From Meghimatium bilineatum (lineage: Eukaryota; Mollusca; Gastropoda; Stylommatophora; Philomycidae): 64,000 nt of DNA. The notes beneath the pieces are model-generated. The model saw nothing but the letters and a program-made list of their open reading frames with translations. It was not told the DNA's origin and ran no database searches. The number at the start of each line of letters is the position of its first letter. Position 1 is the first letter of the stretch. The position numbers and the translations under genes are program-made. Shown piece after piece: positions 1 through 64,000 of this stretch. The stretch covers positions 32,800,009 to 32,864,008 of the forward strand of contig CM067316.1 of assembly GCA_034231615.1 (NCBI GenBank), written 5' to 3'.

Positions 1-839
1 ATATAAACTGTGACCTCGTACGTTGTTATTTACTGAGTACAAAGATTGTGCACAGAACGTGGAATGGTGTGCTTATTTCTATTCTGTAAAATCTGGAATC
101 GAAGTTATCGCTGACAATTTGCGCACTTAATCAAATTTATACCTACGATACTGCACGCATGTACGCTCATTTACATGTGCTCAGACTTTGGGTCATCAGT
201 TTTTATGTGCACATTTGACCAGAAACCGTTGATTACACTTGTTAATGCAGAGATTTGTGTAGACAATTCTCTTGGTGAGAGGGTAAAATTGTTCACACAA
301 GTCGGTGCGTTTGAACACGGTTCATCAACTTTATCAGTGTATTTAGAACAAAACGCCATCAGACAATAGAGATATCGATTATGATGACGGTATAATATGG
401 ACATATTCTATTTGCTTTATGTTACAATTACATGTTCATTACTCTTTAGACCTTTTATTTCAATACATGGCCCTGGTAATGTCAATGCCCTGCTCTGTAT
501 TTTAGAAGTAGTAAACACGTCTCTGAATCCGGTAACGTGTTGGAATAAATATTCATGCATTTTGGCAGTCTGACTGTTCAGAAAGCAATGCTGTTTTCTT
601 TGTCCATCACAAGAGATGATGGCCACTCACTTTATAAAATGTAGTTAATTATGTCCTTGTCTATGGATTCGTAAATAGCTAGTAAGCCATTTTCTGGTCG
701 CAAATATACATAGACAAGACAGCATGTTATGATCGAATAAAATGGCTGTTGATTTGTCTATCTTTGTTGTGTGTTCTCTACAGGCCACGCCTATCATCAC
801 TGCCAATTAGAGCATTCTCGATATTGACGGATGCTCATT
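1..839. other. No gene recognised
   Basis: AT-rich sequence. Open frames of 60-77 codons occur on both strands, but none carries a recognisable motif or a codon pattern that stands out. No repeat unit was seen. Confidence 0.6.
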
Positions 840-1290
840 TATCTAACAAAAATCATCTGATCGTGCGAACTCGCGAAGAGTAATGACTATGTCTGTTCGG
901 TCCATAGGCTGAATATCTGTTATGGTGGCGAGGCTAACTAATTGGTCGGCCTGTTCATTTTCCTACACACCCACGTGTCCGGGGACAAAGATAAGCGTGA
1001 TGTTTCGGAGTGAGGTCCGCATTTTAGCTCCCTCTAATGATTCCACCCGTCTCCTACGTACATCATATATTTTGACGTTCTGAATAATATTCATTACTTA
1101 GTATGCATGCATCGGAAGAGGCTTACGATTCGAGCCAGTTAAGTGCCTGCATCACGGAAAATACTTCCATTGTTAGACTGCTTGTTGTTATAAGGGCTTC
1201 ACTGGTGTCGTGTACTGTTCTTCCTTGTGATGTGGCAGTAAAGCCCCATGTGCTTCGCTGGTGACGGATGGCCGACAATATTTCCTTTAA
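840..1290 (-). pseudogene. RNase H domain remnant of an I-like LINE (LINE-A)
   Basis: Read on the minus strand, the segment matches the RNase H domain that is well preserved at 3640-4092. In order come STWGFTATSQGRTV (about 1265-1220), TSSLTMEVFSVMQALNW around the second catalytic acid (about 1190-1135), DACILSNEY with the third acidic position changed from DS to N, and, after a frameshift, ITLIFVPGHVGV and ENEQADQLVSLA (about 990-920). A stop codon interrupts the GHxGxxxNExAD motif. The YTDGS strand that should start the domain is degraded to EILSAI. At least one frameshift, one stop and two damaged active-site positions make this a dead fragment. RNase H in LINEs removes the RNA strand during reverse transcription. 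The RT part is absent from this copy. Confidence 0.8.
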
Positions 1291-1984
1291 CGGGCAAGAA
1301 AAAGTAATGTAAGCCAAACCAATTCTCTGACGCAAATTAAAGTTTGAAAAGGTTAGATTTGTAAAATTTGACTTTAAATGTGTCAATATGGCAAGCATGT
1401 CCTAAATCACAGTATTACCACATAGTTTAAACAGTCAAATTTGAAACCAAATTGTATTTAAAATATTACCTCAGGATGGCTACACGTGTGGACAAAACTT
1501 CCCAATCATACTTTTCTATTTTCTTCAGTTTAAAACCAAAACAAATATGTAAATATTAGATACATTTTAAGTTACCCCAACATACAAACAACAACCAAAT
1601 CATAAAATGTATTTCTAGTGACATTTACAATGGTAAATTGTGTTTAAAAGTTTGAGGTAAAGTGGCCAATATGGCAACACTGCTACATTACGAATACAGC
1701 CTTGAAAGACGTTATAATCCGCTAGAATGAGACATAATTATACAGGCAGTTTCACTTCCAAGCCACATTTTTTTTAAAAACAAAACCAAAAAAATTGTGC
1801 ACACGCAGCAGAATATTTTTTTCAGTATTTTAATCGTGTCTTTTTGGGCGGGCAAACAAGGCGGTTAACAAGACACGTATGGTTTAGTCTTTTACCTATA
1901 TACAGAGAAAAACAATAAGTTGATAAACAATTGTGAGATTTCAAGACAGAATAGACAATATCTGGGGGGGAACATGGTGTGCGT
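1291..1984. other. No gene recognised
   Basis: AT-rich DNA without a supported gene or clear repeat. Confidence 0.55.
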
Positions 1985-2085
1985 GGAAGAGGATGCGGTA
2001 TGTGTGAAACAGGATATAGTGAGTGTGATAGCGGATATAGTGTGTGTGATTGAGGGCATAATATATGTGTGTGTGTGTGTGATAA
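1985..2085. repeat. TG-rich short tandem repeat
   Basis: Loosely repeated GATATAGTGTGTGTGAT-like units of about 24 bp run into a pure TG tract near 2066-2080. The open frames on both strands here come from the repeat. Confidence 0.7.
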
Positions 2086-2106
2086 CGGGCAGATTAAAAT
2101 GCAATT

Positions 2107-2413
2107 GTCCCACTAAGGTCCAACATTACATTGACATAGTCCTGCTATGGACCAGCATCAAATTCAATTCGTCTTACTACGGGCCAATATCACATTGATA
2201 TAGTCCCACTACGGACCAATATCACATTGAAATAGTCCCACTACGGACCAATATAATATGAAATAGTCCCACTACGGACCAATATAATATGAAATAGTCC
2301 CACTACGGGCCAACATCAATATGAAGTAGTCCCACTACGGACCAGCATCACATTGATATAGACCCACTACCGACCAACATCACATTGATATAGTCTCAAT
2401 ACGAATCAACGTC
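2107..2413. repeat. Minisatellite, ~31-33 bp unit, about 10 copies
   Basis: Units begin GTCCCACTACGGACCA and continue with ATATCACATTGATATA-like sequence. The best copies are at 2206-2340 and the edges have diverged. No spacer DNA separates the units. Confidence 0.9.
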
Positions 2414-3219
2414 AAACCCCAGGTCAAAGTAACAAGTTTACAACATTACAGTATCCATACCATTAGGCAATGCAATAAGCCCTGATATAATGAAACGGCC
2501 CAGATTGAAAGACACATTGAGATAAATCATGATCCAGCTAGCAAGATGTTGTCTCAGAGCATTGAGAGAACTGACCCAGTTAACAAACCAGCAGAATATC
2601 TCTATACTCAGAAACCATGCATAATTTAGCAGGTGATAATTCATCTATTGGTTCTGATTATCCCATGCACTTTGAGGTGCTAGTTCTACCCCCGCATCTC
2701 TAAACACAAGTATAACCGACGGAAATTTCTAAGTCTCGGTAACAGTTGGTTACAAACAAACATTACTACGAGTTTCCTCACATTACTGTAAGGTTTTTTT
2801 ACGTGACTATTGACAGTAAAAAACGTCTTCTAACTGAATTATTTTAGACACCGTTCGTAACGTTTTTGATTATTGTTGGGATTATTTTGTGGTTCAATAT
2901 TTACATACTTGGAGTCGCATGCAAAAATAGATTTCACGAAAATAGGAAACTAGTTCATGTTTAAGTTTTAGTTGACATGTCTGCTATTGAAGCTCGGTCA
3001 CGGTTTTCTATTAGTTTGTGAGCTTTACTCGTGACCGACCTACAGTAATGGTTGAAAAAGGTGATGGTTTTAGCATGTGAAAACCTGTCAAACTTGTTAT
3101 AATTTCTTGTTGTGTTAATTGTCGTCAGTTAAAGCTAGGAATAGGAAAATGAAGTTTTTCTAATCAATATAAACAGACATAAGTACACATACATTGATAG
3201 TTCATCTACATAGTTAAAC
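2414..3219. other. No gene recognised
   Basis: AT-rich sequence with only short, motif-free open frames. Confidence 0.55.
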
Positions 3220-4330
3220 ATCAATAAAAAGCAATGCGAATCATTTTGGGGTGCACGAGAGATACGTCGGCTCGGGCTATGCGATACATACTTGATTGCC
3301 CAACTGCGGAGCAAAGAATACAAATGTGCAGGGCGCGGGACTACCTAAAAATGACCGCTGATAAAGAGCACCCTCTACACCAAGAAATTATCAAAGTGAA
3401 AGGCAGTCGACTAAAGAGAGGAAAGTCGTGGATGGGGCGCGCAGAGGATGTTATACAGAGTGTCTGCAGATTGGAGGATGTACTACCTGGTGCCGAATGG
3501 AGCCTGGCACCGTCGGATTACGCAACAGCCTTCGAAGGAGTAATAACACTCAATAGAGAGTGCAGGTAATGGTGTCCGACAGTGGTCGAGTCGGAGGTGC
3601 TCACTTTGATCAGTAAGAATTCCAGGGAAGGTGATATAATTATATATATACAGATGGGTCGGTTGAGAGACACATTAGGAGTTCCTGGGCTTTCACGGCT
3701 CAAAGGTGGGGGGGGGGGAGACTATCAGAGAGGAAAGTGGTGCATTCGTTCAGACGACAAGCAGCTTGACAATGGAGATTCTGGCGGTGACCAAAGCTTT
3801 GCAATGGGTATGCTCACAGACTGTCTGCGAGCATGCATGTATACTCAGTGACTCCATGAACATGATTGTGAAAGTTCAGACGGTGTACGTTCGAGAACAG
3901 TGGCTGGATGCAGTGAATAATTCCTGTGTGCGTACAGTGACTTTTATTTTTGTGCCGGGGCACGCGGGAGTCCGGGGTAATGAAAGAGCAGATAGGTTGG
4001 CCACCCACGCTGCTACTACGGCTGTTGGTGGAGCGATGGATCGGGCAGACATTTTGAATGTCCTACGTGAAAACACACGAACAAATGACTGACAAGTGAC
4101 AATGACTCTTGTTCCATGATTAGAATAAAGGAACTTGGTTTGAAATATGGTGTCGCTAGAAAGGAGAGTTTTCGTGGGCGAAAAAGAATGATGGTCAATC
4201 AACAACGTACTGGGACTGTCAGTCAACGTGTAATGGCGGATACACTCAAGGACAGATCTGAGCACCTATAGACTTGTCCGGAGTGCAATGACGATGATCC
4301 AACGACTAACTAACTAACTAAGTTAAATAT
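3220..4330 (+). mobile_element. LINE-A copy: post-RT region, RNase H and CTAA-tailed 3' end, 5' truncated
   Basis: The copy starts abruptly with an open stretch at 3234-3569 (MRIILGCTRDTSARAMRYIL, then KEHPLHQE and LPGAEW). This is the region that follows the RT thumb in I-like LINEs, and the same protein recurs, more decayed, at 24185-24560. An RNase H domain follows (separate entry). The 3' part then runs to TCCGGAGTGCAATGACGATG and a short ACTA-ACTAACTAA tail at 4300-4320. The same 3' end recurs at 37430-37680 and, inverted, at 60092-60245, so the CTAA tail belongs to the family. Everything upstream of the post-RT domain is missing, as expected for incomplete reverse transcription. The I-like label rests on an RNase H domain downstream of RT plus a simple-repeat tail, and the clade is not certain. 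Confidence 0.85.
3640..4092 (+). pseudogene. LINE-A RNase H domain, complete active site but one frameshift
   Basis: All four acidic active-site motifs are present: IYTDGSV (about 3644-3664), TSSLTMEILAV (about 3757-3790), CILSDSMNM (about 3838-3865) and the GHAGVRGNERAD loop (about 3960-3995). The first motif is in a different frame from the rest. The shift falls at an 11-base G run (3708-3718), which most likely changed length after insertion. The C-terminal part ends RADILNVLRENTRTND at a stop at 4090-4092. The domain has the size of a usual LINE RNase H (about 140 residues). With no RT attached and the frame broken, it is not expected to act. It serves as the reference for the weaker copies at 840-1290, 24890-25325 and 36730-37265. 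Confidence 0.85.
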
Positions 4331-5104
4331 CACATATACGTACACACACATTGAAAGTTCACAGATACAATTGAACAATCATATATGTATGTAAGATGTT
4401 TGTTTCCAGAGATTAGCGAAACTCGTTTTAACCTTTTCCTAGATTTACCTTTTGGATTCCAGTTTTGCTCAGTAAAAAAATATTAATTGTCATTAGAAAG
4501 GCTAGAGAATGTATATACTTCAAGGTAACTCCCATCGATGTTTTGGTTGCAGTCAACTGTTACTGTGACGTAGTAAATCCTGTAATATGTCCATTCAAAG
4601 ATCCATGATCTAGCCTATCAGTTTATAGACTATGTCTGCTGATGATTCCCGTGACTTGTGGAATTAACATATTCATCATTCTGAAATCGTTTATTAACTA
4701 TTCGTGCCAGGCTCAATATTAATTTATCTCAACCATACGCATGTGGTTGCATCTGTGGGTCTCACCAATGGCCACTAGACATACCATCCATGCAACAGAA
4801 AACTTTAGTGGATGACATGCCGTTATATTGAGGTTATCTTCTTGTAGAAGCTTCATGTCATGTTATCTATACAGTTATGATTTTGTTTTGTTGTTGAAAT
4901 GTTTTTCATGTTTGCCTAAATATATATGTATGCACCCTCTGTGGTTGGGAGGGAGCCAGAGATGTACTGTACAGCAATGGGGAGGAGGAAACTGGTATAA
5001 CTGTTTTTCCTTTGGCTGAGGCCCATCATAGAGGCATAGAGTGACTCAGGACGTGACAATCCTTTTGACTTGAACATTTGGCTGCATGCCTGGAGCTATA
5101 GAGA
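4331..5104. other. No gene recognised; possible PLE terminus remnant
   Basis: Bases 4410-4480 (GATTAGCGAAACTC through CCAGTTTTGCTCAGTA) resemble the outer end of the PLE at 22945-23005 (GTTAGCAAAACTAAG through TAGTTTTGCGCAGTA). The match is short and diverged. The rest shows nothing recognisable. Confidence 0.35.
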
Positions 5105-5353
5105 AGTTCGGCATAACCAGTAGTCAATTGGTAGCGTGGAATGAGCACAGTGAACCCTATCTTGACTACAGTGGCTAGGCGCAGTGCATAGGTTGAAACC
5201 TACCTTCCTGGAGGTGTGATAGTTATTCTTTGGCTCTGTCCCGGGGTGGGCCGAAAATCCACAGACTTCCCAGCAATATAATGCCATCTAATGGCTTTAG
5301 GTCAAAGATCATGAGCCCATGGATCGCTGGATCAGCAACCAACCAACCAACCA
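5105..5353 (+). mobile_element. tRNA-derived SINE with CCAA tail (SINE-2)
   Basis: A tRNA-like head carries an A-box-like AGTCAATTGGTAGCG (5122-5136) and a B-box-like GGTTGAAACC (5191-5200), spaced as in RNA polymerase III promoters. The body contains TTTGGCTCTGTCCCGGGG, GTCAAAGATCATGAGCCC and GCTGGATCAGCAACC, and ends in AACCAACCAACCAACC. Two further copies of the 3' body with the same tail lie at 18685-18795 and 18838-18964. That supports a dispersed SINE family rather than a tRNA gene. No acceptor stem pairing or intact clover-leaf was found. Confidence 0.75.
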
Positions 5354-6019
5354 TCTCAACCACAGAATGGATGCGTCGTCTTCAGCCCGACTCTACCTCT
5401 AGCAGGTGCTAGCTAAAAACATATCGTATTACTCTCCAAATACATAGTTCAGCTACGAATATGATCTGTGACAAAGTACTTAATATTAGGTGGGCATACT
5501 GACAGCAATTATATAGACATCTGTTGATCATGGTTGTTTTAAGTGTTCGCGTATGGTCGAAGAAAGTTTATTATTTGTGCAATGATGTCTGCGTATCGAT
5601 CTATCGATCCATATCAATAGTGATCAGATAATACACACATTGGAAGTCTTAGATGAAATCGTATTTCTTAAGCATACGGATTGACATGATTTAGAAATAT
5701 TTTTTACCTTAATTGTAAAGCGAATTATTGTCAGCTAAACGCATCTGGTTCAAATCTCAATTCGATCCTTACAATTGTTTATCTCCTTATACGTTTATTA
5801 GTAAATATTTTTGTGTTTGCCAGACTTCTGTATATATGTATTATGGCTTTGGTGTTTATGTGTGTCAACATTTAATTATTTTGTACTCTAATCTATCAAT
5901 TGTGCATTATTATACCTTACTATTATAATTTTGTTCAGTCATTTACATATCTTGAGTTTTATTTCCTCAATTTTGTTTTACATGGTTCTATGTATATATA
6001 CTAACATAAATAAAAATCA
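5354..6019. other. No gene recognised
   Basis: AT-rich DNA. ATCGATCTATCGATCCATAT-type short repeats occur near 5595. No coding signal is supported. Confidence 0.5.
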
Positions 6020-7220
6020 GAAATAAGCCCAGAACAAGGTGGCTTTGTAGAAGGCAAAGGTACCAACAATGCTATTTATATAATGAGAACTCTAATAAAG
6101 AGGTCTATAGAGGTAAAAACAGATCTGTACCTCTGTTTTATAGACTACACTAAAGCATTTGACAAAGTTGAACATAGCGAAATTATACACATGCTAGAGA
6201 ATTTGAACATTGACAGCAAGGATTTAAGAATAATCAAGAACATGTACTGGCAACAAACAGCAGCAATAAGAGTAGGAAATCAATTTGGCCCTTTTCAACA
6301 AATAAAACAAGGAGTCAGACAGAGATGCGCGCTTTCACCAGACCTGTTCTCTTTATACAGTGAAAACATATTGCAAGCAATAGTAGATATCCAAGGAATA
6401 TCAGTGGGAGGACATAACATAAATAATTTGAGATATGCGGATGACACTGTTCTGATTGCAAAAAAAGTTAGGAAGACCTTCAAAATTTGATTAAAGTAGT
6501 AGTCACAGAAAGTAAAGAGAAAGGCCTCTTCCTAAATATCAAGAAAACAGAAGTAATGGTTATTTCAAAGAAACAAAATAACACATCTTGCAAGATCAAA
6601 GTGAATGATATAGTATTAAAACAGGTCCACCAATTCAAATATCTAGGTATAATGATTACAGCAGATGGAAGACGTTCAACAGAAATAAGATGCAGAATAG
6701 GACAGGCAAAAACAACATTCAGAAAAATGAAAAATAGTGTAATAAGACCTTGTCAATAGAGGTGAGAAAGAGAGTTCTGCAGTGCTATATAACACCTATA
6801 CTAACATATGGGTGAGAGTCTTGGACAATAAACAAACTGGAAAGTGGGAGATTGGAGGCAACAGAGATGTGGTTCTACAGAAGAATGCTGAGAATACCAT
6901 GGACTGCCAGAAAAACTAGTGTAGAGGTGTTAAAAGAGTTAAATGCGAAACGGACCTTAATCAACAATATAAGAAAAAGGCAATCTTCTTCTTTTTTTGG
7001 CCACTTCATGAGAAAGACAGGTTTAGAGAACATAATCACAACAGGCAAGATTGAAGGCACCAGAGACAGAGGGCAACAACGTGAGATTATATTAGACAGT
7101 TTGACAATCTGGCACGGCAAGGAAACAACAACGACTTTGATACATAATACTGTGGACAGAGAGCTGTGGAGAGTCATGACCGCCTACGCCACCCGGCATG
7201 GCACATGATGATGATGTATC
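6020..7220 (+). pseudogene. LINE-B reverse transcriptase, C-terminal two thirds, broken
   Basis: The reading frame is already open before the first Met (6083), beginning ISPEQGGFVEGKGTNNAIY at about 6023, so the copy is 5' truncated inside the RT domain. The palm motifs follow: LYLCFIDYTKAFDKVEH (about 6125-6175), QIKQGVRQRCALSPDLFSLY (about 6295-6355) and the catalytic NLRYADDTVLIA (about 6427-6462). A frameshift near 6470 leads to the thumb (NIKKTEVMVISKK, FKYLGIMITADGR). A second frameshift near 6750 and a TGA replacing the Cys of the usual YGCE motif follow. The C-terminal domain ends MWFYRRMLRIPWTARKTS, GHFMRKTGLENIITTGKI and WRVMTAYATRHGT, then an ATGATGATG tail at 7207-7216. The protein would have copied LINE RNA at the nick. 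The breaks make this copy dead. Annotation pipelines often mislabel related proteins as cellular genes. Confidence 0.9.
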
Positions 7221-7790
7221 TATTCAATTACTTTAGACACACATTTGTATGTGTGCATATGATTGCGTTATAGAAATGCATGTGAATATCTTCATGTGAA
7301 CGAATGTTTATGGTAATACATGTGTGCGAATGTTCATTTTATTGCTTTTATTTATGTGAGATAATGTTTATGTGGATGCATGTGTATATATATACATGTG
7401 TGTATGTGTGTGTGTGTTTGTTTGTGTAAGTGCTTTGTTTATGTTAATGCATGTACCTTCATTCTGTGTCATTATGTACACCTGGTCTTGTGTGAGCCCT
7501 TACTTGTGTGTGGATACATTTACATGCTTGTGCATTTTGTGTGGGTATCTTTCATAAATCTATGTGTTTGTTGATTGTGTTTTAGACATATACGTTTATG
7601 TGTATTTCTTATGTGTTTGTGTTTGTATATATTTATATATATATATATATATATACTTTGTCTTTTTATATATATATATATATGTATATTTGTAGCATAT
7701 ATGTATATATTTGGCTGCATATATATTCCATGGACTGTCAAATGATGATCCTTCATGCACATTTCTATGGTCTGCGTCTATTGGTAGCCC
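7221..7790. repeat. GT-rich and TA-rich low-complexity block
   Basis: GTGTGTATGTGTGTGTGTG near 7396 and two TA runs (about 7634-7654 and 7668-7682) sit in loosely repeated TTTATGTG-containing sequence. The overlapping open frames rich in Tyr-Ile or Cys-Val are products of the microsatellites. Confidence 0.75.
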
Positions 7791-8089
7791 TCCCCCTATG
7801 ACCAATTTCTTTATCTTTTCGTTCCCTTAAACCTCTCTCCCCTTACCACCTCTGCATTACTCATTGATTGCAACGAATCTGCCGTTGTGTTTTTTATCTT
7901 TTACGTTGGACTTTCATTTGATCTAACATATTACCTGTTATTTTATCACTTCTATTAATAGTGCGCGAATGATAATGGGTAATATTTCTTCGTAAGGGAA
8001 ACATTTCCAAGTCAATTCAATTATTAATAGAGCAGTGAGTTATTTAATAGTTGCATACTACATTCTGTTAGTAAAACTATATCCAAGAA
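7791..8089. other. No gene recognised
   Basis: Nothing recognised between the microsatellites and the next LINE. Confidence 0.5.
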
Positions 8090-10144
8090 GCACACACAAA
8101 CTGCAAACGCTATTGGAATCTTCAACTGGAGATGCTACAAAATTAGATGAAAGCATCTAGACAGCAGGCTGAAAACAGGCCCAGCCAAGAACACCATAAC
8201 AAATATCAGTAAAAACAAAGGCCAAATTTCAAAGTACAAAGTTACAAGCTAGACAGAAAAGCTGGAAAGAAAAATCAGAATCGCTGAACCTTGAAAGAGA
8301 CACTATACAATTATAGAAACTGGTAAAAGAGCTGAATGATAAAGGTACAGGAAGAATACAATGATCACACTTCGTAAAGAGAGAAACATGTTAACAGGTA
8401 AACATGCAGCTGATTACTTTGCAGAAGACAGCAACATCAAAATTTGCCGAGACAAAAAACAGGAGGTTTTAGAATGACAGCAAAGCATTGGACAAGACAA
8501 ACCTATACCTGAAGTCATGGAGACACTAATCGCATTGAAAGAACTGGAGCATGCATTATCCAAATTGAAAATAAAAAGGTCCCCAGGAGCTGATGGAGTG
8601 TCCAATAATGATTAAAAACCTGGCAACTACAGCAAGAACAAAACTACTGCAGATCTTCAACACAAGCTGAACGATAGGTAATGTTCCACAGGCTTGGAGG
8701 GAAGCAATAACACTCCTCAAATCATGAAAAGATGGCAAGACAGTCTCCAAGTGCAAGCCCGTCAGCCTCACAAGCTGTCTATGCACAACAATGCAACGCA
8801 TTATCAATCTTAGGATACAGTGGTATCTTGAAAGTGAAAACCTTCTGGTATCACAAGACGCAGACTTTAGGCAGTACTCCTCTACTCAAGATCAGGCAAC
8901 CTCTCTCTCGAAAGAGATTGAGGGTGCCCTCCAAGATAAGAAACTGGTACTAGCAGCATTGATATACCTCAGAAAATCATTTGACAAGGTTTGGAAAATG
9001 ACTATTAAAGAAATTACGAAATTGTAGGGCTAACTCAAGAATGTACAAATATGTAAAAGAATATTTGCATAATAGAAGGGTCAGGGTACAATTGAATGGA
9101 AGCAAGAACAAGAAAGTCTTACATTGTCATGGAATCCCCCAGAGATGAGTACTTCCACCACACTTATTTTAGTTTTAACCAATGACCTAGTGGCCGAACT
9201 ACCACATTGGATCAAATTTGCCCTGTATGCGCACGGCCTGGTGATCTGGTGCACGGAAAGACATGCGGCATTGGCGACTAGACAAACACAAAGAGCTATT
9301 GATGCCTTAACCCTATGGGTCAATAGATATCGTCAGCATTAACACAGATAAGTTCAGCACTACACTATTCACTCTCACACCAAAATAAAAAGCAGGTTTT
9401 ATCCAGATTGATGAAGAATATTGAAAAGAACACAACAAACATACCCCGTAGTTACTTTTGATGATGAGTTGACATGGACGCAGCACATAAACAAAGCAAC
9501 AAGAAAAGCCAAGAGGAAGTTAGCTATCATAAGAAAACTAAGTGGAACCACACGGGGAGTCAGTAGGAATTTACTACGTAAAGTGTACCAGCAAGACATA
9601 AGATCACACCTGGAATATAGTGGTGTTCTCCATCAAACACCACTTTGCAGGATCTAGATAAAGTGCAAAACCAAGCGTTTAGGATAATGTTGGGTGAAAT
9701 GAAATCAACACCCATAGTAGAGATGCACGAAATGGGGAGAATGCAAACACTTGGCGAACGCAGACACAAAGGTACTAATACAAGCAGAAACGTGTCAGTG
9801 TATGCCAAGTTATCCAATGTAGGAAAGATTACAAAATCTAGCAATGGGACGGCTGGACAAAGGCAGCTTTATCCAAGAAGCTAAACGACTCCGTAGACAA
9901 CATACAGGCCTACCTGAAGTTGATAGTCCTTTAAGGTTGTACCAGAACAAACCACTTAGAGTGAAAGGCATGAATACCAATATACATTCAGACCAACGTG
10001 AAAGGGTTACTAAGCTAGAACAGAACAGTGTGATGTGAGGGACAGTCACCATCAGTTTCCTGGACCATGAATATCTACAAATTTTATGCGTCAGAGTATA
10101 CACAGATGGATCAGCACAGAATGCAGTGAGGAATGGAGATGTAG

Positions 10145-10179
<35 letters not shown>

Positions 10180-10920
10180 ATCTACACAAGTCTAGAGATG
10201 CGATCAGAACACCAACAAGGAAATTATGTAATAAATATGATGCAGAAATCCAGACAATTAGGGTAGAAACTAAAAAACTGCTGAAGTCTAACGCTGCTCC
10301 ACAGCCCGTTGTATTCCTGACAGATACAAGAGTCAGTGCTTCAAGGTCCCAGTTTGGAAAGCAAACAGAAGTACACAAACTACTTAATGAACTGTCTTAC
10401 CAGTATAGGGTAACTACGCAGTGGATACCCTCTCACTGTGGAATACCAGGAAATGAAAAAGCAGACCAATTGGATAAGGAAGGTGCTGCCCGAAAATTAC
10501 CAAGATGTACTAATCACCTAAAAATCATAAAAAACAGATAGCATTTCAATAAGAAAGCCACAAACGCTAACACAAGATGACTATCACATTATGAACAGAT
10601 CAGAACAAGTTTTAATTCTACGCCGCAGAACGAGACACAACCAACTCCGTAGTCACATGTACACAAAATTCAATATTAGCAAGACGGCCATATGTACATG
10701 TGGACAGGCATCACATAATGTCAAACATTTACTTCAGGAGTTTCGTGAGTATGAAACGCTGCAGCAGGCATATTGGCCAGCGGAAGCAACACTGGAATCA
10801 AAGTTCTATATGCCACTGTATGAACGACAAAAGATAGTTAGTTTTATTCGGGAGATAGAATTACAGATAAGACATGTTTTAGGTGAACGAAAGAAGAATA
10901 AGAAATGTGAGCTAAAGTAA
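8090..10920 (+). pseudogene. LINE-D copy with RT and RNase H, heavily mutated
   Basis: Although broken into many frames, domains appear in the correct order. A pre-RT linker lies near 8235-8400 (SWKEKSESLNLERD, then KHAADYFAED). RT fingers appear near 8570-8960 (RSPGADGVSN, RIINLRIQWYLESENLLV). In the palm the catalytic motif has become ALYAHGLVIW (about 9217), with both Asp residues of YADD lost. The thumb reads PVVTFDDELTWTQHINKA, then KRKLAIIRKLSG (about 9440-9545), and QNQAFRIMLGEMKSTPI follows at about 9670. RNase H begins VYTDGSAQNAV (about 10097) and continues VVFLTDTRVS and WIPSHCGIPGNEKADQL (about 10420-10470). The C-terminal CTCGQASHNVKHLLQE lies near 10695-10740. The same protein is better preserved on the minus strand at 33045-35425. 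Many stops, frameshifts and a TA microsatellite inside RNase H indicate an old copy. The 5' limit is approximate. Confidence 0.85.
10147..10176. repeat. TA microsatellite inside the LINE-D RNase H
   Basis: An uninterrupted TA run directly follows the GDVGVYI segment of RNase H. It encodes a spurious Tyr-Ile stretch and separates the first active-site motif from the rest of the domain. Confidence 0.9.
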
Positions 10921-11784
<864 letters not shown>

Positions 11785-12745
11785 AATAAAACATGAGGGA
11801 TAACATAAACAAGAAAGATAATAAAACATGAGGCATAACATAAACAAGAAAGATAATAAAACATGAGGAAGAACACAAACAAGAAAGATAATAAAACAAG
11901 AGGGATAACATAAACAAGACAGATAATAAAACATGAGGGATAACATAAACAAGAGAGATAATAAAACATGAGGGATAACATAAACAAGAGAGATAATAAA
12001 ACATAAGAGATAACATAAACAAGAGAGATAATAAAACATGAGGGATAACATAAACAAGAGAGATAATAAAACATAAGAGATAACATAAACAAGAGAGATA
12101 ATAAAACATGAGGGATAACATAAACAAGAGAGATAATAAAACATAAGAGATAACATAAACAAGAGAGATAATAAAACATGAGGGATAACATAAACAAGAG
12201 AGATAATAAAACATAAGAGATAACATAAACAGGAGAGATAATAAAACATGAGGAAGAACACAAACAAGAAAGATAATAAAACATAAGAGATAACATAAAC
12301 AAGAGAGATAATAAAACATGAGGGATAACATAAACAAGAGAGATAATAAAACATAAGAGATAACATAAACAAGAGAGATAATAAAACATGAGGGATAACA
12401 TAAACAAGAGAGATAATAAAACATAAGAGATAACATAAACAAGAGAGATAATAAAACATGAGGGATAACATAAACAAGAGAGATAATAAAACATAAGAGA
12501 TAACATAAACAGGAGAGATAATAAAACATGAGGAAGAACACAAACAAGAAAGATAATAAAACATGAGGGATAACATAAACAAGAGAGATAATAAAACATA
12601 AGAGATAACATAAACAGGAGAGATAATAAAACATGAGGAAGAACACAAACAAGAAAGATAATAAAACATGAGAGATAACATAAACAAGAAAGATAATAAA
12701 ACAATTGGGATAACACAAACAAGAAAGAAAATAAAACATGAGAAT
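11785..12745. repeat. 35-bp minisatellite, about 27 copies
   Basis: The unit reads AGATAATAAAACATGAG, then GGATAACATAAACAAGA. Two main variants (ACATGAGGGATAAC and ACATAAGAGATAAC) alternate through the middle, giving a 70-bp dimer. A third variant with GGAAGAACACAAAC recurs near 11866, 12250, 12530 and 12635. Because 35 is not a multiple of three and the unit lacks minus-strand stops, all three minus frames stay open for 320-370 codons of Leu/Tyr/Cys-rich sequence. These are not genes. Confidence 0.95.
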
Positions 12746-13042
12746 TGACGACACTGATGCAATAAATACATTACAAGTAATGACATCATCAGAAATAATA
12801 AAAATACAGAAGAGTTATTGACATGAGAGCAAAAACTGTGACACGTTACAACAACATTGGTCTAATAAAGCATGATGGTGACACCACATTCTTGAACCCT
12901 AGCGCACACACAAACACATATACAATCCTTCTCTACAGAAATGTGAAAACATTAGGATGCATGTTTTTGAACCTTGACCTAATTGACGTTGTCCAATAGT
13001 AAAAATCTAGCATCGCTTGAGTCTAATAAAACAAGTTTTCTG
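12746..13042. other. No gene recognised
   Basis: Short AT-rich link between two arrays, with nothing recognised. Confidence 0.5.
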
Positions 13043-13454
13043 TTGTACACTAGACACAAAGTAAACACTACAGCTGTTTGTTGACACTAGACACAAAGTT
13101 AACACTACAGCTGTTTGTTGACACTAGACACAAAGTAAACACTAGAGCTGTTTGTTGACACTAGACACAAAGTAAACACTACAGCTGTTTGTTGACACTA
13201 GACACAAAGTTAACACTACAGCTGTTTGTTGACACTAGACACAAAGTAAACACTACAGCTGTTTGTTGGCACTAGACACAAAGTTAACACTACAGCTGTT
13301 TGTTGACACTAGACACAAAGTAAACACTACAGCTGTTTGTTGACACTAGTCACAAAGTTAACACTACAGCTGTTTGTTGACACTAGACACAAAGTAAACA
13401 CTACAGCTGTTTGTTGACACTAGACACAAAGTAAACACTACAGCTGTTTGTTGA
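13043..13454. repeat. 37-bp minisatellite, about 11 copies, left part
   Basis: The unit is TTGACACTAGACACAAAGT, then A/T-AACACTACAGCTGTTTG. It alternates between AAAGTAAACAC and AAAGTTAACAC forms. The array resumes at 14337-14404 with two decayed units, so the LINE between them was inserted into it. Confidence 0.95.
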
Positions 13455-14336
13455 CAATCAATAAATCAATCACGTGGCATGCTGAATGGCGTAGGCGATC
13501 ATGTTTCTCCATGACTCTCAGTTCTCTTGTGTTGTCAATAAGCTCAGTTGGTTAGCATCTACCGTGCCACAATACAAGTCCATCTAGTAACTTTTCTCTT
13601 TGTCGTCCCCTATCTGTTCTCCCCTTGATTTTTCCAGTGATTATTAAGTGTTCAAGATGTGTTCTTCTCAGCACGTGCCCTAGAAACCGTGACTGTCTGC
13701 CCCTAATGTTTTATATGATTGCTCTCTGTACGCCAGCATCATTGAGAACCTCTGCATTAGTTTTCTTAGCTGTCCATTGTATTTTCATCATTCTTCTCAG
13801 AAACCACATCTATGTAACCTATAATTCGCTGTGAAGTTTTTGTTTACAGCCCATGCTTCACATCTATTTTTTTTTTTAAAATTGGTTCGATATAACATTT
13901 CAGCACTCGCATTCGGGTTTGCATTGATAGTGGCGCATGGCCAAGAGGTTAGAACGCTAGTCTCACACGAGTGAGGTCTAGAGTTCAATCCGCGGTAAGG
14001 ACTGGGTTTTTTTCTGTCGGAGGGTAAATTAAAAAACTCACCCTGTACATGACGTGGCGACAGCAAAAGCATGCGGCCTTTATCACACAGCTATTCAATC
14101 CCCTCCCTGGACATCTGAACTGGTAATATGTAGTATTTCATATTTTTTTAATTGATAGTCTTCCATTGCATAAAATGGTTCTCATTTTTTGGAATGATGA
14201 TTTGGCTTGTGATATTCGGCTCTTGATCTCACTTGAGCATCTACATTCTAATGTTAACAGTGTGCCAAGATATTTCACTTTTTCGACTTGTGCTAATTTT
14301 GTGCCATTAATTATTATGTTGCATCTTGGTGTTGTA
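13455..14336 (-). pseudogene. LINE-B C-terminal fragment inserted in the 37-bp minisatellite
   Basis: Minus-strand protein begins near 14335 with CNIIINGTKLAQVEKVKYLG and then SEIKSRISQAKSSFQKM, the RT thumb. It is interrupted by a SINE (13885-14140) and continues with CEAWAVNKNF, a WTAKKTNAEVLNDAG segment, ITGKIKGRTDRGRQREKLL (about 13620-13570) and LWHGR. The 3' end is TTGATTTATTGATTG at 13455-13475. Flanking array sequence TGTTTGTTGA occurs on both sides (13445-13454 and 14337-14346), which fits a TSD, although the array itself contains this string. The copy is truncated before the catalytic palm and carries frameshifts, so it is dead. Confidence 0.85.
13885..14140 (+). mobile_element. tRNA-derived SINE (SINE-3) inside the LINE-B fragment
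   Basis: Polymerase III-like A box TGGCCAAGAGG (13938-13948) and B box GAGTTCAATCC (13981-13991) sit at tRNA-like spacing. The tRNA-like stretch is followed by a body with CTGTCGGAGGGTAAATT and ACGTGGCGACAGCAAAAGC. T-rich sequence of the form TATTTTTTT..AATTG flanks it at 13865-13884 and 14141-14154, a likely TSD with a run-length difference. The insertion falls just before the CEAW motif of the LINE, so the LINE is older. An isolated tRNA gene is less likely because there is no convincing acceptor stem. Confidence 0.75.
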
Positions 14337-14404
14337 TGTTTGTTGATACTAGACACAAAGTAAACACTACACCTGTTCAATGACACTAGACAGAATGTGA
14401 ACAC
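14337..14404. repeat. 37-bp minisatellite, right part (two decayed copies)
   Basis: TTGATACTAGACACAAAGTA and ATGACACTAGACAGAATG are diverged units of the 13043-13454 array beyond the LINE insertion. Confidence 0.85.
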
Positions 14405-14975
14405 TACATCTGCCCAGACACAGCATCAGATGAACACTCACCGAGGCACCTAACACAATCTCATTTGTTCAGACAAAACATCAGATAAACACTCACCGAG
14501 GCACCTAACACAATCTCATTTGTTCAGACAAAACATCAGATAAACACTCACCGAGGCACCTAACACAATCTCATTTGTTCAGACAAAACATCAGATGAAC
14601 ACTCACCTAGCCACCTAACACAATCTCATTTGTTCAGACAAAACATCAGATAAACACTCACCGAGGCACCTAACACAATCTCATTTGTTCAGACGAAACA
14701 TCAGATAAACACTCACCGAGGCACCTAACACAATCTCATTTGTTCAGACAAAACATCAGATGAACACTCACCTAGCCACCTAACACAATCTCATTTGTTC
14801 AGACAAAACATCAGATAAACACTCACCGAGGCACCTAACACAATCTCATTTGTTCAGACAAAACACCAGATAAACACTCACCGAGGCACCTAACACAATC
14901 TCATTTGTTCAGACCAAACATCAGATAAACACTCACCGAGGCACCTAACACAATCTCATTTGTTCAGACACAATA
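14405..14975. repeat. 55-bp minisatellite, about 10 copies
   Basis: The unit is CAGACAAAACATCAGATAAA, then CACTCACCGAGGCACCTAAC, then ACAATCTCATTTGTT. Variant units with GATGAACACTCACCTAGCC occur near 14595 and 14758, about 165 bp or three units apart. This suggests a higher-order repeat of three. Confidence 0.95.
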
Positions 14976-15104
14976 GCATAATAATATTTCTCGGGTTAGT
15001 TGACCAAAAATGTGATGTTGTGAAGTGATTTGCCGTCTGTCTCACTCATGCCTGTCTGTGACAGAACCACCTCTGACACTCAAGTATCATGTTGTTTGTG
15101 TTGT

Positions 15105-15480
15105 AAGGCTGTCTATAACATACGTCATATTACGTATTCTCTCCTGAACGTTGTCTTCCCAATGGACACCATAAATCCTTCTCGGTCATAGGCCATGCTG
15201 CATACATTTTCCAACGACTTATTCATGTTATCTTTATTGTCGTCGGTCCATCGTCGTCTTAGTATAAGCTATCTCCTTCTCCTCCCACATGCTCTCTCCT
15301 CCATCTTTTGTCTTTCTAAATAGTCCTGTCTCCTTATATGACCAAACAGATACAGTTTTGCTCTTTGCTATCATGTTTAGTAACCATAACTCTGTCATCA
15401 TCAACGTGTTTATAATATGTTTCTCTTTATTTCCTTCAATGATATTCTAAGTATCTTTCTGTATATCATTTCATCTCATA
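15105..15480 (-). pseudogene. LINE-B-type C-terminal domain remnant
   Basis: One minus-strand frame reads LFGHIRRQDYLERQKMEE (about 15355-15300), then RRRWTDDNKDNMNKSLENV (about 15275-15220) and MAYDREGFMVSIG. This is the GH..R...LE..., RRRW.D.I, A.DR...W pattern found after the RT thumb in this LINE group. One in-frame stop is present. Upstream sequence to 15480 lacks clear motifs. Confidence 0.7.
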
Positions 15481-15764
15481 GAATATGCAATAAGTAATAT
15501 ATGCATGCATTATTGCTTGTTTGTAAATGTAAGTCTACAACTATCTGCCATATTTGATTTTAAACCCTCACACCCCCCCCTCCCTTCCAACAGCTGTCAA
15601 ATATTCTTGGCTAATTATGTGGAAAATATGTTGTCCCCCCTCCCCGCTCCCTCCAACAGAGCTTGTGTGAAAGAAAAGTAGGAAAGAATTACATAATTTA
15701 TTTCACATTATTTAAACAATTGAGATTCGTGCATAAATCTCATAAATAGTTACATTTGCTATAT
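15481..15764. other. Unannotated link with two C-rich tracts
   Basis: Similar pyrimidine tracts, CCCCCCCCTCCCTTCCAACAG near 15571 and CCCCCCTCCCCGCTCC near 15635, occur in otherwise AT-rich sequence. Confidence 0.5.
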
Positions 15765-17640
15765 GAAAATAAACACGTGTAAGAATACTTGACATTGTAT
15801 GAAAATAAACACGTGTAAGAATACTTGACATTGTATGAAAATAAACACGTGTAAGAATACTTGACTTTGTATGAAAATAAACACGTGTAAGAATACTTGA
15901 CATTGTATGAAAATAAACACGTGTAAGAATACTTGACTTTGTATGAAAATAAACACGTGTAAGAATACTTGACATTGTATGAAAATAAACGAGTGTAAGA
16001 ATACTTGACATTGTATGAAAATAAACACGTGTAAGAATACTTGACATTGTATGAAAATAAACACGTGTAAGAATACCTGACATTGTATGAAAATAAACAC
16101 GTGTAAGAATACTTGACTTTGTATGAAAATAAACACGTGTAAGAATACCTGACATTGTATGAAAATAAACACGTGTAAGAATACTTGACTTTGTATGAAA
16201 ATAAACACGTGTAAGAATACTTGACATTGTATGAAAATAAACACGTGTAAGAATACTTGACTTTGTATGAAAATAAACACGTATAAGAATACTTGACTTT
16301 GTATGAAAATAAACACGTGTAAGAATACTTGACTTTGTATGAAAATAAACACGTGTAAGAATACTTGACTTTGTATGAAAATAAACACGTATAAGAATAC
16401 TTGACTTTGTATGAAAATAAACACGTGTAAGAATACTTGACTTTGTATGAAAATAAACACGTGTAAGAATACTTGACTTTGTATGAAAATAAACACGTGT
16501 AAGAATACTTGACTTTGTATGAAAATAAACACGTGTAAGAATACTTGACTTTGTATGAAAATAAACACCTGTAAGAATACTTGACTTTGTATGAAAATAA
16601 ACACGTGTAAGAATACTTGACTTTGTATGAAAATAAACACGTGTAAGAATACTTGACTTTGCATGAAAATAAACACGTGTAAGAATTATTGACTTTGTAT
16701 GAATATAAACACGTGTAAGAATACTTGACTTTGTATGAATATAAACACGTGTAAGAATACTTTGTATGAAAATAAACACGTGTAAGAATACTTGACTGTA
16801 TGAAAATAAACACGTGTAAGAATACTTGACTTTGTATGAAAATAAACACGTGTAAGAATACTTGACATTGTATGAAAATAAACACGTGTAAGAATACTTG
16901 ACATTGTATGAAAATAAACACGTCTAAGAATACTTGACATTGTATGAAAATAAACACACGGAAGAATACTTGACATTGTATGAAAATAAACACGTGTAAG
17001 AATACTTGACATTGTATGAAAATAAACACGTGTAAGAATACTTGACATTGTATGAAAATAAACACGTGTAAGAATATTTGACCCTGTATGAAAATAAACA
17101 CACGGAAGAATACTTGACATTGTATGAAAATAAACACGTGTAAGAATACTTGACATTGTATGAAAATAAACACGTGTAAGAATACTTGACTTTGTATGAA
17201 AATAAACACGTGTAAGAATACTTGACATTGTATGAAAATAAACACGTGTAAGAATACTTGACATTGTATGAAAATAAACACGTGTAAGAATACTTGACAT
17301 TGTATGAAAATAAACACGTGTAAGAATACTTGACTTTGTATGAAAATAAATACGTGTAATAATACTTGACATTGTATGAAAATAAACACACGGAAGAATA
17401 CTTGACGCTGTATGAAATTAAGCACATGAAATAATACTTGACATTGCACGACAATAACACATGAAATAATACTTGACATTGCACGACAATAACACATGAA
17501 ATAATACTTGACGTTGCATGACAATAAACACATGGAACAATACTTGACGCGGTATGAAAATAAACACATGAAATTGTACTTGACGTATGAAAGTAAATGC
17601 ATGAAATAATAATTGACGTTGTATGAAAATAAAATACCAG
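15765..17640. repeat. 36-bp minisatellite, about 52 copies
   Basis: The unit is TTGTATGAAAATAAACACG, then TGTAAGAATACTTGACA/T. Copies differ mainly at GACATTG versus GACTTTG, and most carry the palindromic E-box CACGTG within ACACGTGT. Units near 16955, 17095 and 17385 replace it with CACACGG. The last copies (17400-17640) are strongly diverged. Because 36 bp is 12 codons and the unit lacks minus-strand stops, open frames of up to 636 codons cover the block. They encode a 12-residue repeat such as SSILTRVYFHTK and have no support as genes. Confidence 0.97.
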
Positions 17641-18304
17641 AACTAAACAAATAAGATTAATGTATGACATGACAAAACACCACCCCTCCCCACTAATAGA
17701 GAAACTCAATAGTAATATATATATATATATATAGTGTAATCAATGTTCAGATTGCTCATAATTGTTAAAGATTTCAGTGTCTGTTTCTTGAGCCGGTAAG
17801 CTGTGAAAAGTATCGTAGCACTGAAAGCTGATATGTACTATGTAAGAGGCGATTCAGGAGGTTTGGGGGTATAGTTAGCTGTTCCATCCCATTGGCTAAA
17901 ACAACCAAAAATCAAGCTGGTACCGAATGTTTCTGGACAAAGGTGCAGATAACACAACCACGCTGTTAGCCATGACACATCGTCATTTATTCTCTGTGCT
18001 ATATCCTGCTAACAACGGAAGTTTAGGAAGAAACACACAGGAAGATGATGATGAAAAAAGATTTCAGGAAAATATATTTTTATGTGTAATTCAACATTTG
18101 TTTTTATTGGGGAGTCGCTTGTCATGCTTTACTACATCTATTGATATTTCTTCGTGTTAGAAATTATTTTGCTTTTAATATGAGAGTTGTTCGTTTTAGT
18201 GGTACATCCCTTCCTTTTTAGGAGGCATTTCCACATTTTCTGTGATTTGTGGTGACTATTCTTGAGAAAATAGAAAGGTTGAAATCACCCATCCCCACTA
18301 ATAT
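17641..18304. other. No gene recognised; short TA run
   Basis: A TA tract lies at about 17714-17733. The remaining sequence has no supported coding region. Confidence 0.5.
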
Positions 18305-18660
18305 CAACAGGCTTGCATGGGTACAAACATACCTTCCATAGGTACAAACGTCCTTCCATAGGTACACACATACCTTCCATAAGTACAAACATACCTTCCA
18401 TAGGTACAAACTTCCTTCCATAATACAAACATGCCTTCCATAGTTACAAAGTCCTTCCATAGGTACACACATACCTTCCATAAGTACAAACATACCTTCC
18501 ATAGTAACAAACATACATTCCATAGGTACACACATACCTTCAATAGGTGCAAACATACCTTCCATAGGTACAAACATACCTTCCATAGGTAAAAATATAC
18601 CTTCTATAGGTACAAATATACATTTCATAGGTACAAACATAACCTCCATGGGTACAAACT
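18305..18660. repeat. 20/21-bp minisatellite, about 17 copies
   Basis: Unit CATACCTTCCATAGGTACAAA, with frequent one-base length changes. Minus-strand open frames rich in MEGMFVP repeats are a by-product. Confidence 0.93.
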
Positions 18661-18684
18661 TTGTTTGTGACCGTTTGGTTTTTT

Positions 18685-18795
18685 TTTGGCTCTGGCCTTT
18701 GATGGGTAGACAATCCACTAACTTTCCAATACAGTGAAAGGGTAAAATAGCATGAGTCCATTGACCACTTCATCGGCAACCAACCAACGAACTAA
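18685..18795 (+). mobile_element. SINE-2 3' body fragment
   Basis: TTTGGCTCTGGCC, GACAATCCACTAACTTTCC, GCATGAGTCC and CGGCAACCAACCAAC follow the order of the SINE at 5225-5353. The tRNA-like head is missing. Confidence 0.7.
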
Positions 18796-18837
18796 ACATT
18801 ATTTACCACATCAATAACTTGTTGATGTATCAGAATC

Positions 18838-18964
18838 ATTAGGGCCAGATAAATGGAACACATTATATGGAACAAATCAACAACTCACAAACGCATGCAT
18901 ATATCAAACAATGGCATTGGGTCAAAGGGCATGAGCCCATGAACCGCTGGATCAGCAACCAACC
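18838..18964 (+). mobile_element. SINE-2 truncated copy with 13-bp TSD
   Basis: The 3' body (GTCAAAGGGCATGAGCCCAT, GCTGGATCAGCAACCAACC) matches the SINE at 5105-5353. ATGTATCAGAATC stands at 18825-18837 and again at 18965-18977, directly flanking the inserted 127 bp. The 5' portion does not match the head of the other copy. Confidence 0.8.
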
Positions 18965-18977
18965 ATGTATCAGAATC

Positions 18978-19371
18978 CCACACACGACGCCATACAAAAT
19001 GTGTAGATTGAAGAAATAACTTCCTGTTTCATCCTTTAGGATTGTGGGGAAAATCTTTAAAGTGTAATCTTAAGATAATGAATCTTTAAACTGAAGTCAA
19101 GATGTTCTGTAATATTTAGCTACATTTCCGTATATTGCATTCACTGGCTAGTGTCAGTATTTAATGAACCGTACTAACAGTCTAGCAATAATGTATTAAC
19201 TTTGTGAGGAGAAAGCTACAATCATATTTGGATGTTACAAGATTGAATTGACATCATCATTTACTGCTAAGTGTGAAGACAAAAGAGTAGGAACTATCAT
19301 TCCTAGAATATGTGCTATATAATTACTTTATAGCATAATTGTATATTTAATATCTGGAGGACAGAGTGAAA
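18978..19371. other. No gene recognised
   Basis: AT-rich, with no supported feature. Confidence 0.5.
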
Positions 19372-19470
19372 TAGAAGAGAAGAGAAGGTAGACCAAGAAA
19401 AAGATGGATCAGCAACATCGAGGAATTTATGAATATATCTCTGTCCAAGTCCCTACATTGTCATTTTTAG
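19372..19470 (+). pseudogene. Possible LINE C-terminal remnant
   Basis: A short plus-strand stretch reads RRRPRKRWISNIEEFMNISL. It resembles the GR.RKRW.D.IEE...N element downstream of RT in LINE-B and LINE-C. It is too short for firm assignment. Confidence 0.4.
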
Positions 19471-19924
19471 TGGGGTATTTTTTTCGTTTCAATTCCAGGC
19501 CAATGCCTAGGACAACGAGACATTCAGAGTTTCCTTGGTGAAAACAACTTTCAGGAAATAAAATGTCTCTCGACATGTATAATATACAAGTGAAAGAATT
19601 CAAAATAAATGTATTAATACAGTATAATTAATATTAATACTGTATTGCACAGTACTGTTTGTGTGTCCTTTGTTACATGTTTGTTCTGCAATATTTGAAA
19701 CATAATTTTTAATTTTTATAAATGCTCGTATGGCAAAGACCAATCTTTAAATCCTCAGACACGAGTCCCATTTCGTTATAGTATTGCTGTAACCATCAAT
19801 AATAATGAAGTCTTAAGTTTGTATAATCCTAGCACCACAAACCTTTAAGGAATTTATTACGACTCATCTATCCATTGATCTGATTCACTATATTACATAT
19901 TTAATTGATTTCCTCCTATCTCCT
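19471..19924. other. No gene recognised
   Basis: AT-rich. TATAATTAATATTAATACTG near 19622 is locally repetitive. Confidence 0.5.
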
Positions 19925-20252
19925 GAAGCAGATGATCAAATATAGATACGAAGAGATAAAGAGACACGGCATGAAATCTAATTATCAACCACATGAAAAG
20001 ATAGAAAGGCAACGAATGAATGTCAAATAAAGCAACGACGAGATAAAGAGACATGGAATGAATACCAAATAATGACTCGAAGAGATAAAGAGACATGGAA
20101 TGAATACCAAATAAAGCCTCGAAGAGATAAAGATACATGGCATGAAAAATGCGTAAAACCACACTGGGGTACCGAGGCGTGTAATGAATACTAAATAAAG
20201 CTAAAATAGATAAAGAGTCATGGAATGTATATTAATTAAAATAACGAGGAAA
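19925..20252. repeat. 42-bp minisatellite, decayed, left part
   Basis: The unit is GAAGAGATAAAGAGACATGG, then AATGAATACCAAATAAAGCCTC. The cleanest copies are at 20038-20125. It resumes after a LINE insertion at 20543-20625. Confidence 0.8.
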
Positions 20253-20261
20253 TTAAGGTGT

Positions 20262-20533
20262 CAATCAATAATCAATAAAACCCATAACCCTTCAGGGTCG
20301 TAGGGGTACCACATTGGAAGCTTCAGTACACAGAGTCCTCCAGCGAATTCTATCCTCAGCGATGCGGATGAGTGTGGAAATATCTAGTCCTGTCCATTCC
20401 TTGATGTTGTCTGTCCATGTCTTTATTTGTCCTCCTCTGCTTCTTCTCCCTCGACAGTTCCCTGCAATATTGTTTTTGACAAGGAATCGTGCCTGCATAC
20501 ATGTCCGAACCATGCTAGTTTTCGTCGTTTCAC
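20262..20533 (-). pseudogene. LINE-B 3' fragment inserted in the 42-bp minisatellite
   Basis: Minus-strand frame: MVRTCMQARFLVKNNIAGN, then RGGQIKTWTDNIKEWTGLDI and RIAEDRIRWRTL, the terminal domain of a LINE-B subfamily. After a TRP-free end (EASNVVPLRP stop), the 3' UTR ends TTTATTGATTATTGATTG. TTAAGGTGT occurs at 20253-20261 and at 20534-20542, an exact 9-bp TSD. A close relative with the same 3' end lies on the plus strand at 54668-54919. Only the last 272 bp were copied, so RT is absent. Confidence 0.88.
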
Positions 20534-20542
20534 TTAAGGTGT

Positions 20543-20625
20543 AGGGAATGTCAAATAAAAATATGAAGAGGAATATAGGCATGGAATGCATAGCAAATAA
20601 ATATATCAAGAGATAAAGGGACTGA
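20543..20625. repeat. 42-bp minisatellite, right part
   Basis: GGAATGTCAAATAAAAATATG and CATGGAATGCATAGCAAATA are diverged units continuing the array left of the LINE insertion. Confidence 0.7.
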
Positions 20626-21099
20626 AACAAAATGGATAAACTTTATAACACGTATCAAACGAAGAGCGAATGTAGTCCTTTGTAGATAAGCCATTGCAAA
20701 CACGAGATCGTGGAAGGTACAGACAAAAGAAGACATTGCAAAGGATGGTCTATAGGAAGCAATGACCCATTATATGAAGGCTCAAAACCATAAACATATT
20801 CTATGAATAGCGTGCCGTTTAAATCACGCCATTGTTAACAAATATGTGGGTCATCGATTTCACGGAACCAGGTCAAGATCGAGAGAATGAGGTCACGTCA
20901 AGATTTCAAAGGATAAGTTGCTAGGTAAGTCAAGCATAAATAGCAATGAAAAGAAGTTAAATATATACTGACACATACAGATATAGGTCTATGTTTGTAC
21001 CGGAGCTAGTGTGTGCGTGCGCGCGAGTGTTTGTGAATGCGTGTGTATGAGAGATGCATATTAGAATGGGGGAAATAAGAAAGACAAATCAGTGGTTCT
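20626..21099. other. No gene recognised
   Basis: A GT/GC alternating patch near 21010-21050 is the only notable sequence. Confidence 0.5.
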
Positions 21100-21395
21100 C
21101 CGTAAGTATGAAGAACAAAAACTACTCAAGGAATAAGAAGGACATAAAATAGTAAATATACAAGAAGTATGAAGAATAAAGCAATAGTAAATACTCAAGA
21201 AGTATGAAGGACAAAACAATAGTAAATGGTAGGTAGAGTTTGCCTCTATTTTGGAGAGTCGTACCACTTTCAACCAGCAGACAACAAAGTCCAATTATGC
21301 TATATCAGGACACACTACCATACATATTAGAGCTAACAAAGACCCAAATAGTACACAATAGTAAATACTCCAGAAATACTAAGCTATAGTAAAAC
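21100..21395. repeat. Decayed ~36-bp repeat block
   Basis: Units such as AGTATGAAGGACAAAACAAT, then AGTAAATACTCAAGA occur at 21104-21228 and again at 21345-21395. About 115 bp of unlike sequence sits between them. Confidence 0.6.
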
Positions 21396-21429
21396 ACAAA
21401 AATACAAAGAAAAAAGGACTATTACAAAA

Positions 21430-21529
21430 ATTGGGGTGTCCATTAATTACATCAATAATTGGGTGAAAGGGGGGGGGGATTTCTCAATTCGAATTGAGAA
21501 AGTTTGACAGTATTTGACGTATTAACATT
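21430..21529. mobile_element. Possible MITE with central perfect palindrome
   Basis: The outer ends are loosely inverted (CCATTAATTACATCAAT near 21440 versus CAAATACTGTCAAAC read in reverse near 21510). In the middle a G run is followed by a 22-bp perfect palindrome at 21480-21501, centred on AATTCGAATT. No TSD was found, so this remains a weak call. Confidence 0.3.
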
Positions 21530-21565
21530 GGGGTTAACAACAGGAACCAGGCTCGCGGATAAGAA
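21530..21565 (+). mobile_element. Element N, left piece split by a PLE
   Basis: CAACAGGAACCAGGCTCG, then CGGATAAGAA matches the reverse complement of element N at about 31330-31370. The same element continues at 23025. The last 12 bases, CGCGGATAAGAA, are duplicated beyond the PLE. Confidence 0.75.
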
Positions 21566-23024
21566 GTAGATCCAGGAAAAAGGTAACTTAGTTTTGCTAA
21601 CACTAGATAACACACACAATGACACACACAAGTCAACGTTTCGACCAAAAGGCATTTGTCAAGACAGACAATAAACTTAAAACATATAATAGAAAGCGAA
21701 CAGTAATAATATCGACGGTCACACAGGTATGGGTAGTCTGGATTGACCGGAAGAGGTGAAATGACACCGGACAAGGAAAATACAAAAATGACATCAAACA
21801 TGTCACACGAAACAAACAAAAACTATGGATAGACAAAATTTATCAACAAACATGTGGCACAAAACAAACAGAAACTATGGAAAGACGAAAATCATAAAAG
21901 AGACAGGCGGTCATTAATGCCGTCGGGTTTCAGAGTGCCATATTGAAAAATGTAGCGGTTCTCAAGCGCCAGACGAGCCCGGTCATCAGAGAAGCACGAC
22001 TTAATGGCAGTAACCTGAATGTCCTGGGCGCCCCGATGTCTTACCGGACTAAGCTTGTTCTCACTTTCCACCCCCATAGCGCTGCCGTTCGCCATGTCCT
22101 GCTTCGTCACATTTCCCTTCTCCACTCTGACCCCGAGACGCGGGAAGTGTTCTGTAACCCCCCTCTTGTTGCTTACAGACGTAACAAGAACCTCAGGGAT
22201 CTACTTGTCCGGAGTCACCTCCAGCCTGACGTTCCTAATCATTTTGGCACCATAAGATGTAAACGCAGCAAATGCTACACTTGTGCCTATGTCACCCAGA
22301 TCCGGTCTGTCACATTCACTAAAGCCACCTTCACCATTGAGGAGAACTTCACATGTGTGTCCCGCAACGTCATCTACGCCATCATATGCAAGCGTTGCGC
22401 CATGACATATATAGGTGAAACTGGAAGGAGGCTCGCAGACCGATTCTGCGAACATCTGTACAGCATAAAAAAACCATTCGGGTTTGCCTGTTGACGTCCA
22501 CTTTAATGGCACGGGCCATCGGGGTACCCAGGACATTCAGGTTACTGCCATTAAGTCGTGCTTCTCTGATGACCGGGCTCGTGTGGCGCTACATTTATCA
22601 ATATGGCACTCTGAAACCCGATAGCATTAATGAGCGCCTGTCTCTTTTATGACTTTCGTCTTTCCATAGTTTCTGTTTGTTTTGTGCCACATGTTTGTTG
22701 ATAAATTTAGTCTATCTATAGTTTTTGTTTATTTCGTGTCACATGTTTGATGTCATTTTTGTATTTTCCTTGTCCGGTGTCCTTTCACCTCTTCCGGTCA
22801 ATCCAGACTACCCATACCTATGTGACCGTCGATATTATTACTGTTCGCTTTCTACTATATGTTTTAAGTTTATTGTCTGTCTTGACAAAGGCCTTTTGGT
22901 CGAAACGTTGACTTGTGTGTGTCATTGTGTGTGTTATCTAGTGTTAGCAAAACTAAGTTACCCTTTTCCAGGATCTATCTGTTGGATTTTAGTTTTGCGC
23001 AGTAAGTACAATTTTTCGATTTTT
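21566..23024 (+). mobile_element. Penelope-like element with inverted 3' ends and 12-bp TSD
   Basis: A central plus-strand linker and GIY-YIG coding segment (separate entry) is flanked by two copies of the PLE 3' end in opposite orientation. The left arm is about 21568-22038 (reads on minus) and the right arm about 22515-22975 (reads on plus). Both arms encode the PLE C-terminus. The left arm is intact (HRGAQDIQVTAIKSCFSDD and on to a stop near 21892) and the right arm is shifted in frame. Both then carry the same 3' UTR with a TTTTGGTCGAAACGTTGAC motif. The unit is bounded by CGCGGATAAGAA at 21554-21565 and 23025-23036. Inverted or tandem terminal copies are typical of PLE insertions. RT is absent, so the copy is 5' truncated and dead. 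Confidence 0.88.
22037..22494 (+). pseudogene. PLE linker, zinc motif and GIY-YIG endonuclease
   Basis: The open frame nominally begins at 21943, but its first 30 codons lie in the inverted arm and are unlikely to be native. PLE-like protein starts around YRTKLVLTFHPHSAAVRH. A linker with ETREVFCNPPLVAYRRNKNL follows, then the Cys-rich motif CKRSKCYTCAYV (about 22259-22295). The endonuclease core follows: FTCVSRNVIYAIICKRC, TYIGETGRRLADRF and EH (about 22350-22455). In PLEs this domain nicks the target DNA. The conserved YIG, Arg and downstream Glu/His positions look intact. The frame is lost near 22485, just before VDVHFNG. Without RT the fragment cannot act alone. Equivalent, more damaged segments lie at 35439-35750 plus 32830-33031, and at 50281-50820. 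Confidence 0.88.
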
Positions 23025-23402
23025 CGCGGATAAGAAAAGGTTCAGTACCCGATGGGCACAGGCACAGAACATCTAATACACGAGGCAAATCCATTCACTG
23101 GAATACCTCGTGCGAGATAGACGTGAGTGATAATAGTCTCGGAGAAGAGTCATTACACATCTAAGCACTCCTCCACCGGTAGACAATATGCCACATGTTA
23201 GTGAAGCTCACTACCCGAATAAAGGCATAACGAAAAAGGATGTGCTGGGCCTCGAATGACTGGGCCATAAAGTGAGTCAAACGATGTACAAATAACACAG
23301 TTCAACTGTGGAACAAGCAGTACAGCATACTTCACGCATCCAGGAGGAAATCACACGATTCAATCGTTGTTATTATAAGCGAGCAATCGCAGAAGAAGAA
23401 GA
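23025..23402 (+). mobile_element. Element N, right piece with GAAGAAG tail
   Basis: The sequence continues element N (compare the reverse complement of 31020-31345): TTCAGTACCCGATGGGCAC, ACCTCGTGCGAGATAGACG, ACTACCCGAATAAAGGCAT, AAGGATGTGCTGGGCCT and GGAGGAAATCACACG follow in order. It ends GAGCAATCGCAGAAGAAGAA, whereas the other copies end in AAAC repeats. No protein is encoded here. Confidence 0.78.
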
Positions 23403-23449
23403 AACGTGCATTAGAACATCAGACTAAGCAATATATATTGGAAAGAAAC

Positions 23450-24165
23450 CTATATAACTGTATGACTGTAGCTATCAGTCAGATCAAAATAGAAGTAAGA
23501 CAAGGATGCATTTATCAACCAACCTATTTAACATCTAGAAAAAATCTTGAAACAGACCAAAGAAATGTAAACATAAGAAACTGCCTTTAATATACAGATG
23601 GCACAGTCCTCTTATCATAAAATGAACAAGATCTGCATACACTATTAGAGTTTTAGTCAAATCGAGTACAGATGAGCTATTAACGATTTTATTTTATATC
23701 CTTTGTTGACTTCTGAACGCAGGTATTTTATAATACATTCTTAATAGAGTCATACTGGCGATTGTCACCTGTGTGTTTCAAGAAAATTATCTTGGCACAC
23801 GATGAACAGTTAGGACGGAAACGGTTATAATAAATGAAAATAAGAGAAACGGGTGTGACATAAAAAAGAAGGGCAACGGTTATAACATTTTTTTAAAATC
23901 TACCATAGTCAGTAACACTGAGGAAAATCCAGTGTTAAACATGAAAATACAGGGAGAGATTATGCAACAAATCAACAGTTTCCTATGTCTGGGACATGTC
24001 ATCGCAAATGATGGTAGCTGCGAACCAGAGGTTGTAAAGGAGAATTGTAATTGACTGTACTGTCAATGACAAAGAAAACTCGGAACATTCAAACACAAAC
24101 AAAACTAAAAATGATAATTACAAAGGGTTACATATACTGTTCATTAATGTATGTATACTCGCAGC
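23450..24165 (+). pseudogene. LINE-C reverse transcriptase remnant
   Basis: Decayed plus-strand pieces follow the LINE-C order: IEVRQGCIYQPTYLTSRKN (about 23490-23550), YTDGTVLLS in place of YADDTVLLA (about 23595), MKIQGEIMQQINSFLCLGHV then IANDGSC (about 23940-24020), and TKLKMIITKGYIYCSLMY (about 24097-24155). These match 62776-63578 and 40050-40760. Both the frame and the catalytic site are broken. The copy ends against LINE-A at about 24165. Confidence 0.75.
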
Positions 24166-25325
24166 TGAACCTGTTGGACTGTTCGGTGTCTGAAAAAAAT
24201 TCAGTCCATTCGAATCATCTTGGGATGTACCAAGGTTACACCATGTGTAGTTATGAGAATTCTTGATTTTCTGACCGAAACTACTAGAATGTATGTCTAG
24301 GTCGGATATACATTGTATACTAAAATCAGTGCAGATACATTTCATTCACTATATATAGGTCTCAATAAGATGAAAGATTTCAAGCTCAAAAGGGACATAT
24401 CATGTTTGAGACAGGCAGATTTTTTTTTCACACTAGTATATGAACCGTCTTGTATTGTTCCTGGGGAAGATTGGATACACACTCCGCCAGCAGTACTTGG
24501 TAACTTTACTGTAGTCTCGACAGAAGTTGCAGGGAAAACAACCCAATGGTGATGGATGCACAAATCAAAGCACTAATTGTCGAAACAAAACATTTAATAA
24601 TCTAGTGACTGGTCAGTCACTTGTCATCAACATTGCGCTTGTGCTTTTTCTGCACAATCTCGTGGGGCATTTGTCAAAGAATCAAGACTTCTTCACAATC
24701 AAGATCATGTTTCTTCTTCTTCAGCGTTCATTCTCAAACTCCCACTGGATTTCTCTTGTAACAGGACAATGATCCTACAAGATTTCCAGTTGAATGTAGT
24801 CCAGAGAATGGAAATGCGTTGTGTTGCCGTTTTATTTGCGCCAATGGCCCAACACATCCGTCTTCGGCGGTAAGATCATGTTTAAAGATGGAGATAAAAT
24901 GTTTTGACGGAAACACTGTCATGTCTAGTGTCACATGCATATTGTCATCTATGCATACTTAGTGATTCAATGAACATACTTCATTAAATTTAAGATAGAG
25001 TCACCCACTGTCAATTGATGAAGTTATTGACCTACTCTCTGTCCAGAAAAATGACCTTTATATACGTGTCCGGAGATGCGAGATTTGAAGAAAATGAACA
25101 AGCTGATACACTGGCAATTACATCCGTAGTGTCGAAAGGTACATCAAAGGACTCATCTTCCACATTCAATACGCCAATACACAATTTCTGTTCAGATTTT
25201 CTAAAGTATGAATCATGGTCACTCTCAACATTAGAGGACATTGGTGTAAACATCGAAATGGCACTTACAAATAAGAGATACATAGTGCATACAAAGAGAC
25301 TGAAAAATCAGTATCGAACTTGAAC
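24166..25325 (+). pseudogene. LINE-A copy interrupted by SINE-1
   Basis: IQSIRIILGCTKVTPCVVM (about 24195-24250) and CIVPGEDW (about 24453) match the post-RT region of the LINE-A copy at 3234-3569. After the SINE, LCILSDSMN (about 24948), MTFIYVSGDARFEENEQADT (about 25050-25110) and the downstream tail correspond to the third and fourth RNase H motifs. In the last motif GH has become GD. Frameshifts and stops occur throughout. The SINE occupies the place where the first half of RNase H should be, and part of that half is also lost. The next array begins directly after it. Confidence 0.8.
24713..24871 (-). mobile_element. SINE-1 truncated copy with 12-bp TSD
   Basis: On the plus strand it begins CTTCTTCTTCAGCGTTC (the GAA tail read in reverse), followed by GTAGTCCAGAGAATGGAAA and CCAACACATCCGTCTTC. 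These follow the order of the copies at 26623 and 42755. AAGATCATGTTT stands at 24701-24712 and 24872-24883. It is 5' truncated relative to those copies. Confidence 0.85.
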
Positions 25326-26545
25326 TGCCAGCAGCTACACTCTGCTAGATTTATTTAGACGGGTATCACTGACAGCTCCTACACTCTGCTAGATTTATTT
25401 AGACGGGGATCACTGTCAGCTCCTACACGCTGCTGATTTATTTAGACGGGTATCACTGACAGCCCCTACACGCTGCTGATTTATTTAGACGGGGATCACT
25501 GTCAGCTCCTACACTCTGCTGATTTATTTAGACGGGGATCACTGTCAGCTCCTACACTCTGCTAGATTTATTTAGACGGGAATCGCTGTCAGCCCCTACA
25601 CTCTGCAATATTTATTTAGACGGGGATCACTGACAGCCCCTACACGCTGCTGATTTATTTAGACGGTGATCACTGTCAGCCCCTACACGCTGCTGATTTA
25701 TTTAGACGGGGATCACTGTCAGCTCCTACACTCTGCTGATTTATTTAGACGGGGATCACTGTCAGCTCCTACACTCTGCTAGATTTATTTAGACGGGAAT
25801 CGCTGTCAGCCCCTACACTCTGCAATATTTATTTAGACGGGGATCACTGACAGCCCCTACACGCTGCTGATTTATTTAGACGGTGATCACTGTCAGCCCC
25901 TACACGCTGCTGATTTATTTAGACGGGGATCACTGTCAGCTCCTACACTCTGCTGATTTATTTAGACGGGGATCACTGTCAGCTCCTACACTCTGCTAGA
26001 TTTATTTAGACGGGAATCGCTGTCAGCCCCTACACTCTGCAATATTTATTTAGACGGGGATCACTGACAGCCCTACACGCTGCTGATTTATTTAGACGGT
26101 GATCACTGTCAGCCCCTACACGCTGCTGATTTATTTAGACGGGGATCACTGTCAGCTCCTACACTCTGCTAGATTTATTTAGACGGGGATCACTGTCAGC
26201 TCCTACACTCTGCTAGATTTATTTAGACGGGGATCACTGTCAGCTCCTACACTCTGCTAGATTTATTTAGACGGGGATCACTGTCAGCACCTACACTCTG
26301 TTAGATTTATTTAGACGGGGATCACTGTCAGCTCCTACACTCTGCTAGATTTATTTAGACGGGGATCACTGTCAGCTCCTACACTCTGCTAGATTTATTT
26401 AGACGGGGATCACTGTCAGCTCCTACACTATGCTAGATTTATTTAGACGGGGATCACTGTCAGCTCCTACACTCTGCTAGATTTATTTAGACGGGGATCA
26501 CTGTCAGCTCCTACACTCTGCAAGATTTATTTAGACGGGGACTGG
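25326..26545. repeat. 43/44-bp minisatellite, about 28 copies, with 217-bp higher-order repeat
   Basis: The unit is CAGCTCCTACACTCTGCTAG, then ATTTATTTAGACGGGGATCA and CTGT. Variants GGTGATC, GGAATCGC, ACGCTGC and TGCAATATT occur in a fixed order. TGCAATATT units start at 25604, 25821 and 26038, exactly 217 bp apart, so a block of five units was amplified three times. The right end (26140-26540) is nearly homogeneous. No stop-free frame of interest covers it. Confidence 0.95.
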
Positions 26546-26622
26546 AGTACCTCGTGATTCATACTGTTTGCGATGATGATAACCAGCACTCATAATTTAA
26601 TGTTTTGTTCAGAAACATGGAT

Positions 26623-26901
26623 TCTTCTTCTTCTGCGTTCGTTCTGAAACTCCTGCAGATTAGCAGGATGTAGTCTGGAAAAAGGAATGGGTTGTGCCAT
26701 GACTTACAGCATTTCTGCGATATCTGCGCATTTCGGCCTGACATATCTGACTTCAGCATTGCTTTGGGTCACTGACCCTATATTGGATGGGACAGCCAAC
26801 TCCATCCCATAACCTCCTTAGTCGCCTTTTAGGACATGCGTGGAAGGTAAACAGTGTTGCTATTCTTTGCTCCCCTTTAGGGTCCTGGCAACACAAGGGC
26901 G
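26623..26901 (-). mobile_element. SINE-1 full-length copy with 12-bp TSD
   Basis: The plus strand starts CTTCTTCTTCTGCGTTCGTT and ends near AACACAAGGGCG. AGAAACATGGAT is present at 26611-26622 and 26902-26913. The copy at 42754-43037 ends at the same internal point, and 59384-59635 appears to as well, so the ~280-bp unit has a defined 5' end. No tRNA-like A and B boxes were found. The head could derive from another RNA or from LINE sequence. Confidence 0.85.
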
Positions 26902-26913
26902 AGAAACATGGAT

Positions 26914-27775
26914 AATGGTCAAACAATTTGAAGACAGCCTTTGAGATGTGGGTGGGATGAGTAGATGACACTTCTTCAAGGAGAGATATGAAAACCCACA
27001 AAGATATGGGTGGGATGAGTAGATGACATTTCAAGGAAATAGAAGAAAACAAAGATGTGGGTGGGATGAGTAGATGACACTTCAAGGAGAGATATGAAAA
27101 CCCACAAAGATGTGGGTGGGATGAGTAGATGACATTTCAGGGAGAGATATGAAAACCCACAAAGATGAGGGTGGGATGAGTAGATGACATTTCAAGGAGA
27201 GATATGAAAACCCACAAAGATGTGGATGGGATGAGTAGATGACATTTCAAGGAAATAGAATAAAACAAAGATGTGGGTGGGATGAGTAGATGGCACATCA
27301 AGGAGAGAGAAAAAAACAAAGCTGTGGGTGGGATGAGTAGATGACACTTCAAGGAGAGAGAAGAAAACAAAGCTGTGGGTCGGATGAGTAGATGACACAT
27401 CAAGCAGAGGGAAGAAAACAAAGCTGTTGGTGGGATGAGTAGATGCCACATCAAGGAGAAAGAAGAAAACAAAGCTGTGGGTTGGATGAGTAGATGACAC
27501 ATCAAGGAGAGGTAAGAAAACAAAGCTGTGGGTTGGATGAGTAGATGACACATCAAGGAGAGAGAAGAAAATAAAGCTGTGGGTGGGATGAGTAGATGAC
27601 ACATCAAGGAGAGAGAAGAAAATAAAGCTGTGGGTGGGATGAGTAGATGACACATCAAGGAGAGAGAAGAAAACAAAGCTGTGGGTGGGATGAGTAGATG
27701 ACACATCAAGGAGAGAGAAGAAAACAAAGCTGTGGGTGGGATGTGTAGATGGCACTTCAAGGAGAGAGAAGAAAA
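26914..27775. repeat. 51-bp minisatellite, about 16-17 copies
   Basis: The unit is GAAAACAAAGCTGTGGGTGG, then GATGAGTAGATGACACATCA and AGGAGAGAGAA. The left third has longer units with GATATGAAAACCCACAAAGA. The 51-bp period is 17 codons, so minus-strand frames stay open with a Ser/Thr/His/Pro-rich repeat. No gene is supported. Confidence 0.95.
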
Positions 27776-28050
27776 CAAAGAGGCTCAAGCAAAACTGAGT
27801 CCGAAAAAAGAATTATTCGAAGTAATAGAAATTAAATATAAATTATTTTGGACATTTTAAAAGACGTGACATCTTGTTGAAGACCTCACCTGAAGGTAAA
27901 GTTGAGGGGATTCGTCCAAAAAATAGGCAGAGATATAAATGGGAGGGAAACATCACAAGATATACAGATTGCACCACTACGGCAAAAGACCGAATATGCT
28001 GAAAGCCCAGTGCATCCAACCATTAATGAGAAGCCGGCGCCTGATGACGA
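27776..28050 (+). pseudogene. LINE-C C-terminal remnant
   Basis: KEAQAKLSPKKELFEVIEIK, then YKLFWTF, then GRDINGRETSQDIQ-type sequence in a shifted frame follow the LINE-C C-terminal order (compare LNMKKEILREIKIRQ, IKYFGHI and RGRQRYKWESNITRW at 62776-63100). Several frameshifts are present. Confidence 0.65.
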
Positions 28051-28084
28051 TGGTGATAGTACTGCACTGCTTGATAAATTTTAA

Positions 28085-28845
28085 TGAAAACGGTATTCTT
28101 TATAATTAGAAATACCTCGGATGTTTTTTTTTCTAGTCTGTGATTAAGTATAAAGTATAGGAATATTTTCTTGTTTGCTTGTTTGGTAGAGTTTTGCAAG
28201 TCAATCTTCTAGACAATTTTTTTTTCAATTACTGTATAAATATGGGTCAAGGTGTTTTCCCTAGTCATTACAACCCAGTTCTCGCTGACACCTACGTATA
28301 GCGTGAGTATCCTAGATACTGCTGTTAGGTCAGAACCTATCCAGGTATCATTCAAACGCCGTATAGGTCACAAGCTAAAGAAACAATAAGGCAAGTTTCA
28401 GTAATAGAACATACCTCTCGTCAAAGTGTTTTTTTTTGTGTTTTTGTTTATGACAGTACATAAATAAAACAACCAATAGTCATAAAAAATAACAATATAG
28501 GTTTTATTGAAAGCGTCAAATGTAGATGAACACCTTGGGGTACAGAACATCTGAACAAATTGCTGAATATTCATTGGAATCGATTTATGACGCACGATTT
28601 ATAACCTACAGCGTGTCATATAGCTTTATGTAGATGATAACAAGACACAAGTCATACTACATAAATAACTACTTTTCTATAGACATCATATGAATTATTT
28701 ATTTAATAGGGACGTTAACTTTTTCACTCCTACTGTTTTATAACTTTCTTGCAACTTGTTGAACTCATATTTTAGTGTTGAAAACATGAAACTGATGCGT
28801 AAGCAGGATTCATCAGTTAAAGAAAACAGGTGCTCAAATATTGTA
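28085..28845. other. No gene recognised
   Basis: AT-rich with several T runs. No motif or repeat unit was found. Confidence 0.5.
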
Positions 28846-28849
28846 TTAA

Positions 28850-29354
28850 GACTTCTCGTTGCAAATGGTAGATATAGCTAGTATATTGTAGCAAATAGTG
28901 GACATATGCATATGGCAGTAACAATGAGTACAGTTATATGGTAGCAACAATAGGTACATGTATATGGTAGCAAATAGTGTGTACGGGTACATGGTTTCAT
29001 ATAGTGTGTACACGTATATGGTAGCAACAATGGCTACATGTATGTGGCAGCACATAATTAGTACGTGTACATGGTAGCAACTATGAGTACGGTAGCAACA
29101 ATGAATATACGTGTGTGGTATAAAATAGTGGGTGCAGAATTTTGATAACAGAACTTGGTACATGTATAAGTTAGCACATAATAGATACAGGTGTAAGGAA
29201 GAAAATATTGTGCACTGGTATATGGTTGCAAAGAATGGGCACATATGTGTAGTGTCATTTAATGAGAAGAGATGTGTGGTAGAAAATAATGGGCGGAGGT
29301 TTGTTTATGGGTGGAAGTGTATTACACTAATTAATGGTTAGAGGTGTATTTTAT
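28850..29354. repeat. Decayed GGTAGCAA-containing repeat
   Basis: TATATGGTAGCAACAATGG-like units, irregular in length, lead into the regular 27-bp array. They are probably diverged relatives of it. Confidence 0.65.
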
Positions 29355-29695
29355 TATAGTAAATAATGACATCAAGTAATGAGTGGAGGTGTTTTTGCAT
29401 CAAGGAATGGGTGGAGGTGTATTACATCAAGTAATGGGCAGAGCTGTGTGGTAGCAAATAATGGTTGGAGGTGAGTGGTAGCAAATAATGGGTGGAGGTG
29501 AGTGGTAGCAAATAATGGGTGGAGGTGAGTGGTAGCAAATAATGGGTGGAGGTGAGTGGTAGCAAATAATGGGTGGAGGTGAGTGGTAGCAAATAATGGG
29601 TGGAGGTGAGTGGTAGCAAATAATGGGTGGAGGTGAGTGGTAGAAAATAATGGGTGGATTTGAGCAGTATAAAATGATGAGGATAGATTCATATT
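29355..29695. repeat. 27-bp minisatellite, about 10 copies
   Basis: The unit is GTGGTAGCAAATAATGGG, then TGGAGGTGA, nearly perfect at 29455-29640. Minus-strand frames read ATTHLHPLF-type repeats. Confidence 0.93.
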
Positions 29696-30059
29696 AGCTA
29701 ATGATATGTGGAGATGAGCGGTAGCAATATTGCGAGTCTTTTCATTGCAACAAATACTGATTTATGTGCATTGTAGCAAATAGAGAGTGTAGGGGTACGA
29801 TAGCAATTAGTGAGTGCAGGACATTGTAGCAAAAACTGTGTACAGGTATGTGGTAGCTATTAATCGGTTAATGGTAAAAATTAATATACCAATGATAAAT
29901 ATTAGTAAATGAATGGTAGGAATTAATCTGTGAACGATAGAAATTAATAGGTGAATGTTAGAAATTAATAGGTTAATGGTAGAAATGAATAGGTAAATGG
30001 TAGAAATTAATAGCTTAATAGTAGAAATGAATAGGTGAATGTTAGAAATTTATAGTTGA
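29696..30059. repeat. Diverged transition between the 27-bp and 21-bp arrays
   Basis: Loose GGTAGAAATTAATAGGTGAAT units link the two arrays. Confidence 0.6.
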
Positions 30060-30430
30060 ATGTTAGACATCAATAGGTTAACGGTAGATATCAATAGGTT
30101 TATGTTAGATATCAATAGGCTAATAGTAGATATGAATAGGTAAATGGTAGATATGAATAGGTAAATGGTAGATATGAATAGGTAAATGGTAGATATGAAT
30201 AGGTAAATGGTAGATATGAATAGGTAAATGGTAGATATGAATAGGTAAATGGTAGATATGAATAGGTAAATAGTAGATATGAATAGGTAAATGGTAGATA
30301 TGAATAGGTAAATGGTAGATATGAATAGGCTAATAGTAGATATGAATAGGTAAATGGTAGATATGAATAGGTAAATGGTAGATATGAATAGGTAAATGGT
30401 AGATATGAATAGGTAAATGGTAGATATCAA
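30060..30430. repeat. 21-bp minisatellite, about 18 copies
   Basis: Unit TATGAATAGGTAAATGGTAGA. The 21-bp period is seven codons, so a heptad STIYLFI repeat stays open on the minus strand. Diverged copies extend to about 30490. Confidence 0.95.
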
Positions 30431-30690
30431 ATATTAATCATATAAATTAATAGATTAATGGTACAAATGAATAGGTGAATGGTATACATTATGTGATAAT
30501 GGTACACAGTAGTAACTGTTTGGTGCATGTGATTGGTTGTAATTAATGTAATCGGTTGCATGGTAGGAAATAATGGGAACGGATCCGTGTATGAAAATAA
30601 TAGTGGCGGTTGCATGGTAGCAAACAATCGTCGTGAAATTAATGAGCGCAGGTACATGGTAGCAAATAATAGACGCGAGTTCACGGCGAA
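30431..30690. repeat. Decayed GGTAGCAAATAAT repeats
   Basis: GCATGGTAGGAAATAATGGG and CATGGTAGCAAATAATAG resemble the 27-bp unit, which places the same repeat family on both sides of the 21-bp array. Confidence 0.55.
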
Positions 30691-30734
30691 CATAAGTGCG
30701 CACATTCAGCACAATCTGAATTACAAAGTCTTGC

Positions 30735-30925
30735 ACACTAAGCAAAAGTAATTTCACGACCTCTTGTGTCAGCATGTGTTCTCCTCTCATGTCGGTCGTC
30801 TCAAACATGCAGAAAATATAGCTAATGTTGTGCAGTGACTCCTCTGAATGAGTTGTAATTACATCATCATTTGCAAATATCAACTCTCTGATCAGGACCT
30901 TCTTGATCCTGATGTTGGTGTCCAA
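30735..30925 (-). pseudogene. LINE reverse transcriptase palm fragment
   Basis: The minus frame reads IRIKKVLIRELIFANDDVIT, then THSEESLHNISYIFC and MLTQEV. This corresponds to the catalytic FADD strand and following helix (ELLFADDAA...HSEE.LQ) of an endonuclease-RT LINE. The first Asp is replaced by Asn. The fragment has no other domain and is dead. Confidence 0.65.
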
Positions 30926-31017
30926 CCTTCATGTAATGTAGATGCTACCATTTGCCCGAGATATATGAAGAAACCACACTCTTTTTCATGAAAAGCAGGC
31001 TACAAGCGTAACAGTAG

Positions 31018-32341
31018 TTTGTTTTGCGTTCGCTCCATTGCAATCCACATGGATACCCGTGCGATTTCCGCCGGGAGCGTGTTTACGTTGTGCTACCGTT
31101 ATGCGCCTTGTAGGCCTAGCACATCCGATTTTAGCATTCCTTGACAATTCGGGTGGGCTACCCTAGCCTGTGACAGCCTCCCTATCTGTCGCCAAGCACG
31201 TGTGTGTGTGTGGTGACGCTTCGCCCAGACGAGTTTTTGCTCACTTCTGTCTCGCACGAGGTGTTCCACTGTCAATGAACTTGCCTCGTGTAATTGGACG
31301 TGCTGTGCCTGTGCCCATTGGGTACTAAACCGTTTCTCATCTGTGAGCCTGGTTCCTTAAAAGGAATAACTCAACAGAAGAGTTGGACCCTTGCTCTTTC
31401 GCCCTCTTAGCCGAGGTGCCATTCACCGACATCGTGAACCCCTCGTCCGAGTTCGAGTCTTACACCACGCGATTGAGAGCAAGGCGTTCTCGAGCTGAGC
31501 GACCTTGTCCCAATAGCGTCTGAGCCCATCAGGTACTGAACCCTTTCTCTCTGTAAGTGTATTTCCGGTATACGAGAACCTGACAGTAGAGTTGGGCCAG
31601 GGCTAAAATCGTTGTCTGTTTTGTGCCTGAGGCCATCGGGTACGGAACCCTTTCTCTCTGCAAATGTATTTCCGGTATAGGAAATCTTGACAGTAGGGTT
31701 GGGCCAGGACTGCTATCTTTGTCCCATTTTTTTGTCTGAGCCTATCGGTTTCGGCACCCTTTCTCTTTGCGAGCATTTTTCCGGTATAGGAAGACTCGAT
31801 ACTAGAGTTAGGCCAGGTCTTTTTGCTTTGCTGGACGCCCATTATTGGGTATGGGTCTCTGCCTATAAGGAAATCAAGCAACTAGAAGCTCGTCACGAGC
31901 TAACAGAGCTTGTAGTTCCCATTTCCGTAATCGTTTTCACTTTATATTTGCAGTTGGCGCTGCCCTCTAGCGCTGTTCTGCCCTTTCATGTTTCATAGTA
32001 CTCAGTATGAAATCTATTTGTCTTTCGCAATGCATCCATCTTTTCATGCTTTTTTCATTGACCGCCCCTCCAATGTTCGGACGGGAGTAACTAGCTTCAC
32101 TGTACGTCGACAGTTTCGCTATATGTGGTGTTACTAGTGGTGTCGGAAATATTGTCTGTCTAATCTATTTCCATCTGCTACCTCCACACTCTCGGAAACG
32201 ATCGCCAAATAATTTGGCCAGAATCAGCTCGAGCTGCTGTTTTTCTGTTACCAGTATGCACCGCGAGGAGGTACATTTGCAATCTTGGTTATCTGCTAAT
32301 CCTGGGTCCGCCTAGAGCAATGCGTTTCCTTTTGCACCCCA
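31018..32341 (-). mobile_element. Element N: undescribed ~1.3 kb retroposon, copy 1
   Basis: This block is GC-richer than its surroundings and matches 56315-57535 over its whole length. It also matches 23025-23402 over its end. It is bounded by GTAACAGTAG at 31008-31017 and 32342-32351, a 10-bp TSD. Read on the minus strand it begins GGGGTGCAAAAGGAAACGC and ends GGAGCGAACGCAAAACAAA, an A-rich tail. The middle holds four imperfect ~110-bp subrepeats, each starting CCATCGGGTACTGAACCCTT and ending near GAGTTGGGCCA (starts about 31313, 31518, 31633, 31743). No long open frame or known domain was recognised. It is probably a non-autonomous element moved by a LINE. Its 3' end resembles SINE-1 and LINE-D. 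Confidence 0.8.
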
Positions 32342-32351
32342 GTAACAGTAG

Positions 32352-33031
32352 TGTACACGTAGAACACATGTTTTTTAGTTTCACTTGCCAACTGACAGAC
32401 TATCACAAAAGTGCTATGGAATGTAAACACGAAAAAATACAAATTGCATTACAAGACATTTTTAATGATTCGAACCGTTAGGTCTTTATCAATAACACAC
32501 AAAACAAACAGTGGAAAAAATAATAAAAACAGTAAAAAATAATGTAACCTCCACAGAGACACTAGAACGCAGACATGTAAACAATACGAAGTTCAAGGTG
32601 ACAATGACGTACGTGTAAACATGTAGACATGGAAGCGAGTTTTGTTGAAAAGGGGACAGGATATGAAAACAGAAAGAACAAATTATTATCCAAAACAATA
32701 TGGACATCAATTTAACAAAGTCCACACCAACACAAATGTAAACAAATGAATGTTTATAGTCAAGTCAAAAAGGCTTGACGGTAACAAACTGAAAAATAAA
32801 TATATTTTAATGAGAGTAACTAGATGTCATCCGTGGTGCAGGTCTGGATGGCAGTGACCTGGATATCGAGGGTACCATGATGACCAACACAATTGAAATG
32901 AATGTCGACAGCGGAAGGTACTCTGTGTTTTATAACATGAAGAAGCTTATAGAGTTGGTCACCCAACCGAAGTCCGATTCACGTGTATACCATTTTGTCA
33001 TGGATTTTACATCAGATAACGTAAATTACAT
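32352..33031 (-). pseudogene. PLE 3' part, separated from its upstream half by LINE-D
   Basis: The minus strand near 33031-32930 reads VKSMTKWYTRESDFGWV then TNSISFFML. This aligns with the endonuclease segment KQYISEIGLRLSDRF of the PLE at 50331-50678, with the YIG motif lost. Downstream, HHGTLDIQVTAI-like coding (plus GTCACTGCCATC in reverse near 32850) and a 3' UTR follow. The UTR has the reverse of TTGATAAAGACC..GGTTCGAA at 32453-32482. The upstream linker half lies at 35439-35790. A 2.4 kb LINE sits between them. Confidence 0.75.
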
Positions 33032-33044
33032 ACGGGATTTACAT

Positions 33045-35425
33045 CTTCTTCTTCTCGTTCGGAGTTTGACATGTCTACACAGAAAGTCCTGTTTTCTTAA
33101 TAAATGCTGCTGCATTTGAAAGCTCCTCAGTGCTCCCATACATCTTTCTGTGGATATTCATCTCTGTGGGCCAGTGTTCTTCCCTTATCTGGTTCAGTGT
33201 ATTGCTGTCTTGCAGGATATGTTCAGCTGTCTGTGCTGCCTGCCCACAAAGGCACTGTGGTGATGGGACCAATCTTAGTCTATTTAAGTGGCTGTTTAAT
33301 CTGTTGTGTCCTGTTCTGAGGCGGGAGAAAATAACCTGCTCTGCTCTGTCAAGATAGTGGTAATTGTCTTTTGGGTGGTCGACTTTCCTGTTGGCTTTGA
33401 TGAGGGTCTTCTTTTCTTGGTAGGTGATTTCTTGGTCTTTCTGTTCCTGTGTTGCTCCATCCTTTGCCAGTCTGTCTGCCTCTTGATTTCCTGGTATGCC
33501 ACAGTGGGATGGTATCCACTGTAGTACTACCCTTCTATGGATGCTCACTTCTCGCATGGCTTTCTTCAGGTCTGGCAGTTTATCGCTGTCAAGGGCTTGT
33601 AGGACAGACATAGCATCAGTAAGAAATACCACCTGCTGGCATTGGCTTGTTGTATTTTTAATTATTTCTGCAGCAATGTTTAAAGCCTGTACTTCTGCGG
33701 ACTAGTAGGAGCAGAATATTCCAGTTGGTGAACATGTGGATTTATTTTCTTTTTCTGGATATTTTATGTACATGCCAGCACCTCCATTCTTTACTGCTCT
33801 GGTTGCTGATCCGTCGGTATATACTTGTATCCATGCTTCTCTGGGGTACATATCTTCAATCATGTTGCATACTATTGTTTTCTTTTGAAGATTATTCAGT
33901 TCTATCATAGTGTGGTAGTTGTTTATGGTGGTTCTGATAGTGAGATTTGGGAATTGCTCCTACGAATGTGGAAAAAGTGTTGGTGATATCTCTCTTGTTA
34001 TGTCTGGTAGTTCATTCTTATATTTTCTGTTTAGTTTTTTGGATCGGTGTATAAAACTGCTCCTCTTCCACTGGCTAGGTCACTGTGTCTGTTCCTCATT
34101 GGATGTGCTGGTGTCTCGCCTTTATGGTAAGGGAGTGATGCCTGTAATTTTTTCCATTTCATTTATGGGAGAGGTCTTCATGGCACCTATGATAAGGCGA
34201 AGTGCTTGATTTTGTACCTTGTTCATGGCTTGTAGATGGGAGTTGGCTGCTGAGGTCCATGCTGTTGATCCATATTCTAGTTCTGGTCTAATTACACCAG
34301 TATATACCTTCTTCAAAGTTGCCTCATTGGCTCCCCAGTTTGTTCCTGCCAATTTCCTCAGGGTGGCAAGTTTCTTTCTTGCCTTTGCTTCTATTTTCTC
34401 AATGTGAGGCCTCCATGTCAGTCTTTTTTCTAGCGTAGTGCCCAAGTACACTGGCTCGTCTTCTGTTTGGATATGTACATTTCCGAGTTTTATCTCTCCT
34501 GTTTTGTCCTTATTTCAGAGTGTGAAGAGTGTTGTTGAAGACTTTTCAGCATTTATCTTTACCATCCATTTATCTGCCCATGCTGCTATGTTGTCTGCTG
34601 CCTTTTGTATTTTTTTGTTGGCGATCTTTAGATGTTCTTCTACACACCACACCACCAAGTCATCAGCGTACATTGCAGCTCTTACACCTTGTGGCAATTC
34701 ACAAATTATATCATTTATGAAGACAAGAAACAGAGTTGGAGACAATACTGAGCCTTGAGGAACTCCATGTTTTAGGAGAACTTTTTTGCTGTTGTATCCT
34801 TCCATGGTGACTCTTGCTTTCCTATTGTGTAGGAAGGAACGGACCCACTTGCTCATGTTGCCACCTATTCCGTTTCTTTGCAGCTTTATTATCAGTCCAT
34901 CTTTCCAGACCTAGTCGAAAGCTTTTTGAAGATCTATCCATAGGATGAAAACTTTTTTCTTTTCTTGAAATGTGTCTTCTATGATCTGGGACAGGAATGT
35001 TATTTGGTCTTCTGTGCTGTTACACTCTCTAAATCCAGCTTGTTCTGGCACCAATAGCTTCCCCGATTCTAGGTACCACTTTAGTCTTCTGTTAACCATC
35101 TTTTCCATTGTCTTGCAGACACTACTCGTTAGACTTATTGGTCTATATCTGTCGGTCTTCTGTTTGTCCTTGCCTATTTTAATAATAGGACACATAAACG
35201 CTTCTCTTCACGACTGTGATACATTGCCTGTAACCCAACTATAGTTGTATATCTGTAATAATTTGTACATTGCTGCCAGTCCTAGGTTCCTAAGCATTTC
35301 ATTGGTGACAAGATCCGGTCCTGGTCATTTTCTATCCTTTAGTTTCCCTATAGATGCCTTTAATTCTTCTATTGTGAATAATTTGGACATGACGTCTGGG
35401 CAGTTTGTGTTGTTCTTATCATGTA
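33045..35425 (-). pseudogene. LINE-D: RT plus RNase H, nearly complete C-terminal two thirds
   Basis: Read from 35425 downward: fingers (YRPISLTSSVCKTMEK, about 35150), palm FILWIDLQKAFD with a stop directly after (about 34910), HGVPQGSVLSPTLFLVF (about 34770), catalytic MYADDLVVW (about 34675), and a stop after TTLFTL (34515). The thumb follows (YLGTTLEKRLTWRPHIE, VIRPELEYGSTAW), with a stop after ITPLP (34122). RNase H then has VYTDGSATRAVKNGG (about 33820), AEVQALNIAAE preceded by a stop, VFLTDAMSVLQALD (about 33630) and WIPSHCGIPGNQEADRL (about 33520). A C-terminal CLCGQAAQTAEHIL lies at about 33230. The end reads ACTCCGAACGAGAAGAAGAAG. ACGGGATTTACAT (33032-33044) and ATGGGATTTGCAT (35426-35438) are diverged TSDs. 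The four stops make it a pseudogene with both active sites preserved. Confidence 0.93.
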
Positions 35426-35438
35426 ATGGGATTTGCAT

Positions 35439-35790
35439 GTAATGGCCTCATTAATAGTGAACGTGGCCTTAGGAAATGAAACACAGCGGAACTGAACTAC
35501 GTAGGGATATGTGTAGCAAGAAAAACGTTTGCAACGAACAGTGCCAAAATAAGCAGGAACAAAAGACTTGAGGTGATTGTGAACCAAGGTGTCATTAAGA
35601 TTTTTGTAACCCACAGCGGCAACCAGAGGAAAGCCGTGGAAAACGGCAGAAGATCGAGGATCAGACTGAAGAAGGGAATAACACTTGAACAAGATTTGAT
35701 GGGCAGTAGAATTGGCTTCAACAAGTGGCTTCACATTAGACCCAACCACAGAAAATGTGTACCGTATCTCCTGAGAAATAAAAGACTATA
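35439..35790 (-). pseudogene. PLE linker half, upstream of the LINE-D insertion
   Basis: The minus frame reads STAHQILFKCYSLLQSDPRS, FPLVAAVGYKNLNDTLVHN, FGTVRCKRFSCYTYPYVVQF and TFTINEAITCKS. This is the PLE linker with its Cys-rich motif, the third Cys changed to Tyr. The frame breaks exactly at the LINE-D junction, and the next residues of the endonuclease resume at 33031. Confidence 0.85.
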
Positions 35791-35949
35791 ATGTGATGAT
35801 GACCACATCATTTCTAATTATGACGATGATGAAGGAAACATACAAGCTTAATCATGTATTCCTCTGTACATGTTTATATAACTGACATTTAGATACATAG
35901 CTTGAAGGTACTAATTTACGTGCTATTAGTCGTACACTCAGCATGCTTT

Positions 35950-37469
35950 GTGTATAAAGACTTGTAACTTTGGAAAATGTCTTATAGACAAGTATTATAT
36001 TCCGCTCATTATAACTTTTGTCATGAGAATGCAAAAGAAAAGTCACTAAAACTGTTCTGGCGCCTGCATAAATCAATGAACTACCAAAGGAAGCGCATAA
36101 CAATCTCCAATTTTCAAAGCACAGACTTAGTATGGCAGAAGACAGATGAGAATAAGGGTACAGCACTGCTGGCTCATTATAAGGCACAAATTGGTCAGAG
36201 GTTCTTAGGAAATTACAATAAAATCATGAAAATAGTCACAGACATGTGCAAGGATCAAGCTTTGGAAAGCGATAATGTAATTACTCTTGAAGATATTACA
36301 GCCGCACTGAAAAGATCAAGAAACTCTGCGTCAGGACCTGACGGCATTAGGTACGATGATCTCAGAGGAAGGTCAGACGCGGACCTTAAGGAGCTGGAAA
36401 TGTTGTTCAACAAGAGCCTAGCGAACGGCACGGTAGAAGAGGACTGGTTTCGTAGTTACTTGATCCCACTACCCAAGCCTGGCAAGAGTCATGCAAAATA
36501 CAGGGTTTCAGACTCATAGCCATGCAGAATACGATCGACAAGTTATTAGAAATGATTGTTGCGTGGAAATTGTCCCTACATCTAGAAAAGAATAACAGAC
36601 AACCATCAACATTGGGAGGCTATCGTCCTGGTAAGCAGACTTGGCACAACGCCGCCGTGTTCTCGCAGGACGTTTTCGAAGGTTTTGACGAACGAATGAA
36701 GTCTGGCGCCTTCAGATTATCCGACAGCCTTCGAAGGATTAATAACAATCAATAGAGTGCAGGGAATGGTGTCCGACAGTGGTCGAGTCGAAGGTGCTCG
36801 CTCTGATCGGTGAGAATTCCAGGGAAGGTGATATTATTATATATACAGATGGGTCGGTTAAGAGACACATCAAGAGTGCTTGGGCCTTCACGACTAAAAG
36901 GTGGGGGGGGGGGGAGAGACCATGAGAGAGGAAAGTAGTGCATTCGCTTAGACGACAAGCAGCATGAGAAATGACATTTTGGCAGTGACGAAAGCTTTGA
37001 AATGGGTCTGCTCACAGACTGTCTGCGAGCATGCCTGTATACTCAGTGACTCCATGAGCATGATTGTGAAAGTTCAGACGGGGTACGTTCGGGAACAGTG
37101 AATGGATGCAGTGAATAATTCCTGTGTGCGTAGATTGACTTTTATTTTTATGCCGGGACATGCGGGAGTCCGGAGCAATGAGAGAGCGGATAGGTTGAAG
37201 GAACGATGGATCGGGCAGACATTTTGAATGCCCTACGAGAAAACGCACGAACAAATGACTGTACAATTGATGATGACTCTTGTTCCATGACTAGAATAAG
37301 GGAGCTTGGTTTGAAATGTAGTGTCGCTTGAAAGGAGCGGTTTCATGGGCGAGAAAGAATGATGGTCAATCAACGACGTACTGGGACCGTCAGTCAACGT
37401 ATAATGGCGGATACACTCAAAGAAAGATCTGAGCACCTATGGACTTGTCCGGAGTGCAATGACCATGAT
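35950..37469 (+). pseudogene. LINE-A copy with RT N-terminal part joined to RNase H
   Basis: The frame at 35977-36519 gives the pre-RT linker (KSLKLFWRLHKSMNYQRKR) and RT fingers (RNSASGPDGIRYDDL, LIPLPKPGKSHAKYR). After a frameshift, LSLHLEKNNRQPSTLGGYRP and VFSQDVFEGFDERMK continue the palm to about 36712. The sequence then jumps to the post-RT end (TAFEGVI-like, about 36725), so the catalytic palm, thumb and post-RT are deleted. RNase H follows with a G run at 36903-36914 at the same place as in the 3640-4092 copy. Pieces of IYRWVG, LTDCLRACLY and MDRADILNALRENARTND remain in several frames. A 3' end with GACTTGTCCGGAGTGCAATG precedes the CTAA tail. It is the longest LINE-A copy here and non-functional. 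Confidence 0.85.
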
Positions 37470-37480
37470 CAAACGACTAC

Positions 37481-37519
<39 letters not shown>

Positions 37520-37544
37520 CCTAACTAACTAACTAACTAACTAC

Positions 37545-37579
<35 letters not shown>

Positions 37580-37680
37580 CCTAACTAACTAACTAACTAA
37601 CTAACTACCTAACTAACTAACTAACTAACTAACTATCTAACTAACTAACTAACTAACAAACTAGCTAACTAACTAATATA
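37470..37680. repeat. CTAA/CCTAA tetranucleotide tail of LINE-A, about 210 bp
   Basis: Runs of CTAACTAACTAACTAA are punctuated by single CTAC units at fairly regular spacing. The tail is far longer than those of the other two LINE-A 3' ends (about 20-45 bp), consistent with slippage after insertion. Confidence 0.93.
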
Positions 37681-37834
37681 TAGTAATGTATGAATACAAT
37701 AAGGAAATTCCGCTAAATAATAGCGTAGAAAATGAGTGCTTTTTCTTTCTGTGCTATTCGATAAACAGATTTTCTCCTGAAAGCAATAACACACTACGGA
37801 GTAATGTGCTTAGTAATTCTTTTTTTGGATATTC

Positions 37835-38035
37835 TAGACACACGTGAATTTAACATCAACTTACTGGCAACATAGGAAGAGGGCGGCCAAGACGACGATG
37901 GTGCATGGATATATCAGTTTGTTTGAACGTGACAATAGCTACGGCAGGTCAACTCACCCGGAATGGCGGAGTGTTCAGAGAATCCATAACGAAGACCACG
38001 TTATGGAAAGAATGTCACATTATGATGATGAATAC
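37835..38035 (+). pseudogene. LINE C-terminal fragment
   Basis: IGRGRPRRRW, then MDISVCLNVTIATAGQLTRN and VFRESITKTTLWKECH match the terminal domain of a common LINE type (GRPRRRW.D.I...LN.TI..A.QL..NR..F). An ATGATGATGAAT tail follows at about 38020. A frame change lies between RRW and MDIS. Confidence 0.7.
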
Positions 38036-38039
38036 AATT

Positions 38040-39160
38040 ACACGAGAGTCACAACTCTATAGCATACAGCAAGAAAAAATAGCTGATATCCGTGACATGA
38101 TACTATAGCATAAAGAAACAATAGATGATATCCGTGACATGATACTATAGCATAAAGAAACAATAGATGATATCCGTGACATGATACTATAGCATAAAGA
38201 AACAATAGATGATATCCGTGACATGATACTATAGCATAAAGAAACAATAGATGATATCCGTGACATGATATTATAGCATAAAGAAACAATAGATGATATC
38301 CGTGACATGATATTATAGCATAAAGAAACAATAGATGATATCCGTGACATGATATTATAGCATAAAGAAACAATAGATGATATCCGTGACATGATATTAT
38401 AGCATACAGCAAGAAACAATAGATGATATCCGTGACATGATACTATAGCATAAAGAAACAATAGATGATATCCGTGACATGATATTATAGCATAAAGAAA
38501 CAATAGATGATATCCGTGACATGATATTATAGCATAAAGAAACAATAGATGATATCCGTGACATGATATTATAGCATACAGCAAGAAACAATAGATGATA
38601 TCCGTGACATGATACTATAGCATACAGCAAGAAACAATAGCTGATATCCGTGACATGATACTATAGCATAAAGAAACAATAGATGATATCCGTGACATGA
38701 TATTATAGCATAAAGAAACAATAGATGATATCCGTGACATGATACTATAGCATATAGCAAGAAACAATAGATGATATCCGTGAAATGATATTATAGCATA
38801 CAGCAATAAACAATAGATGATATCCGTGACATGATATTATAGCATACAGCAAGAAACAATAGATGATATCTGTGACATGATACTATAGCATATAGCAAGA
38901 AACAATAGATGATATCCGTGACATGATATTATAGCGTATAGCAAGAAACAATAGATGATATCCGTGACATGATACTATAGCATATAGAAACAATAGATGA
39001 TATCCGTGACATGATACTATAGCATACAGCAAGAAACAATTGATGATATCCGTGACATGATACTATAGCATACAGCAAGAAACAATTGATGATATCCGTG
39101 ACATGATACTATAGCATACAGCAAGAGACAATTGATGATATCCGTGACATGATACTCTTA
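38040..39160. repeat. 42/46-bp minisatellite, about 25 copies
   Basis: The unit is CATGATACTATAGCATAAAG, then AAACAATAGATGATATCCGTGA. A 4-bp longer form has CATACAGCAAGAAACAA. The left half is mostly 42-bp and the right half mostly 46-bp units. Each unit carries GATATCCGTGACATGATA. The open minus-strand frames (CHGYHLLFLYAIIS repeats) are artefacts. Confidence 0.95.
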
Positions 39161-39404
39161 ACACTTTATTTGTCCGTCTTCTAAACTGATCAGCACATGA
39201 TATGTGTCAATTACAATCCTGAGTAAAGCAACATTACTTCTCCACGTCTTTGATGTGTAATGAGGCAAACGGTGTTAGTCCCCTAGCTTTCATTGACCAA
39301 CGGCCACCTATAAATGATGCGGTCAGTATTACACTGACATAAGAGATCAAGTACCAATTTACTTAGGTTGATCTAAGACCTGTTGGTATGTACAAATATC
39401 TTCC
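39161..39404. other. No gene recognised
   Basis: Link between the array and the LINE-C tail, with nothing recognised. Confidence 0.5.
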
Positions 39405-39842
39405 TTTCATCATCATCATCAAGAGCCGTCTCCGCAACGAAGGTTGGCTGCAACTTATCTCCAACATCTCATGTGTCTTGTCTTGGTGGTGCACTCTGCT
39501 ATACTGTAACCTGTCCATCGTATGATGTTACTCTCCCACTTGTATCTCTGCCAACCTCTTGCTCGCTTCCCTTTGACTTTACCCTCAAGTAAGGTCTTCA
39601 ATAAGGTGTCATGTCTTTTAATGTGTCCAAAGTATTTTTTTTGCCTGATTTGTATTTCTCTTAGTAGTCCTTTTTTCATATTAAGTGTCATTAGCACCTC
39701 TTTATTTGTTTTCTTCTCTTTCCATGATGTTCTCCCTATTCTTCTATATACCCACATCTCAAAGGCATCAATTGTGTCTTCTAATTGTTTATTTAGTGTC
39801 CATGTTTCAGAGCCATACATTAGTATGGAATAGATGTAGCAT
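39405..39842 (-). pseudogene. LINE-C C-terminal fragment
   Basis: The minus frame of 121 codons reads MYGSETWTLNKQLEDTIDAF, MWVYRRIGRTSWKEKKTN, YFGHIKRHDTLLKTLLEGK and RGWQRYKWESNIIRW. After a frame break near 39455 it ends in CATCATCATCATC (tail in reverse). It is highly similar to 62776-63200. The 5' end is cut just before the YGSE motif, so RT is absent. Confidence 0.88.
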
Positions 39843-39959
39843 TTTCCGTTAAACTGGATTGAATCTCTAATAGCTGGACTGGGAATCTAATGCATTAAGC
39901 ACTGGGAAATGTCATGGGTGATAAAATTTGATATTCAAGTGAAATATAGATGACACGTC

Positions 39960-41170
39960 CTGACACGGAGGTCGTTGTAGAACAATTCGGTTTTAGGATA
40001 AACAAAGAAACCAGGGAAGCTATAAGCTATACTGAGTATCCGACTAGTGATAGATAAATATATAGAAGTGCAAAAAAGTTTCTATATTTGCTTCATTGAC
40101 TACAGCAAGGCCTTTGACAGAGTCCAACATAAAATAAATTAATCAAATGTCTTCAAAAAATAGGAATAGATGGAAAAGACATCAGACTGATTAGAAATAT
40201 ATATTGGGAACAAACTTCATCAATAAGGTGTGAAAACAGCTACTCAACATACATATAAATACGAAGAGGGATAAAACAAGGTTGCATTTTATCACCAAGC
40301 TTATTTAATATCTACACAGAGAATATCTTTAAAAAATATAGAAGAAATGGCAGGACTCAAGATCAATGGGAAAATAATAAACAACCTTAGATATACAGAT
40401 GACACTGTTCTTGTGGCGGAAAGTGAACATAAACTATAAAGACTAATAGATCGTCATAAAATCAAGTAATGAATGTGGACTGGATATATATATCCACTAA
40501 AAAACCATGATAATCAGCAAAAACACAGAAAAACAATAGCTAAACATAAACATACATGGAGAGAAACTACAAGTAAAACATTATCAATATCTTGGGCACA
40601 TAGTGACAAATGATGGCAGATGTGAAACATAAGTTGAAAGGAGAATAGGAATGGCTAAAAGTACATTCAATGACATGAGGAAAATATTAGCATCTAAACA
40701 AATTACAAATAAGTTAAAAATGACAATTATAAAATAATATATCTAATCTATATTAATGTATGGCTCAGAAACATGAACACTAAGTAAACAATTAGAATAC
40801 AGAATTGATGCCTTTGAGATCTGGGTATATAGGAGAATATGGAGAACATCATGGAAAGAGAACAAATAAAGAGGTGCTAAAACACGTAATGTGAAGAAAG
40901 AACTACTAAGCAAATAAAGATCAGGTAAATAAAATATTTTGGACACATTAAAAGCCATGACACCTTATTGAAGTCCTTACTTGAGGGTAATGTCACAGGG
41001 AAGCGAGCAAGAGGTAGGCAGACATACAAGTGGGAGGGTAACATCACACGATGGACATGTTACATTCTAGCAGAATGCACCACCAAGACAAGAAACAGGG
41101 GATGTTGGAGATCCGTTGCAGCCAACATTCGTTGCGGAGACGGCACTCGATGATGATGTAATAATACGTA
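39960..41170 (+). pseudogene. LINE-C RT and C-terminus, many frameshifts
   Basis: Pieces in LINE-C order are VVVEQFGFRINKETREAI (about 39985), CFIDYSKAFDRVQH-like sequence (about 40092-40130), IRRGIKQGCILSPSLFNIYT (about 40262-40320), NLRYTDDTVLVAESEH (about 40384-40430, YADD changed to YTDD), YLGHIVTNDGRC (about 40590-40622), LMYGSET (about 40755) and KSLLEGNVTGKRARGRQ (about 40970-41020). The tail is CGATGATGATG at 41149-41160. It lies opposite to the LINE-C copy at 39405-39842, about 120 bp away. The frame breaks at least ten times. Confidence 0.85.
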
Positions 41171-42005
41171 ATTGATGCCAGTTTGACGTGTTGACGGAAC
41201 GGCTTTGTCTATGACCTAGTAATTACACTTTATTACTTGTATATAAGTCACATGGCTTTACGTTTTGACGAGTAGTCTTAAACTTAGGCCTTGACATAAG
41301 GCATGATGTAATAACTAACAATATACAGGTTGGTATCGGGTTTCCTTGATACATGTCACAACACGCAAACCTTGAGCATTTCTAGCATACTCTTACACAT
41401 TTCCCTGACCTCGTGTGAAGGAACATAGAATGTGATTAGATGATGTCAGTAGTGCCAACTTCTGGCCTTCGAACCTAAAACAACAGTTATTGTCCTGACA
41501 CTCTAAAGTGACACACGGTCCTGTCAAGAGTAAACAGACTCAATAGAAGATACGTGTCTATATCATAGTAACAGCCCTATAGATTACTACTGTTGGCAGC
41601 TGTCAAGATAGTTCAAGCGCGCTTTTACCGATAGAGAGACGCAAAGATAAACAATATATAGATATATTACATGAAGCTCTCAATACAAAATATAAAAAGA
41701 AAAACTGCCGACATAATATTCCTGCAATATTTAAAACGAAAATGTGTTTCAATAGAATATTGAAGCAAGTGCAATGAGAGAATGCTGATATAGAACAATG
41801 CAGTATATACAACGAAAGACTGCCATCATAGAATAATGCAGCATATAAAACACAGACTAACCCATATAACAAAATTTCATATGGAACGGAAGATCATAGA
41901 ATAATGCATAATATTACACATAATACAGAACCGTATAACAGTGCGGTGCATAAAACTAAGACCTCAAACCATAAAACAGACGGTCGCAAAACAGATACAA
42001 TTGGA
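41171..42005. other. No gene recognised; weak repeat
   Basis: Loose ATAGAATAATGCAGCATATA-like units occur at 41780-41930. The rest is unremarkable. Confidence 0.45.
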
Positions 42006-42009
42006 GAAA

Positions 42010-42360
42010 TGTCATAATTTTTTGGCTAATCACTGAAATCAAACAAAACAACACACAGAAATCGTCGTTTGGACCAAAAGGTTTCTACCGACAGAACACG
42101 AAATAAAACACTAGAAAGATGCGGCACTGTCAACGTTCAGATATTAACAGAGAGGCATAAAAGTTTCGAAATCGTTGACTTAAACCTCCTGCTGCGTATA
42201 TACATTTTCAATGTTATGTAGTTTTGAATTTAGTTTTTCCTTAATTTACTTTTCGTGTTTTATATGTTCTTGATCAAGCCGTTTTGGTTGAAACGTTGAC
42301 AATTTTATAGTATGTTTTATCAGTGATTAGCAAAACTTCATTACCCTTTATCACGTTTCC
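42010..42360. mobile_element. Two PLE 3' ends in inverted arrangement
   Basis: On the plus strand TTGATCAAGCCGTTTTGGTT, then GAAACGTTGAC and GTGATTAGCAAAACTTCATT occur at 42269-42340. The reverse complement near 42010-42105 contains TTTTGGTCCAAACGACG and GTGATTAGCCAAAA. These match the outer arms of the PLE at 21566-23024. No coding PLE sequence lies between them, so only the termini remain. Confidence 0.7.
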
Positions 42361-42559
42361 GTTTAGGACGATACGTTTTTCTGATGGACTTAAAAATAAT
42401 GATGTATGGCTTAATATGAAGCCAGCTTGGAAGATGTTACAGGCTAAGGAAGTCCACAGAAATGTAAAGCATGTCGAAATTGATTGCTGATCCTATGTGT
42501 CGTATATTTAAACGCAGCACAGCATACTCCCGCTGGCAGATTTAAATCACAATGTAAAT

Positions 42560-42753
42560 CGTGTTAGCTACTTCAAAAGGATCACAGAAAACAACAAACA
42601 AGACATACAATTAGATTACAACTAGACTAGAAGAGATGTTATGTGACAGAACAAAGAACTAAACTAGAAAACTTATTAAAACAGGACACAGAATAAGACG
42701 AGAACTGGACCTGGAGACGGTATGAAACAGGACATAGAACTAGATTAGAAGAG
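42560..42753. repeat. 37-bp ACTAGAAGAG minisatellite, left part
   Basis: Diverged units of GAACTAGACTAGAAGAGATG, then TTATGTGACAAGACATA. The array is split by SINE-1 and resumes at 43038. Confidence 0.75.
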
Positions 42754-43037
42754 GTCTTCTTCTTCTTCTGCGTTAGTTCTCAAACTCCTGCAGATTAGCA
42801 GAATGTAGTCCGGAGAACCGAATACGTTGTGTCATGGTTTACAGCATTGCTGCGATATTTGCGCCTTTCGTCCTGACACATCCGACTTCAGCATGGCTTT
42901 GGGTCACTGACCCTATAATGGGATGGGACAGCCAACTCCATCCCATAACCTCCTTAGTCGCTTTTTACGACATGCGTGGAAGGTAAACAGTGTTGCTATT
43001 CTTTGCTCCCCTCTCGGGACCCGGCAACACACGGGCG
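42754..43037 (-). mobile_element. SINE-1 full-length copy inside the 37-bp array
   Basis: The plus strand runs CTTCTTCTTCTTCTGCGTTA, GCAGATTAGCAGAATGTAGT, CTGACACATCCGACTTCAGC, GACAGCCAACTCCATCCCAT, GCGTGGAAGGTAAACAGTGT and CCGGCAACACACGGGCGAG. It is closely similar to 26623-26901. TAGAAGAG occurs just before (42746-42753) and just after (43044-43051), consistent with a TSD in a repetitive target. Confidence 0.85.
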
Positions 43038-43335
43038 AGAAACTAGAAGAGATGATATGTGATATGACATACAACTAGACTACAAGATGTGTTATGTGAC
43101 AGAACATAGACATAGACTAGAAGAGGTGTTATGTGACATGATATAGAATAGACGAAGAGGTGTTAAGTGACTTGATATAGAACTAGACTAGAAGAGATGT
43201 TATGTGACAAGACATAGAGCTAGAATAGAAGAGATGTTATGTGACATGACATTCAACTAGACTAGAAGAGATATTATGTGTCAGGATATAGAGCTACAAT
43301 AGAAGAGATATTACAAGACATGTACGACCTAATAC
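43038..43335. repeat. 37-bp ACTAGAAGAG minisatellite, middle part
   Basis: About eight units. The GAAGAGGTGTTATGTGACA core is spaced 37 bp apart at 43156 and 43193. A further decayed block lies at 45525-45905. Confidence 0.85.
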
Positions 43336-45524
43336 GTCTTGCACATGGTCACTACGAAAATAAGAAGAAGCAATACATTGAGCATTTTCTCATTATCTGA
43401 TAGGCTGTTGTTTGTTTTTGCTTCACTGTTCATGTGTTTTGTTAAGCACAGTCGGCATATATGGGGAAAGTGCCTATCCTATTTCGCACTAATCCTATCT
43501 CGGTTCAGGGGATGGAGTCCAAGGGAAAGCTGATGCGAATGTAATCAAGTAGAACAGCAGAAGATGCTAGAGGATGTTCGGATGCGATCATCAACTTCCT
43601 TAGGGCTTCATCTGCCCCCCCCCCACCCTACCTTTTTTTAATGAGGGGCTGAGCCCTTCAGATCGGGGCTCGTCCGTGCTAACACGCTAGGCAGTGGCGG
43701 TTTTTTTTTGGTCAGAGTTTGCTCCGTTAGCCTAAAGTACTCCCGTACTAACCCACTTAGCCTGGTGGGTGTGATTGGTGTTTATAAAGCTGCCGATATA
43801 GCTGCTCGGGGACAGAGGGCATTTTTCATTGGACAGATTTGTTAAAGAAATTTAATCTTCCCCCTTCCAATTAGGCAACAAACACACAAGTATAACATTC
43901 CAAGCGAAGCTATTCACAGACCGTACCACGATTAAAACAAGAGTGACAGTAGATAACCTCACGATATTCTTCATTATGTTGTTCGAAATAGCCAATTTTT
44001 CTATGTAGTTATCAACAGTATGAGTTTCAAGTGTAAATTCACTACTATGCAAAATGTGGCTACACCATTGTACATTTACTTTTGCTGAGAAGCTAGAATG
44101 GACATTTTATATTGTGACAAAAATCCTAAAAACAGAACACAGCATGCTCTCGGTTTAAATAAAATATCATTTAACCGTTGGGTAAAACAGGAAAGTAAAT
44201 ATGTAAATCTTGAACAACAGGACGTTGGATAGGACATCATGTATTTTTATGGACAATGCCTACTATCATAACGTAGTAGCACATGCAGATAAAATTCCCA
44301 CTTCATCAAGCACATAACAAGAAATCATGACATAGCTTGCAACAGCAACCCTTTTTTTGCAGCAATAAATTCAAATCAGAGTTATAAGACGGTCACAGAA
44401 GACGAAGATTTGTAATTTACAAAATCGTCGCTGAGCACTGTCATACTTCTCTTTGGCTAACATTTTACCATTCACATCTCAATACCATAAAACTTAATGT
44501 GCACAGCAGCCAAAGGTCAATTTGTCGCACTAAACAAGACTTTCAAACTGTGTTACGTAACACAAATAATACGCGATGCCCTCGCACAAATAGATATTGA
44601 GTACTGGAGAAAATGTGAAGATCATGTGCTTTAAGAAAAGAAAAACATTGTAAATGAAATGGTGTGCATTTTATCCAGTCACTAGCAGTAGTCGATCTTT
44701 TCATGTCTTCAGAATCTGAATAAAATAGTTGATGTGTCAATCTCTGTTGTTCTCACATCGACCAAATATCTAACAATATCACGGATTTATAACAAACCCA
44801 ACTGGTACTTCATTGTTTTGCTTCTCACAACGATTTGTTTGCAGGCACCTTTATTTATGAAATGATAAAATACACATATACCATTATACATATATATATA
44901 AAACATACATATATGCACATATGTCACTCAACACCAATGCTACAAGAAAAACCTACGAATATTTGATCATCAAATATAACAATTGCTCTACATACACTCT
45001 GAAAATAATGATAACTATCTATCTCACATTTCCTGCTATTATATGAAGTTGGGATACGCCTTTGCATACACAATTTTATGTATTACGGTAAAATGTAAAC
45101 TGTGAGTGCCATTTTTTTTGCTTATGCAATACTGTATAGCATAATAGGTTTTTTGCATTTCCATTTGCAAATCCACATCCATATCAATTTGCAAAATATG
45201 AAACCTAAGGTCGTGCAAGACTAACTGCAAAATATGGTTGCTATGCATTAGATAGTTGTCGTGAAATTGAGCTCAAGTGAGTAACATGTATTATGGAACG
45301 AAATATAACTGTAACGGATACACATACTTTTGTAAACATCATTTATAACAGTACACTCGTGCACATATAAATAAAAACGTGTAAATATGTCTTCGAAAAG
45401 ATACAGGAAATATCCAATGAACAGGGGAAAATTCACAAAACCACTGAAAACACATCACTAGTTTGTTAACATTTGCAAAAGCTTCAGGAACTCAACACTG
45501 TCGCTTCAGTCCGCCATGTTTCGC
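43336..45524. other. No gene recognised; ~2.2 kb block dividing one minisatellite family
   Basis: The part at about 43480-43830 is GC-richer and has a C run (about 43616-43627), GGGGCTGAGCCCTTCAGATC and GGCTCGTCCGTGCTAACACG. It resembles no other block in the window. The remainder is AT-rich with ATATATA patches near 44890. No coding motif was seen. Open frames are short and lack support. Confidence 0.5.
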
Positions 45525-45905
45525 CATGTGGACATAGACCTAGACTATGAGAGGTGTTATGCGACAGGACACATAACTAGATTATAAGAGATCATATGTG
45601 ACATAACATAGAAGAAGACTAGAAAATTAGACAAGTAACAGGACATAGAACTACACTAGAAGAACCGATATGTGACGGGACATAGAACTACACTAGGGTA
45701 GATGTTATGCGACCTAGAGCTTGACGTTTTGTAACGAAGTAGAATAAGACTAGAATTGGACTATGATACCGTATGTAACAGGACAGAACCCGACTATGAA
45801 CTATACTAGAAGATATGACAGGATGTTGAACACACCATGGACTAGACTAGAAGACAGTGTGTTATAGGACATAGAACAAAACTATGAAATAGACTAGAAG
45901 ATGGA
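45525..45905. repeat. 37-bp ACTAGAAGAG minisatellite, right part (decayed)
   Basis: GACATAGACCTAGACTATGA, GAGGTGTTATGCGACAGGAC and GAACTACACTAGAAGA units are clear relatives of 42560-43335 but irregular in spacing. Confidence 0.75.
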
Positions 45906-46009
45906 ATGAAAACAGACGGTGAACAAGATTATGAAGATTATAACTTGTTCCGTTCTGTTCATAATGTGATAGTCATCTTGTGTTGGTGTGTGTGGCTTTC
46001 TTATTCACT

Positions 46010-46200
46010 TGATCATCTGTTCTTTCTGAAGGTAGGTGAGTGGTCTTCGGCCGCACCTTCCTTAGCCAGTTGGTCTGCTTTTTCATTTCCTGGTATTCTA
46101 CAGTGAGAAGGTATCTACTGCATGGTAATGGTAAGACAATTCATTAAGTAGTTTTTCCAAGTCTGTTAGTTTTCCAAACTGGAGAGGTGTTAATACGCAT
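46010..46200 (-). pseudogene. LINE-D RNase H fragment
   Basis: The minus strand gives LQFGKLTDLEKLLNELSYHY (about 46195-46130). After a frameshift, the segment for IPSHCGIPGNEKADQLAKEG-type sequence follows (about 46110-46050), with a stop in place of Gly, then AAEDHSPTF. It matches 10380-10500 and 33465-33560. It is an isolated fragment. Confidence 0.75.
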
Positions 46201-46539
46201 GTCCGATTTCTCACTATTCTCAAACGTTATTTTAATATATGTGTTCGTGGGCGTCTGTGGCAAAGTTAACAGCGGTGCAAATGACCATGTGTGCCTGACC
46301 GTGATTAGCATAGGTTGCAATCATCCATTGTTTAGTGAAAGTGGTTAAACACTGAAACATTAGGTATCAACGCTAATATCGGATGTTTCGGACAGCTGGC
46401 GCAACAACAACAAAACAGCGATAAAATGAAAATTCCGTTCTCTGTACTACATCCTGCTGGAAATCTATTACGACCATTTTTCTGCTAAAAGAGAGTTCGG
46501 CGGGTGGGGAAGGAGTTTGAGAAAATGAAACAAATTTAC
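46201..46539. other. No gene recognised
   Basis: No repeat or coding motif recognised. Confidence 0.5.
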
Positions 46540-47130
46540 ATGTCCATATAACTATTTGTTTCACCTCACATGTCCATACTTCATACAACTTGCTTACTTC
46601 ACATGCCCATATTACCACAATACTCATTTCACAAGACCATATTCACAATTTGCTCACTTCACATGTAAATATTATCACCTTGCTCACTTCACATGTCCAT
46701 ACTTCATACAACTTGCTCACTTCACATGTCCATATTACCACAATACTCATTTCACAAGACCATATTCACAACTTTCTCACTTCACATGCCCATATTACCA
46801 CAATACTCATTTCACAAGACCATATTCACAACTTGCTTACTTCAGATATTCATTTTCACAGCTTGCTTACTACAGATTTCCATATATCAAAATTGCCTAC
46901 TTCACATGTTAATATTACTAACTTACTCACTTCACTTGTCCATTTTCATAATTTGCTCACACCACATGCCAATCTAAATATGCCCATATGTGCAACGTGT
47001 CCACATCACGTTCATATTCCCAACCTGATCACTTCATATGTCCATATTCTCAACTTGATCAATCGACATGTCCATATCCCAACTTTTCCCCCACCACATT
47101 TCCATATTTCCCAACTTGCTCACTCCACAG
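46540..47130. repeat. 30/33-bp minisatellite, about 19 copies
   Basis: The unit is TTGCTCACTTCACATGTCC, then ATATTCACAAC, with many variants. A block (ACAATACTCATTTCACAAG, CATATTCACAACTTGCTCA) recurs at about 46620, 46740 and 46800. The three plus frames stay open because units lack stops. The right end is decayed. Confidence 0.88.
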
Positions 47131-48325
47131 ATGTCTGCAAACTAGATCTGACACACGTGTACAACATATTAGGAATAACTAACCACAAATACATTTAGCA
47201 GGAAACAAGTTGTGCAAGCTGGAATGTTAACTGAACAATTTAAATTACAACAAATTGCTAACACTAGAATAACGTGAACAAATGTACCTTCTGGACAAGT
47301 CCCTAAATTGTCTCTCCAATGTATGTCGAGACTAACGGAACAAGCACAAAGTAGTATGAATTTTAGCACCTAGTTTACCAACAGAGAAACACAACATCTT
47401 CATGCCATGCATCCTATACATAGACACACATACAACATAAACATCTCGACCAGAATGTGGGTTAAAGCAACAAACTGAACTATCATTGATATATGTGTGT
47501 ATAAGTGGAAAATATTATATCATCAAATCACGGTAACTAGTTGTTACTCATAATAATTATTACTTTCCAAAATATTGTTTTGACAGTTGTTGCTATTGTA
47601 TTATTTCCTGTCCTGCTTCATGTAAGTTGTATGGACCACTGTTAAAGTAAACACATCAACATCAGCAGGTTGACAACAACATTGTTGGTGGATATGAACG
47701 GACAGCTGCTAGAAATATACAAGCCAGGACAAGAAGAAAGGTTTCATTTTTGTTGTTTGTGAAACATGTGATAGGCCACTGATAGGTTAAAATAAACAGC
47801 AAGAAGTGATGAATATTGTTAACTGCCGGCTGCTCTCAAACTTCGTTGCACGTTTATCACAACTGTTATATCGGATGATATCAAAATCAGTATTTATAAG
47901 AACACATTAACCCTCGGTATCTTTTAGCTCAACGATAGTTAAGTGTTACTATCAGATCACATTCGGAGTAGTTCTTGCTAAATTTGAGCGAGAAACAACT
48001 CTACAATAATTGGAGTAATGTGATTCGCTAATGTAAGCTCAATGAACTGGTTTCTGTCACAGTTTTGCTTAATAACTAATGTATAGTTCGTTGTATATGC
48101 AAGGACAGTTAAGAGATGCGAATTGTTCTCGTGGTATTCGTAGGTTTAGAATATTAATTGCAACTCTAGAATACCTCAACATGGTGCATCTTGTGAACAT
48201 AAGGCGTGAATACCAAGGGTAAAATATTAATAACATTAGCTATTTTCTGAAAAAACATCTTCAAGACATTGTCACGTCGTCACGATAGACAAACTTCATC
48301 TTTTTATCGTGGGTCGTACACATAG
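47131..48325. other. No gene recognised; one stray repeat unit
   Basis: Bases 47397-47445 carry one ATGCCATGCATCCTATACAT unit belonging to the array at 48330-48560. The remainder shows nothing recognisable. Confidence 0.5.
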
Positions 48326-48329
48326 ACGA

Positions 48330-48560
48330 ACATACAATAACTTCACGCCATGCATCCTATACATAGACACACTTGCAACATGTCCATGCCATGCATCCTA
48401 TACATAGACACACAACATGTCCATGCCATGCATCCTATACATAGACACACTTACAACATCTTCATACCGTGAATACTATACATAGACACACAACATGTCC
48501 ATGCCATGCATCCTATACATAGACACACAATATCTTCATGCCGTGCATGCTATTCAGACT
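48330..48560. repeat. ~38-48 bp minisatellite, about 5 copies
   Basis: The unit is CATGCCATGCATCCTATACA, then TAGACACACAACATGTC. Alternating units have ACTTACAACATCTTCAT in place of ACAACATGTC. The inner ATGCCATGCAT is partly palindromic. Confidence 0.85.
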
Positions 48561-48982
48561 GTTTATACCAGGGTTATAACTTCCACACGATGGTGTATTT
48601 TAGAGACACATTGTAACATCTCTATTTGCCAGTAACATTATAAATGGAGTATCAGATGAGCATGTTGTTATGAAGGTTTATATGTATGCATTATAGTCGG
48701 ACACTATCTCCTGCATACAAATTCAACACAGCAACATGGAACCGCCGAAGATACATATTTTGAGCATACAAAGCTTGGTCCTATAAGAATGGTTGGTCTC
48801 GGCAGCCTCTTCCAGCTTCTGAAGTCTTATTTATGTGTTGACAATCTAGTTCCTGTGAGCTGTGCAGTTTTGTGAATGATACATACTTAAACCAGCCAGT
48901 AGATCAAGTTATGATACATATTTACGTATATACTTCCAGTAACAGAACACCTCGCAACAGCACATAACAACAGAAGTATGGT
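48561..48982. other. No gene recognised
   Basis: Nothing supported. Confidence 0.5.
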
Positions 48983-49325
48983 AATAGAAGAAGATGCATG
49001 TGAAACATTGCATAATTTCTATACAAGAAGATACATGTGAAACATTGCATAATTTCTATACAAGAGGATACATGTGAAACATTGCATAATTTCTATACAA
49101 GAGGATACATGTGAAACATTGCATAATTTCTATACAAGAAGCTACATGTGAAACATTGCATAATTTCTATACAAGAAGCTACATGTGAAACATTGCATAA
49201 TTTCTATACAAGAAACTACATGTGAAACATTGCATAATTTCTATACAAGAGGCTACATGTGAAACATTGCATAATTTCTATACAGGAAGCTACATGTGAA
49301 ATATTGCATAATTTCTGTAGTACTT
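48983..49325. repeat. 37-bp minisatellite, about 9 copies
   Basis: The unit is ATACATGTGAAACATTGCAT, then AATTTCTATACAAGAAG, nearly homogeneous, with GATACATG on the left and GCTACATG on the right. Confidence 0.93.
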
Positions 49326-49414
49326 ACTTAGGGAACATGTAATGAAGTCTTACTGACTGAACGACGACTAACACAATATTACTGTCACTGTTATATGCTC
49401 AAGTGAAATAATAG

Positions 49415-49569
49415 AAACAACAATACACAGGACATAATCATACAAATAACAATACATAGGACATAATCATACAAATAATAATACATAGGACATAATCATA
49501 CAAATAACAATACACAGGACATAATCATACAGATAACAATAGACAGGACATAATCATACAAATAACAAT
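49415..49569. repeat. 29-bp minisatellite, left part
   Basis: Unit ACATAATCATACAAATAAC, then AATACATAGG, about five copies. It resumes at 49755-49800 after an inserted LINE end. Confidence 0.92.
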
Positions 49570-49754
49570 GATGATGTTCGTCCGTCGTGATCGACGATGA
49601 CCAAAAACTCAACCATAATAATAATAACAATAAATAATAAAATAATAAAGTTAATAGTGCGTTTTTAAATGACTAGCAAGTCCAATGCGCGCACAAAATG
49701 TTCTTTTACAGAATTGACAACAATAGAAGGTATCTGTGTGAGGTTGAAATGGAC
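49570..49754 (-). pseudogene. LINE 3' end with C2H2 zinc finger, inserted in the 29-bp array
   Basis: The minus strand reads TDTFYCCQFCKRTFCARIGL, then ASHLKTHY and a stop. This is a complete C-x2-C-x12-H-x3-H finger like the C-terminal fingers (SRIGL.SH..TH) of several invertebrate LINEs. An AT-rich 3' UTR follows. The terminus is GTCATCGTCGATCACGACGG, then ACGAACATCATCAT. ACAAT flanks both sides (49565-49569 and 49754-49758), a possible short TSD. Only the last 24 or so residues remain. The LINE clade was not resolved, and no matching RT is in the window. Confidence 0.75.
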
Positions 49755-49798
49755 AATACACAGGACATAATCATACAAATAACAATACATAGGACATA
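49755..49798. repeat. 29-bp minisatellite, right part
   Basis: CAATACACAGGACATAATCA, then TACAAATAACAATACATAGG continues the array up to the PLE end. Confidence 0.85.
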
Positions 49799-50820
49799 AT
49801 CGACCAAAAGGCTGTTATCAAGATAAGCCCATAGCAGCAGGACCGGTCTCAGGCCATTGCAACCTATGCGGCTGCAGTGGGCCCTGCACTTTCATAGGCC
49901 CATAAATTCATATTATAATTTATTTTATTATCCTCTTCCCTACCCAGACTAGGCCCCGCGCAATCCGTTTCGCGTAGGGCCCCTCAATTGTTAGGGGCGG
50001 CCCTGCATAGCAGCATCAAAAGACAACGTCACACAAACGTCTCCGAGCGAAAAATGGATGCGAGATGCCGGAAGCATGGGAACAGGAAGTACATAAAAAC
50101 GTAAATATATCTGAAAACGAAAAAGAAATGAAGTAAATTACGGAACAAAATGAATATGAAAATACCACACCAACCGAGAACTAGAAAAAGAGTCGTCGGA
50201 ATTGAGTCCAAATGGTTTGAGGGTACCCAACTAAAAATATAAGACGATATTTAGAGCGTACCTAAATCTATCATTGGTGCTGCAGTATCTGATGGCAGTG
50301 ACATGAATATCAAGAACACCATGGTGGTTATCACCGTTGAAGTGTTACAGGATTACGTGTTCCGTGCTTGATGGCATGAAGATGATTACAGAAGCGGTCG
50401 CTCAATCTTAAGCCAATTTCACTGATATACTGCTTGACGCAGAGTTTACATATGATCACGTAAATAACATTACGGGATTCACATGTAAAGGTCTCAATAA
50501 TGATGAAAGTCACATTTGGAAATGAAACGGGGCGCGTATAAACCACATAAGGGCATGTGTAGCAACGACCGCGTGAACAACCACGTGTAACGAAATGGTC
50601 AGGAACAGAAGACCTAAGGTGACTATGTACCAAGATGTCCTTAAGATTTTTGCTGTGCCTATAGGCAACCAGAGGCAAGTCTTGGAAAGCAGAACGGGTG
50701 TGAGGCTAGAGTGGAGAAGGGAATGTTTGAGCAGGATGCGCCGGACAGTGGGGTTATGGGAGTGAAAAGTAAGGACAGATTGAACTCTATCAGGAGGAGG
50801 AGGAAGAACTCTAGCAGTTA
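49799..50820 (-). pseudogene. PLE: linker, GIY-YIG endonuclease and 3' UTR, inverted to a PLE RT piece
   Basis: From about 50820 downward the minus strand has a frameshifted linker (VLTFHSHNPTVRRIL-like), then MPLVAYRHSKNLKDILVHSH, CSRGRCYTCPYV (Cys motif intact) and FTCESRNVIYVIICKLC. QYISEIGLRLSDRFCNH follows, with YIG changed to YIS. The end GTRNPVTLQR leads into HHGVLDIHVTAI-like C-terminal coding (about 50330-50290). The 3' UTR reaches about 49799, where the reverse of CTTGATAACAGCCTTTTGGT, then CGA lies at 49799-49824. A MITE interrupts the 3' UTR (49838-50005). The lost YIG Gly and the frameshifts make it inactive. Confidence 0.82.
49838..50005. mobile_element. hAT-type MITE, 168 bp, 8-bp TSD
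   Basis: It starts CAGGACCGGTCTCAGGCC and ends GTTAGGGGCGGCCCTG, so the ends are imperfect inverted repeats with the CAGG..CCTG termini usual for hAT elements. CATAGCAG stands directly on both sides (49830-49837 and 50006-50013), the 8-bp duplication typical of hAT transposases. It is GC-rich at both ends with an AT-rich centre and has no coding capacity. Confidence 0.88.
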
Positions 50821-51175
50821 GTCTATGCGTGTTTCTTCATGTGACATCTTGAACATCAAGTTTGGTCGATCTATGATGACCTGTCCACATCTCGTTTCCA
50901 CAGATACACTGATGACGGTATAGGTATTACTGACATGAACGTAACAGAACAGTCTCGTTTCATCAACTTCATCAACAATGTCAACACTGATATTTAATTC
51001 ACATATAACATCTCCACTACTTCTGTCAACTTCTTTGATATCATTATTGATCCCCCTTACCTCAACACATCCGTCTACTATAAACCTACTGATGGACATG
51101 ACTTTCTGCTCTACACTTCTTCTCATCCTCCCAGTTGTCGCAACTCTCTACCATACTCACAGCTTCATATTAGTT
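50821..51175 (+). pseudogene. PLE reverse transcriptase fragment
   Basis: The plus strand reads HRYTDDGIGITDMNVTEQSR (about 50910-50970), then FINFINNVNTDI with a stop, then STTSVNFFDIIID, NTSVYYKPTDGHDFLLYTSS and PPSCRNSLPYSQL (about 51010-51170). This matches the PLE palm (RYIDD) and the following YxKPTD..YL...S.HP motif. The catalytic YIDD is YTDD. The fragment is cut on the left by the oppositely oriented PLE and on the right by the 35-bp array. One stop codon is present. Confidence 0.82.
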
Positions 51176-51180
51176 CATAA

Positions 51181-53000
51181 TAGGTGGTAGAGCATATACT
51201 GTGACATGTACAACATTATTGGTAGAGCATATACTGTGACATGTACAACATTATTGGTAGAGCATATACTGTGACATGTACAACAGTATTGGTAGAGCAT
51301 ATACTGTGACATGTACAACATACATGGTAGAGCATATACTGTGACATGTACAACATGCATGGTAGAGCATATACTGTGACATGTACAACATTATTGGTAG
51401 AGCATATACTGTGACATGTACAACATAAGTGGTAGATCATATACTGTGACATGTACAACATTATTGGTAGAGCATATATTGTGACATGTACAACATAAAT
51501 GGTAGAGCATATATTGTGACATGTACAACATAAGTGGTAGAGCATATACTGTGACATGTACAACATTATTGGTAGAGCATATACTGTGACATGTACAACA
51601 TGCATGGTAGAGCATATACTGTGACATGTACAACATTATTGGTAGAGCATATATTGTGACATGTACAACATAAATGGTAGAGCATATATTGTGACATGTA
51701 CAACATAAGTGGTAGAGCATATACTGTGACATGTACAACATTATTGGTAGAGCATATACTGTGACATGTACAACATTATTGGTAGAGCATATACTGTGAC
51801 ATGTACAACAGTATTGGTAGAGCATATACTGTGACATGTACAACATGCATGGTAGAGCATATACTGTGACATGTACAACAGTATTGGTAGAGCATATACT
51901 GTGACATGTACAACATGCATGGTAGAGCATATACTGTGACATGTACAACATGCATGGTAGAGCATATACTGTGACATGTACAACATTATTGGTAGAGCAT
52001 ATACTGTGACATGTACAACATAAGTGGTAGAGCATATACTGTGACATGTACAACATAAGTGGTAGAGCATATACTGTGACATGTACAACATTATTGGTAG
52101 AGCATATACTGTGACATGTACAACATTATTGGTAGAGCATATACTGTGACATGTACAACATTATTGGTAGAGCATATACTGTGACATGTACAACATGCAT
52201 GGTAGAGCATATACTGTGACATGTACAACATAAGTGGTAGATCATATACTGTGACATGTACAACATAAGTGGTAGATCATATACTGTGACATGTACAACA
52301 TAAGTGGTAGATCATATACTGTGACATGTACAACATTATTGGTAGAGCATATACTGTGACATGTACAACATGCATGGTAGAGCATATACTGTGACATGTA
52401 CAACATAAGTGGTAGATCATATACTGTGACATGTACAACATAAGTGGTAGATCGTATACTGTGACATGTACAACATTATTGGTAGAGCATATACTGTGAC
52501 ATGTACAACATTATTGGTAGAGCATATACTGTGACATGTACAACAGTATTGGTAGAGCATATACTGTGACATGTACAACATGCATGGTAGAGCATATACT
52601 GTGACATGTACAACAGTATTGGTAGAGCATATACTGTGACATGTACAACATGCATGGTAGAGCATATACTGTGACATGTACAACATGCATGGTAGAGCAT
52701 ATACTGTGACATGTACAACATTATTGGTAGAGCATATACTGTGACATGTACAACATAAGTGGTAGAGCATATACTGTGACATGTACAACATAAGTGGTAG
52801 AGCATATACTGTGACATGTACAACATTATTGGTAGAGCATATACTGTGACATGTACAACATTATTGGTAGAGCATATACTGTGACATGTACAACATTATT
52901 GGTAGAGCATATACTGTGACATGTACAACATAAGTGGTAGAGCATATACTGTGACATGTACAACATAAGTGGTAGAGCATATACTGTGACATGTACAACA
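51181..53000. repeat. 35-bp minisatellite, about 52 copies, with 735-bp higher-order duplication
   Basis: The unit is GGTAGAGCATATACTGTGAC, then ATGTACAACATTATT. The last five bases vary (TTATT, TAAGT, TGCAT, GTATT, TAAAT) and act as a barcode. The barcode series at 51741-52091 recurs at 52476-52826, an offset of 735 bp or 21 units. All three minus frames stay open for up to 221 codons of Cys/Tyr/Met-rich sequence because the unit has no minus-strand stop. These are not genes. Confidence 0.97.
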
Positions 53001-53454
53001 TAAAAGTTAAAACACACACTACGAATTGTGCACGCAGCGCATACCTGTTACTGGGAGTCTCATAGTTTACATTCTACATCTGACAAACTGTAATTTTGTT
53101 TTCATTCAATGAAACAATGGTTTCTATGTTAACGGCACTTAAATTTAATTACAAACGTTAACAGAGTAAGTCGTGGTCGGGTCAAGTGTTGGTGAAAATA
53201 GCTCCCTATTAATTGTATTAGTTATATTGTGGCCAAGTGATGAATGGTTTCATATTTGGAGTAATGACGTGCTCACAAATGTGACTTAATTGGTGAAAAT
53301 ATATCAAGTGACATGGAACTCTGAGCAACGCTCTTTGATTGTTCTGTTAGTTGACTTCTCAAACACTTGTATCACTTGAAGCGAGGTGAACACTTAACAT
53401 GAAACCAGATTCCTGTTTTCTCAACTTTCTCTTTGCACAATTTCTTGTCTGTGT
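53001..53454. other. No gene recognised
   Basis: Unique-looking link between two arrays. Confidence 0.5.
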
Positions 53455-54256
53455 TTTAGTTACGATTGTTCTCCCTGCTACATTATTACTTGTGTCTGTT
53501 TTAGTTGTTCTCCCTGCTACATTCTTACTTGTGTCTGTTTTAGTAGTTCTCCCTGCTACATTCTTGTGTCTGTTTTAGTTGTTCTCCCTGCTACATTCTT
53601 GTGTCTGTTTTAGTTGTTCTCCCTGCTACATTCTTACTTGTGTCTGTTTTAGTTGTTCTCCCTGCTACATTCTTACTTGTGTCTGTTTTAGTTGTTCTCC
53701 CTGCTACATTCTTACTTGTGTCTGTTTTAGTAGTTCTCCCTGCTACATTCTTGTGTCTGTTTTAGTTGTTCTCCCTGCTACATTCTTACTTGTGTCTGTT
53801 TTAGTTGTTCTTCCTGCTACATTCTTACTTGTGTCTGTTTTAGTAGTTCTCCCTGCTACATTCTTACTTGTGTCTGTTTTAGTAGTTCTCCCTGCTACAT
53901 TCTTGTGTCTGTTTTAGTTGTTCTCCCTGCTACATTCTTACTTGTGTCTGTTTTAGTTGTTCTCCCTGCTACATTCTTACTTGTGTCTGTTTTAGTTGTT
54001 CTCCCTGCTACATTCTTACTTATGTCTGTTTTAGTTGTTCTCCCTGCTACATTCTTACTTGTGTCTGTTTTAGTTGTTCTCCCTGCTACATTCTTACTTG
54101 TGTCTGTTATAGTTACATTTGGTCTCCCTGCTACATTCTTACTTGTGTCTGTTTTAGTTACATTTGGTCTCCCTGCTACATTCTTACTTGTGTCTGTTTT
54201 AGTTACATTTGTTCTCCCTGTTACATTCTTACTTGTGTCTGTTTAGTTACGATTGT
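53455..54256. repeat. 39/35-bp minisatellite, left part, about 21 copies
   Basis: The unit is TGTCTGTTTTAGTTGTTCTC, then CCTGCTACATTCTTACTTG. Shorter units lack the ACTT step (TTCTTGTGTC), and TTACATTTGGTCTCC variants occur at the right. Plus frames are open with SVLVVLPATFLL-type repeats, which are artefacts. The array continues at 54636-54667 and 54920-55295 around LINE insertions. Confidence 0.94.
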
Positions 54257-54635
54257 CAGTCAGTCAGCCAGTTGCTCTTTTTCCGAGTTTGACACATAGG
54301 GCGGATGTCATAGTTCTCCAAGCCTGTCGGTCAGTTGCTAGGGATTGCAGGTCTTGTGCATTTATGCATGTTCATTTTAATTCATTCATAAATATTCTTC
54401 TGAGCGTTGTTTTTGGTCTTCCCTGTTTTATTTTTTCCCTTCTAGTGTCCACGTGAAGACTTGTCGTGGAATCATGTCTTCCTTTATTCTAAGTATGTGG
54501 CCGATGTATGTGTCCAGCGGCGTTTTCTGATGATTTTCCTCACATATTCTTGTTTTGTCTCCTCTCTTAGTATGTCGTTTGATTTGAAGTCTTTCCAATT
54601 AGTGTTTGTGATTTTTCTTAGGCATCTATTCTCGG
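54257..54635 (-). pseudogene. LINE 3' fragment (LINE-B type) in the 39-bp array, 12-bp TSD
   Basis: The minus strand gives RCLRKITNTNWKDFKSNDIL and RRWTHTSATYLE. GKNKTGKTKNNAQKNIYE follows, which corresponds to the GHILRM...LEGKR.RGRPKTT.RR...EEL pattern, then ARP...R..W-like residues. The 3' end is TGGCTGACTGACTGACA. AGTTACGATTGT (54245-54256) and AGTTAAGATTGT (54636-54647) flank it, a TSD with one mismatch. Only the C-terminus was copied. Confidence 0.8.
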
Positions 54636-54667
54636 AGTTAAGATTGTGCTCCTGTTATATTCTTACT
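54636..54667. repeat. 39-bp minisatellite, unit between two LINE insertions
   Basis: AGTTAAGATTGTGCTCCTGT, then TATATTCTTACT is one array unit left between the two LINEs. Confidence 0.85.
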
Positions 54668-54919
54668 GAAAACTAGCATGGTTCGGACATGTATTCAGGC
54701 ACGATTCCTTGTCAAAAACAATACTGCAGGGAACTGCCGAGGGTGGAAGAAGCAGAGGAGGGAAAATTAAGACATGGACAGACAACATCAATGAATGGAC
54801 AGGGCAAGATATTTCCACACTCATCTGCATAGCTGAGGATAGAATTCGCTGGAGGACTCTGAGTGCTGAGACATCAAATGTGGTATTTTACGACCCTGAA
54901 GGTTATGGGTTTATTGATT
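54668..54919 (+). pseudogene. LINE-B 3' fragment in the 39-bp array, 12-bp TSD
   Basis: The plus frame reads MVRTCIQARFLVKNN-like sequence across a shift, then GRSRGGKIKTWTDNINEWTG, QDISTLICIAEDRIRWRTLS and ETSNVVFYDPEG. The end is GGTTATGGGTTTATTGATT. It is close to the minus-strand copy at 20262-20533. TATATTCTTACT is found at 54656-54667 and 54920-54931. Confidence 0.88.
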
Positions 54920-55295
54920 TATATTCTTACTTGTATCTGTTTAATTGCAATTATGTTACCTGCAATTTCCTTACTTGTGTCAGTTTAGCTACGATTCTAA
55001 CTTATTACATTCTTATTTCTATATCTTTAATTGCATTTGTACTCCCTGCAGTATTCGTACTTGTGTCTGTTTAGTTACGATTTTACTCCCTGTTATAATT
55101 TTACTTGTGTATGTTTAAAATCAATTTTACTCCCTGTGATATTCTTACTTGTATTTTTTTTTAGTTACGATTGTACTCTCGTTATTTACACATCTGTCTA
55201 TGATTTACTTACGATAATAATGCACTCTTTGTTCTATTCTCACTTGCGTCTGTTTAATTACGATTGTACTCACTGCAATATTCTTACTAGAGTCT
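54920..55295. repeat. 39-bp minisatellite, right part (diverged)
   Basis: TATTCTTACTTGTATCTGTT and GTTACGATTTTACTCCCTG units continue the array with much divergence. Confidence 0.8.
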
Positions 55296-56300
55296 ATTCT
55301 TACATCTAATGTTAAAATGGTGCCAAGATGCTTGACTTTATCCAATCGATTTAATTTTGCATCATTGATAATAATACTGCATTTTGGCGGTGTGGTTTTC
55401 TGTGAAACAACCATAACTTCTGTTTTCTTCTTGTTTAGACTGAGAAGTTTACCATAACTTCTGTTTTCTTCTTGTTTAGACTGAGAAGTTTACCATAACT
55501 TCTGTTTTCTTCTTGTTTAGACTGAGAAGTTTACCATAACTTCTGTTTTCTTCTTGTTTAGACTGAGAAGTTTACCATAACTTCTGTTTTCGTCTTGTTT
55601 AGACTGAGACGTTTGTTTTCACTTTCTTCTAATGTCTACTATCATGTCTAACAAGGCTGTTCAACCAGAACTATATTGTCAGCATATCTTAGATTATTCA
55701 GATTGTAACCTTCACCTGCTATTCCTGGCAAGATTTCTATGTTTCACATAATATCTTCTGTATACAGGGAGAAAAGATATTGTGACATTACACATCCTTG
55801 TATGGCGCCCACTTCTTCTTTTGGAATTCTCCTATATTACTGTCAACAATCACCTGTTTGTTTCCAATACATATTTTCTACTACATTAAGGACTTTCCCA
55901 TCATTTTGAGTTTTTCTTACATTTTTATCATTTTCTCAATGATTCACCCTGTCAAATGCATTATTATAATCTATGATGTACAAGTGCATGTCATTTTATA
56001 CTTCTATTGCCCTCTCCATCAATGTTTGTATTATGTATAGTTCATCTCTTGTGACTTTTCCTTCCACAATTTCACATTGCTTTTCTTCAATTTCTGGTTG
56101 TAATTTTCCTCTTATTCGTCTCTAGTTCCACTCAAAACTATTGCAAAGTTTCTAATTCGTCTAGCGTTATATTATCTGAAGTTGGGGCTTTGTCGTTCTA
56201 CATGTATTTTAAGGCATCTCTCATTTCTTCTTGAGTTTTGGTTGTCCCTCTAACTAGTATCTTGTCTGTTAATATCTGGTCGATTATCATCACAGATTTC
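55296..56300 (-). pseudogene. LINE-B reverse transcriptase, palm and thumb, with internal tandem duplication
   Basis: Read from 56300 downward: VKSVMIIDQILTDKILVRG, TKTQEEMRDALKYM and NDKAPTSDNITLDEL (the KAPG.D.I..E.L segment before RT, about 56190-56160). YIIDYNNAFDRVNH-like sequence lies near 55975-55935, and LNNLRYADNIVLVEQP (about 55700-55660, YADD changed to YADN). A 41-bp tandem repeat then expands the LNKKKTEVMV segment. The thumb TTPPKCSIIINDAKLNRLDK, then VKHLGTILTL ends at about 55300. Stops and shifts are frequent. Element N starts on the 56300 side, so the more N-terminal part is cut off. Confidence 0.82.
55411..55607. repeat. 41-bp tandem duplication within the LINE-B RT
   Basis: The unit is ACCATAACTTCTGTTTTCTT, then CTTGTTTAGACTGAGAAGTTT, 4.8 nearly identical copies. 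It duplicates the codons for LNKKKTEVMV. Since 41 is not a multiple of three, it shifts the frame. Confidence 0.95.
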
Positions 56301-56314
56301 ACTGATGTATTATG

Positions 56315-57535
56315 TTTGTTTGTTTGTTTTTTGTTCGCTCCATTGTAACCATCACGGATATCCGTGCGATTTCCGCCGGGAGCGTGATTACGTTGTGCCA
56401 CCGTTATGCGCCGTGTAGGCCTAGCACATCCGATTTCGTCATGCCTTGACAATTCGGGTGGGCTACCCTTAGCCCGTGACAGCCTCTATTTCTGTCTCCA
56501 GGCACGCGTAGTGGAGACTCTTCGCCCAGACGATTTTTTGCTCTCGAACGAGATGTTCCACTGTCTATGAACTTGCCTCGTATAATGCCTCGACGTGCTG
56601 TGCCTGTGCCCATTGGGTACTGAATCGTTTCTCATCCGTGAGCCTGGTTCCTTAAGGGGAAGAACTCAACAGAGGAGTTGGACCCTGGCTTTCGCCCTCT
56701 TAGCCGAGGTGTCATTCACCGACATCGTGTACCCCTTGTCCAAGTTCGAGTCTCACACCACGCGTTTGGGAGCAAGGCGTTCTCGAGCTGAGCGTCCTTG
56801 TCCCAATAGCGCCTGAGCCCATCAGGTACTGAACCCTTTCTCTCTTCAAGTGTATTTCCGGTATAGGAAAACCTGACAGTAGAGCTGGGCCAGGGCTAAA
56901 TCGTTGTCCCTTTTGTGCCTGAGCGCATCGAGTACGGGACCCTTTCTCTTCGCGAGCATATTTCCAGTTTAGGAAGGCTCGACATTAGAGTTGGATTAGG
57001 TCTTCTTGCTTTACCAAACGCGAATAAATGGGTCTGGGTCTCTGCCTGTAAGGAACACATGTAACTAGAAGCTCGTCTCGAGCTGACGGAGCTTGTAGTT
57101 CCCCTTTCCTAGGAACTTTTCATTTTCTATTTGCAGTTCGCGCTGACCTCTAGCGCTGTTCTGCCCTTTCATTGTTTCATTGTACTCGGTATGAAATATA
57201 TTTGTCTCTCGCCATGCATCTACCTTTACGTGCATTTTACATTGGCCGCCCCTCCAATGTTCGGACTGGACTGACTAGCTTCACTGTATGTCGACAGTGT
57301 CGCTATATGTGGTGCTGCTGGTGGTGTCGGAGATATTGTCTGTCTCTTGTGCAGTCAAATCTCATTCCATCTACTACCTCCACATCCTTGGACACGATCC
57401 CCAAATGATTTGGCCAGAATCAGCTCGAGCTGCTGTATTTCTCTTTCCAGGGTGCACCGCGTGGAGGTACATTTGGGATCTTGGTTATCTGCTAACCCTG
57501 GGTCCGCCTAGAACAATGCAGTCCCTTTGCACCCC
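56315..57535 (-). mobile_element. Element N, copy 2, with AAAC-repeat tail
   Basis: It matches 31018-32341 from TTCGCTCCATTG (about 56334) to TTTGCACCCCA (57525-57535). Read on the minus strand, the tail is GGAGCGAACAAAAAACAAAC, then AAACAAAC, ending in a LINE 3'-like simple repeat. It carries three of the ~110-bp subrepeats (starts about 56609, 56819, 56925), one fewer than copy 1. No clean TSD was found. TGTATTA occurs at 56304 and again about 15 bp past the right end. No domain was recognised in any frame. Confidence 0.78.
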
Positions 57536-58599
57536 ATGTGTTCATCTTTGTATTACATTCGCGTGTCCTATTATCACTTTGTATTACATTCTCGTGTCCT
57601 ACTATCACTTGACATGTCTTAGATTTTAAACATCCTGTGAGTTCTTTTTCCTGTTAGCACATTTATTTGTATTTAAGTGGGCAGTAATTTAATTTCCTTT
57701 CAGTGTTTGTGCGGTGATTTATTTCCCTTGCATTTCTAATTTAGTTGTTTTCTTTTGCTATCTTGTATTTCTGTCTTATATCCTTGTGTATTATATCACA
57801 TTTTTATGTCTTACAGTTTTAGTTTTCGTTTAGTTTTCCATCGTGTGCTCAAAAATTTTAATATAAGTATGTCTTTTGTTATCTTCTTTTCTTTTAGCTG
57901 TCGGTTTTTCTTCAGATAGTAATTCTTGTGATGTTTGTTACATCAGTTTTTATTTTACATATCCCATTTTGTTGTCAATAAGCTGGATTGTGTTTTTGCT
58001 ATGTGATTGTATCTAATCGACATAATTACATGACATCTTTCTGTCATGTCAGCATCTGATTTCAATAATTGAAGTCTTATTTTATATTTCTTTGTGACTT
58101 CTTAATTCTCTTCAGTTTTGTACACAGATTTCGCGGCACTGTGGTGTGGTCGTTATTGCAGTCTGCTCCAGATCACAATATAGTCAATCTGGTTTTGTAC
58201 ACTGTCTCATGGGCTTATACATGTGTACTGTTTTTTTGGGCGTTGCTTAAACTATGTATTTTTTTAATGATCAAATTATATGATTTTGCCCATTCTATTG
58301 AAGTGTCAAATAGTAATGAAAAATACGTTAAATATTTTACCTAACTATGAATAAATATAGATCAAAAAGGTATAAAACATGCAATAAAAGAAAACAGGAC
58401 AATTTTCAACGTATCAGTCCAAATGGGACCTTTTTTCAAGAAAAATAATAATGTTTAAACCACACAAACTTGAATTGAGTTTGGCTAGGCCATGTTTCAC
58501 TTACGTTAAACATAACCTAGAAGTGTTATTTATTAAGTGTTATCTATCGAAGTGTCACCACTGTCTTTATTATCTCTTAAACCATATCTACCAGTTATA
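57536..58599. other. No gene recognised; two-unit 39-bp repeat at the left
   Basis: TTTGTATTACATTCGCGTGT, then CCTATTATCAC is repeated once at 57549-57617. The rest is T-rich with no coding motif. Confidence 0.5.
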
Positions 58600-58639
58600 T
58601 CTTTCATCCTTGTTCTGCGCACCTTAGCGTTATATTAAT

Positions 58640-59040
58640 CTTATTATAACGGTTAATTTATTATTTTTTCACTGTTTCACTGTTGTCTCTAGTTCTTCAT
58701 AGGTGTTTTCAGTGTCGTCTTTTGAACTGCAAGACGTTGGTGTTTATACTTCTATAATATTAATACTCAATGTTCTTTCCATTAATGTTACCAATAGAAC
58801 ACGTTCTGATATTATCATAAAATCATTTACCATTTGTGCTCTTTATGTGTCCACATGTAAATTTAACTTTAATTAATTGTATCTCTTCTGGTTCAATCCA
58901 TCGCATCTAATCCCTAATACTTCCATTTATATTCACTCAGCTTGCTGAATATTAGCTAGATTTTCAAGGTGAACTAACGATCTGACATTACACGTTCCAA
59001 TGGTAAGATTCTCAAGCGATGATCAAATCATGTGTCTCAC
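58640..59040 (-). pseudogene. APE-type endonuclease N-terminal remnant of a LINE
   Basis: The minus strand near 59010-58950 reads LTIGTCNVRSLVHLENLANI, matching the GTWNVRSL start of LINE endonucleases. The middle reads MEVLGIRCDGLNQKRYN (about 58930-58880), compared with the usual LGI.E.RW.G. DFMIISERVLLVTLMER follows, then INIIEV-stop-TPTSCSSKDDTE and YEEL (about 58790-58690), matching the I.V.APTS...DDE.E.FYEEL strand. The catalytic Glu of the E.RW motif is replaced by Cys, and several stops are present. In LINEs this domain nicks the target. No RT follows within 600 bp. Confidence 0.7.
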
Positions 59041-59383
59041 CAGGGTTTACTTTTTGGAAGAATAGTGTCCTAGTTTCCTCTTGTTCTCCACATGAATATT
59101 GCTTGTGACATTTACACTCTGCCTTTAACAACACTTTGTGTCACAAGTGAATGCCCAGCTATGCCCAATAGCAGAGCTACTACATATGATAGACTACCTA
59201 CCAATAGCTATCTGTGGCTTCCACGTTCATTCGTTACAAACAGCATAGCGGCGACATTGTCATTACAACTCTCACTCATATCTAGAACAATAGATTCCAC
59301 GTAGATTTCAATGTGGACATATTTCAGATGCGTCTTTCACAGACTTGAAGTTGAAAATTGCACACTACACAAAAATACATAAT
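59041..59383. other. No gene recognised
   Basis: May include decayed LINE 5' sequence upstream of the endonuclease remnant. Nothing firm. Confidence 0.4.
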
Positions 59384-59635
59384 CTTCGTCATCCGCGTTC
59401 ATTCTCAAACTCCAACATATTCGCAAAATGTAGTTCAGAGAAAGGAATGAGTTGCGTTGTGATTTACAGCCTATTGTCCTGACACATCTGTTTTCAGTAT
59501 GGTGCATGGACCACTTCGGCCCTCAATGTGACAGGACAACAACTCCATCCACAAACTCAATAATCGTCTATTACATGACAGGTGGCAGTGTCGCTCTTCT
59601 TTTCTTCCTATTTAACCACGGCGTCACAGGGAATG
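59384..59635 (-). mobile_element. SINE-1 old copy
   Basis: CTTCGTCATCCGCGTTCATT, then TCTCAAACTCCAACATATTC, GTAGTTCAGAGAAAGGAATG, CTGACACATCTGTTTTCAGT and GACAACAACTCCATCC follow SINE-1 order and reach the same 5' limit (CACAGGGAATGAAA versus CACAAGGGCGAGAAA). It is more diverged than the copies at 26623 and 42754. Confidence 0.7.
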
Positions 59636-60091
59636 AAATAATGGTTATACTTAAGTGAATCATACTGGGTGTCTATGAAGTCGATATGCACTGATTTGCA
59701 CTGCTGGTGACACTACTTCACCCGAACGAATTGAGGGTATTTAGTGCAGATCTGTGGGACGTCATTGACTCCACAATATTTATAGACAAAACAACACACA
59801 TGAGACCAAAGAAAATCATTAAATGACGGAGTTGCTTGTTCTTCTCCATCATAAGTGATAACCTGCCTTTGTTCCTGTCAACATAGAGCAATATTTGCTA
59901 AAACAATAATCACCAGCCTTCCATGAAAACAATGTTCCATATCGAGAGAAAAATTGTAATGGTAAGAAATCATAATCAACAAAATTTCTGTGTATAATAA
60001 GTCAATGTGGAGCTGTCAACAGTAAGCTAACATAAAAGGAATATCTATCTCTAGTTTGATATTGACATTTTATGGAAACGTCGATCTTGTT
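59636..60091. other. No gene recognised
   Basis: No motif or repeat recognised. Confidence 0.5.
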
Positions 60092-60092
60092 T

Positions 60093-60133
<41 letters not shown>

Positions 60134-60245
60134 CGTTGGATCATCGTCATTGCACTCCGGACAAGTCTATAGGTGCTCCGATCTCTCATTGAGCCGCCAT
60201 TACTCGTTGACTGACAGTACGCAGTTGATAGACCATCATTATATA
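60092..60245 (-). mobile_element. LINE-A 3' end with CTAA tail
   Basis: The plus strand shows TTAGTTAGTTAGTTAGTTAG (about 60096-60133), then TCGTTGGATCATCGTCATTG, CACTCCGGACAAGTCTATAG and GTTGACTGACAGTACG. This is the reverse complement of 4195-4320. Only about 120 bp of element plus the tail are present. Confidence 0.85.
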
Positions 60246-60474
60246 TTTGTTTTTACGATTAACCTCATTACATGTGCTTTTTTTCATGTTCATTTCCCTG
60301 CTGACTTCAATAAATTTATATATGACAAGTAGAAGCTCTGATCGGCATATGCAATATAATTTCTATAAATAAGTAATTTCTATATGTCCATCATAGCATC
60401 ATAGTGAGACACAAAATAAATTTCTTCAACTCAAATAAGATACAAATAAGGCATATCAATCACCAGAAATGAAC
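60246..60474. other. No gene recognised
   Basis: Short AT-rich link. Confidence 0.5.
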
Positions 60475-61020
60475 TCACACTTACAGTTAGCTGTTGATAA
60501 GCAAGAATTAGAAAATGTTAGAAACTTTGAATATCTCAGGTCTGCCCTCAACACCAGATGATATTACTCAGCAGAGATCAGAAAGAGATTAGCAATAAAC
60601 CTACAAAAAGACATCACAAATGAATAGTCTATGGCAAGCAGTAAACAGAAAAACTAAGTTACAACTATTAAGAATCTATATTTTTCAAGTGGGAACAATA
60701 TGGTTATGAGAAGTGTGGAAAATGACATCCGCAATGGACAAAGAAAATAGTGACATTTGAAATGAAATATGAAATGTTATAGAAAGGTCCTAATGGTCAT
60801 GGACTTAAAGATGAACCAACGCAGGCGTCAGGAAATTTTCAGAAATATAAACGTAGAAGAAGAAGGACTCCTTATAACCATCCAAAAACAGCAAGCTAGC
60901 ATATTTTGGACATACAAAGACAGTGAATTAGAAATATTAATCACAGAGAAATTTCTCCGGGAAAAAGAACGAGAAGCAGACCAAGACTACGATAGATACA
61001 GGATGTCGATGTTCTGAACA
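60475..61020 (+). pseudogene. LINE RT thumb and C-terminal remnant
   Basis: LQLAVDKQELENVRNFEYLR, then SALNTR-stop-YYSAEIRKRL (about 60480-60600) is the thumb motif (V..FKYLGS.....EI..RI). The C-terminal frame at 60769-61017 reads MKCYRKVLMVMDLKMNQRRR, ITIQKQQASIFWTYKDSELE and REKEREADQDYDRYRM. It follows the W.RR.L.I......N.E.L..I...R....GHI.R...LE...EG pattern. Frameshifts and stops are present. It is the most diverged LINE-B-type fragment here. Confidence 0.65.
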
Positions 61021-61526
61021 TGACACTGGAAGAGACATGCACATAATCGAAAGGCTTACAGCGTGACTATAAGGACAACGTTCTGTAAAGAACACGTCAC
61101 AAATAATTTCATTAATAATATACGTTTTTTTTTAAATATTCATTGATGTGAATTGTATAATTGTTTGTTTTTTTAAAGAGTTCCCTCCATCTCAAGCTAA
61201 TAGCTTTCACTGAAACTGATCCTAGGTAATGTCAGGTTTGTGCTTGCTTACAGCAATATGTTTCTAGAGGACTGGTGGTTTCCAACTGTCAGGAGACGTG
61301 GTTTGCCAAACTACTTCCCTGCTGAACTCGGTTCTCACCTATTGCAAGTTATCAGTAGTAACTGCGTAGTTAGGAAAAAAATATCAGGATCACTTCCTGT
61401 AATATGAAATTACATCGATCATTAATCTGTAACTTGGTTTTTCCAATGTACATCCGGGACATTAACTGAATGACTACAAATACTTCGAGTATCGTTTACT
61501 TGATTAAAATAATGACCATTTATATC
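61021..61526. other. No gene recognised
   Basis: No repeat or coding motif recognised. Confidence 0.5.
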
Positions 61527-61850
61527 ATGGGTGGTCAAAATATGGCACACGGAACAAATACGGCCCTCCGAGACGCACTAACAATAAATGCCTGCTGATC
61601 CCAACCCACTCAAATAATGTTATATTTGCTCCTCTAAGATTTATTTAAAACTAATACGTGTGTGTTGATTTGCTAGGTACGATGTTAAAGCCGGTATAAG
61701 CCGAAGTATAACTCGTTAAACCTAGGACCCGAGTGCTTTTGGTTACATCTGGAGTTGTTGGCTATTTATCTAATTGTGGCCATTTGGTGTGGGTGGCACC
61801 AAACCTCATGAATAATCTGCATCCAGCCCATGGATTAAAAGAGATTTTCC
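61527..61850. mobile_element. Possible hAT-derived element remnant
   Basis: GGTGGTCAAAATATGGCACA, then CGGAACAAATACGGCCCTCC resembles the terminal GTGGCCAAA..TGGCCCGCGGGCCAAATCCGGCCC sequence of widespread non-autonomous hAT families. CATCCAGCCCATGGATT near 61826 could be the opposite end. No terminal CAGGG or 8-bp TSD was identified, so the call is tentative. Confidence 0.4.
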
Positions 61851-62429
61851 CAGTTATGGTTTATATTCAGTAATAAAAAGTATTTATAGTATTAAAGTAT
61901 TTCTTGTATTGAGAATATTCTTTACACATTACAAAATAAATTGCAGAAGCGCTGTCTCTCGATATCTATCCCACACTTATTTGGATGAAGCATGTACACT
62001 CTCATTCTTGATTAGAAACCATTATCTCTGCATAATTCCAATAAATTATATGCTTGCTATTCCGTCAGCTATCTAAAGTTATATGAGCTCAGTGTCCAAA
62101 CCAGTTGTTGTTTATGGGTTCTTCTGGTCTTTCTAGTGAGGACACACTTTCTACCCTCTACCCTGGCCACTTCTATTTCTATCACTTTCTGAAAATATAC
62201 ATTGTCTTTTTCATCTTCATCTTCATATTTTGCAGTGTATTAATGACTGATGTGATTCATTCAGCCGATCTCTTCTTATCTTCGCATCACTTTGTCATCC
62301 ACTATAGCTTTTCCCGCAAATATGTCAGATTCCACGTTGCGCTTGACACCCGCATGCGAGGAGATAATACGGCTTAAGCGTGAATATGGAAAACTTTACT
62401 TTTATATTGACTGGCATGATATTCTGTGT
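61851..62429. other. No gene recognised
   Basis: Nothing supported. A 90-codon plus frame at 62105-62377 has no recognisable motif. Confidence 0.45.
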
Positions 62430-62640
62430 TTTCTTGTATGACAAATGGAATAATTCCTCCATATGACATCAATTGTATGAAAAATGGAATAATTCCTCCA
62501 TATGACATCAATTGTATGACAAATGGAATAATTCCTCCATATGACATCAATTGTATGAAAAATGGAATAATTCCTCCATATGACATCAATTGTATGACAA
62601 ATGGAATAATTCCTCCATATGACATCAATTGTATCCTATT
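62430..62640. repeat. 39-bp minisatellite, 5.5 copies, 78-bp dimer
   Basis: The unit is CAATTGTATGACAAATGGAA, then TAATTCCTCCATATGACAT. ATGACAAAT and ATGAAAAAT units strictly alternate, so the amplified unit is the 78-bp dimer. Open frames on both strands are by-products. Confidence 0.95.
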
Positions 62641-62761
62641 TAATTTGACAAACCACTAATCTAAGTACAGTCAAATTGTCCGCGACATTTCTGCATAAGA
62701 CACGGTTTGTGCAGAACTCGAACCCAGAAATGACTGGTCCACGTTGTGATGAAACCAATGA
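62641..62761. other. No gene recognised
   Basis: Short link between the array and the LINE-C tail. Confidence 0.5.
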
Positions 62762-63578
62762 CATCATCATCATCATCAAGTACCGTCTCCGCAACGAAGG
62801 TTGGCTGCAACGTATCTCCAACATCTCCTGTCTCTTGTCTTGGTGGTGCACTCTGCTAGACTGTAACCTGTCCATCGTGTAATGTTACTCTCCCACTTGT
62901 ATCTCTGCCTACCTCTTGCTCGCTTCCCTTTGACTTTACCCTCAAGTAAGGTCTTCAATAGGGTGTCATGTCTTTTAATGTGTCCAAAGTATTTTATTTG
63001 CCTGATCTTTATTTCTCTTAGTATTTCTTTCTTCATATTAAGTGTCTTTAGCACCTCTTTATTTGTTTTCTTCTCTTTCCATGATGTTCTCCCTATTCTT
63101 CTATATACCCACATCTCAAAGGCATCAATTTTGTCTTCTAATTGTTTATTTAGTGTCCATGTTTCTGAGCCATACATTAATATGGAATAGATGTAGCATT
63201 TTATAATTCTCATTTTTAACTTGTTTGTAATTTGTTTAGATATTAATAATTTCCTCATGTCATTGAAGGTACTTTTAGCCATTCCTATTCTCCTTTTAAC
63301 TTCTGTTTCACATCTGCCATCATTTGTGACTATGTGTCCAAGATATTGATACTGTTTTACTTGTTGTAGTTTCTCTCCCTGTATGTTTATGTTTACCTCC
63401 TGTTCTTCTGTGTCTTTGCTGATTATCATGGTTTTTGTTTTTTGAATGTTTATATCCAGTCCATATTCATTACTTGATTTATTGACTTGATCTATTAGTC
63501 TTTGTAGTTCATGTTCACTTTCTGCTAAAAGAACAGTGTCATCTGCATATCTAATGTTGTTTATTATTTTCCCATTTC
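62762..63578 (-). mobile_element. LINE-C, best preserved copy: open frame from the catalytic palm to the natural stop
   Basis: A single uninterrupted minus-strand frame of about 267 codons runs from 63578 to the stop at 62776, so this copy lacks frameshifts. It begins within the palm: INNIRYADDTVLLAESEHEL with intact YADD (about 63565-63510), followed by the thumb (MIISKDTEEQEVNINIQGEK, YQYLGHIVTNDGRC). The C-terminal domain follows: LMYGSETWTLNKQ, MWVYRRIGRTSWKEKKTNKE, YFGHIKRHDTLLKTLLEGK, RARGRQRYKWESNITRW and AANLRCGDGT. The first Met of the frame (63429) is internal and not a real start. The 3' tail is CATCATCATCATC on the plus strand (62762-62775). The N-terminal endonuclease and most of RT are absent through 5' truncation. 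It is the reference for the LINE-C copies at 23450, 27776, 39405 and 39960. Confidence 0.92.
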
Positions 63579-64000
63579 AGATACAAAACGAGAATTACAT
63601 CCTTAATATTTCTTTGGAATCGAAACAACAAAACCTGAGTACAAAACAGTAAATTCTCTGCCCCTATTAAACTGCAGTATCTTAGCCTTACAGAAATCAT
63701 TAATAGTAACTTGTGCGTAAATAATTGTGCCCGTACTGGTTTTAAGAAGCATTTATGGCTTCAGAATTACCTTTCTGCACCAGAAGAAACCCAGCATAGA
63801 TTATACTCTTCATAACAAACCTGTGACCTATATTCTACTCTCTCATAACTATATCAACTATAATTTAACCCATGTTTAATCTCTTCAGTTAAATAGAATT
63901 AATTTCCAATTTATAGTCCATTAAGTTAGTGCAATTTCATCTGTGTATTTCTTGATGATTGATTAGAAACTTCTGATGAAGACGGATGTGTCGGGCCATT
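63579..64000. other. No gene recognised
   Basis: AT-rich. The last bases (CTTCTGATGAAGACGGATG, then TGTCGGGCCATT) look like the start of a repeat that continues outside the window. Confidence 0.45.

Follow-up and report, generated by a model that had tools for sequence, protein, structure and literature searches.

Non-autonomous retroposons headed by a self-cleaving ribozyme are already known from fly rDNA (PMC3414825) and from trypanosomatids (PMC4035085), as the available parts of these papers describe. In Drosophila, R2 SIDEs and their R2/R1 hybrids lack autonomy, and an HDV-like ribozyme sets their 5' ends; the machinery of an autonomous element recognises their 3' ends, and the hybrids show that the head and the tail can derive from different LINEs. 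These SIDEs reside in 28S rRNA genes, where they are transcribed together with the rRNA and released from it by cleavage (PMC3414825, available sections). The SIDER, NARTc, and RIME elements of trypanosomatids are likewise described as short and non-autonomous with an HDV-like ribozyme head, and are related to LINEs encoding RNase H (PMC4035085, in the portion available); their Pr77 head has also been described as a transcription activator. Ribozymes of the same fold occur in the LINEs R2, R4/Dong, L1, and RTE, where they cut at the 5' junction of the element, and one from abalone is mentioned (PMC3774820, excerpted text). Metazoan retrozymes, found in a mollusc among other animals, are non-autonomous non-LTR retroelements with a self-cleaving ribozyme, but this is a hammerhead, and they form tandem units of ~300 bp with linear and circular RNAs of ~170–400 nt (PMC7229834, available sections).

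Here, we describe a non-coding retroposon of the gastropod Meghimatium bilineatum, designated element N, that occurs in a stretch of 64,000 nucleotides (hereafter, the window). Element N is probably a ribozyme-led, LINE-mobilised, non-autonomous retroposon of the SIDE/SIDER type, whose 5' end lies at a predicted HDV-like cleavage site. Its mode of action may parallel that of R2 SIDEs and trypanosomatid SIDERs (PMC3414825 and PMC4035085, as far as their available text goes). With the R2 and hybrid SIDEs it would share non-autonomy, a 5' ribozyme that fixes the 5' end, and the proposed recognition of its 3' end by the machinery of an autonomous element. Unlike these SIDEs, it is dispersed in the window, is 1.2–1.3 kb long, contains internal 107-bp repeats, and has a SINE-like 3' part, whereas SIDER, NARTc, and RIME differ in having protist hosts. 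Ribozyme-bearing LINEs are autonomous and encode a reverse transcriptase, and none was found in element N. The J1/2 joining stretch varies in length among HDV-like ribozymes, from about 250 nt in silkmoth R2 (PMC3774820, excerpted text) to 48 nt in copy 2 of element N. In the open-access literature covered, no HDV-like-ribozyme-headed, non-autonomous mollusc element was found.

Copies of element N and their ends

On the minus strand, the two full-length copies match from one end to the other, with 88.0% identity over 1,196 gap-free columns, and differ by 77 transitions and 66 transversions (Table 1). They share the 5' start GGGGTGC, beginning at one and the same base, and have AACAAA-type tails at both 3' ends. 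In each, a T precedes element nt 1; in copy 1, this T (32341) lies between the target duplication and nt 1. Their lengths of 1,323 nt (copy 1) and 1,221 nt (copy 2) bear out the view of the initial annotation that the element is larger than a usual SINE, SINEs being usually under ~0.6 kb. The annotation had proposed three dispersed copies, and all are real, but copy 3 is more diverged than the others, and only 24 nt of its left piece could be aligned. Copy 3 is also the 5'-truncated member of the family, in line with the variable truncation that had been suggested as a check.

Copy 3 is split by an insertion (21567–23013) flanked by a 13-bp duplication, TCGCGGATAAGAA. This insertion has 391-nt inverted arms that are 96% complementary and a frame at 21898–22494 with a sub-threshold match to GIY-YIG (E = 0.0018), and presumably represents a Penelope-like element.

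The target duplication at copy 1 is exact, as had been claimed, but measures 11 bp rather than 10 bp, its 3'-side repeat sharing base 31018 with the last base of the element tail. This length falls within the 8–15 bp that the annotation proposed to look for, but no exact duplication was found at the other copies: the longest common word in the flanks of copy 2 was 7 nt, and the flanks of copy 3 had no duplication of 7 nt or more. The 3' tails vary by copy (AAAACAAA in copy 1, (AAAC)n in copy 2, and (GAA)n in copy 3), which agrees with the A-rich, AAAC-repeated, and GAA-type ends first noted. Two further features had been read correctly from the sequence. The GC content is elevated, at 0.49 and 0.50 in the full-length copies against 0.28–0.50 for the window in 1-kb steps, the top step being one that contains copy 1, and internal repeats are present as ~107-bp units, of which copy 1 has 2.8 and copy 2 has two, one fewer than the three of copy 1. 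Tandem repeats were also recorded across the window: TRF returned 57 rows in the 64 kb, and many long minisatellite arrays occur (e.g., 11780–12742, 15762–17633, 25324–26541, and 51185–53001), several with units of 35–55 bp.

The ends of element N bear no inverted repeats of at least 10 nt; all pairs of this size lie inside it. The common 5' start, the 11-bp duplication, the A-rich or GAA tails, the 5'-truncated copy 3, and this absence of terminal inverted repeats support the origin of the element N family by retroposition, and hence the earlier suggestion that the copies were made through RNA. Among the features expected of mobilisation by a LINE (TPRT), the tails and the truncated copy were observed, together with an exact 11-bp duplication at copy 1 only.

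Table 1. Positions in the window of element N, its predicted ribozyme, and the SINE and LINE sequences discussed
Feature	Position	Strand	Remarks
Element N copy 1, full length	31018..32340	-	5' end 32340; 3' tail AAAACAAA ending at 31018
Target duplication, 5' side of copy 1	32342..32352	.	GTAACAGTAGT on +
Target duplication, 3' side of copy 1	31008..31018	.	GTAACAGTAGT on +
Internal ~107-bp tandem repeat, copy 1	31518..31817	-	2.8 units
SINE-like block near 3' end of copy 1	31081..31142	-	72% over 64 columns; E = 0.001 against the window
Element N copy 2, full length	56315..57535	-	5' end 57535; (AAAC)n tail ending at 56315
Element N copy 3, left piece	21536..21565	+	24 nt aligned to copy 1, 21 identical; E = 3e-4
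Element N copy 3, right piece	23025..23404	+	5'-truncated; (GAA)n tail
Predicted HDV-like ribozyme, copy 1 5' end	32200..32340	-	one G/A mismatch in P1; P2 fully paired
Predicted HDV-like ribozyme, copy 2 5' end	57396..57535	-	motif scan, anchored test, hand-drawn pairs
Copy 2 P1, 5' strand	57535-57529	-	
Copy 2 P2	57480-57470 with 57407-57396	-	
Copy 2 P3	57468-57466 with 57458-57456	-	
Copy 2 P1, 3' strand	57455-57449	-	
Copy 2 P4	57435-57415	-	
Copy 2 J4/2	57414-57408	-	
SINE S42	42757..43043	-	terminal motif GAACTAACGCA(GAA)n; 8-bp flanking repeat
SINE S26	26622..26907	-	90% identical to S42; terminal motif GAACGAACGCA(GAA)n
SINE S17	17779..18051	+	66% identity to S42; GAT-rich tail; 11-bp target duplication AAAGATTTCAG
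SINE S24	24711..24868	-	5'-truncated; 12-bp target duplication AAACATGATCTT; (GAA)n tail
Degraded LINE, RT and RNase H pieces	33045..34910	-	3' end CCGAACGA(GAA)n; front missing
LINE pieces with (GAT)n-type ends at the stop codon	62776-63576, 39455-39886, 40365-41158, 6014-7208		RT by Pfam in the two scanned

A predicted HDV-like ribozyme at the 5' end

The statement of the initial annotation that no domain is visible holds for proteins: the longest stop-to-stop frame within the copies has 105 codons, and four of the longer frames matched no Pfam family at E ≤ 0.01, on which grounds a coding element was rejected. It overlooked, however, a predicted HDV-like ribozyme at the 5' end. Over their initial ~140 nt, the two full-length copies fit the HDV-like fold, and in both, nt 1 of the element coincides with the 5' base of P1, i.e., with the predicted cleavage site. 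In copy 2, the P1 strand GGGGTGC pairs with GCACCCT through six Watson–Crick pairs and one G–U pair, and the 3' strand of P1 directly follows that of P3, as the fold demands. All 11 pairs of P2 are formed in both copies, and none is broken by the changes between them, one of which is two-sided (C–G to G–C) and two of which are one-sided changes to wobbles. Both copies also have P3 (ACC/GGT), a two-pair P1.1, and a seven-pair P4. The resulting nested double pseudoknot of P1, P2, P3, and P1.1 with P4 comprises 30 hand-drawn pairs, with 59 of the 60 cells paired over the two copies.

L3 reads TCCACGC in one copy and TCCTCGC in the other, and J4/2 is GCCAAAT in both, with two neighbouring C's that are equally eligible as the active base. 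These letters conform to a rule derived from two Rfam consensus lines (L3 YCYNCGN; J4/2 C then NRA). Of the two ribozymes, that of copy 2 is more likely to be active; that of copy 1, with its mismatch in P1, may be inactive.

The 3' part of element N, a SINE family, and candidate helper LINEs

Element N does not stand alone: a SINE family that also occurs in the window has a similar 3' part. The block listed for copy 1 has a counterpart in copy 2 (E = 0.02) and sits in the 3' half of the SINE. The family is ~290 bp long and comprises S42 and S26, with weaker matches in S17, S59, S24, and S46. Flanking repeats of 8–12 bp were found at four of the five copies tested (S17, S24, S26, and S42; S59 had none, and S46 was left out), and the S26 repeat may in part be sequence of the SINE itself. 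The terminal motif GAACGAACGCA(GAA)n occurs four times in the window when up to three mismatches are allowed, against zero expected from 100 shuffles, and one of the four is copy 3 of element N. S42 contains the exact core CATGTCGTAA..GCGACTAA, and the ~290-bp family has a similar core, which we take to be one known from mollusc repeats and possibly the MetaSINE core.

The tail motif of element N is also like one LINE end in the window, that of the degraded LINE at 33045–34910. This LINE is the best candidate helper in view and is favoured for its CCGAACGA(GAA)n terminus, a single LINE end whose likeness to element N amounts to about six common bases plus the GAA tail. Among the protein matches listed for its RNase H piece (at least 120 of 174), the 18 with organism names were all gastropod, at 38–56% identity; they included Littorina, Gigantopelta, Bradybaena, and Elysia, and the closest listed matches were not among the named ones. 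The LINE pieces with (GAT)n-type ends are presumably RTE-like. For an RTE-like LINE piece of the window, five of the six named matches listed were from Elysia and one was from a moth. Both sets of matches point to a gastropod-like mollusc as the probable host. The LINEs with (GAT)n-type ends are ranked lower as helpers because element N and three SINE copies have GAA or AAAC tails; they could nevertheless have served, given the GAT-rich tail of SINE S17.

A narrower version of the LINE-mobilised reading is a strict SIDE model, under which element N would have arisen from one autonomous LINE by internal deletion, its ribozyme and 5' UTR coming from the front and its tail from the back, so that its body would be merely old LINE UTR. 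R2 SIDEs and NARTc/RIME stand in this relationship to their LINEs (PMC3414825 and PMC4035085, available text), and HDV-like ribozymes head several LINE clades (PMC3774820, in the part available). However, blastn at E ≤ 5 gave no match of element N in the LINE at 33045–34910, a copy that itself lacks the front, and the 3' part of element N resembles a SINE family with a different body. Descent from a single LINE is a serious possibility, but a somewhat doubtful one.

Motif scans and Rfam comparisons

Another alternative is that element N is a 5'-truncated LINE 3' UTR, or a retrocopy of a host non-coding transcript, and that its likeness to a ribozyme is a matter of chance. The Rfam results leave room for this. 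No family scored above its gathering threshold in the whole window, and the 1,451 bases scanned for copy 1 yielded no HDV-like family at E ≤ 5. The drz-agam-1 model (RF01787) matched copy 2 at 57490–57400 on the minus strand with 22.5 bits (E = 0.095 in 1,351 nt; gathering score, 37), but at the scale of the whole window this becomes E = 4.5, so that Rfam alone is not decisive. The HDV-F-prausnitzii model (RF02682) matched copy 1 with 14.1 bits (E = 1.9 in the 191 nt at the 5' end; gathering score, 44). Because both scores lie below gathering, we term the ribozyme predicted rather than a curated member. The two matches cover nearly the same stretch of the element on the same strand. The drz-agam-1 alignment agrees with the proposed P2/P3 core but sets the 5' strand of P1 beside P2 rather than at the element start, which lies 48 nt upstream, and the HDV-F-prausnitzii model matches the outer helix, with mismatches, to bases other than those of the proposed P1; neither alignment draws on the initial bases of the element. 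Weak matches to nos_TCE (E = 4.5) and HOTAIRM1_3 (E = 2.5) in copy 1, and to TP53TG1_1 (E = 9.3) and sR28 (E = 8.5) at its 5' end, were taken as chance.

Scanned for the motif on both strands under strict limits, the window yielded two matches, with the 5' strand of P1 at base 1 of the two full-length copies, compared with 79 matches in 200 shuffled windows (0.4 per window). With relaxed limits, it yielded three, compared with 658 in 200 shuffled windows (3.3 per window), which is no excess; the excess is therefore confined to the strict limits and to position, and is to be read with the scan thresholds having been set after the copies were seen and the L3 rule taken from Rfam consensus lines. 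In the anchored test, only 2 of 127,680 positions on both strands passed, and these were the two element starts. When the P1/P2 limits or the L3 rule were loosened, 2 to 192 positions passed, always including both starts; without the L3 letters, at least 1,229 did, which means that these letters carry much of the weight of the test. Shuffles of the 5' end with the first seven bases fixed passed once in 20,000 for copy 2 and in none of 20,000 for copy 1. When the 3' partners were slid, pairing fell from 98% to at most 43%, whereas the two-sequence shuffle control of pairing (254/500) is uninformative with two sequences. Minimum free energy folding was mildly better than that of shuffles (z = -1.05 and -2.24) and lengthened P3 using bases that P1 needs, i.e., it formed a competing longer P3. 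Copies 1 and 2 represent one family and are not independent witnesses.

The window shows no more than two copies of full length, which, like the sub-gathering Rfam scores and the displacement of P1 in the Rfam alignments, would be compatible with a chance likeness. Nevertheless, the two copies share their first base, they were the sole passers in the anchored test, and P2 has been kept by a compensatory change, all of which makes this explanation unlikely. For relatives elsewhere, four exact-pattern scans of viral contigs returned no matches, and two of prokaryote contigs returned zero and one; that one, in a contig titled as an Armatimonadetes MAG, spans 21 bases and was taken as chance.

Promoter boxes and other element classes

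Considering its resemblance to the ~290-bp family at the 3' part, element N might be an oversized SINE driven by pol III. At exact consensus, however, the sense strand of copies 1 and 2 has no pair of A and B boxes, with one A-box match in copy 1; the one pair in each copy is antisense; ARAGORN detected no tRNA in the 64-kb window; and the copies are 1.2–1.3 kb long. This origin is accordingly very unlikely, and a tRNA-headed SINE was rejected for the same lack of a sense-strand box pair and of a tRNA. The antisense pairs, with the A box and B box 43 bp apart (31408–31459 and 56701–56752 on the plus strand), are intact in both copies, and the window contains only three such pairs in total. A hammerhead retrozyme was likewise rejected, no Rfam family having exceeded gathering in the window. 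It is scarcely credible that element N is a DNA transposon (e.g., a Mutator-like element) or a solo LTR: Mutator-like elements make duplications of 9–11 bp, with which the 11 bp at copy 1 would agree, but this length exceeds the 4–6 bp of LTR elements, and TIR DNA transposons and solo LTRs were rejected because the ends lack inverted repeats, the tails are variable and A-rich or GAA-type, and one copy is 5'-truncated.

Proposed mobilisation of element N and its implications

If element N is, as we consider probable, a ribozyme-led retroposon mobilised by a LINE, its cycle would comprise four steps. Because no pol III A and B box pair was found on the sense strand at exact consensus, the element would be transcribed inside a longer host transcript. 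The 5' ribozyme would then fold and, as its structure predicts, cleave the RNA at the element's first G, which would give a precise 5' end wherever the element had landed. A LINE reverse transcriptase would presumably recognise the 3' end and start target-primed reverse transcription; the traces that such a step would leave are all seen: the tails are A-rich or of the GAA type, copies can be truncated at the 5' end, and a short target duplication is present, in exact form at copy 1 only. Finally, each new copy would carry its own cutter and would need no promoter of its own.

We further propose, tentatively and with slightly less than even confidence, that element N represents a class of animal retroposons, promoter-free and ribozyme-headed "SINEs", in which a self-cleaving HDV-like ribozyme replaces the pol III head, the LINE-recognised tail is kept, and the elements live outside the rDNA. 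Such an arrangement would explain the constant 5' end of a non-coding element of 1.2–1.3 kb. If this is true, a retroposon of this kind could hitch-hike in any host transcript and would regain an exact 5' end after each insertion. As a dispersed mollusc element whose tail is similar to that of an ordinary SINE family, element N would show that self-cleavage can take the place of a promoter in a retroposon that lives off host transcripts.
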